Assembly (NCBI RefSeq): GCF_027579695.1
Contig: NC_083570.1
Location: 97,095,463-97,159,462 of the forward strand
DNA length: 64,000 nt
Direction of reading: 5' to 3'
Source: Neoarius graeffei
Lineage: Eukaryota > Chordata > Actinopteri > Siluriformes > Ariidae
Shown: positions 1 through 64,000 of the stretch, piece by piece
Layout of the letters: the number at the start of each line of letters is the position of its first letter
Position numbering within the stretch: the stretch's first letter is position 1
Program-made: the position numbers and the translations under genes
Notes under the pieces: generated by a model
The model's input: the letters and a program-made list of their open reading frames with translations, nothing else
Told to the model about the DNA's origin: nothing
The model's database searches: none

Positions 1-615
1 TCATGACAACTGCAGTCCTAAAGTTAGCAAGTTAACTGTAGTCCTCAGCCATGGATGCATTACTGTAATGGCCCTTTTCCACTACCCTTTTTCAGCTCAC
101 TTCAGCTCGCTTCAGCTCACTTCAGCCCGACACGGCTCGCGTTTCGACTACCAAAAACCAGCACGACTCAGCTCGTTTCAGCCCTGCTTAGCCCCTAAAA
201 CTCGCACCGTTTTGGAGTGGGGCTGAAGCGAGCCAAGCCGTGCCGAGTGAGTCTGGAGGCGTGAGCAGACACTCCCCTGTGCACTGATTGGTGAGGAGGA
301 GTGTCCTCACATGCCCACACACGCCCCGCGAGCGCGCTGGGATCTGTAAACACCGCAAACCCGGAAGAAAGAGAATTACGAATTATGAGAATTTCTGAAG
401 GCTTATGCGCCTCGCCTCATCTATACGCTCTTGCCAGTCAGTATCTGTTGGCGTTGTCGGTGACAACAAGCCACAGCACCAAGACCAGCAACATTAACGA
501 CTCCATGTCCTCCATGTTTATTGTTTACTATTCGGGTCGTGAGACTACTGCTTAAAAGCTCACTGAATCAGTGACATACAGAGCATCGTGGACGAGTTCG
601 CGGAGCGCAAGGCTC

Positions 616-1850
616 GTCGTATGCCCTTCAAATAATGCGCGCAGTAGGCTATTGATGTTTTATTATGACCAGTGTTGGGTACGTTACTTTCAAAAAGTAA
701 TTAGTTATAGTTACTAGTTACTTTTCCCAAAAAGTAACTGAGTTAGTAACGGAGTTACTTTGTCATAAAAGTAACTAATTACCAGGGAAAGTAATTATTC
801 CGTTACATTTTGTTCCCCCTCAAAAAAAATCAAATTCAATTAGTGTAATCATAATAAAAGTGAATGTTAAATGTGTTTAATGACTGAAATGGACACTTAA
901 CAGAACCAATTAGTAATGTTATCTACACTATATTAATATTTTTGTGGGACAATGTGAGAAGACATATATCAAATGTAATATATTTTTGCAGTTATTAAAA
1001 TTATGTTACTAATTACTGGCCACTGACGAGGACAAACGCTTTGTTCCTCGACATAATGTGCATTGCATGTAAACACTCTTGCCTTTTATTTCAAGTAATG
1101 AAAAGTAATGTCTGTATTTCCAGTGTGAAAGCGCAGTGCTGGGCTGACCGCTCGCCATCGCTGGGTCTTCCGATTGAAAGCGTGCGCAGTAGTGCAGTAG
1201 GCGTGGCCTACCTACATATGTTGTCCAAATCTACTCTGATTGGCTTACTGTGCCGTTGTCTCGTGTCTCCCCGCCCCACACTAAAGCAGAGTAAAGAAAG
1301 GCTGAATGAGCAGCGTGCCAGATGAGAACAGCTTTAATAAAGTAACGCATAGTATTTTATTGTAAGTAACGGGAACGGCGTTATAACGATGTAAAAAGTA
1401 ATTAGTTAGATTACTCGTTACTAAAAAAAGTAACGCCGTTAGTAACGCCGTTTATTCTAACGCCGTTATTCCCATCACTGATTATGAGCCATGTACAGTA
1501 TGTCACCTAATGTTTTTTTGTTTCTGAGTTACATGTTCGTTTGAAGGACTTAATGTACAAAATAACATAGTTGCACCCCGTAGTGTTGAAATTGGTAAAC
1601 ACAGTGCATTCAGTGAGGTTTGCACCGCCCTCCTTTTATTTCTGACTCTTCCTGTCACCGTTGCAACCTCTGAGCGCTCATTCGTATGCCCTTCAAATAA
1701 TGTGCGCAGTATAGGCTATTGATGTTTTATTATGAGCCATGTACAGTATCCTAATGTTTTTTGTTTCTGAGTTACATGTTCGTTTGAAGGACTTGATGTA
1801 CTAAATAACATAGTTGCACCCGGTAGTGTTGAAATTGGTAAACACCGCAG
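616..1850 (+). repeat. direct duplication of a ~165-bp segment, first copy split by a hAT insertion
   Basis: The segment starting atgcccttcaaataatg occurs at about 621 and again at about 1686. Both copies run through ctattgatgttttattatga, then the ggacttaatgtac stretch, to gttgaaattggtaaacac. The first copy is interrupted at 670-1480; the second is uninterrupted and therefore shows the empty insertion site. Confidence 0.75.
670..1480. mobile_element. hAT-type nonautonomous element (811 bp)
   Basis: It begins cagtgttgggtacg and ends with the imperfect inverted copy ttattcccatcactg. Flanks are attatgac (662-669) and attatgag (1481-1488), an 8-bp target-site duplication with one mismatch, as expected for hAT. 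Subterminal regions are rich in agtaac/gttact motifs in opposite orientation. No transposase remains; an open frame at 1041-1325 has no recognisable domain. Confidence 0.75.
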
Positions 1851-2270
1851 TTGCGGACATTTTGTAGCCTAAAATGATGTTATGATAAGCTTTAATAAAG
1901 GGCCCGGTCATTTGCCCCGCCCCCGGCCCGGCTCTGACTTGTTCCGCCACTGTCACTGATGTCACTGTTTGCGCTGCTTAACGACATCACGTGACGTCCA
2001 CCCACTTTCGCTAACTCCACCCAATGTGTCCACCCACTTCCAGCCAGCACGGTTCAGCGCGGTTGTAGTCGAAATGCAACTCCAACAGCCCCACTCAGCT
2101 CGACTCAGCTCGACTCGGCACGGCACGGCACGGCTCAGCCGCGTTTGTAGTGGAAAAGCGGCATAAGTGTCCAGAGACATCTTCCAAGTGCGACTTTTAA
2201 CTGTCCATATGGGGCCATCCTCCACAAGAGTAATGCGATGAGACTGCAGCCAAACGTAGGGCATCAGGAT

Positions 2271-2456
2271 GGATCAGGCAGGTCCGAGGAGCAGAAGAGG
2301 TCAGGATCTTACTGGTGTCCCAAGATCAACATGTAAAATTTAAACATGTAAATCTTTTGCTTTGGATCAGGCAGGTCCGAGGAGCAGAAGAGGTCAGGAT
2401 CTTACTGGTGTCCCAAGATCAACATGTAAAATTTAAACATGTAAATCTTTTGACTC
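2271..2456 (+). repeat. 93-bp tandem duplication, two copies
   Basis: Two adjacent copies begin ggatcaggcaggtccgagg at 2271 and 2364. They are identical over about 89 bp and differ only at the junction. The identity implies a recent duplication. The parent sequence looks like an old dispersed repeat, not a gene. Confidence 0.85.
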
Positions 2457-2788
2457 TAAAAGCAACTTGGTTGCACTGCACAGTGACGTTGTGATCTCCT
2501 TTTCCTTCTTTAAAAGTGAAAGTGTTTGAATTTCCATGATAGAAAATCATTTCTGTCCTGGCTGTGCACCAACTCCATTAGCTCATTTCGGGGTGTGTGG
2601 GCAGATGTAATATGAAAGCATAATGCAATTTTTTTTCAGTCAAGGGCTTCTGGGAAATGCACTGAATTTCCATAATTTAATTTGAGAGTGAATGAATATG
2701 TGAACTAAGAAATCAGTTCTTTGAAATAATTTCAAGAATGTAACCGTATTCTGATTACCATCGATTTGTATTTGAATACAGTTACTCA

Positions 2789-2910
2789 AGCCCTGTGATG
2801 ATCTGGCGACTTGTCCAGGGTGTACCCCGCCTCTCACCCATAGTCAGCTGGGATAGGCTCAAGCTTGCCCGCAACCCTGCACAGGATAAGCAGTTATGGA
2901 TAATGGATGG
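2789..2910 (+). mobile_element. 5'-truncated Mermaid-like SINE (tail only)
   Basis: Only the 3' third is present, from ccctgtgatgatctgg to the ggatggat tail. It is flanked by 13-bp direct repeats atacagttactca (2776-2788 and 2911-2923), so it inserted already truncated, as target-primed reverse transcription produces. Confidence 0.85.
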
Positions 2911-2923
2911 ATACAGTTACTCA

Positions 2924-3291
2924 TATTTTGTATTCGAAATATGTAACACTGTTGCATATATTCCATTACTCCTCAATGCTGGGTATAAGAGGAAGAAAGC
3001 ATATGCTGTTATTGAAAATAATCAATTTCAGGGTGATAACAGTAACTCCACTTCAGATTAAGCTACATCACACTGCACTGTCATTGATTATTTTCTTATG
3101 ACAATTTTATGGCAGTGTTATTTCTTCCTTCAAGACTTCCAATGAATGCATCGAAAATTAAAATATCAAAATTCTCATTCTTATATCATATCAAATATAT
3201 GCATACTGAAAAAAAACTTTAAAAATCAAATTGTAAATGCATTTTAATGTAAAAAAACATTGGGTTAAAAATAAGAGATTTATTTCCTTAC
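2924..3291. other. no gene seen
   Basis: AT-rich sequence without convincing splice sites, repeats or a recognisable reading frame, lying just downstream (minus strand) of the candidate exon at 3292. Confidence 0.5.
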
Positions 3292-3358
3292 CATAGTAGT
3301 TTCCCCCTTGTTCTGTTTTACTCGATATGATTGTGATTGGCCGGCTGGACATGGCTTC
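3292..3358 (-). CDS. candidate internal exon of an unrecognised host gene
   Basis: On the minus strand a strong acceptor (ctgctgctgttttccag) precedes a 67-bp block that ends at a good donor (gtaaggaa). Frame 0 is open and encodes EAMSSRPITIISSKTEQG followed by Gly-Asn-Tyr-Tyr, ending in phase 1. The size and both splice signals are typical of a vertebrate internal exon, and the block is not part of any repeat seen here. I do not recognise the protein. It lies on the same strand as the other candidate exons, but the stop at 26521 means it must belong to another isoform or another gene. An alternative frame is also open, so the frame is uncertain. Confidence 0.4.
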
Positions 3359-3359
3359 C

Positions 3360-3974
3360 TGGAAAACAGCAGCAGGGAGTCATAGTTAAGAAGAAAATCT
3401 ATGCAGCCTGATACTGAGAAGATTCGTGGTGTTCCTTGAAACACTGTAGCCTGCTGTCGTTCACAAGAGATCAATTATCCAACATTTAATACGTCTCTTT
3501 CCTGTGCGACCTTTTATGAAAAACAGCTTGTGTAAAATGTTGTACACAACAAAGACGGCACTTGCGATCTCAGATGGCCACCGAAGATGCAGAGTCTCAG
3601 CTAATTGCTTGAACTACCTTCCGCTGTCATTACCTTCAATTCAGAAGCAGCATATCCAAGAATAAATGGATTTTCATGTCAAGGTTGTGGAAATTCAGTC
3701 TCGTAGGAGGTTTTACTAATGCACTTTTTAAAGGCAGTAGCTCTGAATGCCATTCAAATTATTGCGACAGTCTCACACTCATTTGCAACTCCTGAGGTAT
3801 TATAATCTCGAAAGCAGCACATCAGTGGACTGAATACATACTGAGAGGTTTTTCAAATAAAAAAATATATAGGATTCATCTTTTTTTCTGTCTCTTTAAA
3901 GGTTAAACAAGTTTGGTATACAGATGGGTTTAAGTGATTGGCCAAGTTCATCGATGTTGATGATGATTTATGAT
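3360..3974. other. no gene seen
   Basis: Presumed intron or intergenic sequence. I found no open frame with splice signals and no repeat shared with the rest of the window. Confidence 0.5.
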
Positions 3975-4560
3975 TATTATTAGCTCAACCGGCCGGTAGG
4001 CAATGAGCTTATGCCATCATGTTGTCCGTCGTCCATATTTCACGAAAATCGCTTCTTCTCTCTCAATTCTTCACCAATTTTTATTCTTTTTGACAGGAAG
4101 GTCGGTCTGTCTGGGCTGCATATAGCTTCTACCCAAATTTGCATAATTGCAATTAATAATGAAGATATGCAGTAATTAAGCCCTAATGAGCAGCTTCCAT
4201 ACAAATCACTTCTCCCTCAGTTCTTCACCGATTTTGATTCTTTCTGGCATGAAGGTAGAGGTACCTTGGATGCATATAACTTCTATCCAGATTAGCTTAA
4301 TTACAATTATTAATGAAGTTATGGACTAATTAAGCCTTAATGAGCAGTTCAACAAAAATCACTTCTTTTCGGTCAATTCCTCACCGTTTTGGGTTCTTTC
4401 TGGCAAATAGGTCAGTATTCCTAGGGTGTATATTGCTTCTATATATAGCTTGTACCAGTATATAGTGTATATAGCTTGCAACATTTATTGCGCAAGGTGA
4501 CCCACTTTAGATCGTTCCTTCTGGACTAGCTGGAGTGAGCTACGCCGTCACTGACGGTCT
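3975..4560 (+). repeat. dispersed repeat G, copy 1 (internal ~110-bp subrepeats)
   Basis: It starts near agctcaaccggccggtagg and ends near gccgtcactgacggtct. Inside, a unit with ttcttcaccgattttgatt and a run of ttctacccaaatttgcat type repeats about three times. An inverted second copy lies at 53205-54400. No coding capacity was recognised and the class is unresolved. Confidence 0.6.
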
Positions 4561-4645
4561 TGTTTTATTATTATTCCTGTAGGAATCATTAAGGGTAATA
4601 TTGTTTAGCCTATAATACACTTCAAATATTTTAATATTCTGACAG

Positions 4646-5016
4646 TTGGGCCATGGGCAGCGCAGCAGTGCATTCATTATCACTGTCACCTTACAGCAAG
4701 AAGGTTCCAGGTTTGAACTTTGCAGACAATTTGCACACAATTCTGTGAGAAGCTTGCACGTTCTCCTTATGCTTGTATGAGTTTCCTCTGGGTGCTCTGG
4801 TTTCCTCCCACAGTCCAAAGACAGGTAGATGAGGTCAACTGGCTACTCAAATTGTCCATATGTGTGAACGCGAGTGTGAATGCTTGTTCGTCTCAGTTTT
4901 TGGATTGGCGACCTGTCCAGGATGTACCCCACCTCTCACCCAAAGTCTGATGCGATTGGCTCCAGCTTCCGCCACAACCCTGACAGATAAATGGCATAGA
5001 TAATGGATGGATCAAT
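4646..5016 (+). mobile_element. old full-length Mermaid-like SINE
   Basis: A degraded copy: ccttacagcaagaagg, the catgttctcc-equivalent segment, then gacctgtccaggatgtacc and an ataatggatgg tail are all recognisable but diverged. The tRNA-like B box is decayed. It is older than most copies in the window. Confidence 0.7.
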
Positions 5017-5422
5017 GGATTGATTGATGTACAGTCGGGCCACACAGCTTCTGATACAACCTTGACCTTGACACTGCTTATTATGGCATATTTTGGAAAG
5101 AAAACTATGTCAAACCTAAACCAAACTGTTAAGTATCTCAAGTATTCAAGACGAACGTGGAGCCTAGAATTTAAAAAAAAATCTTCAATATGTTATAGTC
5201 AGTTTATCCTGGCCATGAACTGGAAGCAAGTTTATGACAGCTGACACAGCTGTCTCGCACTTCTAAATTCACAAATGCATATTTAACAGCCTTTTGACAC
5301 CAGTGTAGATTTACTCTGCTAAAGGAAAATGCACATATTGAAGGAATGGCAATATGAATCTTCTGAAGATCTGTAGAAATTTAAGCATGTACAATAATTG
5401 CACAAAATTGCCCCTTATAAAT

Positions 5423-5423
<1 letters not shown>

Positions 5424-5463
<40 letters not shown>

Positions 5464-5556
5464 TGCCCTGTGATGCCAACCAGTGTGCATTCCACTCAGT
5501 GTTCCTGGGACTGACTCCAGATCCACATCCATGACTCTTACCAAGATAAAGCACTT
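5424..5556 (+). repeat. (GT)n microsatellite and a degenerate SINE tail
   Basis: About 19 GT repeats (5424-5461) are followed by a diverged tail-like segment ending accaagataaagcacttact. The second part resembles other teleost SINE tails ending in ggataaagcgcttactga, but the match is weak. Confidence 0.5.
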
Positions 5557-5559
5557 ACT

Positions 5560-6190
5560 GAAGTTAAAGATAAAACCTGGTATATTGAGCTACTTGCTCT
5601 TCTTTTTGTCTGTACGAAGACCTCATTCTGCACAAAAAAAAGGCATACAAGCCTCATCATGCATTTTAACCACCTTCTAAAAGGCAACACGCTAAGTGAG
5701 CTTCTCCCATTCATACATATCCAAATGATTCTGAATTGCAGTAAAAGGGTGATTTCAGCACAATAAAGGATTTGGAAGTAGCCCATTAGCAGCAGGTAGC
5801 TTTGCACATGATTTTGTCTGCCTCACATTATGCCACATCCTTGTCAAGTGGGAGAATTTGAAAGGATGTACAGTTTAATTAAACTTTTTATTAAGGGAAC
5901 TGGAAATGTACTGACAGTCATATTAATGCCTTCCATTAGCACGTCCTTGTTCTGACATGAGAGCCTTTGTTTCATAAGAACTTCATTTATTCACACGTTT
6001 ATCGCTTCGATACTGAACTCACTTGCTTTTTATTCCCAACCTTTTTAATAGCACTTAAACCACAATTTGTGCCTCATTCTCTACAATTATTAATTAATTA
6101 TGATAATCAAAACTTATACATGTAGATATACTGTACGTGTCGACTGAATTCTACTAGAGCAAGGTCTGGCTTACTTACTGCCTGGGAAAT
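5560..6190. other. no gene seen
   Basis: AT-rich sequence without recognisable genes or repeats shared elsewhere in the window. Confidence 0.5.
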
Positions 6191-6193
6191 AAC

Positions 6194-6324
6194 ATTTAAA
6201 TAATATTAGCTGGTGTTGAGTGGTATATCAGATATATTCCATTTAGCTAGCATGATACTGAATGAGTTGAAGACGAGTAGCTGAATGGAATATATCTGAC
6301 AAACCATGAAATAAAGTCAGCCAA

Positions 6325-6379
<55 letters not shown>

Positions 6380-6752
6380 ATACATTCCTTTCAGGTGTTC
6401 AACACGTCTTTCGCTTTCAAAATTCTCTCAAAACCTTCCGTATTTAACAAAGCAAACCTGGTGGCCATGTTTGTTTACAAATTGACAGTCGCTTGCTAGT
6501 GCAGAAGTTTTACGTCTCCGACGTGTGACGTCATGTTCTCTTGACAACCATGCAATATCATAAACCATATTCAACGCTCATTCCCCATTGGGTAAAGTGA
6601 CGTAATACACGTAAGATAAGTGATATGCTAACAATATTGCATGATACTGTATCAAACCAAATGAATGAAACCCACGAGAAGGGAATAGAACATGCTTTTA
6701 TATGCTTTTATTCCATCGAGAAAGTGTCCTGTATGTATAATAATCACTAATA
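6194..6752 (+). repeat. dispersed repeat F, copy 1, with (TTA)n
   Basis: It runs from taatattagctggtgttg to cctgtatgtataataatcac and shares almost its whole length, including the ttctcaaaaccttc and catgtttgtttacaaattg stretches, with 58368-59272 in the same orientation. A TTA microsatellite (about 6328-6377) lies inside. In the second copy a SINE sits in the same microsatellite. No coding capacity; class unknown. Confidence 0.65.
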
Positions 6753-8015
6753 TTGAATGAACGAGTCCTCTTGATAGAATGTGGGGTGTTAAATATTAAG
6801 TCAACATAATGAATTATTAAGTGAAAATAACATGATATTTGAAATAACAAGCTATTTATTTTAAAAATAGCAAATGACATAGAACTTGTGGTTCCATAAT
6901 ACATGAACTACTTCTATACTGTACATTGGAGTAAATTGGAGCAAATCATAGGCTATACTTGTTGAGTTTACTTTAAAGAGTACTTTAAAGATTGTATTAG
7001 CTTTACTTGAATGTGAACTACATATTAATCTAAATGTGCAAAAAACAAACAAATCTAATATGTTCTCTACTGGTGTTGTTGTACTCAAGACCGGTCTCAA
7101 GACCACTTTTCTTGGTCTTGTCTTGGAATCAACCACATTTTTACTTGGTCTTATCTCGGTCTCAGACATAGAGGACTCTGGATTTTATTTCCAAGACCAG
7201 TCAAGACCATAATTGTGGAGATTTCACTAAATTGCTTGTGCATTGTCTGATTTATTTGTTCACATCAGTGGTTCCCAAACTGGGGGGCGCGGACACTCGG
7301 CGAGTGGGGCGTGTGGTCACACGCAAGGGGCTGGTTTACAGTTCCACCAACAAATAACAAACGTCTTCCTCTTCAGTCCAGCCAATGAAAACAGAGATTT
7401 ATTTGAAATCTCAGCAAGGAACTTTTATAGACACAGCTCAAGTACATAAGAGATCACAGACATCAGAAACACGCCACTGTGCAATCGAGTCTAGCTCGTA
7501 CCACTGCAGCTTTCATATAGCCTACTATTAGCTTTTCAATTACCTTTTTCCAACAACCTTTTTAAAGGCTATATCCTTGCATATATAGCTAGCCTTCCAG
7601 CACTGCTATTGCAGTAATAATTTAAACAGTCTTTTTAAAGACTATTTCAGCCCTCTTTTATCGCTTTAAAACTCCATTTAAATCTGATCTTACCATCTCT
7701 CTTTCCTACTTGTCAACTTACTTTCTCCTTTGTCTCCTTTGCCTATTTGTCAACTTTCTCCTTTCTTTCATCTTTCTCCTACTTTTTTCTCTCTTTCCTC
7801 CACCTTTTTTCTTCAGTGAAAACTTGTAAGGTCCAACACCATCACAGTTAATTATATTTTAACTTAATTACATTAAGCACGGTTTGTAGATTGCTCATTT
7901 TAGCGGAGCCAAGTCTGGTGCTTGGTGGTAAGGTGCTAGCATTCTTAGCTGAGCAAGTCCCTTTGCTACGTTCACACTTACAGCATAACGATCTTTTATT
8001 GGGTTAAAAAACAAT

Positions 8016-9796
8016 ATGGACAAATGTCTAATTCATGAAAAAAGAGCTGGTCCCACTGATGCACCAGTTCTCAAAAAACCAAAACTCCGCAAATATGACG
8101 GAAGTTATTTACAATATGTTTTTTCTGTTACTAGCACACTGGAACCACATCCGCAATGTGTCATTTGTGTGGAGGTGCTTGCCAATGACAGCATGAAACC
8201 ATGCAAATTAAAGAGGCGTTTGGACACCAAGCACCCTGACATGAAAAATAAATTGGTGGATTATTTCAAAAGAAAACGTGATGCCCTTCATCTACAAAAG
8301 TCCACCATAACCAAACATACCACCATATCTAGTCAGTGTCTCGAAGCTTCATACGTGGTCTCCCAAAGGATAGCTAAATTTGGGAAGCCACATACTATTG
8401 CCGAGACACTGGTTTTGCCTGCAGCACAGGATATTTGCAGAATAATGCTGGGGGAAGCGCCACCACTAAACTTGGTGACATTCCACTATCCAATGACATT
8501 GTAGCTCGCAGGATCTCTGATTTGGCCAGTGATGTTAAGGAGCAGTTGCTACAACTAGTGAGACAGAGTCCTTACCATGCATTGCAGTTAGATGAGTTGA
8601 CTGATATTGCTGGACAGGCTCAGGTGCTTACATAGGTAAGGTTTGTGAAAGACCAGGGAATTGAAGAGGATGTTCTGTTTTGTCTTCCTCTTCAAACCCG
8701 TACAACTGAGGAAGCAATCTTACATCTTATTGGCTTGTTTGTCAAAAATGCAGACTTGGTCTGGAAGAAGTGTGTTGGTATTTGTACCGATGGGGCACAA
8801 TCAATGACAGGACGTGAGAGTGGCCTAGTGACATGCCTTCAACAGGTAGCTCCATTAGCAAGATGGACTCATTGCATGATCCATTCCGAGGCACTTGCAG
8901 CTAAAAAAATGCCGACACTCTTTCAGTCTGTGCTTCAACAGGCAGTTCAGATGATAAATTACATTAAGTCGCATCCATTGAACTCACGGTTATTCGGGGT
9001 CCTCCGTCAGGAAATAGGTTCTGGGCATGGACAGCTGCTCTTGCACACAGAGGTTTGCTGGCTTTCCAGAGGGAGAGTGTTACAGCGCTTGTATGAGCTG
9101 TGAGAAAAGGTGAAGTTGTTTTTGACCGAAAGCAATTCAGAACTGGCCAAGCACCTCCATGATTCCCTGTGGCTAGTTTCCTTGTCGTATTTGGTCAACA
9201 TATTTGACAGACTGAATAGTTTGAATCTGTCTTTGCAAGGCCGAGATTCCAATGTGTTGGTCCTTGCTGACAGAGTGGATGCTTTCACCCAAAAACGTGT
9301 CATCTGGCATGACCGCATAATTGTCAGAAATTGTGACGTGTTCCCCAGCCTCGCGGACTTCATCACTGAGGCACACGGCAGTGATTTCTCCTCTATTTTT
9401 CAATGAGCTGGAGATCACCTGTCCGGGCTTAAGCAGCAGTTAGTTTCTTATTTCAAGGAGGACTACTGGTCATTTTCATGGGTTCGGGACCCATTTGTTT
9501 GCACCACAAATGATTTGTCACTGCAAATGCAAGAGCAGCTTATTGAGCCGAAGAGTGACAGCAGGCTGAAGCACCTTTTTAGCACCTGTTCTCTTACATC
9601 CTTCTGGGTAACAGTGATGCAGGAGGACCCCCAGCTCTGAGACGTTGCCTTAAAAATTCTCCTACCTTTCGTGTCAACATACTTGTGTGAGGCAGGCTTT
9701 TCAAAACTGACCACGCTCAAAATTAAGTACCGCAATTGTGCACAGATTGAGGATGACCTGAGTCTGTGTTTAACTAAAATTGAGCCAAGAATTTGA
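8016..9796 (+). pseudogene. hAT transposase, ZBED5/SCAND3-like, inactivated
   Basis: The start is MDKCLIHEKRAGPTDAPV. A BED-type finger follows, with a CVIC pair and a later KHP histidine (about residues 50-85). The RNase H-like region shows LQLDELTDIAGQAQ, where the family usually has DESTD, then CTDGAQSMTG and HCMIHSEALAAKK. The C-terminal dimerisation region reads LPFVSTYLCEAGFSKLTTLK. The frame is broken by a shift near 8435-8504 and by stops near 8633, 9101, 9404 and 9639. Overall length fits a complete family member of roughly 590 residues. It once catalysed cut-and-paste transposition and is now dead. Confidence 0.85.
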
Positions 9797-10112
9797 GAAC
9801 TCTGGCAAACAAAGCAGGCTCGTGTGTCACACTGAGACATTCATTAACACTAACTCTGGTACTCCGGTAGAGGTTGTTTGTTTGTTCATGTGTTTGTTTG
9901 TTAGCAACTTTGCAGAAAAAAATGTACAGACGGATTTTCATGAAAATTTTACTAGATGCGTGTCTTGGCCCAATGAAGAACTTAAATTTTGTGTCTGTGT
10001 CTGGATCCAGAAATTTTTTAAAGGATCTAGGGCAAAATTGAACATTTTCAGTCTTGGACTGTGTTGTCTAACATTGTAATAATACAATAATACACAACAA
10101 TAAAAAACAGCC

Positions 10113-10147
<35 letters not shown>

Positions 10148-10523
10148 GCGGCACGGTGGTGTAGTGGTTAGTGCTGTCGCCTCACAGCAAGAAGGTCCTG
10201 GGTTCGAGCCCCGGGGCTGGCGAGGGCCTTTCTGTGCAGAGTTTGCATGTTCTCCCCGTGTCCGTGTGGGTTTCCTCCGGGTGCTCCGGTTTCCCCCACA
10301 GTCCAAAGACATGCAGGTTAGGTTAACTGGTGACTCTAAATTGACCGTAGGTGTGAATGTGAGTGTGAATGGTTGTCTGTGTCTATGTGTCAGCCCTGTG
10401 ATGACCTGGCGACTTGTCCAGGGTGTACCCCGCCTTTCGCCCGTAGTCAGCTGGGATAGGCTCCAGCTTGCCTGCGACCCTGTAGAAGGATAAAGCGGCT
10501 AGAGATAATGAGATGAGATGAGA
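10113..10523 (+). mobile_element. full-length Mermaid-like SINE inserted in (AAT)n
   Basis: The SINE (10147-10523) starts ggcggcacggtggtgtagtg, containing an A-box-like sequence, and has a B box in gggttcgagcccc, so the head is tRNA-derived. The body includes catgttctccccgtgt and gtccaaagacatgcaggtt, and the tail is agataatgagatgagatgag. AAT repeats on both sides (from 10113, and after 10523) are the target. This copy is close to the local consensus and serves as reference for the others. Confidence 0.9.
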
Positions 10524-11027
10524 TAATAATAATAGCTTATCTATCTTTTTTCAGGGGGGCTCAAAGTACACTTGCTACAGTTGGGGGGGCCCAGATCGCA
10601 AATGTTTGAGAACCCCTGTTTCACATCATTACTGTGATTGGATGTAATCAATCAAATGCAGCCAATAATGTGACTCATTGCGAATTTGAAATTTTCATTA
10701 CTGTTAACAGCTGTCACCCCTCCCCCACCCTTTCACACACACTGGTCTGATCCTGGTCTTGACTCAGTCTTACCCTGCCTTGGTCTTGGTCTTGACTTGA
10801 TCTTAACCCCTCAAAGTCTTGGTCACGATACACTCTGGTCTTGGTCCTGACTTGGTTTTGGTGGTCTTTAGGTGGTCTTGACTACAACACTACTCTCGAC
10901 ATATCATATATAAGTTACCAGTCTGAGAGATTTTCCTCTGAGCCTTGAGATGCTTCCATGACTTTTAAAGATGCTGCTCACTTGGCTTCGTAGAAAACTC
11001 TCTGATTTTCATGCTTTGGTACTATCA

Positions 11028-12158
11028 GGGGCAGCATGGTGGTGTAGTGGTTAGCACTGTCACCTCACAGCAAGAAGGCTCTGGGTTCAAGGTGACGAGG
11101 GCCTTTCTGTGTGGAGTTTGCATGTTCTCCCTGTGTCTGAGTGAGTTTTCTCTGGGTGCTCTGCACTGTAAAAAAAAATTAGTCAAGCCAACTTAAAAAT
11201 GTAATGCAACCTGCTGCCAAAGGATTTTGAGTAAACTCAACTCCGGGCCAAATAGTTGTGCTGACTTGCTCTTTTAAGTCAACACAGATGAGTATTTTAT
11301 GTTGATCTTACTTTATTTAGAAAGTTCAGTGCATTCAAATTGTGATGTTGAAATAAATTGAAATAATAATGCCAATTAACTTAGAAGAGCAAGTTGGCAC
11401 ATCATGGTTCTAAGTTGAGTTTACTCAAAATCCTTTGGCAGCCGGTTGCGTTACATTTTTAAGTTGGCTTGACTATTTTTTTTTACAATGATTTAGTGTG
11501 CATTACATTTTTTAGTTAACACAAACCTCTCAACACTTAAGTTCTACTTCACTTTGCCTATTATTACACAAACAGAAACAAATACCGACATACAAGGAGG
11601 GAATTCCCTGGCCTCTGTTGAGGAAAGCTTAGTCTATACTTCTATACAACGTCTCGTGTCAGTTTCCACGGACTTCTCACTCCACCCGACCGTTGAAACT
11701 TTCGAACTTGTGAAGTGTGCATGCGCAGTGGCATTGGTTAAGGGGCGTCAATCAGCACTTGAATATATAAGTTCACTTAACTTAATTTTCCAATTCTTAT
11801 GACCTTGTGGCGAAGGAAAGGCGTCTCAAGTATTTTTTTTTTAGTTACTTGAACAATTAGAAGGGAAATTTGTTCATTCAACTTAGAATCCTTTTTTCAC
11901 TCAACAATTTTGCAAGTTACATTTTTTACAGTGCCCCCACAGTCCAAAGACATGCAGGTTAGACTAATTGGTGGCTCTAAATTGACTGTGAGTGTGAATG
12001 GTTGTTTGTCTCTGTGCGTCAGCCCTGAGATGATCTGGTGACTTGTCCCGGGTGTACCCCGCCTCTTACCCATAGTCAGCTGGGATAGGCTCCAGCTTGC
12101 CCGTGACCTTGCACAGGATAAACGGTTACAGATAATGGATGGATGGATGGATGGATGG
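11028..12158 (+). mobile_element. Mermaid-like SINE split by a foldback element
   Basis: The 5' half (11028-11163) and 3' half (11934-12158, with a ggat tail) form one SINE interrupted at its ggtgctct..cccccacag position. Direct repeats ggtactat flank the whole (about 11018 and 12157). A few SINE bases (gttt) are missing at the junction. Confidence 0.8.
11164..11933. mobile_element. nonautonomous foldback/TIR element within a SINE
   Basis: The termini are cactgtaaaaaa and ttttttacagtg, a 12-bp inverted pair. The left part (11164-11490) is itself a palindrome: agtcaagccaacttaaaaat at 11181 recurs inverted near 11454-11474, giving arms of about 75 bp around a 170-bp loop. No transposase. The superfamily is not assignable because the target-site duplication is unclear. 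Confidence 0.7.
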
Positions 12159-12159
12159 T

Positions 12160-12573
12160 ACTATTGGGATTGAAACATACACATTTCCCAACACAAAGCT
12201 TAACCAAAGGCCATTTTGAATTCATTATGACATTTGTGGTCATTTTTTATGTTAGTTTCATTTAAATTAAGGCAGCTTTATTTCTATAGCACTTTTTCCC
12301 CAGTAAAATCTGAGATCTAAAATCTTTTCTCCAACCTAAATTTAACACACTTGATATTCTGAGCATTAAAACTTGCAAATAAACTTGTAAACTTAGAGAC
12401 TAGTGTCTTTTTCTTCATCCTCGTATCGTATCAAATCAAAATTGTAAACATATATATATTACTTCACTTAGTATACTTTACACTTAGTATACTTCCCTTT
12501 AATCTCTACAGTATATATTAATATAATTGTGAATGTATTATAAACTTGCATACTTGAATACAATATGATCATC

Positions 12574-12625
<52 letters not shown>

Positions 12626-12658
12626 AAAATGCCTGACAGAAATGTAATGACATCTTAC
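12160..12658. other. no gene seen; (CA)n at 12576-12620
   Basis: AT-rich sequence ending in a CA microsatellite followed by an A run. No recognisable coding sequence. Confidence 0.5.
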
Positions 12659-12689
12659 CTTATTAAATGGACAGCGATTTAATTTTCTC
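12659..12689 (-). CDS. weak candidate microexon
   Basis: On the minus strand a possible acceptor (cttctcgcctgctgag) and a good donor (gtaagatg) enclose 31 bp. After a phase-2 upstream exon it would read through as RKLNRCPFNK. The 26.5-kb exon could end in phase 2 if it used a gtaata donor instead of its stop. The short length and ordinary acceptor make this speculative. Confidence 0.2.
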
Positions 12690-14140
12690 CTCAGCAGGCG
12701 AGAAGTCTTTAAAGCTGAAGATAATTAGTCTAAAGGGATCCCCAGGCTTATAAAAGAAGCTCCAACCACATGAACGGAGTATAATTTAATTCACTCATTA
12801 ACCAAAATGCACCATCACTGCCCACTCAGCAACTAAGTAATCAACTGCCCACATGTGTACCAAGGCATGAAAATGAAAGCTTGAAAGTTTCTTCAACTAA
12901 TGACAAACCTTTAAATAACTGAAGGATAATAATATTTAACCATACTGAAATTGTATTCAAACATTTGGCGTCTTGTAAAAATGTGACATCTTGTGGTGAA
13001 ATGGTGCCAAAATCAGCTGTTTATGAAGAACTCCTTGATTTTATGCCAACTTTTGTTGTTACCATCTCTCTTGCATAGTAAATAGGTTCAAAAATAATTT
13101 GTGTAAAATTCAGATCAGAGCTATAAAGTTTACTGGCAACAGTAAACAGAGCTTCCTGACCTCCTGAAAGTCGAACACACTTCACTGCTTTGCTTTTCAA
13201 CACCTTCTCATACTTTTGGATACAACTTGCCCTCCAAAACTACTGACCTCCAAAGGCCTTTGGTTTCTGCCAGCTGGCATCCGAGTCTGCATGCCATGCA
13301 AACAAAACCAGGGATTTTCTTCAATTAAAACAGATGGAAAAAGTCATTAGGAATTTACTTTAAATATACTTGTACTTCCTGATCCTGAGTGTTTCATTGT
13401 GCCTGTATTTTTTTAAATAAGAAATGCAACAATAAAGCTTATGTAATACCCAGTAAAGCAACCTTATTTAGCTCAGCTTGTTCTTTATTTGAGATCCAAG
13501 GGTCAAATTATCAAAACTGGGCAGCTTGATAAATCTTCATTAAAGTATAATGTTATACATTTTGTGCTCTGAACAAAAAGATTATTTTTGGATGGTGATA
13601 GTCATTGGAAAATGATATTGGCCTGGGTCCAGGGTTGGTCAGATGTACACACTCAGAGGGTTCAGTGGAGTTAATGACTGCTGATGGACCTGTGGAGTCA
13701 GCATCTGCACACACCATGATGGACCTATTAACCTTACACAAACTATAACCTGAAGTAGAAAAGCATGCATGCATGAGATCGCCTTAGAACCAGATCTTGT
13801 TGGCTTTTATTTTTCCTCAATATATAACATAGGTATACATAGTCTGTTCACCCATAGCCCTGTACTGGAACAAGTCCAATTTATCAAGTATTGTATATAT
13901 CAAGTATCCTGACGAATCATTGACAATGGTGCATTATAACCATCAACCCTTCAATACATTTTAATAACTTATATTTATGTTTAATTACTTGGCAAATGTT
14001 ATCTATAGTAACTTATACAAAGTGCAAACAGCTGAAGGTGAAACAACGCAAAGTATTTTGAGAAAGTTGGAAGAAATCACAAGCTGAAGGATTTGAAATG
14101 ATTGCAGATTTGTGCAAGTGTTTGACCAATTCCAAGGGTT
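12690..14140. other. no gene seen
   Basis: AT-rich unique-looking sequence. Open frames at 13021-13203 and 13553-13774 (minus) lack recognisable domains and convincing splice sites. Confidence 0.45.
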
Positions 14141-14146
14141 ATCAAT

Positions 14147-15640
14147 TGTTATTCTATCCACATTCACTGGATATGAGCAATTGTGCACTCTGATTGGCTA
14201 CTCTACTACTAGGTTATCAGCTCATATACAATGAGTAGAGAAAAACAAAATGGTGGTGCGTGTTGCTGAACCAACCGAGGACAAAATAAAAACTCAAGTA
14301 TTTAAAGGAGAACTGCAGTCATTTTTAAACTTGCTTTATTTCTTAATTAACGTGTTATTCAATTACATTTTCGGTTTTAGTAACCTTATACCGTGACTCG
14401 TATTGGCAACTAATTGCAATTAAATATTATACTTATCGGCCTCCCTGTGATGACCTGACGACTTGTCCAGGGTGTACTCCGCCTTTCGCCCGTAGTCAGC
14501 TGGGATAGGCTCCAGCTTGCCTGCGACCCTGTAGAACAGGATAAAGCGGCTAGAGATAATGAGATGAGATGAGACTTATCTGCCTATTTGGTTTTTAGCC
14601 ATGTTGAATTTAGTTCGTTTGGTCCATGGCAGGCGTCACTTATCCATGCGATCTTCACGAGACTTGTGCGAGACTTCAAAACGTGAAGTGTCAGCCAGGT
14701 GTCAGTGCCGCCATTTTTGCAAACTGTTTTCCAAATGAAATATTGCACAAAAACAATTTTAAATGACGATTACTACCTACTTCTTTCAAACTTTCCTGAT
14801 TGCTACCAAAACAAACAACTTCCGGCTTGATTACATCAGCATTTGAAAGAGGGCGCGGGCGTCTTTTGACAACGTTGGCAGATGTTGGTCACTTTTATTT
14901 CCACTGTATGTTTTACTTCCATCCTACAATGTCTCGCACAGGTCTCAACAAATCTTGTTTACGGCAATTGCTTTGACATATGGACTGATATATTACATAG
15001 CATACTGTATTTCAAACACTCATAACTTGCTATAGCAGTGACAAAATAGCTATCAAAAATGCATTCCTATATTTAATAAAATGGGAGAAATAGAATTTTG
15101 ATGATAAACAATTGCCTTCAGTTCTCCTTTAAAAGAAACAGAAATAGCTAAAATAATATAGTTGGGTCCCGTACCCCCAACAATATCTCCTGTTCCACAC
15201 TCCAGCCCAGTCGGTGGTGGTAATACACCTTTACTGTAAGTTTGCTTGCCAACTGACGAAAAAATCCTGAAGAAGAAGAAGAAAACCCCCCAAAATACAA
15301 AAAAGCAAGAAAATATGGAATAAAAGTATTTGATAGTAAGAACATATCTCTTTTATTTTTCAAGAATTATTATTATAGCGTTTTTTTCACATTGTGCCAG
15401 TCATTTCACCAGTTTGTTTACATTCTAAGCAGAAATGATTTTGTCAGACATTTTGTATAAAGTTTTTATTTATCGAATTTGCTAAAAATAAAAATGCTCT
15501 GTTTCTCAAAATCCAGTGAATGTGGATAGAAAAAAAGTTATTCCACTCAGTCTCTTCATGCATGGCTTATAGCCAACTCAGTGCCACGTGCCTCATCGGC
15601 TATCAGCTCATGTATAACTCGATTTCATGGAATAACTGTT
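14147..15640 (+). mobile_element. TIR repeat family E, copy 1 (~1.5 kb)
   Basis: The left end reads ttattctatccacattcact; near the right end gtgaatgtggatag recurs inverted, followed by ggaataactg. The same end sequences occur in inverted orientation at 32891-33790. The flanking gctatcagctcat motifs also match between copies. A 5'-truncated SINE sits inside. No transposase recognised. Confidence 0.6.
14443..14573 (+). mobile_element. 5'-truncated Mermaid-like SINE
   Basis: Tail third only (ccctgtgatgacctgacg to gagatgagatgag), flanked by short direct repeats acttatc on both sides. Confidence 0.8.
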
Positions 15641-16608
15641 AAATAGACTGCAGTCCAGATGTCGACCCAGCAAAGTATTATAGATATATAGACACTGCCT
15701 AAAAGCAGAGCTCCTGATGAGTGTATGAGCAAAATATTTGCAAGGGCACAAAATCAACCTGAATAGAATAATAATATTAGCACCATGAATGAACCATCAA
15801 CTTGTGTAGTGTCGTGTATTTCACATCAATAAATTGCTGCATTGTGTTGTGACAGTGAGACCAATAACGAGATACATATCCCAGTTATGAATACATATTC
15901 CTTTCTTTGACACCCCATACCATGCACCAGAAACAACACCATAGCATTTATTATGGTGTGACTCTGCTGGGTGCCTGGTGGACAACAGTGAACCAGCGCT
16001 TTCACTTTAAATCATTACTATATAGTTACCATCCAATATCAAAGTTGACAGGTCAAACAGTTGTCTGGTTACATCTTTCACATCCATGCATTTGAGCTCA
16101 GAATGTGCAGCCACAGCACGCACACCATTAGAACTAATTGCCATGTACCTGTTCCTGACGAGGGCTCAATCACAGCACATACATATAAGGAGTCTCAGGA
16201 ACACAGACTTTGCAAAAGCCTTGTATTTTGTATCACTTTTCTGGTTTTGACCCTGTTTGTGTTTTGGACTGTGAGTATTGTATTACCTCTGATATCCTGT
16301 CTGTGCCTCACTTGACCACTGCCTGTTTTTCAACTCTGCCTTTGTCTACATTTTGGATCTGTTTGCTAACGTGTTTTCAATAAAACTCTTCCTGCACTTA
16401 CATCGATCTACTACCCTTACATGACAGAAACTGTCAAGTGTCCAATAAGCTAGTGGACTAATAAAACTGTTTTAACTAGTTTTATATGAAACTGTTGTAA
16501 ATATTTTCCATACAATGTGTTAGTAAATAATCCCACATTATTTTTAAAAAGTTAATTAAAAATAAGTGCTGGATAAAAACCCATCTATCTTATGTAAATA
16601 AAGATATA
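15641..16608. other. no gene; contains a shared polyadenylation-like module
   Basis: No coding sequence is recognised. The stretch from about 16195 to 16430 includes caataaaactcttcctgcac followed by ttacatcgatc and acatgacag. Closely similar text recurs inside two other mobile elements (about 23640-23770 inverted, and 57930-58035). Confidence 0.5.
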
Positions 16609-18218
16609 CAGTGGTGCTTGAAAGTTTGTGAACCCTTTAGAATTTTCGATATTTCTGCTTAAATATGAACTAAAACAGCATCAGATTTTCACACAAGTCC
16701 TAAAAGTAGACAAAGAGAACCCAGTTAAACAAATGAGACAAAAATATTATACTTGGTCATTTATTTATTGAGGAAAATGATCCAATATTACATATCTGTG
16801 AGTGGCAAAAGTATGTGAACCTCTAGGATTAGCAGTTAATTTGAAGGTGAAATTAGAGTCCGGTGTTTTCAATCAATTGGCATGACAATCAGGTATGAGT
16901 GGGCACCATGTTTTATTTAAAGAACAGGGATCGATCAAAGTCTGATCTTCACAACACATGTTTGTGGAAGTGTATCATGGCACAAACAAAGGAGGTTTCT
17001 GAGGACCTCAGAAAAAGCGTTGTTGATGCTCATCAGGCTGGAAAGGTTACAAAACTATCTCTAAAGAGTTTGGACTCCACCAATCCACAGTCAGACAGAT
17101 TGTGTACAAATGGAAGAAATTCAAGACCATTGTTACCCTCCCCAGGAGTGGCCGACCAACAAAGATCACTCCAAGAGCAAGGCATGTAATAGTCGGCGAG
17201 GTGACAAAGGACTCCAGGGTAACTTCTAAGCAACTGAAGGCCTCTCTCACATTGTCTAATATTAATATTTATGAGTCCACCATCAGGAGAACACTGAACA
17301 ACAATGGTGTGCATGGCAGGGTTGCAAGGAGAAAGCCACTGCTCTCCAAAAAGAACATTGCTGCTTGTCTGCAGTTTGCTAAAGATCACATGGACAAGCC
17401 AGAAGGCTATTGGAAAAATGTTTTGTGGATGGATGAGACCAAAATAGAACTTTTTGGTTTAAATGAGAAGTGTTATGTTTGGAGAAAGGAAAACACTGTA
17501 TTCCAGCATAAGAACCTTATCCCACCTGTGAAACATGGTGGTGGTAGTATCATGGTTTGGGCCTGTTTGGCTGCATCTGGGCCAGGACGGCTTGCCATCA
17601 TTGATGGAACAATGAATTCTGAATTATACCAGCGAATTCTAAAGGAAAATGTCAGGACATCTGTCTATGAACTGAATCTCAAGAGACATTGGGTCATGCA
17701 GCAAGACAACGACCCTAAACACACAAGTCGTTCTACCAAAGAATGGTTAAAGAAGAATAAAGTTAATGTTTTGGAATGGCCAAGTCAAAGTCCTGACCTT
17801 AATCCAATTGAAATGTTGTGGAAGGACCTGAAGCGAGCAGTTCATGTGAAGAAACCCACCAACATCCCAGGGTTGAAGCTGTTCTGTAGAGAGGAATGGG
17901 CTAAAATTCCTCCAAGCTGGTGTGCAGGACTGATCAACAGTTACCGCAAACGTTTAGTTGCAGTTATTGCTGCACAAGGGGGTCACACCAGATACTGAAA
18001 GCAAAGGTTCACATACATTTGCCACTCACATATATGTAATATTGGATCATTTTCCTCAATAAATAAATGACCAAGTATAATATTTTTGTCTCATTTGTTT
18101 AACTGGGTTCTCTTTATCTACTTTTAGGACTTGTGTGAAAATCTGATGATGTTTTAGCTCATATTTATGCAGAAATATTGACAATTCTAAAGGGTTCACA
18201 AACTTTCAAGCACCACTG
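16609..18218 (+). mobile_element. Tc1-like transposon, family A, copy 1 (nearly complete)
   Basis: It begins cagtggtgcttgaaagtttg and ends with the exact inverse, flanked by TA on both sides (16607-16608, 18219-18220). The inverted repeats are about 200 bp long and contain an inner gcaaaagtatgtgaacctc repeat, an arrangement like the IR/DR Tc1 class. At 1610 bp it is full length. It carries one almost intact transposase frame. Confidence 0.92.
16977..17998 (+). pseudogene. Tc1 transposase (family A) with a single frameshift
   Basis: Starts MAQTKEVSEDLRKSVVDAHQ. One base is missing near 17041-17046, where copy 3 reads ctggaaaaggttac and this copy ctggaaaggttac, shifting the frame. The rest is open to the stop at 17996. 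Seen in order: a helix-turn-helix with STVRQIVYKW, an AT-hook-like SGRPTKITPRARH, a second HTH with ESTIRRTLNNNG, and the catalytic acids in [18 protein letters not shown] and DLNPIEMLWKDL. All three DDE positions are kept. Expected length is 340 residues, as in copy 2. It would cut and paste the element at TA sites; the frameshift separates the N-terminal DNA-binding helices from the catalytic core. Confidence 0.9.
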
Positions 18219-18437
18219 TACATTTTGTTGTCTGGTGGTCAAGTGTTGATGAGATATGTTGTCTTGCACTTATGATGGGGTTCTCTGTGGTGGTACATGT
18301 ACAAACGGATGTCAGCTCTAAAAATCAGGTTGATGCATTTGTAAATATGGGGCTCTACTCCATGCGCAAGGAGCTCTGGTATGACAGCAAATCAAACCAC
18401 ATACTTGAAAAAATGTATATACTATAGTTGATAAATG

Positions 18438-18805
18438 GGGCGGCATGGTGGTGTAGTGGTTAGCGCTGTCGCCTCACAGCAAGAAGGTCCGGGTTCGAGC
18501 CCCGTGGCCGGCGAGGGCCTTTCTGTGTGGAGTTTGCATGTTCTCCCCGTGTCCGCATGGGTTTCCTCTGGGTGCTCCGGTTTCCCCCACAGTCCAAAGA
18601 CATGCAGGTTAGGTTAACTGGTGACTCTAAATTGACCGTAGGTGTGAGTGTGAATGGTTGTCTGTGTCTATGTGTCAGCCCTGTGATGACCTGGTGACTT
18701 GTCCAGGGTGTACCCCGCCTTTTGCCCGTAGTCAGCTGGGATAGGCTCCAGCTTGCCTGCGACCCTGTAGAACAGGATAAAGCGGCTAGAGATAATGAGA
18801 TGAGA
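18438..18805 (+). mobile_element. full-length Mermaid-like SINE
   Basis: Complete head-to-tail copy flanked by perfect 13-bp direct repeats tagttgataaatg (18425-18437 and 18806-18818). The perfect duplication suggests a young insertion. Confidence 0.93.
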
Positions 18806-18819
18806 TAGTTGATAAATGC

Positions 18820-19410
18820 ATAACTACTGCTACAAAAGCATGGCTTCTGTAGCTGGTCTTCTGTTGTGAGTGACCAATCAAATTGGTTTATGTAAATTAT
18901 TTAGCTGAAGGCAGCCCATTGGACCAGAGACTAGCCATCAGGCTAGAGATGTTAGCTTAGAAGGAGGAAAATTTTCAGGCCTTAATAGATTTTTCATTTT
19001 ATTTACACTATCATCTGAGGTAAGTCAAAAAGAGGCTGGTATCTTTGGACAGTAATTGTGGCCAAGACCAGCTTAATTTCACTGAAAAAGGCAAATTGAC
19101 TGGAATGAAAAATGACCAACCAGAGACCTTTTCCTGTACATGGTCATTAGATTTGCAAGATTCTCATTTGTTCACCAACAATTGCTTCAAACAAAGCACT
19201 TTATTTCCTTTTAAAGACAAGACTGTGTCAACATTTTTCAATCCAATTACTATACCTTACTCTGAAAAGCTCATTCAAAAGTAGGAAGTGTGTATATACA
19301 TAGAAATGCCAAATCCAAATGCACCCATTAAGATTCTGAAACTTGTAGTCTGAAAAGTGTGCAAAGTATAATCATACACTCTGTGAGCATCCTGATTGAA
19401 TGTATAAATC
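18820..19410. other. no gene seen
   Basis: No recognisable repeat; an open frame at 19045-19284 (plus) has no known domain and no splice support. Confidence 0.45.
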
Positions 19411-19758
19411 CATCCATCCATTATCTGTAGCCACTTATCCTGTGCAGGGTCGCAGGCAAGCTGGAGCCTATCCCAGTTGACTATGGGCGAGAAGTGGGGT
19501 ACACCCTGGATAAGTCACCAGGTCATCGCAGGGCTGACACATTGAGACAAACAACCATTCACACTCCCATTGACACCTACGGTCAATTTAGAGCCACCAA
19601 TTAGCCTAACCTGCATGTCTTTGGACTGTAGGGGAAACGGGAGCACCTGGAGAACATGCAAACTCCACTTAGAAAGGCCCTCGTCAGCCGCTGGGCTTGA
19701 ACCCAGGCCCTTCTTGCTGTGAGGCAACAATGCTAACCACTACACCACCGTGCCGCCT
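19411..19758 (-). mobile_element. full-length Mermaid-like SINE, older copy
   Basis: Inverted copy with a catccatcca tail side and a caccaccgtgccgcc head side. Flanks share tataaatcc. The body carries several substitutions and a deletion near gggagcacctgg. Confidence 0.85.
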
Positions 19759-19965
19759 AATATATAAATCCAAGAAATCCAAATGAAGAGGAAGGTCTTC
19801 AGACCTTTGCTGAAGGAATGGAGACATTTTGGCCTGTAGTGGGAAGTTCATTCCACTACTCAGGAGCCTGAAGAAGCAGCAAGACCTCACATTTTGAGCA
19901 GTAAATCTCAGATATCAGGAACCCTGGATGTTTTAAAGAATTCAATCAAATAGAATGTGAGGGAT

Positions 19966-20347
19966 CTCATCTCATCTCATCTCATTATCTCTAGCCGCTT
20001 TATCCTTCTACAGGGTCGCAGGCAAGCTGGAGCCTATCCCAGCTGACTACGGGCGAAAGGCGGGGTACACCCTGGACAAGTCGCCAGGTCATCACAGGGC
20101 TGACACATAGACACAGACAACCATTCACACTCACATTCACACCTACGGTCAATTTAGAGTCACCAGTTAACCTAACCTGCATGTCTTTGGACTGTGGGGG
20201 AAACCGGAGCACCCGGAGGAAACCCACGCGGACACAGGGAGAACATGCAAACTCCACACAGAAAGGCCCTCGTCGGCCCCGGGGCTCGAACCCAGGACCT
20301 TCTTGCTGTGAGGCGACAGCGCTAACCACTACACCACCGTGCCGCCC
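19966..20347 (-). mobile_element. full-length Mermaid-like SINE, young copy
   Basis: Near-consensus inverted copy, flanked by perfect aatgtgagggat repeats (19954-19965 and 20348-20359). Confidence 0.93.
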
Positions 20348-20359
20348 AATGTGAGGGAT

Positions 20360-21270
20360 AGTTGAAGAAAATTAAATCACTTGAAGCTAATGTTTGTTGA
20401 AAGTGAATTTGAAGCCAATATTCTGTAAGGATCTAAAATAGGGCTTTGCTAGACACTGCCAGTGCTGAAACACCGAGAACAAATTGGCAGTCAGAATCAG
20501 TGCACGAATGACGCATGATGAATAAAAAGTGGTTTCCAAAGTTTCTGGAGGAATTTTTCAGGCTTTATATATAATATGCAGCAAATGAATCAAGAGTATT
20601 CCGAGGTACTTATCCTCTGAAGCTAAGCCTTAGAAAACACGTCTTGAAATAGCTTCTTAAAAATCCCATTTCATTTTGCAGTCTGTATTTTATTCAGGGG
20701 AGCTTTTAGAAGCTTTCTATTAACCTTAGGTATGTAAACTCCATTAAAAGAGATGGGGAAATGAAGTTACTGCCTGTAAATAAAATGCCAACATCAACTG
20801 ACTGCAACTTTGGTCATAGAAATCATCAGGACCTCCAGAGGAGACACATCACCATTTGGAAGTTGTTAAAGAAATTTTAACTAAAGTCACTTTTGTCCTC
20901 CTTTGAGTCTGTCTGTGTGGTGAAATATTCTGGATGTGTTATTGGGAAATCATCAATTCACATTCAAGTATGTGACTGAAGCAGTCAAAAGTCAGGGGTC
21001 AATAGCCGGGTTTCCATTAACCTTCTTAATGCACAACTTCAAATTGCAAGCTAGAAAACAGGTAATGGAAATGTGAATTTTGAAAAGAAACTGAAATGTT
21101 GCAAAAAAGTTTATACACCCTCATAAGGTGGTTTTTCAGACAAGCAGTATTTCGCCAAATTGAATTGGAAACACATTTTTCACATTTGATGAGACACTGC
21201 CAGAGCTACAGTAGTGAATGCAAATGAAATTCCATCTCAAATATCAGGTCGTGGAGATCCGAATCGCTAT
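20360..21270. other. no gene seen
   Basis: Unique-looking sequence without splice-bounded frames or repeats shared in this window. Confidence 0.45.
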
Positions 21271-21432
21271 TGCTGGGTTTCAGTCACGTGAATTTTCTTA
21301 GCGGTTTTAACGGAAGTGAAGTAGCTGGTGGTCTAAACAGCTGCCGTAGTACAAACAACTAGTGATAACTTATCAGAGTATGTTCATAATCTAGAAGCCA
21401 CTGCTTGTTTTAGATATATTTAGAAGATTGCT

Positions 21433-21618
21433 ATGTGCAATGGAATTTACCCCTATAGTCTGGGAAAGAAGGATTTGTCATACGATCTCGAAAACTACCC
21501 TTCAGTCGAGTTCCCCGATATCTCAAACTATCTGGTGTTACAGATGTCCTTCTACACCACAAAACAGATGAAAGCGTGGAAGAGTATGGAGGCTTATAAC
21601 TTTTTTGTATGTGGCTGA
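21433..21618 (+). pseudogene. reading-frame remnant resembling fish SWIM/YqaJ-type element proteins
   Basis: Encodes 61 residues including SVEFPDISNYLVLQMSFYTT and the KSMEAYNFFVCG stretch, then a stop where a tryptophan codon would fit (TGA for TGG) before VKDLAIKLLLNES continues. From memory this resembles the N-terminal part of large fish proteins annotated with SWIM and YqaJ exonuclease domains. That identification is tentative. The stop, plus absence of the rest, makes it a fragment. Confidence 0.35.
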
Positions 21619-22059
21619 GTAAAGGACCTTGCTATCAAGTTGCTGCTGAATGAATCCTGTATTGATTTTGCCAGTGTAAGTATGTTTTTTTTAAGCTTTT
21701 CATTTGCATCTTTACGATGAAGCGCTGCAAGTTGAAGTGTAAACAAACAACAATTCACTTGATTCTCACTTGTGTTGGCTCTTATCTCTCAGGTAAATCA
21801 TTCACACAGATCATCAGAAACCCCTTCAAATACCTGGATCTTAGTTAAACAAGACAGAGAAGTGATCACAGCGCATTGTACTGTAACTGTATGGCTGGGT
21901 AAGAATTTTGTCGCGACCTTCATGCATATGGACTTTGTAAGGAGTGAGGCGTAAACAAAGAAACAGCTGGGGACTTTAGCGCTTCGTGATGAAAAAAGTA
22001 CTATAAAATAACGACACATAGCAAAAAAAGTACTCGGAAAACACTAAGGACATAGCTGA

Positions 22060-22284
22060 GAGGGAGATACAAACCTTTCACCAAGTGATCACTGCAAACT
22101 CGAGCATGCTTGCTCCCTTCGATTTCAGCGAGAAGTTCAAAAGCCACCTTTCTCGATGTTTTTTTGGGAAATCCTGTGTCCATTCATTCTTTTTTATTAG
22201 TTTACTGGGAACCCTGAAGAAACTTTTATCAGTTTCACAGTTTGATCGATTCGAACAACCTAAAACAATGCAAGCATAAGGCAT
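22060..22284 (-). pseudogene. THAP zinc-finger exon (transposon-derived), broken
   Basis: Starts MPYACIVLGCSNRSN with the Cys-x4-Cys pair of a THAP domain at residues 5 and 10, then KSFFRVPSKLIKKNEW. After a shift of frame the second half reads ARVCSDHLVKG, the Cys-x2-His pair of the C2CH finger. THAP domains bind element ends in P- and Kolobok-type transposases. No catalytic domain follows, and a frameshift separates the two halves. Confidence 0.7.
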
Positions 22285-22384
22285 TTTTCATGTGAGCTAT
22301 GCACCTTCTCCGTACAAACGCTTTGTCAACTGAGCTTTGAATAACTAATGCAGCCGATGTGACGTCACATGAAACCCAGCAATT

Positions 22385-22915
22385 GTGAGAGGAGAAAAAT
22401 CAGCTTTAATCACATAACCTCACTCGAGAAACACAGACCCTTCACAGCTGTGTTTTGTTGACGACTTTTTAAAAAAATCTCTTCTATTTTGCATAACACT
22501 GCAATGGAAACCAGCCTAATGACTTGAAGGACTTCTTGTTTTAAATATACTGAATACTTTAAATAAACTGCAAGCACATTGTGTTTAACAGATTTATTTT
22601 GAACACTAGACTACAGAAAATCTTTGAAAAGTAACACCACCTCCTCAAACCCACAAATACAATACACTCAACATTTCAACAGTTCAACAACGACATTGGC
22701 CATACCTAAATGTGGGTTTTGATGGCAAAGCATTTAATGTCAGTCAACTCCAGAATTACTGGCACTCTTTATTAAAAGGGGTAAAAATTAATTCATTCAT
22801 TTATTCATCTTCAGTAAGCACTTTATCCTGGTTAGGACTGCAGTAGCTCCAGAGCGTATTAGAGGTAACATTGCACTGTGTAAAAAACCCAACATCCAAA
22901 GATGGTTTTGTCTAG
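22385..22915. other. no gene seen; degenerate repeat at about 22795-22870
   Basis: A stretch near ttcagtaagcactttatcc resembles a teleost repeat with a ttcagtaagcgctttatcc core, here decayed. Nothing else recognised. Confidence 0.4.
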
Positions 22916-23185
22916 ATAATAATAATAATAATGAGAAGAAGAAGAAGAAGAAGAAGAAGAAGAAGAAGAAGAAGATTCTATAGTGCCTTTCAGTATCCCA
23001 AGGTTGCTTTACGGGGGGGCACTAAGCTGTAAGAGAGGGGGCAAAATGTTTATAGAAGAGAAAAATCTTCATTAGAGGCTTTGCACTGTCACGTCACCCC
23101 ATAGCAATGGTACCTAGGGTGCCATGACAGGGGGCATGCTTGTAGTGCTTCATTAAGCTGAGTTAGTTGTTTGTTATTGATCAGT

Positions 23186-23397
23186 ATGGGAAGGTTTTGC
23201 TGCGTTTTTTGATGTGCAAATCATTCTGAACGAAACAAAGACATCAGATTTTTTAATTTGCCAAAAGTAATTCATCATCGGGGGAAAAAATGGAGATTTC
23301 TAAACATAGAAGGGGGAAAAGAAAACATTCAGCGGGACTCGGTGTCGAATGGAGAGGTCAAAAACCCTATGGTATACCCACTTCATTTCCATGAAGG
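23186..23397 (+). pseudogene. THAP zinc-finger exon, left arm
   Basis: Begins MGRFCCVF, then TGA in place of a glycine codon, then CANHSERNKDIRFFNLPKV. The Cys pair falls at residues 5 and 10 as in THAP proteins. The later segment NPMVYPLHFHEGK has Tyr where the finger needs its third Cys, so metal binding would fail. The reading breaks off at a gtaag-like donor. Confidence 0.65.
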
Positions 23398-24013
23398 TAA
23401 GAATTAAAAAAAAATTAATTTCACAACTTCAGCGCGGTGCTCATTCTTATACAGTGAAGTGAACATGAGCAACAACACAGCGGCTCTGCAGAGCTGCTTT
23501 CACTGAGGTGCATTTACATTCGAAGATCCTTCAGAGCACGTTGTGCATGCGCTTGGGACAGTCATTATGGAAAACACCTGATGCTGATTTGAGCACAATC
23601 GGCACACTGTTTTCACAGAGACTTTGCAAGTATTCTGTCAGGTATGTGGTGGTAGACAGGTCTAAATGCAGGAAGAGTGTTTATTAGCAGGCGTGATATT
23701 TACAAAAACAAAACACAAGCAAAACTGAAAGCAGAGTCATAAACATGGCTAGAAACAAGCATGACAGTGATAATGATAATACTTCACAAAGTCTCTGTGT
23801 CCTTATATGTGCATGCTGATTGCACTCAAATCACTATTAGGTGTTTCCCATAATGACTGGGTCCCAAGCGTGTGCACAACGTGCTCTGAAGGATCCCCAA
23901 ATGTACATGCACCTTGGTGAAAGCAACTCTACAGAGCTGCTGTGTTGTTGCTCATGTTCACTTCACTGGATAAGAATGAGCACCTTGCGGTAGTTGTGAT
24001 TTTTTGGGGGGGA

Positions 24014-24239
24014 ATTCTTCCCTTTGTGGAAATGAAGTGAGCATACCATTGGGTTTTTGACCTCTCCGTTCAACACCGAGTCCCACTGAATGTTTTTTCC
24101 CTATTTTTCCCACCTACGTTTAGAAATCTCTCTAATTTTCCCCCCAATGATCAATTACTTTTGGTAAATTAAAAAATCTGATGTCTTTGTTTCATTCAAA
24201 ATGATTTGCACATCCAAAAATGCAGCAAAACCTTCCCAT
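24014..24239 (-). pseudogene. THAP zinc-finger exon, right arm
   Basis: Begins MGRFCCIFGCANHFE, then a stop, then NKDIRFFNLPKV. The second half reads NPMVCSLHFHKGK with the Cys-x2-His pair intact, unlike the left arm. It ends near a gtaag-like donor, consistent with a first exon whose downstream transposase exons are gone. Confidence 0.65.
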
Positions 24240-25193
24240 ACTGATCAATAACAACTAACTCAGCTGAATGGAACACTAAAAGTGTGCCCCCTGTCATGGT
24301 GGCATAGTTACCATTGCTATGGGGTCACGTGATGGTGCAAAGCCTTTACTGAGAATTGAAAGTAGAGAAAGAAGAGCAGTCATGGAGAGATTGAGGAAGA
24401 GAATTCCAGAGTTTGGGGGCAATGGCACTGAAGGACGTGCAACCCATGTTGGACAGTCTGGTGCATGGAACAGTAAGTAGGTTGTTGCTAGAAGACCTTA
24501 GTGACCGAGAAGGGGTGTACAGGGTCAGTAATTCCCTAAGGTAGATCAGAGCAAGATTATGCAGGGCTTTAAAAGTGACAAACAAGATTTTAAATTTGAT
24601 CCTGGACAGAACCATAGCCAGCGTAGCTGAGAGAGGATGGGGGTGATGTGAGCAGAGCTTTTAGTATGAGTTAGAACTCTAGCTGCAGAGTCCTGAATAT
24701 ACTATAGCTTTTGTAAAGACTTTGCAGGAAGGCCTATGAAAAGTGAATTACAGTAATCTAAATTAGACATAATGAATGCATGAACCAGAGTTTCTGCATC
24801 ATTACTAGTCAGAAGCAGACGAAAACGAGCAATGTTACAAAGGTGAAAGAATGCAAGTTTGGTGACTGACTTGATATGAAGATCAAAATTGAGTGATGGA
24901 TCAAATAGTACTCCAAGATTCTTGACAATAGGAGCAGGCTTAACAAGCACACCATCAATACTAATAGAAAAGATTCAGATAGTAGGGATTTGGGGCCAAC
25001 CAGTAGGTCTTCGGTTTTCTCAGTGTTTAACTTAAGAAAGTTTTCTTGCAATGAAAGCTTTAAATCTGAGATACAGTCAGTAGTGTACTGAAAGGGGAGT
25101 CTGAGGGTGAGTCTGTACTGAGATAGAGCTGAATATCATCTGCATAGCAGTGCAATTTAAGTCCATGGCTACAAATAACATAACCAAGGGGTA

Positions 25194-25825
25194 AACCATA
25201 GGTGCTAAAGAAGGCAACTGGACTTGCTTGAAATCCTTGAAGACGTTTCACCTCTCATCTGAAAGCTTCAGTTCTGTCTGACTAGTTGGGAGTTCCAAGT
25301 ATTTATCCTCTAGTGGACCAAAAGCAAACCTAAGGGGAGTTGTTGAGGTCACATGGGTCATTGACACTCTCAGTCATCCTGTAGGTGTTAGGGTCACTGG
25401 AGGCCAGGTGTGAACAGTGTTAGCAGCCTAGAGGGTCATTAGGATGATCTATGGGTCATTGGATCTCTCTGCCATCATGTGAGTCACTGAAGTCAGCTGA
25501 GTCTTGATGTGGATGTATGTTCAGTTTTCTGGGAAGTGTGCCAAGGACTGCATTGTACAGTAGGTGGCTGATAAGTGGTGTCTCAGACTACCTCCTCTGT
25601 TCAGTGATGGTCGTTCCAGGATTGACAGATGGCTTATTTTACTCCTCTTTCAAACCACTAGTCTTCATACCTGGAATACCTGGAACTCCCCACTAGTCAG
25701 ACAGAACTGAAGAAGCCTTTCGGATGAGAGGTGAAATGCCTTCAAGAATTTCAAGCAAGTCCAGTTGCCTTCTTTAGCACCTACAATTTACAATGACCTG
25801 GATGACTGAGAACCTTCACAGATAT
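25194..25825. mobile_element. 632-bp insertion with inverted ~110-bp arms, in the L2 frame
   Basis: Perfect 14-bp direct repeats ataaccaaggggta flank it (25180-25193 and 25826-25839), and the LINE reading frame continues across them. Arms near 25199-25310 and 25665-25790 are inverted copies (left gtgctaaagaaggcaactgg). The long target duplication favours a retroelement, possibly a Penelope-like element with inverted pseudo-LTRs. No coding sequence remains to test this. Confidence 0.7.
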
Positions 25826-26229
25826 ATAACCAAGGGGTAGGATGTAATTTAAAAAGAGAAAAAGAGAAGAGGCCCAAGAACTGATCCCTGATGGACCCCA
25901 CACTTAACAGGAGAGGTGGCGGACTTGTGTGAACTTTGTCTGATAAACTGTTGTCTGTTTGAAAAAACTGTTATGATCTGTATATTATGAATCCATGTTG
26001 GTTACTGTCCAATCATTGCATTGTCAAAAAAAAAAATCTCCAGGTATGCTTCAGATATGAAAAACTTGTCTTTGACCCTTTCCTTTTTCCATGTTGTACA
26101 CATTTGCCCTTGTACTGTACCGATTTATTATAATTCCATAGAAAGATTGGTTGCTGAGTTGCACAAGATGGGTAATGGATATAGAAAATACACAAACAGT
26201 TAAATGCACTATTAAGCACAATCAGGGAC

Positions 26230-26235
26230 ATTTAT
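26230..26235 (-). promoter_or_regulatory. possible polyadenylation signal
   Basis: An AATAAA hexamer on the minus strand (tttatt on the plus strand), about 290 bases past the stop codon at 26521. Placed by spacing only. Confidence 0.3.
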
Positions 26236-26450
26236 TTATAATGAAAAATGTTGCAAATTTCTGAAGCATGTTAGATGTGCGAGTATACTGGGTTCAAGGT
26301 CATGAAGGGCACCAATAATTTTGGAGTTGATTATATATGAGCACCAAATGATGACATGGACATTACTGAAACACATTCATTTGATATGTGACGCAGTCAT
26401 AGTTTGCGTTAACACAGACATGGAGAAGTGTGTCTGAGATATATATGTGT

Positions 26451-26454
<4 letters not shown>

Positions 26455-26500
<46 letters not shown>
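26455..26500 (+). repeat. (GT)n microsatellite
   Basis: About 20 GT units, in the presumed 3' UTR of the candidate terminal exon at 26521. Confidence 0.9.
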
Positions 26501-26502
<2 letters not shown>

Positions 26503-26520
26503 GGGCCAGGCTCTTGTATA

Positions 26521-26574
26521 TTACTTCAACTCTTCTGAGGCTGATGTAGGGGTTTCAGATTCTTCCTGACTCTC
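26521..26574 (-). CDS. candidate terminal coding exon of an unrecognised host gene
   Basis: An acceptor with a clean pyrimidine tract (cctctcattttag) is followed by ESQEESETPTSASEELK and a TAA stop. The peptide is Ser/Glu-rich and looks like a disordered tail. It is phase 0, matching the candidate exons at 31885-31941 and 39823-39891. A possible poly(A) signal lies about 290 bases on. I do not recognise the protein. It sits outside recognised repeats, just below the Kolobok-like element. Confidence 0.45.
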   Translation of the reverse strand, partial: ESQEESETPTSASEELK

Positions 26575-27043
26575 CTAAAATGAGAGGAACACACAAGGTT
26601 TCACAATACCATATATTTACCATACATGACCTCCATATAGGATTCACAAAGGCTTAAATCATCTTAATTTTATTCTCATGTTACACTACCCTGATGACAA
26701 ACGCACTATTCATTTACTAATAATGATGATGTGGTACATTATGGTAAATATACTACAGTATGATTATTAAAGGGATCCTCCAGCGGATTTATTCTCAAAC
26801 TTATTTTAAGTAAAAGTAATCGCAGGTTTCAAAAATCAAACTTTCATTTTTGGAGACCAAATAGTGTTTGAGAAAAATGAATTTTCTTTAAAATGTCAGA
26901 TCAGCTTCCTGCGGTGGTGACATATGCGATGACATCAGGTAGTGGTCACTTGAGGCAACTTAGCTGTTTATATTCTCCGTTTACATCATAGTTATGCTAG
27001 TTTTACAAGTATTTTAACCAAATTTATCAGTTTTTAAATAAGT

Positions 27044-27090
27044 ATGCCTCATTGTGTAGCATATAAATGCCACAATTATGCTAAAAAGAA
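27044..27090 (+). pseudogene. THAP-like exon start, left arm (repeated at 27620)
   Basis: Encodes MPHCVAYKCHNYAKKK with Cys-x4-Cys spacing like a THAP domain. It is then interrupted by the SINE; beyond the SINE at 28047 the exon continues with reading equivalent to AQAGTRLHF of the right arm. The 576-bp duplication repeats this start at 27620-27666. Confidence 0.55.
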
Positions 27091-27452
27091 GGGCGGCACG
27101 GTGGTGTAGTGGTTAGCGCTGTCGCCTCACAGCAAGAAGGTCCTGGGTTCGAGCCCCGGGGCCGGCGAGGGCCCTTCTGTGTGGAGTTTGCATGTTCTCC
27201 CCGTGTCCGCGTGGGTTTCCTCCGGGTGCTCCAGTTTCCCCCACAGTCCAAAGACATGCAGGTTAGGTTAACTGGTGACTCTAAATTGACCGTAGGTGTG
27301 AATATGAGTATGAATGGTTGTCTGTGTCTATGTGTCAGCCCTGTGATGACCTGGTGACTTGTCCAGGGTGTACCCCGCCTTTCGCCCGTAGTCAGCTGGG
27401 ATAGGCTCCAGCTTGCCTGCGACCCTGTAGAAGGATAAAGCGGCTAGAGATA
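27091..27452 (+). mobile_element. Mermaid-like SINE, duplicated copy 1
   Basis: Full-length, near consensus, with the gatggatgg tail abutting the second duplication unit. It is a duplicate of the next copy and not an independent insertion. Confidence 0.9.
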
Positions 27453-27666
27453 ATGGATGGATGGATGGATGTCAGATCAGCTTCCTGCGGTGGTGACATA
27501 TGCGATGACATCAGGTAGTGGTCACTTGAGGCAACTTAGCTGTTTATATTCTCTGTTTACATCATAGTTATGCTAGTTTTACAAGTATTTTAACCAAATT
27601 TATCAGTTTTTAAATAAGTATGCCTCATTGTGTAGCATATAAATGCCACAATTATGCTAAAAAGAA

Positions 27667-28033
27667 GGGCGGCACAGTGGTGTAGTGGTTAGCGCTGTCG
27701 CCTCACAGCAAGAAGGTCCTGGGTTCGAGCCCCGGGGCCGGCGAGGGCCCTTCTGTGTGGAGTTTGCATGTTCTCCCCGTGTCCGCGTGGGTTTCCTCCG
27801 GGTGCTCCAGTTTCCCCCACAGTCCAAAGACATGCAGGTTAGGTTAACTGGTGACTCTAAATTGACCATAGGTGTGAATATGAGTATGAATGGTTGTCTG
27901 TGTCTATGTGTCAGCCCTGTGATGACCTGGTGACTTGTCCAGGGTGTACCCCGCCTTTCGCCCGTAGTCAGCTGGGATAGGCTCCAGCTTGCCTGCGACC
28001 CTGTAGAAGGATAAAGCGGCTAGAGATAATGAG
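27667..28033 (+). mobile_element. Mermaid-like SINE, duplicated copy 2
   Basis: Full-length; 13-bp direct repeats atgctaaaaagaa lie on each side (27654-27666 and 28034-28046), showing the original insertion into the THAP-like exon. Confidence 0.93.
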
Positions 28034-28112
28034 ATGCTAAAAAGAAAGCACAAGCTGGAACTAGACTGCATTTCTGCAGAGAAAATGCAACGTGTGCTTG
28101 ATCAGCTGTAGC

Positions 28113-28189
28113 AGAGGGTCACTGACAGAAACTGGATCAGACATGAGACCTCACACTGCAAAATCATTTTTTCACATGATCTACAGAAA

Positions 28190-28222
<33 letters not shown>

Positions 28223-28531
28223 GTTGCGTGCTCTAAAATCTGGGTTTAAAATGGCTCAACTCGCAGTGTGACATGACACTTTGCGGTCTAAAATCTTTTT
28301 TTTTTTACATGATCTACAGAGGGTGCTGGTAGATTAACAGAAAGAGTGTGTGGCATTGTTTAAAACAGAGATTTTAGAGCGTGAAGTGTTATGTGCTGTG
28401 AGTTGAACCATTTTAAACCGAGATTTTAGACCATGCAGCCACACACACTACACACACTTTCTGTAGGTTGTGTAAAAACAGATTGTGCAGTGCGAGGTCT
28501 CATGTTTGAGCTAGTTTCTGTCGGTGACACT
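28113..28531. repeat. centre of the foldback palindrome, with (GT)n
   Basis: The left part (28113-28300) and right part (28360-28531) are inverted copies: gagacctcacactgcaaaat against the later agtgcgaggtctcatg, and tctaaaat stretches between. A GT run (28192-28222) faces a short CA-rich run in the other arm. This would form a long hairpin. Confidence 0.75.
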
Positions 28532-29244
28532 CAGTGTTATAATCAAGTCACTAAACCTCAAGTGAGAGTCCAGTCTCCACTGTTCAAGTCTGAGTCAAGT
28601 CCAAGTCATTAAAGAAAATTTTGAGTCAAGTCCGAGTCATGTCCACTATTAATCCTAGTTGAGTCCGACACAAGCCCCCCTCAACAGGGCAAATAACATG
28701 AGAAAGGGTTAACACTAGCTAGTTCATAGGTTAGCAAGCCCCGCTATCAAAAGAGCAATGAACTTTGCGTGTCACTTACTTCTCTGGGTGGAGTTTTGTC
28801 AAATGACGAAGTTCGAGGTTGTCCCCATCGTCTCCTCGATAGTTCTTCTACAGATGGAACACATAGCAGTGCATTTTTTCCCACTGTACGAGAAGTTTGT
28901 AGACGCAAAGGAGACAATCCTAGGGGCTTCTCTCCAGGTATTTTAGTGCCATTAATGTTAGTTTGTTCCTGAACACGACGTATGAACAGGTGAATGTACA
29001 TTCTCTCGCATAAAATTAGTATAAAAATTAATGTAGATATAAATATCTTATGCCAAATTATTATGGCATGCTACAAAAAATAAAGAAAAAATCCAAGTCC
29101 TCGTCTCCAATTTACGAGTCTGAATGCAGTTAATGCACGAGTCCAAGTCCAAGTCATCAGTGTTCAAGTCCAAGTCAAGTTACAAGTCCTTAAAATTAGG
29201 GCACGAGTCTGACTCAAGTCCAAGTCCTGAGTACTACAAGCCTG
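28532..29244. mobile_element. hAT nonautonomous element H, copy 1
   Basis: Starts cagtgttataatcaagtcac, ends gagtactacaagcctg, with flanks gtgacact and gtgacatt (8-bp duplication, one mismatch). Subterminal parts are dense in aagtccaagtc. It inserted into the right arm of the foldback near its centre. Copy 2 is at 57430-58289. A short open frame with HLFIRRVQEQTNINGT is shared by both copies; its function is unknown. Confidence 0.82.
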
Positions 29245-29367
29245 GTGACATTTTCCCACAGCTGAGCAAGCACACTTTGCGTTTTCTCTATGGAAATGCA
29301 GTCTAGTTCCAGCTTGTGCTTTCTTTTTAGCATCATTGTGGCATTTATATGCTACACAACGAGGCAT
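29164..29367 (-). pseudogene. THAP-like exon, right arm of the foldback
   Basis: The part from 29367 down to about 29253 belongs to the foldback; the rest reads into the nested hAT. It starts MPRCVAYKCHNDAKKKAQ, then GTRLHFHRENAKC. The Cys pair has THAP spacing. The Cys-x2-His half is not seen, so the assignment is weaker than for the other two THAP elements. Confidence 0.5.
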
Positions 29368-29568
29368 ACTTATTTAAAAACTCATAAATTCAGTAAAAAA
29401 AAAACACTTGTAAAACTAGCAAAACTATGATGTAAACAGAGAATATAAATAGCTGAGTTGCTCTAAGTGACCCCTATCTGACGTCATTGCATATGTCACC
29501 ATCACAGGAACCCCATCTGACATTTTAAAGAAAATTCATTTTTCTCAAACACTATTTTCCCTGTGTCT

Positions 29569-30846
29569 GAAATCACTCACTACTCACTATATAATGGACT
29601 ATATAGTGAGTTCGCCATTTTGTAGTGCTGTCCGAATGTATAGTAAGAATTATTACATCCTATATAGTGCACTCATAGTATCCCACAATACACCGTGAAA
29701 AGTAAAGATGATCACTAACCAAGCAATATATACACCTTTATTTACCATCATGCATCGTGGTGGCACATTTTCACAGAGCTGTAAAAGCTGTTTCATAAGG
29801 ACTGTTAAGTATTTTAGATGTATACTGTTAAGTATTTTAGATGTATACTGTTAAGTATTTTAGATGAGTATAAGTAGTTTGTTTTTCCTCATGACAACAG
29901 GCACGAGACAAATTTATAAGTTGTGGCAGGAAAATGGATGGAGGAAGAAACACATTATAAAAGGACATTCAAGTACAATTAAAAATAGTAAGAAAATAGA
30001 AACTAAGTTAAAATAGAATAAGACATACAATACAAGAATAAAAGTTACAGTACAGAGTGAGGAATTAATCAAAAGTCTCAAATTTGATTTAATAAAAGGC
30101 AGCAGCAAAGAAGAAGGTATTCAGCCTTGATTTAAAAGAACTGAAAGATGCAGCAGACACAAAGTACTTTTTATTTATTAATTTGGGAAATATCCATCCA
30201 TCCATTATCTACAGCCGCTTATCCTGTTCTACAGGGTTGCAGGCAAGCTGGAGCCTATCCCAGCTGACTATGGGTGAGAGGCGGGGTACACCCTGGACAA
30301 GTCACCAGATCATCACAGGGCTGACACATAGAGACAAACAACCATTCACACTCACATTCACACCTATGGTCAATTTACAGCCACCAATTATCCTAACCTG
30401 CATGTCTTTGGACTGTGGGGGAAACCGGCGCACCCGGAGGAAACCCACACAGACACGGGGAGAACATGCAAACTCCACACAGAAAAGCCCCCATCAGCCA
30501 CTGGGCTTGAACCCAGAACTTTCTTGCTGTGAGGCGACAGTGCTAACCACTACACCACCATGCCGCAATGTGGGAAATGCGCTCAGTATAATATGGATAT
30601 ATCACAAAAATACATGCATGTATTTATTATTATGAAAACACACCAGCCAACTGATCTGGCACGTTTTAATTGTGCGACAGTAATGATGTAAATAACAGTG
30701 CGGCGGACTAGTGTCCAAAAGTGTTTGGGGTTTTTTGTTTGTTTGTTTTTTCATTTTACCAATGAGCTCACTATACAGTCCTCTATATAGAATTCCCGAG
30801 ATAGTCAGTAGGGAGTAGTGAATGAGTGAGTGATTTCGGACACAGC
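29569..30846. mobile_element. MITE with ccctgtgtctgaaat ends, copy 1
   Basis: The ends ccctgtgtctgaaatcac and gtgatttcggacacag are inverted, with TTT on both sides where the opposite foldback arm shows the uninterrupted site. Subterminal ctatatagtg motifs repeat in both orientations. It contains a SINE at 30192-30566. A second copy is at 53315-53905. The 3-bp duplications would suit a PIF/Harbinger-like origin, which is inference. Confidence 0.75.
30192..30566 (-). mobile_element. full-length Mermaid-like SINE inside the MITE
   Basis: 12-bp flanking repeats aatttgggaaat and aatgtgggaaat (one mismatch). The sister MITE at 53.6 kb lacks this SINE and shows the empty site aatgtgggaaat. Confidence 0.92.
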
Positions 30847-30921
30847 TTTGGTCTCCAAAAATGAAAGTTTGAGCTTTGAAATCTGTGACTACTTTTACTT
30901 AAAATAAGTTTGAGAATAAAT

Positions 30922-31286
30922 CTCATCTCATTATCTCTAGCCGCTTTATCCTGTTCTACAGGGTCGCAGGCAAGCTGGAGCCTATCCCAGCTGACTACGG
31001 GCGAAAGGCGGGGTACACCCTGGACAAGTCGCCAGGTCATCACAGGGCTGACACATAGACACAGACAACCATTCACACTCACATTCACACCTACGCTCAA
31101 TTTAGAGTCACCAGTTAACCTAACCTGCATGTCTTTGGACTGTGGGGGAAACCGGAGCACCCAGAGGAAACCCACGCGGACAACATGCAAACTCCGCACA
31201 GAAAGGCCCTCGCCAGCCACGGGGCTCGAACCCGGACCTTCTTGCTGTGAGGCGACAGCGCTAACCACTACACCACCGTGCCACCC
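30922..31286 (-). mobile_element. full-length Mermaid-like SINE in the foldback right arm
   Basis: Perfect 15-bp repeats agtttgagaataaat on both sides (30907-30921 and 31287-31301), matching the uninterrupted left arm. A small internal deletion removes the acgggg region after cacgcggac. Confidence 0.93.
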
Positions 31287-31321
31287 AGTTTGAGAATAAA
31301 TCCGCTGGAGAATCCCTTTAA

Positions 31322-31884
31322 ACTCTAAACATTACATGTGTACATGCACACCAACATTCCATGAATATTCTGAATATGACAATTCTATTTTAGCATGTTG
31401 TTTTTTCTATATTTTGCAGTACATTCACATGAACCTGACGGATTTGTTGTTTGGCATGGCATCTCTGATTTATGTTACAACTCTTGCTTCTCACTTGTAC
31501 AACAAGCTGACTAAACTTGTTTTTGGAGAAACTTTAATATATAACATAGTAAATTAAAGAAAAGAAAAACAATTCTGCAATTCGACTGGTATGGTTTTCC
31601 TTCATAGTTTAAGAAGTTTTTAGAATTTGTTTGCTCGAGTGATAACAGAGATAATATTAGTGGTATGATAGTTACAGTATACTACAGTGAATATTTTCTC
31701 TTGACCTCTCAAACCATGGTTAACTTTTATAAAGAGGCAATGACCTCACTGAATGGCAACAGTAATTATTGACATATTAGCTGGTCTGTAAAGAATAATA
31801 ACTCAAACGCGGAAGAGTATTTGGGGATTTTTTTTGGGTTGACTCTTGCTGACTTGTCCTTAGTTGAACTGGAGTTCACCTCAC
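31322..31884. other. no gene seen
   Basis: Presumed intron; an open frame at 31336-31557 (plus) has no recognisable domain. Confidence 0.45.
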
Positions 31885-31941
31885 CTTCACTTTGTCTAAA
31901 TCTGATCCACCAGGAAGGGATTTCTGCGGTATGTGGAAGGC
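31885..31941 (-). CDS. candidate internal exon of an unrecognised host gene
   Basis: A 57-bp block between a strong acceptor (cttttaatttttcag) and a donor (gtgaggtg). Phase 0 at both ends, encoding AFHIPQKSLPGGSDLDKVK (19 residues). Upstream and downstream partners at 39823 and 26521 are also phase 0, so skipping it would keep the frame. A second frame is open too. The protein is not recognised. Confidence 0.48.
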
Positions 31942-31944
31942 CTG

Positions 31945-32890
31945 AAAAATTAAAAGATCATGAGAGAAATATGAGATCAACAAATATTGAATTTTGATTT
32001 GATATAGACTGTATATGAAACAAAAGTATGCTTATAATCTGGACTTAAAATTAACCATGAAGCTCAACCCACTATGACCTTTTGACGTTTATTTTGTATC
32101 TGAAAATGTTATTTTTATTGTTTATTTTTGAGTTCTCTCCAGTTTGTCAAAATCTTCCTAATCCAAGTAATGAATAAAACATGACAGAACATGCATCTAT
32201 AGCAAAATGACCAGTCCAATGTTGATTATTGTCCAATAAAGCATTGTCTTATAGCACAATAGTCTGCCAACTAGTTGTGTTTTTTTTTTATTAAATAAAG
32301 ACACGTCATTTTTATTAATTTATAGTTACAGTTAATATTGTGGAATGCCCGGAAACTAATGTTATTAGTAATTATTTATTATTAATTATAATTAGTTCTT
32401 CTAGTTGTATCACTTGCTTTATTACAGCTATAAACAGTCAGTCATTCTCTCACCATGCAGCCAATGTTTCTTTCTAACTCTTGAAGTTAATAATGGCAAA
32501 AAAGAAAAAAAATGTTGCTTGTCTTGTTACTGAGGATCTAGAAAGTACAAAAACCCTCATTCCTGAAGACTAAACCTCACAGAGCTGACACTGGAGATTC
32601 CTTTCATAAATGCGAAAGAACCAGCTCCTTATTGAAAGCTTTCCCATACTAAATGTTGATTATACAACTTTTATTTTCATCTGTCTTAGATTATATGGAC
32701 AAGATCCTGTGAATTATTGGTTACTAGAGAAATAACAACAGAATAAGTACAGTAATATACACCTGGGATATTAATTACAGCTGTACTATTATCAGAGCTA
32801 CTACTATTTGAACTTTACCTCCATCCACTATTCATATCCATATCCACTGGCGATTGATTTCTGTTCATTTTTCCTCTTTACAGTTAACAG
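31945..32890. other. no gene seen
   Basis: AT-rich presumed intron with no recognised repeat. Confidence 0.45.
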
Positions 32891-33790
32891 TTATTCCACG
32901 AAATCAAGTCGTACATGAGCTGATAGCTGATGAGGCACGTAGCACCGAGTTGGCTATAAGTCATGTATGACGGGATTGAGTGGAATAATTGTTTTGTTTT
33001 TTATCATATCTACATTCACTGGATTTTGAGAAACAGAACATTTTTATTTTTTGCAAATTTAATAAATAAAAACTTTATACAAAAAGTCTGACAAAATCAT
33101 TTCTGCTTAGAATGAAACCAACCGGCGAAATGACAGTAGCAATTTGTGAAAAATGCCATAATAAAAATAATTCCTGAATCTTTATATAATAAGCAGCAAA
33201 ATTTGTTTGTTTGTTTGTTTGTTTGTTTGTTTGTTTGTTTGTCTTGAGCTAACATCACCATTTCTTGACTGATTTTCACCAAATTTGGCAAGTAGGTCCG
33301 GGGATGACTCGGAATTTTGCAGATATAAACAAAATTCATGTATGTGCCCCAGGGAGGTCCCTGGGGGGCACAACATCCGCCCACCCCCTCCCTCAATGCC
33401 CCTGGGTGGTGGATGTTTAGATTTTTGTTTGTCTTGGGTTAACATCACCATTTCTCGACATATCTTCACCAAATTTGACATGGAAGTCTGGGGGCAGCCC
33501 AGAATTTTGCAAAACCCAGGCAATGCCTGGGTAACCTGCTAGTTATTAATAATTGATTAATCATTACCATCAAATACTTTCATTCCATATTTTGTTGCTT
33601 TGTTTTTGTATTTGGGGGGGGGGGGGTTATTTTCAAGTAGTTTTTATTTCGTCCTCGGTTAGTTCAGAAACATGCTCTGCCATTTTGTTTTTCTCTACTC
33701 ATAGTATATGAGCTGATAGCCTAGTAGTAGAGTAGCCAATCAGAGTGCATGATTGCTCATATCCAGTGAATGTGGATAGAATAATGCGGT
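32891..33790 (-). mobile_element. TIR repeat family E, copy 2
   Basis: Inverted relative to copy 1 at 14147-15640. It starts ttattccacgaaatc and ends ccagtgaatgtggatagaat. The gaaacagaacatttttattt and tagtagagtagccaatcag stretches match copy 1. A Helitron sits inside and a G run near 33617. Confidence 0.6.
33179..33542 (+). mobile_element. nonautonomous Helitron, complete (364 bp)
   Basis: Starts TC (tctttatataataagcagc) after an A and ends ctag before a T, the A|T insertion signature of Helitrons. Seven bases before the end is a 7-bp stem with a 3-base loop (cccaggc-aat-gcctggg, 33515-33531). A (GTTT)n tract lies at 33202-33241. There are no inverted repeats and no target duplication, as expected. 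A second copy starts at 63023. Confidence 0.82.
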
Positions 33791-33965
33791 ATATCCCTGT
33801 TCATTTTATTGCTGCATGCAATGTTTACACTGTTGACAAAGTTTACACTGCACTGCCATTTTAATTCCACTCAAGTCTGCAGGTTATATCTACAACATTT
33901 ACACCCCACTACACTACCACATTACACTCTTACACTATATCCTTTCTTTTATATGTACACATACA

Positions 33966-34181
33966 ATACCAGTCAAAAGTTTGTACACCCCGACTCATTC
34001 ATAGGTTTTTCTGTATTTTGTATTTTCTACATTGTAAAACAATACTGAAGACATCAAAATGATGAAATAACATTTGGAACATAGGGAATTATGTGGTAAC
34101 CAAAAAAAGTGTTCAAACAAAAAATTATAAACCTTATAAAACTGTACTAACTGTACCTGAGACTACTTTTTTTAAAAACAA
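33966..34181 (+). mobile_element. Tc1-like family E end fragment
   Basis: Starts accagtcaaaagtttgtac and continues with gtattttctacattgtaaaa, matching one end of the element at 47018-47590. The rest is missing. Confidence 0.7.
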
Positions 34182-34185
34182 AGGG

Positions 34186-34346
34186 TCATCTCATACCAAA
34201 TATGGACTTTGTTTCATTTATTATGCCTTACTTATATGGTTTATAGTATTTTTTTTTAATGTTAAAACATTTAATTTAATTATTTTTAAGCTATTTTGGT
34301 CAACAGCATTTCTTTACATGTGCCTAAGACTTTTGCACGGGACCGT
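34186..34346 (+). mobile_element. Tc1-like family F end fragment, copy 1
   Basis: It ends cctaagacttttgcacggg, a Tc1-type terminus. The same segment recurs at 39343-39512. Confidence 0.6.
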
Positions 34347-34349
34347 ATA

Positions 34350-34913
34350 TTGTGGGAGTCCTTGAGCATACTGGACACTGTTGACTATACTTTCAGGCAT
34401 GGCTGGAAAATGTCCAAATTCCCCCAAATAGTGCACTATAGAGTGAACAGGTGCAGTTTTAGACAAAACATGAAAGGTACAGACAAAACAAGGTGCTAAA
34501 TGACAGCAGACGAAACAAAAAGACACAAACTGTCAGTTAAATGGATAAATATATTACACATGCTCTACCAAAGACCTAAATGTTCCAGTCACTCTTTATT
34601 TAACACTACAGTAAGTATGTGTGTTTATTGGGTAAATATGGAGTTATTAAAAAAATAACTGCATGCTGAATATTGAGGTTTATATTTAGTAAGTTCATGT
34701 ACCTTTTGTACTTTGTTCCATCACATGCACATGTATTTTCTGATGTCTGGCAGGACTTAACACTACTTTTTTACATTACATGCTGAAGTATATCTAATTT
34801 TTACTGTCTGTTAGTACTAATAAAGCAATTACTGCACTGAAGCACCCACTTCTGCTGTACAGACTGGATAGTTTTCACATAATTGTATCTGAGAATACCA
34901 TTTTTTTTTTCTA
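34350..34913. other. no gene seen
   Basis: Unique-looking AT-rich sequence between Tc1 fragments. Confidence 0.45.
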
Positions 34914-35001
34914 CAGTGTCTTGCAAAAATATTCATAGGCTTTTGTGTTTGTCTGGTTTTGTCGCATTACACACATGAATTAAAATGGATTTTTTTTTTT
35001 T

Positions 35002-35032
<31 letters not shown>

Positions 35033-35163
35033 TTAGCACCATTTGATTTACACAACATGCCTACCACTTTAAAGGTGAAAATTGTTGTTTTATTGTGACA
35101 CAAACAATAATTAAGATGAAAAAACAGAAATCTGGAGTGTGTATAGATATTCACCCCCCAAAG

Positions 35164-36159
35164 TCAATACTTTGTAGAGCCACTTTTTGCTGCATTTACA
35201 ACTACAAGTCTCTTGGGGTATGTCTCTATTAGCTTAGCACATCTAGCCACTGGGATTTTTGCCCATTCCTCAAGGCAAAACTGCTCCAACTCCTTCAAGT
35301 TAGATGGGTTGCGTTGGTGTACAGCAATCTTCAAGTTATGCCACAGATTCTCAATTGGATTGAGGTCTGGGCTTTGATTAGGCCATTCCAAGACATTTAA
35401 ATGCTTCCCTTTAAACCACTCCACTGTAGTTTTAGCAGTATGTTTAGGGTCATTGTCCTGCTGGAACATGAACCTTCATCCCAGTCTCAAACCTCTGGCT
35501 GACTCAAACAGGTTTCCCTCCAGAATTGCCCTGTATTTAGTGTCATCAATCTTTCCTTCAGTCCTGACCAGCTTTCCTGTCCCTGCAGATGAAAAATATC
35601 CCCACAGCATGATGCTGCCACCATCATGCTTCACTGCAGGAATGGTGTTTTCAGGGTGCTGGGTTTGCGCCATACATGGCATTTCCCATGATGGCCAAAA
35701 AGTTTGATTTTAGTCTCATTTGACCAGAGAATCTTGTTCCATGTGTTTGGGGAGTCTGCCACATGCTGCTGGGCAAACTCCAAATGTGTTTTCTTAAGCA
35801 ATGGCTTTTATCTGGCCATTCTTCCACAAAGCCCCGCTCTGTGGAGTGTATGGCTTAAAGTGGTCCTGTGGACAGATACTCTCATCTCCACTGTGGATCT
35901 TTGCAGCTCCTTCAGTGTTATCTTTGGTGCCTTTGTTGCATCTCTGATTAATGCCCTCCTTGCCCAGTCTGTGAGTTTTGGTGGGTGGCCTTCTCTTGTC
36001 AGGTTTGTGGTGGTGACATATTCTTTACATTTTGCTATAATGGATTTAATGGTGCTCCCTGGGATATTCAAAGTTTGGGATATTTTTTATAACACAACCC
36101 TGATCTATACTTCTCCACAACTTTGTCTCTGACCTGTTTGGAGGCTCCTTGGTTTTCAT
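35164..36159 (-). pseudogene. Tc1 transposase, family B, decayed
   Basis: Minus strand, starting MKTKEPPNRSETKL. Recognisable in order: the HTH region with [65 protein letters not shown] (second catalytic Asp) and [13 protein letters not shown] (third catalytic Glu), ending GSTKY. Several stops and shifts occur. The region holding the first Asp is damaged. Confidence 0.85.
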
Positions 36160-36336
36160 GTTGCTTGCAAGGGGGTGAATACCTATGCACACTCGAGATT
36201 TCTGTTTTGTTTTTTTTTTGGGGGGGGGGGGGTTCATCTTAATTATTGTTTGTGTCACAATAAAACAACAATTTGCACCTTGAAAGTGGTATGTTGTATA
36301 ACTCAAATGATGCTAGCCCCCAAAAAATCCATTTTA

Positions 36337-37762
36337 CAGTGGTGCTTGAAAGTTTGTGAACCCTTTAGAATTTTCTATATTTCTGCATAAATATAACTTA
36401 AAACATCATCAGATTCTCACACAAGTCCTAAAAGTAGAAAGAGAGAACCCAGTTAAACAAATGAGACAAAAATTATACTTGGTCATTTATTTATTGAGGA
36501 AAATGATCCAGTATTACATATCTGTGAATGGCAAAAGTATGTGAACCTCTAGGATTAGCAGTTAATTTGAAGGTGAAATTAGAGTCAGGTGTTTTCAGTC
36601 AATGGGATGACAATCAGGTGTGAGTGGGCACCCTGTTTTATTTAAAGAACAGGGATCTATCAAAGTCTGATCTTCACAACACATGTTTGTGGAAGTGTAT
36701 CATGGCACGAACAAAGGAGATTTCTGAGGACCTCGGAAAAAGCGTTGTTGATGCTCATCAGGCTGTGAAAGGTTACAAAACCATCTCTAAAGAGTTTGGA
36801 CTCCACCAATCCACAGTCAGACAGACTGTGTACAAATGGAGGAAATTCAAGACCATTGTTACCCTCCCCAGGAGTGGTCGACCAACAAAGATCACTCCAA
36901 GAGCAAGGCGTGTAATAGTCAGCGAGGTCACAAAGGACCCAAGGGTAACTTCTAAGCAACTGAAGGCCTCTCTCACATTGGCTAATGTGAATGTTCATGA
37001 GTCCACCATCAGGAGAACACTGAACAACAATGGTGTGCATGGCAGGGTTGCAAGGAGAAAGCCACTGCTCTCCAAAAAGAACATTGCTGCTCATCTGCAG
37101 TTTGCTAAAGATCATGTGGACAAGCCAGAAGGTTATTGGAAATATGTTTTGTGGATGGATGAGACCAAAATATAACTTTTTGGTTTAAATGAGAAGTGAT
37201 ATGCTTGGAGAAAGGAAAACACTGCATTCCAGCATAAGAACCTTATCCCGTCTTTGAAACATGGTGGTGATAGTATCATGGTTTGGGCCTGTTTTGCTGC
37301 ATCTGGGCCAGGACGGCTTGCCATCACTGATGGAACAATGAATTCTGAATTATACCAGCGAATTCTAAAGGAAAATATCAGGATATCTGTCTGTGAACTT
37401 AATCTCAAGAGAAGGTGGGTCATGCAGCAAGACAATGACCCTAAACACACAAGCTGTTTTACCAAAGAATGATTAAAGAAGAATAAAATTCATGTTTTGG
37501 AATGGTCAAGTCAAAGTCCTGACCTTAATCCAATCGAAATATTGTGGAAGGACCTGAAGCGAGCAGTTCATGTAAGGAAACCCACAAGCATCCCAGAGTT
37601 GAAGCTGTTCTGTACTGAGGAATGGGCTAAAATTCCTCCAAGCCGGTGTGCAGGACTGATCAACAGTTACCAGAAAAGTTTAGTTGCAGTTATTGCTGCA
37701 CAAGGGGATCACACCAGATACTGAAAGCAAAGGTTCACATACTTTTGCCACTCACAGATATG
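36337..37762 (+). mobile_element. Tc1-like family A, copy 2 (3' end missing)
   Basis: Starts cagtggtgcttgaaagtttg after TA. At 37763 it meets the start of copy 3 at a TA inside its own 3' region (agatatgTA), and the remaining ~220 bp of its right end are absent. Confidence 0.85.
36702..37724 (+). pseudogene. Tc1 transposase, family A, three nonsense codons
   Basis: Reads MARTKEISEDLGKSVVDAH and stays in one frame for 340 codons to the final stop. Stops interrupt it just after WMDETKI (37173), shortly after FGLNEK, and after CFTKE (about 37470). Catalytic Asp, Asp and Glu codons are all kept ([26 protein letters not shown]). No frameshift, so it gives the family's length directly. Confidence 0.9.
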
Positions 37763-37764
37763 TA

Positions 37765-39269
37765 CAGTGGTGCTTGAAAGTTTGTGAACCCTTTAGAATT
37801 CTCTATATTTCTGCATATGACCTAAAACATCATCAGATTTTCACACAAGTCCTGAAAGTAGATAAAGAGAACCTAGTTAAACAAATGAGACAAAAGCAGT
37901 TAATTTGAAGATGAAATTAGAGTCAGGTGTTTTCCATCAATGGGATGACAATCAGGTGTAAGTGGGCACCCTGTTTTATTTAAAGAACAGGGATCTATCA
38001 AAGTCTGATCTTCACAACACATGTTTGTGGAAGTGTATCATGGCACGAACAAAGGAGATTTCTGAGGACCACAGAAAAAGCATTGCTGATGCTCATCAGG
38101 CTGGAAAAGGTTACACAACCATCTCTAAAGAGTTTGGACTCCACCAATCCACAGTCAGACAGATTGTGTACAAATGGAGGAAATTCAAAACTATTGTTAC
38201 CCTCCCCAGGAGTGGTCAACCAACAAAGGTCACTCCAAGAGCAAGGCGTGTAATAGTTGGCGAGGTCACAAAGGACCTCAGGGTAACTTCTAAGCAACTG
38301 AAGACCTCTCTCACATTGGCTAATGTTCATGAGTCCACCATCAGGAGAACACTGAACAACAACGGTGTGCATGGCAGGGTTGCAAGGATAAAGCCACTGC
38401 TCTCCAAAAAGAACATTGCTGCTCGTCTGCAGTTTGCTAAAGATAACGTGGACAAGCCAGAAGGCTATTGGAAAATGTTTTATGGATGGATGAGACCAAA
38501 ATAGAACTTTTTGGTTTAAATGAGAAGCATTATGTTTGGAGAAAGGAAAACACTGCATTCCAGCATAAGAACCTTATCCCATCTGTGAAACATGATGGTG
38601 GTAGTATCATGGTTTGGGTATGTTTTGCTGCATCTGGGACAGGATGGCTTGCTATCACTGTTGGAACAATGAATTCTGAATTATACCAGCAAATTCTAAA
38701 GGAAAATATCAGGGCATCTGTCCATGAACTGAATTTCAAGATAAGGTGGGTCATGCACCAAGACAACAACCCTAAGCACACAAGTTGTTCACAAAGAATG
38801 GTTAAAGAAGAATGACGTTCATGTTTTGGAATGGCCATATCAAAGTCCTGACCTTCATCCAATCGAAATGTTGTGGAAGGACCTGAAGCGAGCAGTTCAT
38901 GTGAGAAAACCCACCAACATCCCAGAGTTGAAGCTGTTCTGTATGGAGCAATGGGCTAAAATTCCTCCAAGCCGGTATGCAGGACTGATCAACAGTTACC
39001 GGAAACGTTTAGTTGCAGTTATTGCTGCACAAAGGGGTCACACCAGATACTGAAAGCAAAGGTTCACATACTTTTGCCACTCACAGATATGTAATATTGG
39101 ATCATTTTCCTCAATAAATAAATGACCAAGTATAATATTTTTGTCTCATTTGTTTAACTGGGTTCTCTTTATCTACTTTTAGGACTTGCATGAATGATGA
39201 TGTTTTAGGTCATATTTATACAGAAATAAAGAAAATTCTAAAGGTTTCACAAATTTTCAAGCACCACTG
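37765..39269 (+). mobile_element. Tc1-like family A, copy 3
   Basis: Starts at the TA within copy 2 and ends with ttttcaagcaccactg. About 90 bp of the 5' inverted repeat are deleted near 37885. Its single right terminus serves both tandem copies; one extra T lies before the TA at the right border. Confidence 0.85.
38040..39053 (+). pseudogene. Tc1 transposase, family A, two frameshifts
   Basis: Begins MARTKEISEDHRKSIADAHQ. A base is lost near 38475 (before WMDETKIELFG) and another change of frame occurs near 38790-38815. The second catalytic site reads HQDNNPKHTS, with Asp kept, and the third DLHPIEMLWKDL, with Glu kept. Confidence 0.88.
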
Positions 39270-39342
39270 TTATTCCAGCTTGTAATGCAACAAAACAGGA
39301 CAAACACCAAGGGGGGTGAACACTTTTGCAAGCGACTGTAAA

Positions 39343-39512
39343 GCAAAGGGTTGTCTCACACCAAATATTGACTTTGTTTAATTTATTATGGCTTACTGCT
39401 GTTCATAGTATATTTTTAATGTTGAAACATTTCATTTCATTATTTTTAAGCCATTTTTGGTCAACAACATTTCTTTACACATGCCTAAGACTTTTCTTCA
39501 GTACTGTACATC
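39343..39512 (+). mobile_element. Tc1-like family F end fragment, copy 2
   Basis: About 80% similar by eye to 34186-34346; ends cctaagacttttcttcagta. It abuts the right end of the family B element. Confidence 0.6.
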
Positions 39513-39822
39513 ACCACACTTGGCTGAGCTTACATTAAAAGAATTTTAAAAAAAATTGTATAGAAAGCACAAATTACACCACTGGCTTCGGAATAAAATG
39601 GCATGTCAAGCTGAGTGACAAGAATGTGCATGCACAAAGCGCAAAAGTATGCACAAACATTTTTTTTCCCTTAAATAAAGAGTTAGATTATCCATCAATG
39701 TCACTGTTTAAATTGATGTTCTCTGCTGGCACCTTGAATTTACCAGTGAGTGTCCAACTAGTCAAGATTCAGTCAAAAAAGCAAATCAGAACTGACTGAG
39801 TGCTGTAACAGAGTCACCTCAC
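39513..39822. other. no gene seen
   Basis: Presumed intron directly downstream (minus strand) of the candidate exon at 39823. Confidence 0.45.
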
Positions 39823-39891
39823 CTTTTTGGCTTGCTGGATTTCTTCTGTAGACTTGGACCTGCTCTTCACCATATGCTTCTGAGGTGATGT
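39823..39891 (-). CDS. candidate internal exon of an unrecognised host gene
   Basis: A 69-bp block between acceptor cttttgtttcctcag and donor gtgaggtg. Phase 0 at both ends, encoding TSPQKHMVKSRSKSTEEIQ followed by QAKK. The basic Ser/Lys-rich peptide looks like a regulatory, phosphorylatable tail. The donor gtgaggtg is identical to that of the 31.9-kb exon. A second frame (starting DITSEAYGEEQVQVY if entered in phase 1) is also open and would fit a phase-1 exon such as the one at 52211. That path meets a stop within the 26.5-kb exon. Confidence 0.5.
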
Positions 39892-40085
39892 CTGAGGAAA
39901 CAAAAGACTATTTATCAACTGCTTGTGAACGGAATAAAAGTTTTTTAATGATTGAATTATTTGTAATAATTTTTCCACCAATTTCAGACAAACATGGTAC
40001 CACCATCATAAGTTTTCTACATGAGCTAAACAACCTCATCTCCTCATCATCATATCTCAAATCACATACTATGACCTAATACATA

Positions 40086-41017
40086 CAGTGGTGTGCACAG
40101 ACATTTTGGGGGGCAAGTGCTCTGGGGGGAAAAAGGGCACTTTTTTGCGCATGTGGAACACCTTATTATAAAAGTCTGAGATTTAACCCTCCTCTTGTGT
40201 TCATAATCATATCAAAGTTTGGGGTATTTTTCTGTAGTTTCATCTTTAAAAAGTCTGATAAAGTCTGAAAGTCTGATCTTCCCGTCACTGACTTGAGTCT
40301 CAAGACTGTGTTTATTCACAGATTTCCGTGAGATCATCTTAAAATTTGTAACGAAATATACACACTCAATGGGCTCAACGGAGCTCTCCTTTATTTGCAT
40401 AACGGCGTGCATACTAGCATAACGTGATATTCTTAATCATGTTATAAAAACAGGTCGGAATTGATGGAGAGTGGGGTTGCCTCAATGGTTTAGGCTACAT
40501 TTAAAATGTTGTTCAGTTTGTTTCTCCATATGGAAAGGGAGCAAATAAGCTGGCAAAGGCTGCCATGTGCAGCTGTTTCTGTATGCGACGGGCTGCTTCA
40601 CGACAAAATAATTACAGCTTGGGCTTAGAGGGCAAGCAATACATTTTCACTCGATTCATGTGTTACCTGGCTGGTGGGGCAGGGGAAGAGCTGACTGACT
40701 GCCCGATGTGTTGTCTGCGCTACGACAAGGCCGTGGCTTCCAGGACGCTATGCTGCTGCAACCTCACATTGAATGCACTGCACGCTTGTTCACGTGACAG
40801 AGCAAGAGAGACAGAGGTCCGGTGTGTGTGCGGAGGAGGCACACATCGGGACATTATTTTCACACAAGCTTTTAATGCCGCGGCTTTTCTAAAAGATCAT
40901 GTCGACATTGGCCTCAGTAAACTGTAAAAAAAAACATTCAAAAGGGCACTTTTTTGGACAGAGGGCAGAGGGGCAGGCGCTTGAGCACCACCTCGTGTCT
41001 ATCTGTGCACGCCACTG
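40086..41017. mobile_element. hAT nonautonomous element (932 bp)
   Basis: Ends cagtggtgtgcacagac and gtgcacgccactg are inverted. Flanks are perfect 8-bp repeats aatacata (40078-40085 and 41018-41025). Subterminal parts contain tttttgcgc/aagggcac motifs. A 120-codon open frame (40565-40927) has no recognisable hAT domain. Confidence 0.85.
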
Positions 41018-41136
41018 AATACATATAAAATATTCACAGTGTACACTTGTGTGCTTAACAGTGGCGTGCACAGATAGACACGAGGTGGTGCTCAAGCACC
41101 TGCCCCTCTGCCCTCTGTCCAAAAAAGTGCCCTTTT
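40940..41136. repeat. near-perfect 78-bp inverted repeat
   Basis: 40940-41017 and 41059-41136 are inverted copies with one mismatch, spaced 41 bp. The left arm is the right terminus of the hAT; the right arm is a second copy of that terminus (cagtggcgtgcacagatag), cut off where a Tc1 fragment begins. Confidence 0.92.
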
Positions 41137-42529
41137 ACATATCTGTGAGTTAATTTGAAGGTGAAATTAGAGTCAGGTGTTTTCAATCAATGGGATGACA
41201 ATCAGGTGTGAGTGGGCACCCTGTTTTATTTAAAGAACAGGGATCTATCAAAGTCTGATCTTCACAACACATGTTTGTGGAAGCGCATCATGGCACGAAC
41301 AAAGGAGATTTCTGAGGACCTCAGAAAAATTATTGTTGATGCTCATTAGGCTGGAAAAGCTTACAAAACCATCTCTAAAGAGTTTGGACTCCACCAATCC
41401 ACAGTCAGACAGATTGTGTACAAATGGAGGAAATTCAAGACCATTGTTACCCTCCCCAGGAGTGGTCAACCAGCAAAGATCACTCCAAGAGCAAGGCATG
41501 TAATAGTCAGTGAGGTCACAAAGGACCCAAGGGTAACTTCTAAGCAACTGAAGGCCTTTCTCCCACTGGCTAATGCTAATGTTCATGAGTCCACCATCAG
41601 AAGAACACTGAACAACAATGGTGTGCATGGCAGGGTTGCAAGGAGAAAGCCACTGCTCTCCAAAAAGAACATTGCTGTTCGTCTGCAGTTGGCTAAAGGT
41701 CATGTGGACAAGCCAGAAGGCTATTGGAAAGATGTTTTGTGGACAGATGAGACCAACATGGAAATTGGTTTAAATGAGAAGCATTATGTTTGGAGGAAGG
41801 AAAACACTGCATTCCAGCATAAGAACCTTATCCTATCTGTGAAACATGGTGGTGGTAGTGTCATGGTTTGGGCCTGTTTTGCTGCATCTGGGCCAGAACG
41901 GCTTGCCATCATTGATGGAACAATGAAGTCTGAATGATACCAGCGAATTCTAAAGGAAAATGTCAGGACATCTGTCCATGAACTGAATCTCAAGAGAAGG
42001 TGGGTCATGCAGCAAGACAACGACCCTAAGCACACAAGTCGTTCTACCAAAGAATGGTTAAAGAAGAATAAAGTTTATGTTTTGGAATGGCCAAGTCAAA
42101 GTCCTGACCTTAATCCAATCAAAATGTTGTGGAAGGACCTGAAGCGAGCAGTTCATGTGAGGAAACCCACCAACATCCCAGAGTTGAAGCTGTTCTGTAC
42201 AGAGGAATGGGCTAAAATTCCTCCAAGCCGGTGTGCAGGACTGATCAACAGTTACCGGAAACGTTTAGTTGCAGTTATTGCTGCACAGGGGGATCACATC
42301 AGATACTGAAAGCAAAGGTTCACATACTTTTGCCACTCACAGATATGTAATATTGGATCATTTTCCTCAGTAAATAAATGAACAAGTATAATATTTTTGT
42401 CTCATTTGTTTAACTGGGTTCTCTTTATCTACTTTTAGGACTTGTGTGAAAATCTGATGATGTTTTAGGTCATATTTATGCAGAAATATAGAAAATTCTA
42501 AAGGGTTCACAAACTTTCAAGCACCACTG
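41137..42529 (+). mobile_element. Tc1-like family A, copy 4 (5' end truncated)
   Basis: The left ~200 bp are missing; it starts acatatctgtgagttaattt, fused to the hAT terminus fragment. The right end aagcaccactg is intact and followed by TA. Confidence 0.88.
41290..42309 (+). pseudogene. Tc1 transposase, family A, two stops and a lost catalytic Glu
   Basis: In frame throughout from MARTKEISEDLRKI, with TAG at about 41347 and TGA at 41935-41937. It shows WTDETN with an in-frame loss of residues near 41760, [10 protein letters not shown], and DLNPIKMLWKDL, where the third catalytic Glu has become Lys. This copy would be inactive even with the stops read through. Confidence 0.9.
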
Positions 42530-42689
42530 TAGGTATTCTCAAACATCAACAACAAAAGTATGATGTGTGATTTGAGATATAGGTACTACTTATGCTTATA
42601 TGTGGGGTGGGTGGGTGGGGGGTTGTCTGTTTGGTTGTTATGTGTTATTTATATTGAGTTGTCTGTCTTGTAAGGTTTTTTTTTTTTTA

Positions 42690-42770
42690 TTGTTGAGCAT
42701 TGTTTGCAGTACATGAGTCCAAGACAAATTTCCCTTTGGGATAATAAAGTATATATCAATATCAATATAT
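42690..42770 (+). repeat. retroposon 3' tail
   Basis: The text gacaaatttccctttgggat followed by aataaagtatat and an atcaatatc run is a typical fish non-LTR retroposon end. The clade is not determined. Confidence 0.5.
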
Positions 42771-42835
42771 GTTTCAGCCCAGGCCCCCTTTAACTGTAAA
42801 ATTTGTACAACTTTTCCCACATAGAACACATATTA

Positions 42836-43591
42836 GGGTTGTTTTACAATCAGGGTACACAAGCTAAAAATCACATTTAACACTTATTATCTTCAATATC
42901 AAAAGGCTTGACTAAATAAACTTGGTTGTTTATTGTAGCCCTGTGATAGCTCTATTTACCATGCAAAAAAAAAAAATTGGTGATAACGTTATTTTTGGTG
43001 ACTGTATGGCAATATATGTCATATTTAGCAAAATTAGTCGTGTCATTTAGAAAAAGTGCTTTTTTGACCACAGGTAGCTCCAAAAGGGATGCACTTAAAT
43101 CATTCTTTATACCATAAAACATATTTGGTTCCATATCACTGGAAACATAGTTAAGTTTTAATGTTTTCAGACTATTTTGATCAAATTAGTATGTAATTGT
43201 GTCAAAAAAAGTCCTCTCCGAGACAGCTAATTTTTCAATATAAAATAACATATCTAAAATGATTATTTTCATCCTAAAATGTGGTCAAGATATTGGGACA
43301 TAAATATTAGAGACAACTAACACAAAGCTTACAGCCTTATATTTAAAAGCACTATGGAAGTAGTGGATTCTGAATTGTCAAAAAAAATGTCCTCTCCGAG
43401 AATCACTTCATTTGTTTCTCCCATCTTATAGCAGATTACACAAAACTACCATACACATATGTCAAAAAATTACCTGAAATCTGTTCTTTAACTTGTCCTT
43501 CACTTAAAAACTGGTACAAGAACCAGTTTGAATCAATTTGAATTTTGGACCCCTGTGACACAAACTTTGTACCCTGATTGTAAAACAACCC
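42836..43591. mobile_element. 756-bp TIR element with 23-bp perfect ends
   Basis: gggttgttttacaatcaggg (then tac) at 42836 is exactly inverted at 43569-43591. Both sides carry ATTA (42832-42835, 43592-43595). Two internal copies of gtcctctccgaga (about 43208 and 43389) are a further repeat. No transposase. Confidence 0.8.
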
Positions 43592-43863
43592 ATTACACAA
43601 TCACCATAAGAGTCATATTGATATTTTTTATACACATACTAGCTTGGATAATGGTATAGGTTCTGACTTTCACTTGATTTTGAGAACCATGGCTTAATCC
43701 AACATATTATATGTGTATTCCAAATGAACTTGGATGTATTTTTACCACGCTTACTATAATCCACTGCAGGTCATACCTTACAGCACACAAATGCTCATAT
43801 GTAGGGGGGGAAAAAGACAGTTATATGTTTCTGAGTGGTAAATATTGCATACAACCCCCAATC

Positions 43864-44235
43864 GGCGGCACGGTGGTGTAGTGGTTAGCGCTGTCACCTC
43901 ACAGCAAGAAGGTCAGGGTTCGAGCCCCATGGCCAGCGAGGGCCTTTCTGTGTGGAGTTTGCATGTTCTCCCCATGTCCGCATGGGTTTCCTCCGGGTGC
44001 TCCGGTTTCCCCCACAGTCCAAAGACATGCAGGTTAGGTTAACTGGCGACTCTAAATTGACCATAGGTGTGAATGTGAGTGTGAATGGTTGTCTGTGTCT
44101 ATGTGTCAGCCCTGTGATGACCTGGCGACTTGTCCAGGGTGTACCCCGCCTTTCGCCCGTAGTCAGCTGGGATAGGCTCCAGCTTGCCTGCAACCCTGTA
44201 GAACAGGATAAAGCGGCTAGAGATAATGAGATGAA
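43864..44235 (+). mobile_element. full-length Mermaid-like SINE within a Tc1 terminus
   Basis: Flanks acaacccccaatc (43851-43863) and acaaccccgaatc (44236-44248) differ at one base; the duplicated stretch is the Tc1 end itself. Confidence 0.92.
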
Positions 44236-44437
44236 ACAACCCCGAATCAGAAAAAAAAAAGTTGGGACGGTATGTTGAAATTGAAATTAAAACCGAAAAC
44301 AATGATTTATAAATAATATTTGACCTGTGTTTCACTCAAAACAATACAACAGCACATTATTTGATGTTCTACCTCATGAATTTTATTGTTTATTCAAAAT
44401 AAACACATTTCAAATTTTGATGAAATAAAGTAAAGAT

Positions 44438-44800
44438 TTAACTGGCATCTGTGGATGTAACTCTGTATTGTAGTGCTTCACAAAGGTTTGCCAAAGTACA
44501 GTAATCCCAAGCCCATGTGGTTTTATCAGCTAGAGATGAATGACAGTTCTTGATGCAGTGCCATCTGAAGGATCGGAGATCACGGGTGTTCAGCTTAGGC
44601 TTGGACTCTTGCCTTTTACATACTGAAATTCCTCCAGATTCCTTGAATTGTTTAATGATATTATGCACCATAGAGGGTGAAATATCCAAATCCCTTCATA
44701 TCTTTCTTTGAGGAACAATGTTTTTATACATTTCAGCTATTTTCTCATGCATTTGTTGACAAACCAGAGATCCTCGGCCCATCTTTGCTCCTTAAAGACT
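44438..44800 (-). pseudogene. Tc1-type transposase N-terminal fragment
   Basis: Minus strand: MDISPSMVHNIIKQFKESGG, then SVCKRQESKPKLNTRDLRS, resembles the paired-like helix-turn-helix start of Tc1 transposases, followed by a decayed stretch. No catalytic domain remains. Confidence 0.55.
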
Positions 44801-45072
44801 AGACCTTTCCTGGATACTGATTTTTTTTAACCAAATCATGATTACAATCACCTGTTGACATCACCTGTTTCAAATCACATCATTATTTTATTGTTTTACC
44901 TCATTACTAGCCCTAAATTTCCTAAATTTTGGAATGCGTTGCAGGCCTGAAATGCAGGAATGGATTTATATTAATAAATGAACTGAATTTGACCAGACAA
45001 AACATGAAATGTCTTGGGTTCATACTATCTGCAATGAAATACAAGTCAAAGTAAATTTAGAAATCACTGCTT

Positions 45073-45784
45073 TCCCTCATGCCTACGTATGTTACCTTTT
45101 GGCTCTCCCCTTTTAGTTATGCTGTCATAGTTAGTTTTGCTGGAGACCCTGCTTGCACTCAGCGCAAAATGTATACTGTTCCTACTCATCAGGTGACACT
45201 GGGCATACCTAACATCCTGTGCCCCCCCCCCGAGTTGCATGTCAATCCTGAGATCGAAATGCTGACCTCTTCTGTTCCTCAGACCTGTCTGATCCATCCT
45301 GATGCCCTATGTCTTGCTGGAGTCTCATCACCTCGCTCCTGTGGAGGGCCGCCCCATATGGACAGTTGAAAGTCACACTTGGAGGACGCTCTGGACTCTT
45401 ACAGTAATGCATTTATGTCTGAGGACTACAGTTGTCTTGCTAACTTTAGGACTGCAGTTGTCATGAACAGTTTTGCACTCAAGTTTCCATCAATGAAGAG
45501 TTATAACATCAACGAAACAGACTTCATGTTAAAACTGTTAAAATGTTATTATCACGTTATCACCTAAATGAGGATGGGTTCCATTTTGAGTCTGGTTCCT
45601 CTCAAGGTTTCTTCCTCATGTCATCTGAGGGAGTTTTTCCTTGCCACTGTCGCCACAGGTTTGCTCATTGGGGATAGATTAGGGATAAAATTAGCTCATG
45701 TTTAAAGTCATTAAAATTCTGTAAAGCTGCTTTGCGACAATGTTTATTGTTAAAAGCGCTATACAAATGAACTTGACTTGACTT
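45073..45784 (+). mobile_element. L2-like LINE 3' end inserted in the Tc1
   Basis: It contains gtttcttcctcatgtcatct, the ttgctcattggggataga block, taaagctgctttgcgacaat and a tail of gcgctatacaaatgaacttg with tgacttgac. These are characteristic of fish L2-type LINE 3' UTRs. It is 5' truncated with no reverse transcriptase. Confidence 0.65.
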
Positions 45785-45914
45785 TATTTTTTTTATTTGC
45801 ATTTTCCATATTGTCCCAACTTTTTTATAATTTAGGGTTGTATTTTTTGTTGAAAGCACCAGTGCATTTTTTTAATCATTTTATTGTATAATTTACTGCA
45901 CAAGTTGTACATTA

Positions 45915-46046
45915 CCCTGTGATGACCTGGCGACTTGTCCAGGGTGTACCCCGCCTTTCGCCCGTAGTCAGCTGGGATAGGCTCCAGCTTGCCTGCGACC
46001 CTGTAGAACAGGATAAAGCGGCTAGAGATAATGAGATGAGATGAGA
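45915..46046 (+). mobile_element. 5'-truncated Mermaid-like SINE
   Basis: Tail only, flanked by aagttgtac on both sides. Confidence 0.85.
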
Positions 46047-46080
46047 AGTTGTACAGTACATTATAAATATTTATTCATAT

Positions 46081-46456
46081 GTTGCCTTGTTGACTTGTCC
46101 AGGGTGTACCCCGCCTTTCGCCCGTAGTCAGCTGGGATCGGCTCCAGCTTGCCTGTGACCCTGTAGAACAGGATAAAGCGGCTAGAGATAATGAGATGAG
46201 ATGAGATGTTGCCTTGTCGACTTGTCCAGGGTGTACCCCGCCTTTCGCCCGTAGTCAGCTGGGATAGGCTCCAGCTTGCCTGTGACCCTGTAGAACAGGA
46301 TAAAGCGGCTAGAGATAATGAGATGAGATGTTGCCTTGTCGACTTGTCCAGGGTGTACCCCACCTTTCGCCCGTAGTCAGCTGGGATAGGCTCCAGCTTG
46401 CCTGCGACCCTGTAGAACAGGATAAAGTGGCTAGAGATAATGAGATGAGATGAGAT
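46081..46456 (+). repeat. three tandem SINE-tail units (122-127 bp)
   Basis: Units start at 46081, 46208 and 46330, and the array closes with a fourth gttgccttgt at 46457. Each unit is a SINE tail cut at the same point (gacttgtccagggtgtaccc) and ending in agataatgagatgagat. The joining sequence atgttgccttgt looks like the original target-site duplication. Confidence 0.9.
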
Positions 46457-46459
46457 GTT

Positions 46460-47017
46460 GCCTTGTATGTTGTATGATTGTATGTATATATGTTCATATA
46501 GGGAAAGGGTGGAAATGAAAATTAACTCTGCCAGAATCCTAATATCATAACTTATAATCTCAAAGAGATAATAATGAGATGTAAAGAAAATTGTATATGT
46601 CCATGATTTTGGTTAATTAATTGAAAATCAAATACCAGTCCATGACAATAACATTAATGAAGCATTAAGGTTTTGTTTGTTTGTTTGTTTGTTTTTATTT
46701 CAGATCTCTTTGGTTACCTTCTGCTCCATGTTGGATAAGTGTAGGAGGGTGCAGCTGGGTGCTGGAGGGTTCAGGATGGAGCAGACACACTATCTTTATC
46801 ACTCACTCAGGGCCTGTCAGTGTGACAAACCAAAAGTGCATTAGCAAGCATTTGATGCAATAAGAACACACATGTCACAATGTCAGGGCAAGGGATATAC
46901 AATCCATCACCACTAGAGGTCACTTGCTCTTTTGATTTGTTCTTATTCATTCAGACGTTTAGCAGCATTAAGACGTTTAGCTAATATAGGATGGATGTAC
47001 ACTAATGATGAACTATA
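46460..47017. other. no gene established
   Basis: A plus-strand acceptor-like tract (tgtttttatttcag) at about 46700 precedes a 46-codon open frame ending at 46843. It is unsupported otherwise. Confidence 0.35.
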
Positions 47018-47590
47018 CAGTACCAGTCAAAAGTTTGGACACACCTTCTAATTCATAGAATAGAACAGTTTTTCTTTATTTTTATTAATTAAAAGTCACT
47101 TCATGCCTTAAAGTCATGATAGATGTCGTTTCTCTTTACTTAGTTGAACGATTCTTGATATAATATGGATTACTACAGTTTTGGTGTTAAATTGGGCTAT
47201 TTACTGTCTTATTATTATTATTTACTATTTACTGTTTGATCTCAAACGCATTAAGGAGAGAAGAAACTCGTCAACTAATTAACATTTGATGAGGCACACT
47301 TGTTAATTGAAAAGCATTCCAGGTGACTCCCTCATGAAGCTGGTTAAGATACTGACAATGGTGTGCAAAGCGTCATCAAGGTAAACGCTGGCTACTTTGA
47401 AAAATCTAAAATATGAAACATATCTTGGGTTTTAACACTTTTTTTTTGTTTACCACATAATTCCAGATATGAGCCATGTGCTATTTCGTAGTTTTGATGT
47501 CTTCAGTATTGTTCTACAATGTAGAAAATACAAAATACAGAAAAAAAAACTATGAATGAGTAGGGGTGCACAAACTTTCAACTGGTACTG
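47018..47590. mobile_element. Tc1-like family E, deleted copy (573 bp)
   Basis: Starts cagtaccagtcaaaagtttg and ends caactggtactg, flanked by TA on each side (47016-47017, 47591-47592). The transposase frame is mostly deleted. Confidence 0.85.
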
Positions 47591-47592
47591 TA

Positions 47593-48046
47593 GATGTACA
47601 TAACCATGAATGAAAACCTGCTATTTAAGTAATAAGTTGTAAAAGACAAAGACATCACGTAATATATAAAGGCAGCATAGGTGTCAATGTATACATAATT
47701 ACGGGTATAAGCATTGATCTGCCAAAGCCAGAGGGGACACATGGTAATAATCAGAGGCCAAGTCACCATGGAAACACAAGAGAGTGACTAAAAATTAAAT
47801 TATCTCGCGCGCTCTCACTCACACACACACACACACACAGTCACAAAATGATAAATGGAAACTCACAAGTCCTAGTGTTCACTAGAGGGCAAGTAATTAT
47901 GGGGAAAATATTGTATAAATTAACTAAAATTCACCCTTGAGGATGATGCTCAAAAAATTATGAATCTCAGATTGCATTCAGGCAATCTAAATGCCTTATT
48001 TTATCATTTTATGTTTGCTCTAATAGGTTCTCTATAATCTGAGTGA
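47593..48046. other. no gene seen; (CA)n near 47819
   Basis: A minus-strand open frame at 47578-47769 follows an acceptor-like tcccctctggctttggcag, but no donor or domain supports an exon. Confidence 0.4.
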
Positions 48047-48058
48047 ACACAGGAAGTC

Positions 48059-48438
48059 TCATCTCATCTCATCTCATTATCTCTAGCCGCTTTATCCTTC
48101 TACAGGGTCGCAGGCAAGCTGGAGCCTATCCCAGCTGACTATGGGCGAAAGGCGGGGTACACCCTGGACAAGTCGCCAGGTCATCACAGGGCTGACACAT
48201 AGACATAGACAACCATTCACACTCACATTCACACCTATGGTCAATTTAGAGTCACCAGTTAACCTAACCTGCATGTCTTTGGACTGTGGGGGAAACCGGA
48301 GCACCCGGAGGAAACCCACGCGGACACGGGGAGAACATGCAAACTCCACACAGAAAGGCCCTCGCCGGCCCCGGGGCTCGAACCCAGGACCTTCTTGCTG
48401 TGAGGCGACAGCGCTAACCACTACACCACCGTGCCGCC
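48059..48438 (-). mobile_element. full-length Mermaid-like SINE, young
   Basis: Perfect 12-bp flanks acacaggaagtc (48047-48058 and 48439-48450) and a near-consensus body. Confidence 0.94.
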
Positions 48439-48741
48439 ACACAGGAAGTCGAAATATTTCAATTACACTCCTACTGTGCCAGTGTTGTTTGGCCTTGTAT
48501 GTGCTTTATTTCTTATTATTTTTTACTATTATTTTAGACCTTAAGAAACCTAAATGCTGATCTCAGAACCATGATGCAGGAATAGAGAACATAAAGCCTA
48601 AGTGATTGAATACGGACGCAGCCCTGACCTAATTGGTGCCCTAGTTTTACTTGCCGCCATTGCATCCACACCCCTGCCAACTTTCTTCACCCTCAGGCTC
48701 GTTAGTCATATGAGTAATCTATTTGTTGTTGCGTGTAGTGT

Positions 48742-48968
48742 CCGTCCATCCATTCATCCATTTTCTATATCTCTTATCCATTGCAGGTCGTGAGAGAGCT
48801 GGAGCTAATCCCAGCTGGTACACCCTGGATAGGTCTGCAGTCCATCATGGGGCTAACACACAGAGACAAACAGCCATTCACACTCACATTCACACCTATG
48901 GGTAATTTAGAGTAACCAGTTGACCTCATCCATATGTCTTTGGAATGTAACCCTGCGCCACCATGCTG
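48742..48968 (-). mobile_element. degenerate Mermaid-like SINE
   Basis: Tail side tccatccattcatcc and body acacacagagacaaacagcc are recognisable; the tRNA-like head is nearly gone, with only caccatgc left. Confidence 0.7.
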
Positions 48969-49079
48969 TATGTTTATAGTGTCTTTCTTTCCCATTTTTC
49001 TAAATGTTTTAAGATTTTGCTTTGGTTTCTGTGCATGCATACAGCAAAATGGAGAAGACATCATATGGTATTTTATATA

Positions 49080-50684
49080 CAGTGCCTTGAAAAAGTATTC
49101 ATACCCCTTGAACTTTTTCACATTTTTCCACCTTACAACCACGAACTTAAAAGTTTTTTATTGAGATTTTATGTGATAGACCAACACAGAGTAGCACATA
49201 ATTGTGAAGTGAAACGAAAATGATAAATGGTCTTCAAAATTTTAAACAAATAAAAATCTGAAAAATGTGGTGTGCATTAGTATTCAGCCCCCTGTACTCT
49301 GATACCTCTAAATACAATCCAGTGCAATCAATTGCCTTCAGAAGTCATCTAATTAGTTAATAGAGTCCTACTGTGTGTAATTTACTCTCAGCATAAATAC
49401 ACTTGTTCTGTGAAGGCCTCAGTGGTTTGTTAGAGAACACTGAAGAACAAACAGCATCATGAAGACCAAAGAACTCACCAGACAGGTCAGGGATAAAGTT
49501 CTGGAGAAGTTTAAAGCAGGGTTAGGTTATAAAAAATAATCCCAAGCTCTGAACATCTCAAGAAGCACTGTTCAATCCATCATTCAAAAATGGAAAAAGT
49601 ATGGCACAACTGCAAACCTACCAAGACATGGCCGTCCACCTAAACTGACAGAGTGAGCAAGGACAGCACTGGTCAGAGAAGCAGCCAAGAGGCCCATGAT
49701 CACTCTGGAGGAGCTGCAGAAATCCACAGCTCAGGTGGGAGAATCTGTGCACAGGACAACTATAAGTCGTACACTCGACAAATCTGACCTTTTTGGAAGA
49801 GTGGCAAGAAGAAAGCCATTGTTGAAAGACAGGCGTAAGAAGCCATGTAGGGGACACACCAAACAAACATGTGGAAGAAGGTGCTTTGGTCAGATGAGAC
49901 CACAGTTGAACTTTTTGGCCCAAGTGCAAAGCGCTATGTGTGGCGGAAAACTAACACTGCTCATCACCCTGCACACACCATCCTCACTGTGAAACATGGT
50001 GGTGGCAGCATCATGCTATGGGGATGCTTTTCTTCAGCAGGGACAGGGAAGCTGGTCAGAGTTGATGGGAAGATGGATGGAGCTAAATACAGGGCAATCC
50101 TGGAAGAAAACCTGTTGGAGGCTGCAAAAGACTTGAGACTGGGAAGGAGATTCACCTTCCAGCAAGACAATGACCCTAAACATACAGCCAGAGCTACAAT
50201 GGAATGGTTTAGATCAAAGAATATTCATGTGTTACAATGGCCCAGTCAAAGTCTAGACCTACGTAAATCCCATTGAGCATCTGTGGCAAGACTTGAAAAT
50301 TGCTATTCACAGACGCTCTCCATCCAATCTGGCTGAGCTTGAGCTATTTTGCGAAGAAGAATGGGCAAAAATTTCAGTGTCTAGATGTGCAAAGCTGGTA
50401 GAGACATACCACAAAAGACTTGCAGCTGTAATTGCAGCAAAAGGTGGTTCTACAAAGTATTGACGCAGGGGGGCTGAATACTAATGCACATCACATTTTT
50501 CAGATTTTTATTTGTTTAAAATTTTGAAGACCATTTATCATTTTCGTTTCACTTAACAATTATGTGCTACTCTGTTTTGGTCTATCACATAAAATCTCAA
50601 TAAAAAAAAACTTTTAAGTTCGTGGTTGTAAGGTGGAAAAATGTGAAAAAGTTCAAGGGGTATGAATACTTTTGCAAGGCACTG
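49080..50684 (+). mobile_element. Tc1-like family C (1605 bp, full length)
   Basis: Starts cagtgccttgaaaaagtatt and ends aatacttttgcaaggcactg, flanked by TA on both sides (49078-49079, 50685-50686). The inverted repeats are about 210 bp and well matched (for example cttacaaccacgaacttaaa and its inverse). Confidence 0.92.
49459..50463 (+). pseudogene. Tc1 transposase, family C, with stops and two frameshifts
   Basis: Starts MKTKELTRQVRDKVLEKF. There is an early stop after GLGYKK and another at KLTE. Present in order: STVQSIIQKWKKYG, VHRTTISRTLDKS, LWSDETTVELFG (first Asp), [27 protein letters not shown] (second Asp), and after a shift near 50265 the segment NPIEHLWQDLKIA (third Glu), ending GSTKY. 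All three DDE residues are kept across the shifts. Confidence 0.9.
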
Positions 50685-50732
50685 TAGACACTTCAATAAG
50701 TGCTCCTGATTGCTGTATATACAGTGTGTATG

Positions 50733-50765
<33 letters not shown>

Positions 50766-50933
50766 CAATGCACCATGTCAGGCCTTGGTATACTTATGGT
50801 TAGTTTATGGATCCAAGTACTGGATGGAGCTACACTCAACACTGACTCAGATAACACTAACTCACACATCCACATCATACACTCATCCTCGAGTTTTAAA
50901 TGTCATTTCACATTTGTTAACGTATTCGTGAAG

Positions 50934-50988
50934 ATGAATGAATGAACGAATGAATGAATGAATGAATGAATGAATGAATGAATGAATG
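50934..50988 (+). repeat. (AATG)n microsatellite
   Basis: About 13 AATG units with one interruption. Confidence 0.9.
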
Positions 50989-51040
50989 TCACTCATTGGG
51001 AGTGACAAAATTGGGTAGGATTAGAAATGAGTACTGTATA

Positions 51041-51312
51041 TTAGAGAGACAGGACATGTAGGACAGCTTGGAGACAAAGTGAGAGAGGCGAGATTGAGAC
51101 AGTTTGGACACGCACAGAGGAGAGAACCAGGGTGTATTGGGAAAAGGATGCTGGAGATGGAGTTGCCAGGTAGAAGAAAAAGAGGAAAAGCAAAGATGAG
51201 ATTTATGGATGTGGTGAAGGAGGACAAGAGGACGGTTGGTGTAGTGTAGGAGATGGAGGGACATTATCCAATGTGATGATCCCTAATGGGAACAGCCAGA
51301 AGAAGAAGAAGG
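51041..51312 (+). mobile_element. RTE-type LINE 3' end, 5'-truncated
   Basis: Encodes RLRQFGHAQRREPG, then MLEMELPGRRKRGKAKMRFM and DVVKEDKRTVG, the C-terminal signature of RTE/BovB-like polyproteins. The short 3' end gatccctaatgggaacagcc leads to an (AAG)n tail. Stops lie at the end of the frame. No reverse-transcriptase core is present. Confidence 0.7.
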
Positions 51313-51336
51313 GTATGGAAGTGTGTTCAGAGTCCA

Positions 51337-51340
<4 letters not shown>

Positions 51341-51407
<67 letters not shown>
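51341..51407 (+). repeat. (CT)n-(CA)n compound microsatellite
   Basis: About 22 CT then 12 CA units. Confidence 0.92.
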
Positions 51408-51409
51408 TA

Positions 51410-52210
51410 TGCATATAAACCTAATATCATTCAAAAAGACACATTCAAGCAATGATCAGTCCACAGAAAAAGAGCACGTGCATATAAAATCTGATAATTT
51501 TGTGGTTTTAGGATATAAAGCCATAAAGTGACTTTAACCCTCCGTAAAGGCACATCGTTTATATTTTTAAATAATATTTTAATGCAAAATCCCTTTATAG
51601 TTTATGATATTTTCAGTGGCATGTAAGTAATATATAATTAAATAACTCTCTATACGTATAATTCAGAGGTGTTTTAAGAGAGTGTACATATACACAGTAG
51701 TGATCTACGTATACCTGGAATCTATCCAAAAAAAAATTGAAAATTGCAGACCCTTGTTTTTCATCCTACCCATGCCTTTTCTTCCACGGAGAACACACAC
51801 CTTGGAAAACGTTTTTTCAGTGTTATAGAAATTTTAAAATGCCTGCTGAGGATGAATGGACTCAATCTGACTGCACTGGGGAACAGTGAAATCTGAAAGA
51901 CATCAACACCACACGAGCACACCAAGTCACAGCAAAGCGTGCATCGCCTTCTATATGTCTGTGTCTCGTTCTCCACCCACACACACAAACAGATACACAT
52001 GCATAATTTCTGCCTGTCTGCTTGCCCTTCATTGATCTTGAAACCAGTGATGCATACAAATCCTCAGATCAACGCATATGATTGTAATTTTTTTCCAGTG
52101 TGTAATTGCAATCGAGTCAATTTGTACTTTTAAAGCATTCTCTGTTGCACAAATCCACAACTATTCAAAGAATGAAGGAATATAATAGAGGAAAACAGAA
52201 TGAATCTTAC
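51410..52210. other. no gene seen
   Basis: Presumed intron downstream of the candidate exon at 52211; no shared repeat recognised. Confidence 0.45.
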
Positions 52211-52295
52211 CGTCTCCTTCCCCACCTTTGACAGAGAAGCTGTGCTGCCAAATGATAATTCTACGTCTCTCCTGATATGCCTTTCCTCTCTTCAT
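52211..52295 (-). CDS. candidate first coding exon of an unrecognised host gene
   Basis: On the minus strand an ATG in a purine-rich context (gagggatga) opens MKRGKAYQERRRIIIWQHSF, then SVKGGEGD, ending at donor gtaagatt in phase 1. No pyrimidine-rich acceptor precedes it, so a first exon fits better than an internal one. The phase does not match the frame-0 reading of the 39.8-kb exon but matches its alternative frame. Function unknown. Confidence 0.3.
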
Positions 52296-52512
52296 CCCTC
52301 CCTTCCTCTGCGTCTCTCTCACACCACACCACGCTCTCTGTCCATTCATAATTTCGCAGACACGCATGACAACTGCATACACCCACCAGTCGAGACACAT
52401 AGTGACGTTGATGGTGGCTGTTAGTGTCAATGTGCATGTTATATGTGCAACCTGGGTTTGAAAAAATGTCTTTTTTTCCCCTTATGAAAAAGAAAAGATA
52501 GATCTTTATAAT

Positions 52513-52902
52513 AGGGTGGCACTGTGATATAATGGTTAGTACTGTCACCTCACAGCAAGAACGTTCTGGGTTCGAGCCCAGCAGCCAACAGGGACCTTTC
52601 TGTGTGGAGTTTGCATGTTCTCCCCGTATCTGAGTGGGTTTCCTCCAGGTGCTCCGGTTTCCCCCACAGTCCAAAGACATGCAGGTTAGGTTCATTGGTG
52701 GCTCTAAATTGACTGTATGTGTGAATGTGAGTGTGAATGGTTGTTTGTCTCTATGTGTCAGCCCTGTGATGATCTGGTGACTTGTCCAGGGTGTACCCTA
52801 CCTCTCGCCCATAGTCAGCTGGGATAGGCTCCAGCTTGTCTGCGACCCTGCACAGGATAAGAGGTTACGGATAATGGATGGATGGATGGATGGATGGATG
52901 GA
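52513..52902 (+). mobile_element. full-length Mermaid-like SINE, older subtype
   Basis: Flanks gatctttataat (52501-52512) and gatccttataat (52903-52914). The tail is (ggat)n, unlike the gatgagatgag tail of younger copies. Confidence 0.9.
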
Positions 52903-53204
52903 GATCCTTATAATTGCAAAGTGTTTAAGTGTGTGTTTATATGGAACAGATACATTCACCAGATAGCTGAATAAGAACACATTCATACAGGCCAAAGGGT
53001 TCCGTTAATCAAACAGATCACAAACAGTTTGAGACACAGGCTCACCAAAATTGGATGGTCGAAGATTTTGAACATCCACCACAAGATTGAATGCCTTGTG
53101 CATTCGGAGATGCTTTTCTGTTCACCATGGTTGTAAAGAGTGATTGTTTGTGTTACCTGCCTGTCAAGTCAAACTAGTCTGGCCATTCTCCTCTGACCTC
53201 TCAT

Positions 53205-54400
53205 TAACGAGACCGTCAGTGATGGTGTAGCTCACTCTGGCCCCGTCTAGTCCAGAAGAAATGATCTAAAGTGGGCCACCTTGTGCAATAAATGTTCCAA
53301 GCTATATACATTATCCCTGTATCCGAAATTGCCCCCTACTCACTATGTAGGGCGCTATATAGTGAGGTCGCCATTTTGTAGTGCTGTCCGAAATGATAGT
53401 GAGGATTATTACACCCTATATAGTGCACTCAAAGTATCCCACAATGCATCACGAAAAGTAGTGTACAACCGATGGTTATTAACCAAGCAATATATCCCAT
53501 CATGCATTGCGGTCGCGCTGAAAGAAATCAAATCAAAAGCCTCAAATTTGATTTAATAAAATGCAGCAGCAAAAAAGAATGTATTCAGCCTTGATTTAAA
53601 AGAACTGAAAGATGCAGCAGACACAAAGTATTTTGTATTTATTAATGTGGGAAATATGCTCAGTCTCATATGTATTTATCACAAAAATACATGCATGTAT
53701 TTATTATTTTGAAAACCCACCAGCTGACTGATCTGGCACGTTTAATTGTGTGACAGTAATGATGTAAATAACAGCGTGACTGATTAGTGTTTGAAAGCAA
53801 TTTTTTTTCATTTTATCAATGAGCTCACTATGTAGTCCTCTATATAGTAATTCCCTAGATAGTGAGTAGGGAGCAGTGAACGAGTGAGCGATTTCAGACA
53901 CAGGGTATATACAAGCTATATATAGAAACTATATCCATCCTAGGAATGCCGACCTATTTGCCAGAAAGAATCCAAAACGGTGAGGAATTGACCGAGAAGA
54001 AGCGATTTTGGTTGAGCTGCTCATAAAGGCTTAATTAGTCCATAACTTCATTAATAATTTTAAATAAGCAAATCTGAGTAGAAGTTATATGCACCCTAGG
54101 TAGCCCTACCTTCATGCCAGAAAGAATCAAAATCGGTGAAGATTTGAGAGAGAAGAAGCAGTTTGTGTGGAAACTGCTCATTAGGGCTTAATTACTCCAT
54201 ATCTGTATTATTAAGTGCAATTATGCAAATTTGGGTAGAAGTTATATACACCCCAGGCAGACCTACCTCTCTGCCAAAAAGAACAAAAATCGGTGAAGAA
54301 ATAAGAGAGAAGAAGTGATGTTCGTGAAATGTGGACGGCACTGGACGGACGACGTGATGGCATAAACTCATCGCCTGTCAGCCAGATGAGCGAACAATCC
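53205..54400 (-). repeat. dispersed repeat G, copy 2, with a MITE inside
   Basis: Inverted relative to 3975-4560. From gagaccgtcagtgatggtg to ggcataaactcatcgcc it follows the first copy, including the three ~110-bp subunits. The interruption at 53315-53905 is absent in copy 1. Confidence 0.7.
53315..53905. mobile_element. MITE with ccctgt ends, copy 2
   Basis: Ends ccctgtatccgaaattgc and gcgatttcagacacaggg. TAT flanks both sides (53312-53314, 53906-53908), and repeat G copy 1 shows the uninterrupted site. Internal text matches copy 1 (29569-30846) minus that copy's SINE. Confidence 0.8.
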
Positions 54401-54460
54401 ATTACTGCCTGCAGAACTGCTGTTCACTGGATTTTGTTCTTATTAGTGTTAATGGTTTTC

Positions 54461-54622
54461 TTGGTGTAGTGATTAGCACTGTCACCTCACAGCAAGAAGG
54501 TTCTGGGTTCGAGCCTCATGGCGGACAGGGGCCTTTCTGTGTGGAGTTTGCATGTTCTCCCCATGTCTGTGTGGGCTTCCTTTGGGTGCTCTGGTTTCCC
54601 CCACAGTCCAAAGACATACAGA
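54461..54622 (+). mobile_element. 3'-truncated Mermaid-like SINE
   Basis: Head with ggtgtagtgattagcactg and B box gggttcgagcctc through gtccaaagacatacag; the 3' half is absent. Confidence 0.8.
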
Positions 54623-55030
54623 TTTGGTAAAAATACTCAGCTGCTGGGGTTGCAGAAGCTAGTGCATACTTAGTCCCTATTCACTAATGGACCGTCTTTC
54701 ACCATCAACATAACATGCACATGCTGCAGTTTTGCTGGTAGGGTTTTTTTTCCCCTTACCATTTTGACGTGTGTGTGCAAAAATCCCACAAGATCAACAG
54801 TTTCTGAAATGACAACCACATCTCCAAAATTAAATTTTTTCCATATGAAGCTTTTTGTGTGTGTGTTATGCATTGCACTACCGCCACATGATTGGCTGAC
54901 TGGATATCTATCTAGCATATCACTGCAGTGACATGGCCACTCCAGCCATCAAAATCTCTAGGGAAGAATTACAGTAGTGATTTCCTGTTGCCTTCTACTG
55001 GATTATTATAGAGATTTTCTCTTCTCAATC

Positions 55031-55233
55031 ATTCACACACACACACACACACACAATTTAGAGTAGCCGGTTAACCTAACCATATGTCTTTGGACTGTGG
55101 AAGAAACCCACACAGGCATGGGGAGAACATACAAACTCCACACAGAAAGGTCCTCGTCATCCACTGGGCTTGAACCCAGAACCTTCTTGCTGTAAGTCAA
55201 CAGTGCTAACCACCTGCACCACCATGCCACCCT
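55031..55233 (-). mobile_element. partial Mermaid-like SINE next to (CA)n
   Basis: Inverted head portion from atttagagtagcc to accatgccaccc; a CA run lies at its inner end. Confidence 0.8.
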
Positions 55234-55311
55234 GACTGGATAACTGTGTTATTAAACAGAGGTGCTGGTATTCCTATTAAAGTGGCCAATGAGTATGTCC
55301 ATCGGTATATA

Positions 55312-55526
55312 CGAGGGTAAGTCAAAAAGTTCTAAGACAGATGTTATAATGTGAAAAGGAATTCAAAAGAATTCAAAAAAGGAATACAAAGAAGGACTTC
55401 TCCGATGGAAACATCGCTTGCAGAAGTGTTTAGACTTAAATGGAGGATATGTAGAGAAGTAGCTTTATTATTTTCATAAATAAAGATTTGTTTTCATTTG
55501 TCTTAAAACTTTTTGATTTACCCTCG
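55312..55526 (+). mobile_element. mariner deletion derivative (215 bp)
   Basis: Ends cgagggtaagtcaaaaagtt and aactttttgatttaccctcg, flanked by TA. The interior keeps only the transposase C-terminus, reading LLRWKHRLQKCLDLNGGYVE then a stop, the usual mariner ending. Confidence 0.8.
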
Positions 55527-55529
55527 TAC

Positions 55530-55883
55530 ACAAAATTACAATTCCCACCTCAACACTCATTTAATCATTTAACTGGGAGTTATGAAACACCAAGTTCCCA
55601 TTGCTGGCTTTTGTAACCAACTAGAGAACTCTTGCTAAAAAAAAAGTTATTAACATGGTGATATTAAAACACAACTAATTAGATGAGAGAAGTGATCTGT
55701 TCCTCACTCCTGCTGAAACAGGAAGCACTAAGTCTCTGATGTGATGAGTCCATGCTTGAATTCATGCAATATTAATTCTGAGAAACAGTTAGATAGCAGC
55801 AGAGGTGGAAAGCATTTAGGAAGGTCGTGTTTTATCAAAGTATATTAAATAAAAAAAATACATGATAAATAATAATAACAACA
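55530..55883. other. no gene seen
   Basis: No repeat or coding sequence recognised. Confidence 0.45.
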
Positions 55884-55895
55884 ATGTATTCTTCG

Positions 55896-56028
55896 GGCCC
55901 TGTGATGACCTGGCGACTTGTCCAGGGTGTACCCTGCCTTTCTCCCATAGTCAGCTGGGATAGGCTCCAGCTTGCCTGCGACCCTGTAGAACAGGATAAA
56001 GCGGCTAGAGATAATGAGATGAAATGAG
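55896..56028 (+). mobile_element. 5'-truncated Mermaid-like SINE
   Basis: Tail only; perfect 12-bp flanks atgtattcttcg (55884-55895 and 56029-56040). Confidence 0.9.
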
Positions 56029-56137
56029 ATGTATTCTTCGACAATTACCTTTCCCTCAGACCTCTGAAGTTCTCACTGCAAAGCTCAAACATTAATTCTT
56101 GTCTTTACTTTATTTATTCATTATATTTCTACTACAG

Positions 56138-56510
56138 GGGTGGCACGGTGGTGTAGTGGTTAGCACTGTTGCCTCACAGCAAGAAGGTCCGGGTTCGAGC
56201 CCCGTGGCCGGCGAGGGCCTTTCTGTGCAGAGTTTGCATGTTCTCACCGTGTTCGCGTGGGTTTCCTCCGGGTACTCCGGTTTCCTCCACAGTCCAAAGG
56301 CATGCAGGTTAGGTTAACTGGTGACTCTAAATTGACCGTAGGTGTGAATGTGAGTGTGAATGGTTGTCTGTGTCTATGTGTCAGCCCTGTGATGACCTGG
56401 CGACTTGTCCAGGGTGTACCCCGCCTTTCGCCCGTAGTCAGCTGGGATAGGCTCCAGCTTGCCCGCGACCCTGTAGAACAGGATAAAGCGGCTAGAGATA
56501 ATGAGATGAG
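56138..56510 (+). mobile_element. full-length Mermaid-like SINE, young
   Basis: Perfect 13-bp flanks atttctactacag (56125-56137 and 56511-56523). Confidence 0.94.
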
Positions 56511-56523
56511 ATTTCTACTACAG

Positions 56524-57429
56524 TGCTGTTGAAGTCTCTTCTGATTGACCAGAGATAACGGCAGCTCTGACAGTATTTCCATCTTCCTTTCAAATCACTC
56601 GATGTACTGATTTATTATATCAGATATTTGAATGAAAAACTTGATACTGTGAAGTTTTCTGTGAAGGAGTGTTTCATAAATTTCAAGCATTTATGGAAGG
56701 AATCTCCAGTGTCAGCATTCACAGTAAGTGCTAAAGCTGTAAATGTATTTATTTATTTATTTATTTTTGATGCAGAGGGCTTTGCAGTTGCTAGGTAGCA
56801 CACTTGTAAGCTGCATTTGTCGTCTTAACTTCAAGCAAGCGGTGTGGGAGAAGTGTGACAAGTGAATGACTATTTGTGTCTGTTATAACAAGTTATAACA
56901 GGAAGTAAATGTGTTTCTTGGGTGTTCCACTGCATTAAATGTAACTATAAATTCATAAAGTGTACATGCATTTGAGTAAATAAATTTAATTGCTCGCATT
57001 GGCAAGTTGCTGAGGTGCCAAAGGAATAAAACACTTCAGTACATGTCATTATGGGGTGGGAGAAAACAACAGAAACTCTGGTCCACATCTGGACGCCATC
57101 ACATCACATCACATCACATTGTAGCATTCACTATATTTACAACCCCAAAATATTCCATTTTTTTCCCTTATTCCTACTAAGCTGTTTACATAGCGAATGA
57201 AAATGAATGTTCCACTAATATTCACATTTACGTGCAACCGTCCATACACCGATTGTTGTGTACAACACACAAAGCTAACTGTAAACAGGCAACAGGCTCT
57301 AAAAACCCCAAATAAGAAACATATTCCAAATGCACTGTATACATGTCCAAAGAATGCCCCTAAAACCCATATCCCACATCTTAATCAGAAAATGCTAAAA
57401 CAGAATATGCCGTTTACATGACCCGTATC
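56524..57429. other. no gene established
   Basis: A minus-strand MEILSELPLSLVNQKRL frame near 56520-56582 lacks good splice sites. Otherwise AT-rich with an (ATTT)n stretch near 56750. Confidence 0.4.
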
Positions 57430-58289
57430 CAATCTTGTAGTACTCGAGTCTGACTCGTGCCCTAATTTTAAGGACTCGTTTCTCGACTCGGACTCGGACT
57501 CGTGCATTAACTGCACAAGTTCGGACTCATAAATTGGAGACGAGGACTTGGATTTTTTCTTTATTTTTTGTAACGTCATAATAATTAGGCATAAGATATT
57601 TATATCTACATTAATTCTGTAATAATTTCGTGCAAGGGTGTCATACCTGCGCACCTTGGCACGGGCATCAGATAGACTCTTGGACGCGCTCTGGACAGCG
57701 TGCATGCCAAGCAGACTCTCACACGCGTGCTGTAAACTCACACCTGCACAGGATTAAGGTGCAATCAGCGCGCCTATATAAAAACTGTGAAAACACACTT
57801 ACTTTGCGAAGTATTGAGTTGCATTGCTGACACATTACCGAGCCTTATTTCCTTGTTTGGCTTCCTGATCCCTGATTTCCTGTTTCTCATCTTTGATCCT
57901 GCTGAGTCTATGATAGCCTGTTTGTGCCTCGCTCGACCTATTACCTGTTTCAATTTTACGATTTTGCCTGCTGTTCTGGATTGTTTACCGTCTTCACTTG
58001 TATTAATAAACACACCTTCTGCACTTACATCCATTTCCCAACCTTCTCTGACAGAATACTTCACACTCCCTGACAAAGAGAAGCGCATTCACCTGTTCAT
58101 ACGTCATGTTCAAGAACAAACTAATGTTAATGGCACTGAAACAGCCACCATCAAATGGGGTGGTTGGAGTGTTGGACTAGGACTCAGACTCCAATTAGAC
58201 TTGACTCAAATTTTTTTTTTAATGACTTGGACTTGAACACTGGGGACTCGAGACTGGACTCAAGGTTTAGTGACTCGACTACAGCGCTG
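57430..58289. mobile_element. hAT nonautonomous element H, copy 2
   Basis: Left caatcttgtagtactcgag and right gtgactcgactacagcgctg are inverted. Flanks cccgtatc and cccgtgtc form an 8-bp duplication with one mismatch. It is inverted relative to copy 1 at 28532-29244 and longer by about 150 bp. It shares the HLFIRHVQEQTNVNGTE frame and carries the aataaacacaccttctgcac module. Confidence 0.82.
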
Positions 58290-58367
58290 CCCGTGTCTAA
58301 TTCTGAATATTGTCGTATTTGGAATAATATTGGGATATTAGTGTGCATGTTAACATAGGTACTGTTG

Positions 58368-59272
58368 ATTATTTAAATAATATTGGCTGGTACTGGTATG
58401 GTATGGTAATATTGGGTACTGGTATGGTACTTATCTTCGACTCGTTCAATATCGTGCTAGCTGAATTAAATACATCCGATATACCATGAAAAAAGCCATC
58501 CAATATTATTATTATTATTATTATTATTATTGGGTGGCACGGTGGTGTAGTGGTTAGCACTGTCACCTCACAGCAAGAAGGTCCTGGGTTCGAGCCCCGT
58601 GGCCGGCGAGGGCCTTTCTGTGTGGAGTTTGCATGTTCTCCCCGTGTCCGCGTGGGTTTCCTCCGGGTGCTCCGGTTTCCCCCCACAGTCCAAAGACATG
58701 CAGGTTAGGTTAACTGGTGACTCTAAATCGACCGTATGTTTGAATGTGAGTGTGAATGGTTGTCTGTGTCTATGTGTCAGCCCTGTGATGACCTGGTGAC
58801 TTGTCCAGGGTGTACCCCGCCTTTCACCCGTAGTCAACTGGGATAAGCTCAGGATAAAGCGGCTAGAGATAATGAGATGAGATTATTATTATTATTATTA
58901 TTATACATACACATCCCTTTCAGGTATTCAATGTGTCTTTCACTTTCAAAATTCTCTCAAAATCTTCTGTATTTAACAAAGCAAACCTGGCGGCTATGTT
59001 TGTTTACAAATTGTCACAGTCGCTTGCTAGCACGGACGTTTTACATCTCTGATGTGTGATGTCATATTATCTTGACAACCATGCAATATCATAAACCATA
59101 TTCAGTGTTCATTCAACATTGCGTAGAGTGATGTAATACACGTAGGATAAGCGATATGCTAACAATATGTCATGCTATCAAACCAAATGAATGGAACCTG
59201 CTAGAAGGGAATAGGATACATGTTTTTATTCCATCGAAAAGTATCCTGTATGTATAATAATCACCGATAATT
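58368..59272 (+). repeat. dispersed repeat F, copy 2, with a SINE inside
   Basis: Matches 6194-6752 before and after the SINE, including caaatgaatggaacc and cctgtatgtataataatcac. Confidence 0.65.
58532..58882 (+). mobile_element. Mermaid-like SINE in (TTA)n
   Basis: Near full length with a small 3' deletion (gggataagctcaggataaag). TTA repeats on both sides are the target. Confidence 0.88.
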
Positions 59273-61229
59273 GCAAGATCAGTAATGTTTTATTCCTTAT
59301 ATGAAATTAATTTGAGTATTCAATCGTATTTGGGCGACAACCAATTATCTTTCGGTAAGTACTGCTTATTCTTCTTACATTCCCTAAGTAAATTAATAAA
59401 TAAATCTGATTTCATAATAATGAAGTTTTAAGAGAAAGTTTAAACATTAATCCTGCCTTAAATCGAATCTTAACCTTTATAACCTGTCCTACAAACTGAA
59501 GTTATAAATTTGTTTATGAAAGTAGATCACATGCAGTGTGTGGGTGCAATCAGTTAATTATTGAAATTAAGTGATCAATCTCATTAAATCAGTCTCATTA
59601 AATTTGAAGGTTAATAATTAAAATGAATCAATCCCATTGAATCGTTTACTTTGACTCATTTGAATTGAATCATACCATAGAATCAGTCTCATTGAATCAT
59701 TCAAGTGAATCATTTAGTGAATCATACCATTAATCCTGGATAAATTACCAAACAGCTAGATTATGGTATATTTCCAAATTATTATTGATCACTTATTATA
59801 TTACATAAATCTGCACCTTTTTGAATTCTTTGAGAGATTGGGGACTTCAGATATTGTTCACACCAACAAGATGAATACACACAGCTTTGATAATAAATGA
59901 ATTTATTATACAAAGATAAAAATAATAATCAATATATACAAGCAGTGAGGTGTATATATGTGTGTGTGTGTTTATGTGTGGTGTGTGTGTGTGTGGCCTA
60001 GCTTGTTGCTAGCTAAAACAAAGGAATGTTATCGAAATAGAACAAAGGATTAGCTCTGTTGCTAATGTGTGCTTGTGTGTGTGGGAATGACTTGACCATG
60101 TGTTTAGCCTCGTGTAGCTAACTACACATGGTGGAGGCCTAGATTAGCCTTATGTTGCTAGTGTGTGTTTGTGAAAGGCCCTATGGCCTAGCTAAAGTGT
60201 GTTTGTTAGGCCTGGTGAGGCCTACTGAGCACGTGTTGCTAAAGACAAAGGGAAGCTGTAGCTAACCCACTAGCTCATAACCATACTGAATCCACTGAAA
60301 TCTTGATGAGATCAAGATGTATAATAATGAAATTAAAATGTTAGTAAGAATAAGAGAGAGAGAAGCATGCACAGCCTGTCTATTAAAACAATTGAGATTA
60401 AAACAAAAACAGAACAATTCAACACGCTGCATGTTTAACAGTGTAACAGATAAACCTGGGTTTAAATTCACACTATTTCAATAAAAGCAAATTCCTAAGA
60501 CTATCTTAATTATGCCCAAATGCCAAAATCTTACTTAATCCTGCCTTTAGCAAGATATGAAGAAATATTCGCCGGTGTAGTTTTGGGCCTTGCCGTTGGA
60601 GCACGTGAGCCGCTCGTGATGGAGGCGTAGAGAACTTTCTGGTCCAGCGGAGCACTTGGGTGGTTCCCGTGGAAAGCAGAGGATTCTTGGTCCGAACTGC
60701 AGCGTTCGTGAGGAAAAGTCTCTGATCAGAATAAGATGCACAGCGCTTTTGAGTTAAAAAGGATTCAATCGCTTCTTAACTTTTAACTGCCTGGGCTGCA
60801 GTCGTGACGTCACTTCTAATACGAATAAACTGGTTGTAACTCAGGTTGAGTTTAAAGATCGCGCGACTCTGGAGTTTACCTTGGCCAAGGGTAAGAAAGA
60901 AAATCGCGCTGAGTGATGGATCTTGCAAGAAAGAAAGAAAAAGATGTCTTTTTGGTGGAGAGCATCTCTTTTGTGCGTCTAGATTCCTTGAAATCCAGAC
61001 ACGAGAGACAAAGATGGAAGCATTGTCCCATTGTTTTATGCTTCCCTGTATGCAGCGGTGACCCCGCCCCGGCATGACGCAGGTCAACGCGGAAGTGGCC
61101 TGATGGGAAATGTAGTTTCTTAGTGGAATGTACCTACAAGTGGGAGAAATTTTTTTTAAATAAACACAATATCTAATTCAGTTTAAACAGTTTACATTTT
61201 GAGTATTTAAAATGCAGGTAATAACAACC
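59273..61229. other. no gene recognised
   Basis: The part from 59820 to 60540 is rich in tagctaa/ttgctagc. The GC-richer part (60560-61110) ends agtggcctgatgggaaatg and could be an old element, but I found no paired ends. No exon seen. Confidence 0.4.
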
Positions 61230-61235
61230 TTTATT
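61230..61235 (-). promoter_or_regulatory. possible polyadenylation signal of the RGS14-like gene
   Basis: AATAAA on the minus strand, about 480 bases past the stop at 61717. Placed by motif and spacing only. Confidence 0.35.
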
Positions 61236-61716
61236 CAAGTAATTTTTTTGATACCTCTGTATATTAATAAGTTTAGACATGGAGATCATTCACAGTTCAT
61301 CTTCCAGTATCAGACTGTATTAGACCTGAAGAGCAAAGGTACCAATGCAGACAACAAAACAGACATATTAAACACAAATCTTTCAGAAAAAGTTAATTCT
61401 GTTATTTTGGGACAAATTACTTCAAGTGAAAAATTCATAAGTGAATAAAAATCTCATATAAAGCATGTGCAAGTGCATCAAACAATACTAAAAAATAAAT
61501 ATAGTATGAGCATGCTTGATCATAAAAACACAAAAGGACAAAATAAATACACAACACAAATCTCAGATGTCTCTGCACAGAGTTCTCTTTGCTCCTCTTT
61601 TGTCTTTACAAAATAAACAGTGTCACAGTTTACAGTCTTCATCAAATAATGTGTGTGAGAATATGCTAAATATGAAGACTGTTCCATACACACAACAAGC
61701 ACACACACACATGTCC

Positions 61717-62012
61717 TCAATGTGACATCTCCTCTGCAGAACCTGCACAGTCACTTTGTTCTGTTTTACTCTTCTCTTCATTAGAGTCTTTATGATCTCC
61801 ATTCATGCAGGGTTTCCCCTTATCTGCTGCTTTCGTTTGTGTGTTTGAGCGGCTCTCCTGTATGTTCTCAGGGTTCTGTTCTTCACTCTTTTCCTTGCTC
61901 TGCTGTGCAGGGATCTGTAAGAACAAGGGCAGCGCCAATTGTTCTTTGGTTAATAAGCCACGCTGGTCATCAGCCCGGCTGCACTGTATGCGGGTCAGCA
62001 TCTCCACCAGAC
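61717..62012 (-). CDS. rgs14: RGS14-like last coding exon with GoLoco motif
   Basis: On the minus strand a good acceptor (ccatcttgtcgtctttcag) opens an exon in the middle of a Gly codon. The first residues, [18 protein letters not shown], are a GoLoco motif, which binds GDP-loaded Gαi subunits and slows nucleotide release; the Asp-Gln-Arg triad supplies the arginine finger. [16 protein letters not shown] follows, closely resembling the RGS14 C-terminus after its GoLoco (family knowledge: RGS14 and RGS12 both end this way; the Gly-Leu-Val-Glu start favours RGS14). The remaining ~60 residues are hydrophilic and Ser/Glu/Lys-rich, ending EEMSH and a stop. The RGS and Ras-binding domains would lie upstream, beyond the window's right edge or in unseen exons. 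Which teleost duplicate this is cannot be told. Confidence 0.85.
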
Positions 62013-62163
62013 CTGAAAGACGACAAGATGGTAGAGATTCAGCAACAGGGCACAAAGAATGATTTGTGAATTATGAAGGTTTCTACTTAGTCCATCACTA
62101 GGTGACACTCATTCCTCAGTGTCAGAACCTCACATCCTCAATAAATGAGAATGGCTGGTTATC

Positions 62164-62537
62164 TATCCATCCATCCATTATCCGTAACCACTTATCCTGT
62201 GCAGGGTCACAGGCAAGCTGGAGCCTATCCCAGCTGACTACGGGCGAAAGGCAGGGTACACCCTGGACAAGTCGCCAGGTCATCACAGGGCTGACACACA
62301 GAGACAAACAACCATTCACACTCACATTCACACCTACAGTCAATTTAGAGCCACTAATTAGTCTAACCTGCATGTTTTTGGACTGTGGGGGAAACCAGAG
62401 GACCTGGAGGAAACCCACACAGACACAGGGAGAACATGCAAACTCCACACAGAAAGGACCTCATCGGCCACTGGCCTCGAACACAGAATCTTCTTGCTGT
62501 GAGGCGACAGTGCTAACCACTACACCACCGTGCCACT
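62164..62537 (-). mobile_element. full-length Mermaid-like SINE, older subtype
   Basis: Tail side (ccat)n, head caccaccgtgccactc, in the intron upstream of the RGS14-like exon. Flanks share ggctggt. Several substitutions lie in the B-box region. Confidence 0.88.
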
Positions 62538-62905
62538 CGGCTGGTAAGCTAGCTCAATAAATTCCATCACTTTGGTCATGATTCCTTAGCTTTCAGATGG
62601 CTCTTGTAATTTTGGTATCGGTTAAACGTGGTCTGGACAGTTTGGTGCCTCATTGCCTCTGTGTACTATCCATCTAGTTCTGCTAGCTTTTCTTACTCAC
62701 TGTACTTGTTTGTATGATGTAAATCTCAAGTGATTGCTTTAAGACTACTCAGAAAGCCCAGCCTCCCAAAAAATGTCAGTAAAATGCGACAATGACCTTT
62801 AAGAGAAGAGAAGCGGCTTTGGGACCAAAAGGTCACTGGTTCGATTCCCTGGATGAGCAGAAATGGCTGAAGGGAAGATTTAATTTATTAGCTTTTGCCA
62901 TAGCA

Positions 62906-62960
<55 letters not shown>

Positions 62961-63020
62961 TGTACATACATTATGGCTGGGAAAACACTACAGCTCGCAC
63001 CAATTACAGTGGCCCCCATC
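62538..63020. other. intron; (GATA)n at 62907-62960
   Basis: About 13 GATA units. No exon with splice sites seen on the minus strand. Confidence 0.5.
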
Positions 63021-63022
63021 TA

Positions 63023-63479
63023 TCTATATAATAAACAGCAAAGTTTGTTTGTTTGCTTGTTGGTTTGTTTGTCTTGAACTAACGTCACCATTTCTCGATG
63101 GATTTTCACCAAATTTGGCAAGTAGGTCCGGGGATGACCCAGAATTTTTTTCAGATATAAACAAAATTCATGTACTGGCCCCAGGGAGGTCCCTGGGGGG
63201 GCACAACATCTGCCCATCCCCTCCCTCAATGCCTTTCATGTTACATTTATCAATACAAACTCTCGACAGAGCTTTACTAAACTTGGCACGCAGGTACAGG
63301 AAATAGCCACAATTTGGCAAAACTCAGAAATTCCATATTTGGCCCCAGGGGGTCCTCAGTGAGCCCCTGGGTGGTGGATGTTTGGATTTTTGTTTGTCTT
63401 GGGTTAACATCAGCATTTTTCGACGGATCTTCACCAAATTCGACATGGAAGTCTGGGGGCAACCCAGAATTTTGCAAAA
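63023..63479 (+). mobile_element. nonautonomous Helitron, copy 2 (3' end lost)
   Basis: Starts tctatataataaacagc after an A, like the copy at 33179. It carries an extra ~120 bp in the middle (from about 63237, caatacaaactctcgacag) and breaks off at gcaaaaccc where a SINE fragment begins, so the terminal hairpin and ctag are absent. Confidence 0.72.
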
Positions 63480-63538
63480 CCCAAAACCTTCTTTCTGTGA
63501 GGCAAAAGTGCTAACCACTGCACCACCATGCCACCCAT
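63480..63538 (-). mobile_element. Mermaid-like SINE head fragment
   Basis: Inverted head only: accttctttctgtgaggc to caccatgccaccc. It replaces the Helitron 3' end. Confidence 0.75.
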
Positions 63539-63540
63539 TG

Positions 63541-64000
63541 AGCAAGGCTCGTAAGCATAACTGCCCACTACTCTAGGTATTTGTGCTCACATACCCAGAT
63601 GGGTTAAATACAGAAAAAGAATTTCACTGTGCTCTAATGTACATGTGACAAAGGCTTAAAATTCCCCAATGAAATGTTTACCAATGTGTCTGTTTTATTC
63701 ATCACTAGGTCATTCGCTCAGTACTTTAGTGAATCTAAATATCAAAATATCTCCCTGCAGTATCACACTCCATTGTCCGTCATCACATGGTTTCAATAGG
63801 CTTCAATAGCATATTCAACTATACTGTGTTTTAAATGCAGCAAAGCCAAACACTCATTGGACAATAGGCTTTTGAGCTTCACTGCGAGTCCAAGAGTGCT
63901 TCAGGGGTGGGTTTTCATAGCCAGTGTCAATCACTGCAACAGTAATGAACATGATAGACATCTCCAACTTAAACATATCAGCACCAGTCAGTCAACTGCA
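63541..64000. other. no gene seen
   Basis: Presumed intron of the RGS14-like gene; no exon or repeat recognised to the window's end. Confidence 0.45.

Follow-up and report, generated by a model that had tools for sequence, protein, structure and literature searches.

Two foldbacks and a deletion derivative among old transposon remnants with THAP sequence in a window of Neoarius graeffei DNA

Anatomy of the three elements

The 64-kb stretch of DNA that was analysed (the window) holds three separate transposon remnants, E1, E2 and E3, at 21.3, 23.1 and 26.8 kb, as the first-pass annotation had it. They are not of one kind. The locus is mostly ordinary and consists of old nonautonomous remnants, every one from a family repeated across the genome. 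Features are given by element, with the strand in brackets (a dot where none is assigned), beginning with E1:

21269-21270 (.): E1 left target duplication AT, from comparison of 10 copies
21271-22381 (.): E1, nonautonomous ISL2EU-type element, ends TGCTGGGTTTCA / TGAAACCCAGCA, termini compared in 10 copies
21433-21678 (+): SWIM/YqaJ gene, first exon; one in-frame stop in the window copy, no Pfam match
21793-21898 (+): SWIM/YqaJ gene, second exon, start of SWIM zinc finger; family majority against the L071 frame
22073-22284 (-): transposase-gene THAP exon at the right end, facing inward; Pfam THAP
22382-22383 (.): E1 right target duplication AT, from comparison of 10 copies

A THAP exon alone had been claimed for every element, and this was rejected for E1, in which two plus-strand exons of a second gene (SWIM/YqaJ) lie at the left end, convergent with the THAP exon on the minus strand. 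The THAP exon scored 23.6 bits with Pfam in the window copy, just under the cut-off of 23.9, and 38.2 bits in the family majority. The second exon of the SWIM/YqaJ gene (family majority) aligned with the start of an open SWIM+YqaJ frame in a related locus, L071 (41% identity, E 7e-10), where that frame has a convergent HTH_Tnp_4 transposase frame as its neighbour and the plus strand bears an additional exon resembling the SWIM gene; E1 DNA matched L071 over 17 bases only, and an E1-type THAP query had no match there. All 40 places scored for the E1 family (window copy included, from 5368 first-look candidates) covered at least 997 of the 1117 query bases at 86-100%. AT stood outside both ends in 9 of the 10 copies read, the window copy among these, and the tenth had AC on the left. 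E1 has no catalytic parts, as in a deletion derivative; it derives by internal deletion from an ISL2EU-type transposon with two genes, is two-ended and is not a foldback. The AT beside the ends of E1 and E2 could in part be conserved element sequence.

23074-24347 (.): E2, foldback, AGAGGCTTTGCAC at the left end and AAAGGCTTTGCAC at the right (reversed), with TT / AC as decayed target duplication
23074-23634 (+): left arm (THAP end), arm alignment
23186-23398 (+): left-arm THAP exon, then splice donor GTAAG; Pfam THAP 27.0 bits, one stop as X
23635-23777 (.): loop, arm alignment
23778-24347 (-): right arm (THAP end, inverted), arm alignment
24020-24239 (-): right-arm THAP exon, decayed; Pfam THAP 15.8 bits, below the cut-off of 23.9

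Each arm of E2 consists of the THAP end with its first exon and splice donor. The left arm and the reversed right arm were 88% alike over 554 aligned columns (85% over 555 sites when query-anchored). Of 10 left ends in the E2 family, 8 had AT before the terminus, and the copies with both ends had it on either side (2 of 2); the THAP of E2 aligned with that of E1. Given the AT beside the ends in its family and its E1-like THAP, E2 is an ISL2EU-type foldback rather than a TTAA/Kolobok one, and a Kolobok assignment was rejected for want of a TTAA target duplication. A SWIM partner was matched weakly in one of 10 copies only (L061; three linked pieces, two of them overlapping, E 0.006). No relatives of the E2 flanks that could serve as an empty site were found among the loci examined.

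26767-26770 (.): E3 left TTAA; terminal arms 26767-26801 / 31287-31321, 97%
26771-31317 (.): E3, Kolobok-type foldback with later insertions that enlarged it, ends AGGGATYCTCCAGCGG
26771-27090 (+): outer part of left arm, from the terminus up to THAP codon 16; arm alignment
27044-27091 (+): THAP codons 1-16, left arm; present again at 27620-27667 in a tandem duplication
27091-28033 (+): insertion in left arm, a repeat that underwent tandem duplication along with a stretch of the arm (567 columns, 99.5%)
28034-28303 (+): left arm, inner part; arm alignment
28304-28361 (.): loop; 7 of the 12 family copies examined have related sequence
28362-28532 (-): right arm, inner part; arm alignment
28533-29244 (.): insertion in right arm, a repeat found in other loci too
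29245-29557 (-): right arm, middle part; arm alignment
29320-29367 (-): first 16 THAP codons, right arm
29558-30846 (.): nested element in right arm, with a SINE-like repeat inside it; 53314-53903 is a partial relative
30847-30922 (-): right arm, outer part; arm alignment
30923-31286 (-): SINE-like repeat inserted in right arm
31287-31317 (-): right terminus; terminal arm match
31318-31321 (.): E3 right TTAA; terminal arm match

The ends of E3 read TTAA and then AGGGAT. With inserts set aside, its arms were 90% alike over 568 columns, and 88% over 543 sites in a second comparison. The THAP had no Pfam match in the window copy; the arms keep only 16 of its codons (MPHCVAYKCHNYAKKK), which were recognised through the complete relative L005/L020 (66.7 bits). 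A THAP exon in both arms, as first described, thus held for E2 (27.0 and 15.8 bits) and not for E3, where neither arm has the complete exon. The long inward-facing inverted arms ascribed to two of the elements were confirmed in E2 (85-88%) and in E3 (88-90%, inserts set aside). Such arms form most of the element in both, as also in family copies, and E3, like E2, is a true foldback.

Family copies and two-gene relatives

Forty genome places were scored for each of the E2 and E3 families. Inverted second arms of 150 bp or more were present in 4 of 10 E2-family copies read and in 9 of 14 other E3-family places read (of 39), and none of that size was seen within the stretch read in the remaining 6 and 5 copies, respectively. 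Several copies of both families are two-armed, a pattern beyond chance; a lack of such copies, named beforehand as evidence against the foldbacks first proposed, was not encountered. TTAA flanked 12 of the 15 left ends and 4 of the 6 right ends in the E3 family, and nearly all had terminal AGG, so that the TTAA-type flanks first reported were borne out for E3 and not for E2, the family of which has AT before the terminus. P elements, with an 8-bp target duplication as given in PMC1562414, were rejected as a source, the target duplications here being AT or TTAA.

A relative of the E3 end, at C28, was 76% alike over all 324 query bases. An E3-type THAP match follows it at a distance of about 300 bp, and a catalytic match (E 2e-8, with stops) begins 657 bp after the THAP start on the same strand; the end was read in a 481-base stretch (L072) and the THAP and catalytic matches were placed by coordinates. 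With a THAP exon and a Kolobok-like catalytic exon both downstream of this related end, E3 is probably Kolobok-derived, and it was filed as a Kolobok-derived nonautonomous element, not as an autonomous Kolobok. The partner search proposed earlier yielded one related end, at 76%, beside a Kolobok-like catalytic match with stops; no closer or intact partner was found. Among the loci examined, no autonomous element shared its exact ends with E1, E2 or E3.

A KolX-like exon opposite the THAP gene was seen in relatives L036 (17.1 bits, below cut-off), L070 and, by eye, L020; the window gave chance-level KolX matches only. The catalytic exon of L070 scored 25.2 bits with PF20700, below the cut-off of 26.5, and carries a motif that we take to be that of Kolobok; the label also rests on TTAA, THAP and the KolX neighbour (match at 5740-5964). 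The Cys-rich frame of L070 at 6279-6782 had no P2RX7_C match, and the right end of L070 was not found.

Genome-wide, 51 of 71 YqaJ matches had an HTH_Tnp_4 match within 10 kb, convergent in 51 of 51 (from 87 of the 95 HTH rows; one place accounts for two of the 51, as separate pieces). A P2RX7_C (KolX) match lay within 15 kb of 30 of 84 Kolobok-like catalytic places, again always convergent (30/30). The ISL2EU parent comprises a THAP transposase and a SWIM/YqaJ nuclease, and the Kol0 Kolobok parent a THAP transposase and KolX. Of the Kolobok-like origin first suggested, the part on E3 stood (TTAA, terminal AG, the C28 relative) and that on E1 and E2 did not, these being ISL2EU-type (AT, SWIM/YqaJ). 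Foldback formation from a duplicated THAP-encoding end, with loss of the catalytic part, likewise fits E2 and E3 and not the two-ended E1.

The clustering of the elements, singled out by the first-pass annotation, looks coincidental. L020, L027, L030 and L055 (loci chosen around THAP matches or E3 copies) likewise have two or three THAP exons in a span of a few kb, and 38,411 unscored first-look THAP candidates in 2.34 Gb amount to about 0.16 per 10 kb, from which a rough Poisson estimate, the candidates being unverified, gives about 150 ten-kb stretches with three candidates by chance. The cluster was therefore rejected as a special feature.

Arm relationships and origin of the elements

Sister arms (arms that are nearest relatives of each other) occurred in 6 of 10 two-armed E3-family copies, 0.36 being expected; a count of 6 was reached in 0 of 5000 shuffles. 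A permutation test of the arms gave 1 in 20000. The window copy, L044, L055 and L057 had non-sister arms. The arms of L056 were 96.2% alike and at most 91.8% like any other arm, and private changes were common to both arms (e.g., 12 of 25 in L056). Loop-like sequence of at least 37 aligned bases was present in L046, L053, L054, L056, L057, L058 and L059, and had no match in the other 5 of 12 copies, the sister-armed L051 and L052 among these. A reading AQAGTR or AEAGTR after THAP codon 16 was common to 6 of 9 loci. In L050 and L054, copies lacking a second arm, no second end of THAP or KolX type was found. Excess similarity of E2 arms was seen in only 1 of 5 two-armed copies.

These relationships suggest arm-to-arm homogenisation in many E3-family copies, window E3 not being one of the sister-armed. 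The sister arms, the private changes on both arms and the missing loop matches also speak for foldbacks arising anew at each locus by recurrent inverted duplication of a one-armed THAP end, but the loop-like sequence of 7 copies, the common reading after codon 16 and the absence of another end in L050 and L054 count against such recurrence, which is considered improbable. Subfamily founders with arms already identical, and no exchange after insertion, are somewhat likelier, though still less likely than not, and some shared sites (387, 389), recurring in L046, L056 and L059, would favour them; an identical-armed founder predicts equal similarity within and between copies, from which L056 departs, yet in so small a sample undetected subfamilies may exist. 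That palindromes are maintained since their transcripts form long hairpins feeding small-RNA silencing of the parents is very doubtful: the predicted fold of L056 reaches -788 kcal/mol, where 20 shuffles gave -234 (sd 7), but any palindrome folds so, the fold says nothing on transcription, and the window copies are decayed, with E3 interrupted. Derivation of all three elements from Kolobok, with the earlier account right throughout, is scarcely credible; E3 itself fits, and the E2 flanks in the window copy can be read as decayed TTAA (TTAG / GTAA), but other E2 copies and E1 copies show AT instead, the second gene of E1 is SWIM/YqaJ, and the two THAPs align.

Very probably, E1, E2 and E3 are separate insertions of old nonautonomous DNA transposons from two-gene convergent parents, E2 and E3 being THAP-end palindromes and the E3-family arms having been re-homogenised in many copies. 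With two convergent genes, each gene of a parent would begin near one terminus, and first exons would be retained in remnants because gene starts lie there; internal deletion of an ISL2EU-type parent would have left them beside the ends of E1. In E2 (ISL2EU) and E3 (Kolobok) the THAP end, copied in inverted orientation, would have taken the place of the non-THAP end, so that both termini of the resulting palindrome are THAP-gene ends, and both elements may have been mobilised in trans by a matching transposase. The E3 family probably arose once, because loop sequence is common to 7 of the 12 copies examined, and then spread; later exchange within a copy, presumably by gene conversion, would have made the arms of many copies alike again.

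Comparison with known systems and meaning

ISL2EU (PHIS / Harbinger-like) is reported in teleosts with an AT target duplication and a pair of ORFs, one for a DDE transposase with THAP/HTH and the other for a YqaJ-exonuclease protein (PMC4482050, PMC9179366). E1 and E2 share the AT duplication, and E1 the THAP and YqaJ-type genes, whereas E1 keeps first exons only and E2 the THAP end only, twice and inverted. Kolobok, with Kol0 and its KolX / P2X7-ballast protein as described in PMC9587614 and PMC6004289, resembles E3 in TTAA, terminal RR (AGG) and a THAP transposase, but E3 is without the KolX end, both arms being the THAP end and leaving THAP after codon 16. The T2-MITEs of Xenopus share TTAA, AGGRR termini and a presumed nonautonomous Kolobok nature, and the part of PMC6004289 drawn on here describes them as TIR MITEs, not as THAP-end palindromes. 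Galileo, a foldback-like element with a THAP transposase and long inverted arms, which are described as lengthened by recruiting internal sequence (PMC3688188, PMC3573991), belongs to the P superfamily of Drosophila, whereas E2 and E3 belong to ISL2EU and Kolobok and have coding exon sequence inside the arms. No THAP-end foldback in Kolobok or ISL2EU was described among the literature matches listed (titles and abstract openings, Repbase being outside the search).

A bolder reading, put forward tentatively and with less than even confidence, is that two superfamilies in one genome were independently rebuilt as THAP-end palindromes and that the Kolobok-derived arms evolve in concert by within-copy exchange, the palindrome being actively maintained. 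If arm homogenisation holds, the family would provide a record in which gene conversion inside inverted repeats can be counted, over many copies in one genome. Deletion derivatives of convergent two-gene transposons carry DNA-binding domains or stubs of these, and the position of gene starts near transposon ends gives a simple reason why first exons, THAP exons above all, litter such genomes.

Composition and parentage of E1 and E2

The three nonautonomous transposon remnants under study lay in the window at C2:97095463-97159462, in a genome of 2.34 Gb and 38 contigs:

21271-22381: E1, ends TGCTGGGTTTCA and TGAAACCCAGCA, with AT on either side
23074-24347: E2, arms 23074-23634 and 23778-24347, with a 143-base loop between them
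26771-31317: E3, flanked by TTAA, with arms around a 58-base loop

The genome search with E1 gave 5368 first-look candidates, and all 40 places scored (window copy included) spanned at least 997 of the 1117 query bases, at 86-100% identity. AT lay outside both ends in 9 of 10 copies compared, the tenth having AC on the left. In the majority sequence of nine copies other than that of the window, the minus strand carried from the right end a THAP exon ending in CSDHLVKG (38.2 bits). The first-pass annotation had allowed E1 only this exon; the plus strand also carried two exons of a second gene, MCNGIDPYSLGKK...FARV from the left end and a following exon with a splice donor at its end. The latter resembled the beginning of an open frame for a SWIM zinc finger and YqaJ at locus L071 (41%, 7e-10), which a convergent HTH_Tnp_4 transposase frame adjoined. 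The E1 THAP query had no match in L071, and the L071 plus strand held an additional SWIM-gene-like exon (30%, 3e-8); L071 thus backs the second gene of E1 and not its THAP exon.

Genome-wide, 51 of 71 YqaJ matches had an HTH_Tnp_4 match within 10 kb, all 51 convergent; the pairing took in 87 of 95 HTH rows, and two of the 51 were pieces of one place. By published accounts, ISL2EU elements follow a plan in which AT is duplicated and both a DDE/HTH/THAP transposase and a YqaJ protein are encoded (PMC4482050, PMC9179366). Given its ends, its two first exons, the gene pairs and this plan, E1 is best read as a deletion derivative retaining the starts of both ISL2EU genes.

Near one contig end (C17:2.2-4.6 Mb), six similar ISL2EU-like gene pairs occurred within about 2.4 Mb, with YqaJ frames of 405-549 aa and spacings near 1.4 or 1.8 kb, a set attributable to recent activity or to segmental duplication. 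At L003, a SWIM-gene exon and a THAP exon of another family (396-569 and 1501-1755) were divergent and not convergent, perhaps as two adjoining elements.

E2 proved to be a foldback, as first annotated, with a THAP exon in both inverted arms (left 27.0 bits; right 15.8, under the cut-off). Arm identity was 88% over 554 aligned columns, and 85% over 555 sites with both arms aligned to the family majority. That majority ran from MGRFCCVFGCAN... to CSLHFHEG and a splice donor GTAAG, with its middle disturbed; copy L062 stayed open through the second half of the exon. The search gave 1627 candidates, and the 40 scored contained 42 matches, at 79-87% apart from the window copy. Among 10 copies compared over 1.4 kb each (one 0.9 kb), four (L060, L064, L066, L068) had a further arm in inverted orientation, 150 bp or longer, L063 had a 28 bp inverted match, and no inverted arm was found within these stretches in five. 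The TTAA-type flanks first ascribed to E2 gave way to AT, which preceded AGAGGCTTTGCAC at 8 of 10 family left ends and stood on either side of both copies with two ends; the decayed target duplication of the window copy (TT / AC) is open to misreading as TTAA-like. Beyond the THAP end of L061 lay weak, inward-facing SWIM-exon pieces (E 0.006), a weak match consistent with what descent from a two-gene parent would leave. No convincing SWIM-exon pieces were found in the remaining nine copies.

E3 and its Kolobok-like relatives

E3 stood as a foldback with TTAA flanks, its arms being 90% identical over 568 columns with insertions set aside (a tandemly duplicated repeat insertion on the left, three insertions on the right). 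Each arm began at the terminus, took in the 5' region and the first 16 THAP codons, and there gave way to non-THAP sequence, a switch also found in 6 of 9 other loci. A Pfam THAP search of E3 gave no hit (local profile, 15.1 bits), and the whole THAP exon earlier assigned to its arms is reduced to a stub of 16 codons. The search gave 1984 candidates, of which 40 were scored, with 46 matches at 84-100%, window copy included. Of the 39 other places, 14 were compared, and 9 of these had an inverted partner arm with 150 or more aligned bases; arms were shorter in L042 (53 bp), L049 (83 bp) and L053 (68 bp), and none was found in L050 or L054. Among the family ends inspected, TTAA was present at 12 of 15 on the left and 4 of 6 on the right.

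A related element, L020, was 74% identical to the E3 arm and bounded by TTAA on both sides. One of its ends held a complete THAP exon (66.7 bits with the second exon joined), and the opposite end a partner first exon resembling by eye that of L036. In L036, a P2RX7_C-like (KolX) exon (17.1 bits, under the cut-off of 23.5) lay at one end and THAP at the other. A fuller relative, L070, began TTAA|AGGGATACAG and held, besides a THAP exon, one catalytic exon (PF20700, E 1e-5, 25.2 bits, under the cut-off of 26.5) and an opposite-strand P2RX7_C match; its right end was looked for and not found. The catalytic exon was called Kolobok because TTAA, THAP and KolX occurred jointly, together with the motif GDGRCDSPEHSAKYG, presumably a Kolobok motif.

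Kolobok-like catalytic matches numbered 89 genome-wide. When 84 catalytic places were set against 124 P2RX7_C matches, 30 had one within 15 kb, all 30 convergent. From 9528 candidates, 150 E3-type THAP exons were scored; 3 of 50 lay within 12 kb of one of 71 catalytic places, all upstream and on the same strand. The closest such pair was on C28, where L072 carried the E3 arm in full from TTAAAGGGATCCTCCAG, at 76% identity across the 324 query bases; the catalytic match there, placed by its search coordinates, had E 2e-8 and contained stops. Earlier reports describe Kol0 Kolobok with KolX and the KolX-derived P2X7 ballast (PMC9587614), and Kolobok TTAA and AGGRR termini (PMC6004289). P2RX7_C and Kolobok-like catalytic matches were also clustered at C1:85-96 Mb, possibly as an amplified or domesticated array.

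Likeness between arms of one copy

Among 10 two-armed E3-family copies (window included; query-anchored rows), mean within-copy arm identity was 0.910 vs 0.883 (sd 0.0055) for permuted pairings, a value reached in 1 of 20000. FastTree placed the arms as sisters in six copies (L046, L051, L052, L056, L058, L059; support 0.88-0.995), with 0.36 expected and six reached in 0 of 5000 shuffles; arms were not sisters in the window copy, L044, L055 or L057. That palindromes re-formed at separate loci is improbable; 7 of 12 copies contained loop-like sequence of at least 37 aligned bases, L056 in inverted orientation, and no loop match was found in L044, L050, L051, L052 or L055. Hidden subfamilies are a doubtful source of the arm likeness, though a conceivable one. 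Arm identity, sister arms and loop sharing were together read, from sequence comparison, as one ancestral palindrome probably followed by arm exchange. In the E2 family, 4 of 5 two-armed copies had no excess arm similarity.

Setting, clustering and mobility

A SINE-like repeat was abundant across the window, and certain frames looked, presumably, Tc1-like. At 27091-28033, a 576-base tandem duplication took in a SINE-like repeat together with a piece of the E3 arm; its copies were 99.5% identical, far closer to each other than the surrounding arms. An insertion of 0.7 kb with many AAGTCCAAGTC-like steps (28533-29244) recurred partly at about 57442-58281 and in L008, L025 and L055. An element with CTGTGTCYGAAATCACTCACT ends was nested in the right arm of E3 (29558-30846), with a partial relative at 53314-53903.

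The clustering once singled out as special lost that standing: at L020, L027, L030 and L055, too, a few kb held two or three THAP exons. Having been selected for THAP matches or E3 copies, these loci show no more than that such clusters are not rare. Since target sites differ, with E1 and E2 in separate families of one superfamily and E3 in another superfamily, the adjacency of the three looks coincidental.

As RNA, L056 had a predicted fold of -788 kcal/mol vs -234 for 20 shuffles. Galileo, a foldback-like element of the P superfamily, is a precedent in kind: published work places THAP sites within its long arms (PMC3688188) and describes arms lengthened through recruited internal sequence (PMC3573991). 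E1, E2 and E3 showed no intact protein-coding frame, and all three would have been mobilised passively, in trans, via their retained ends.
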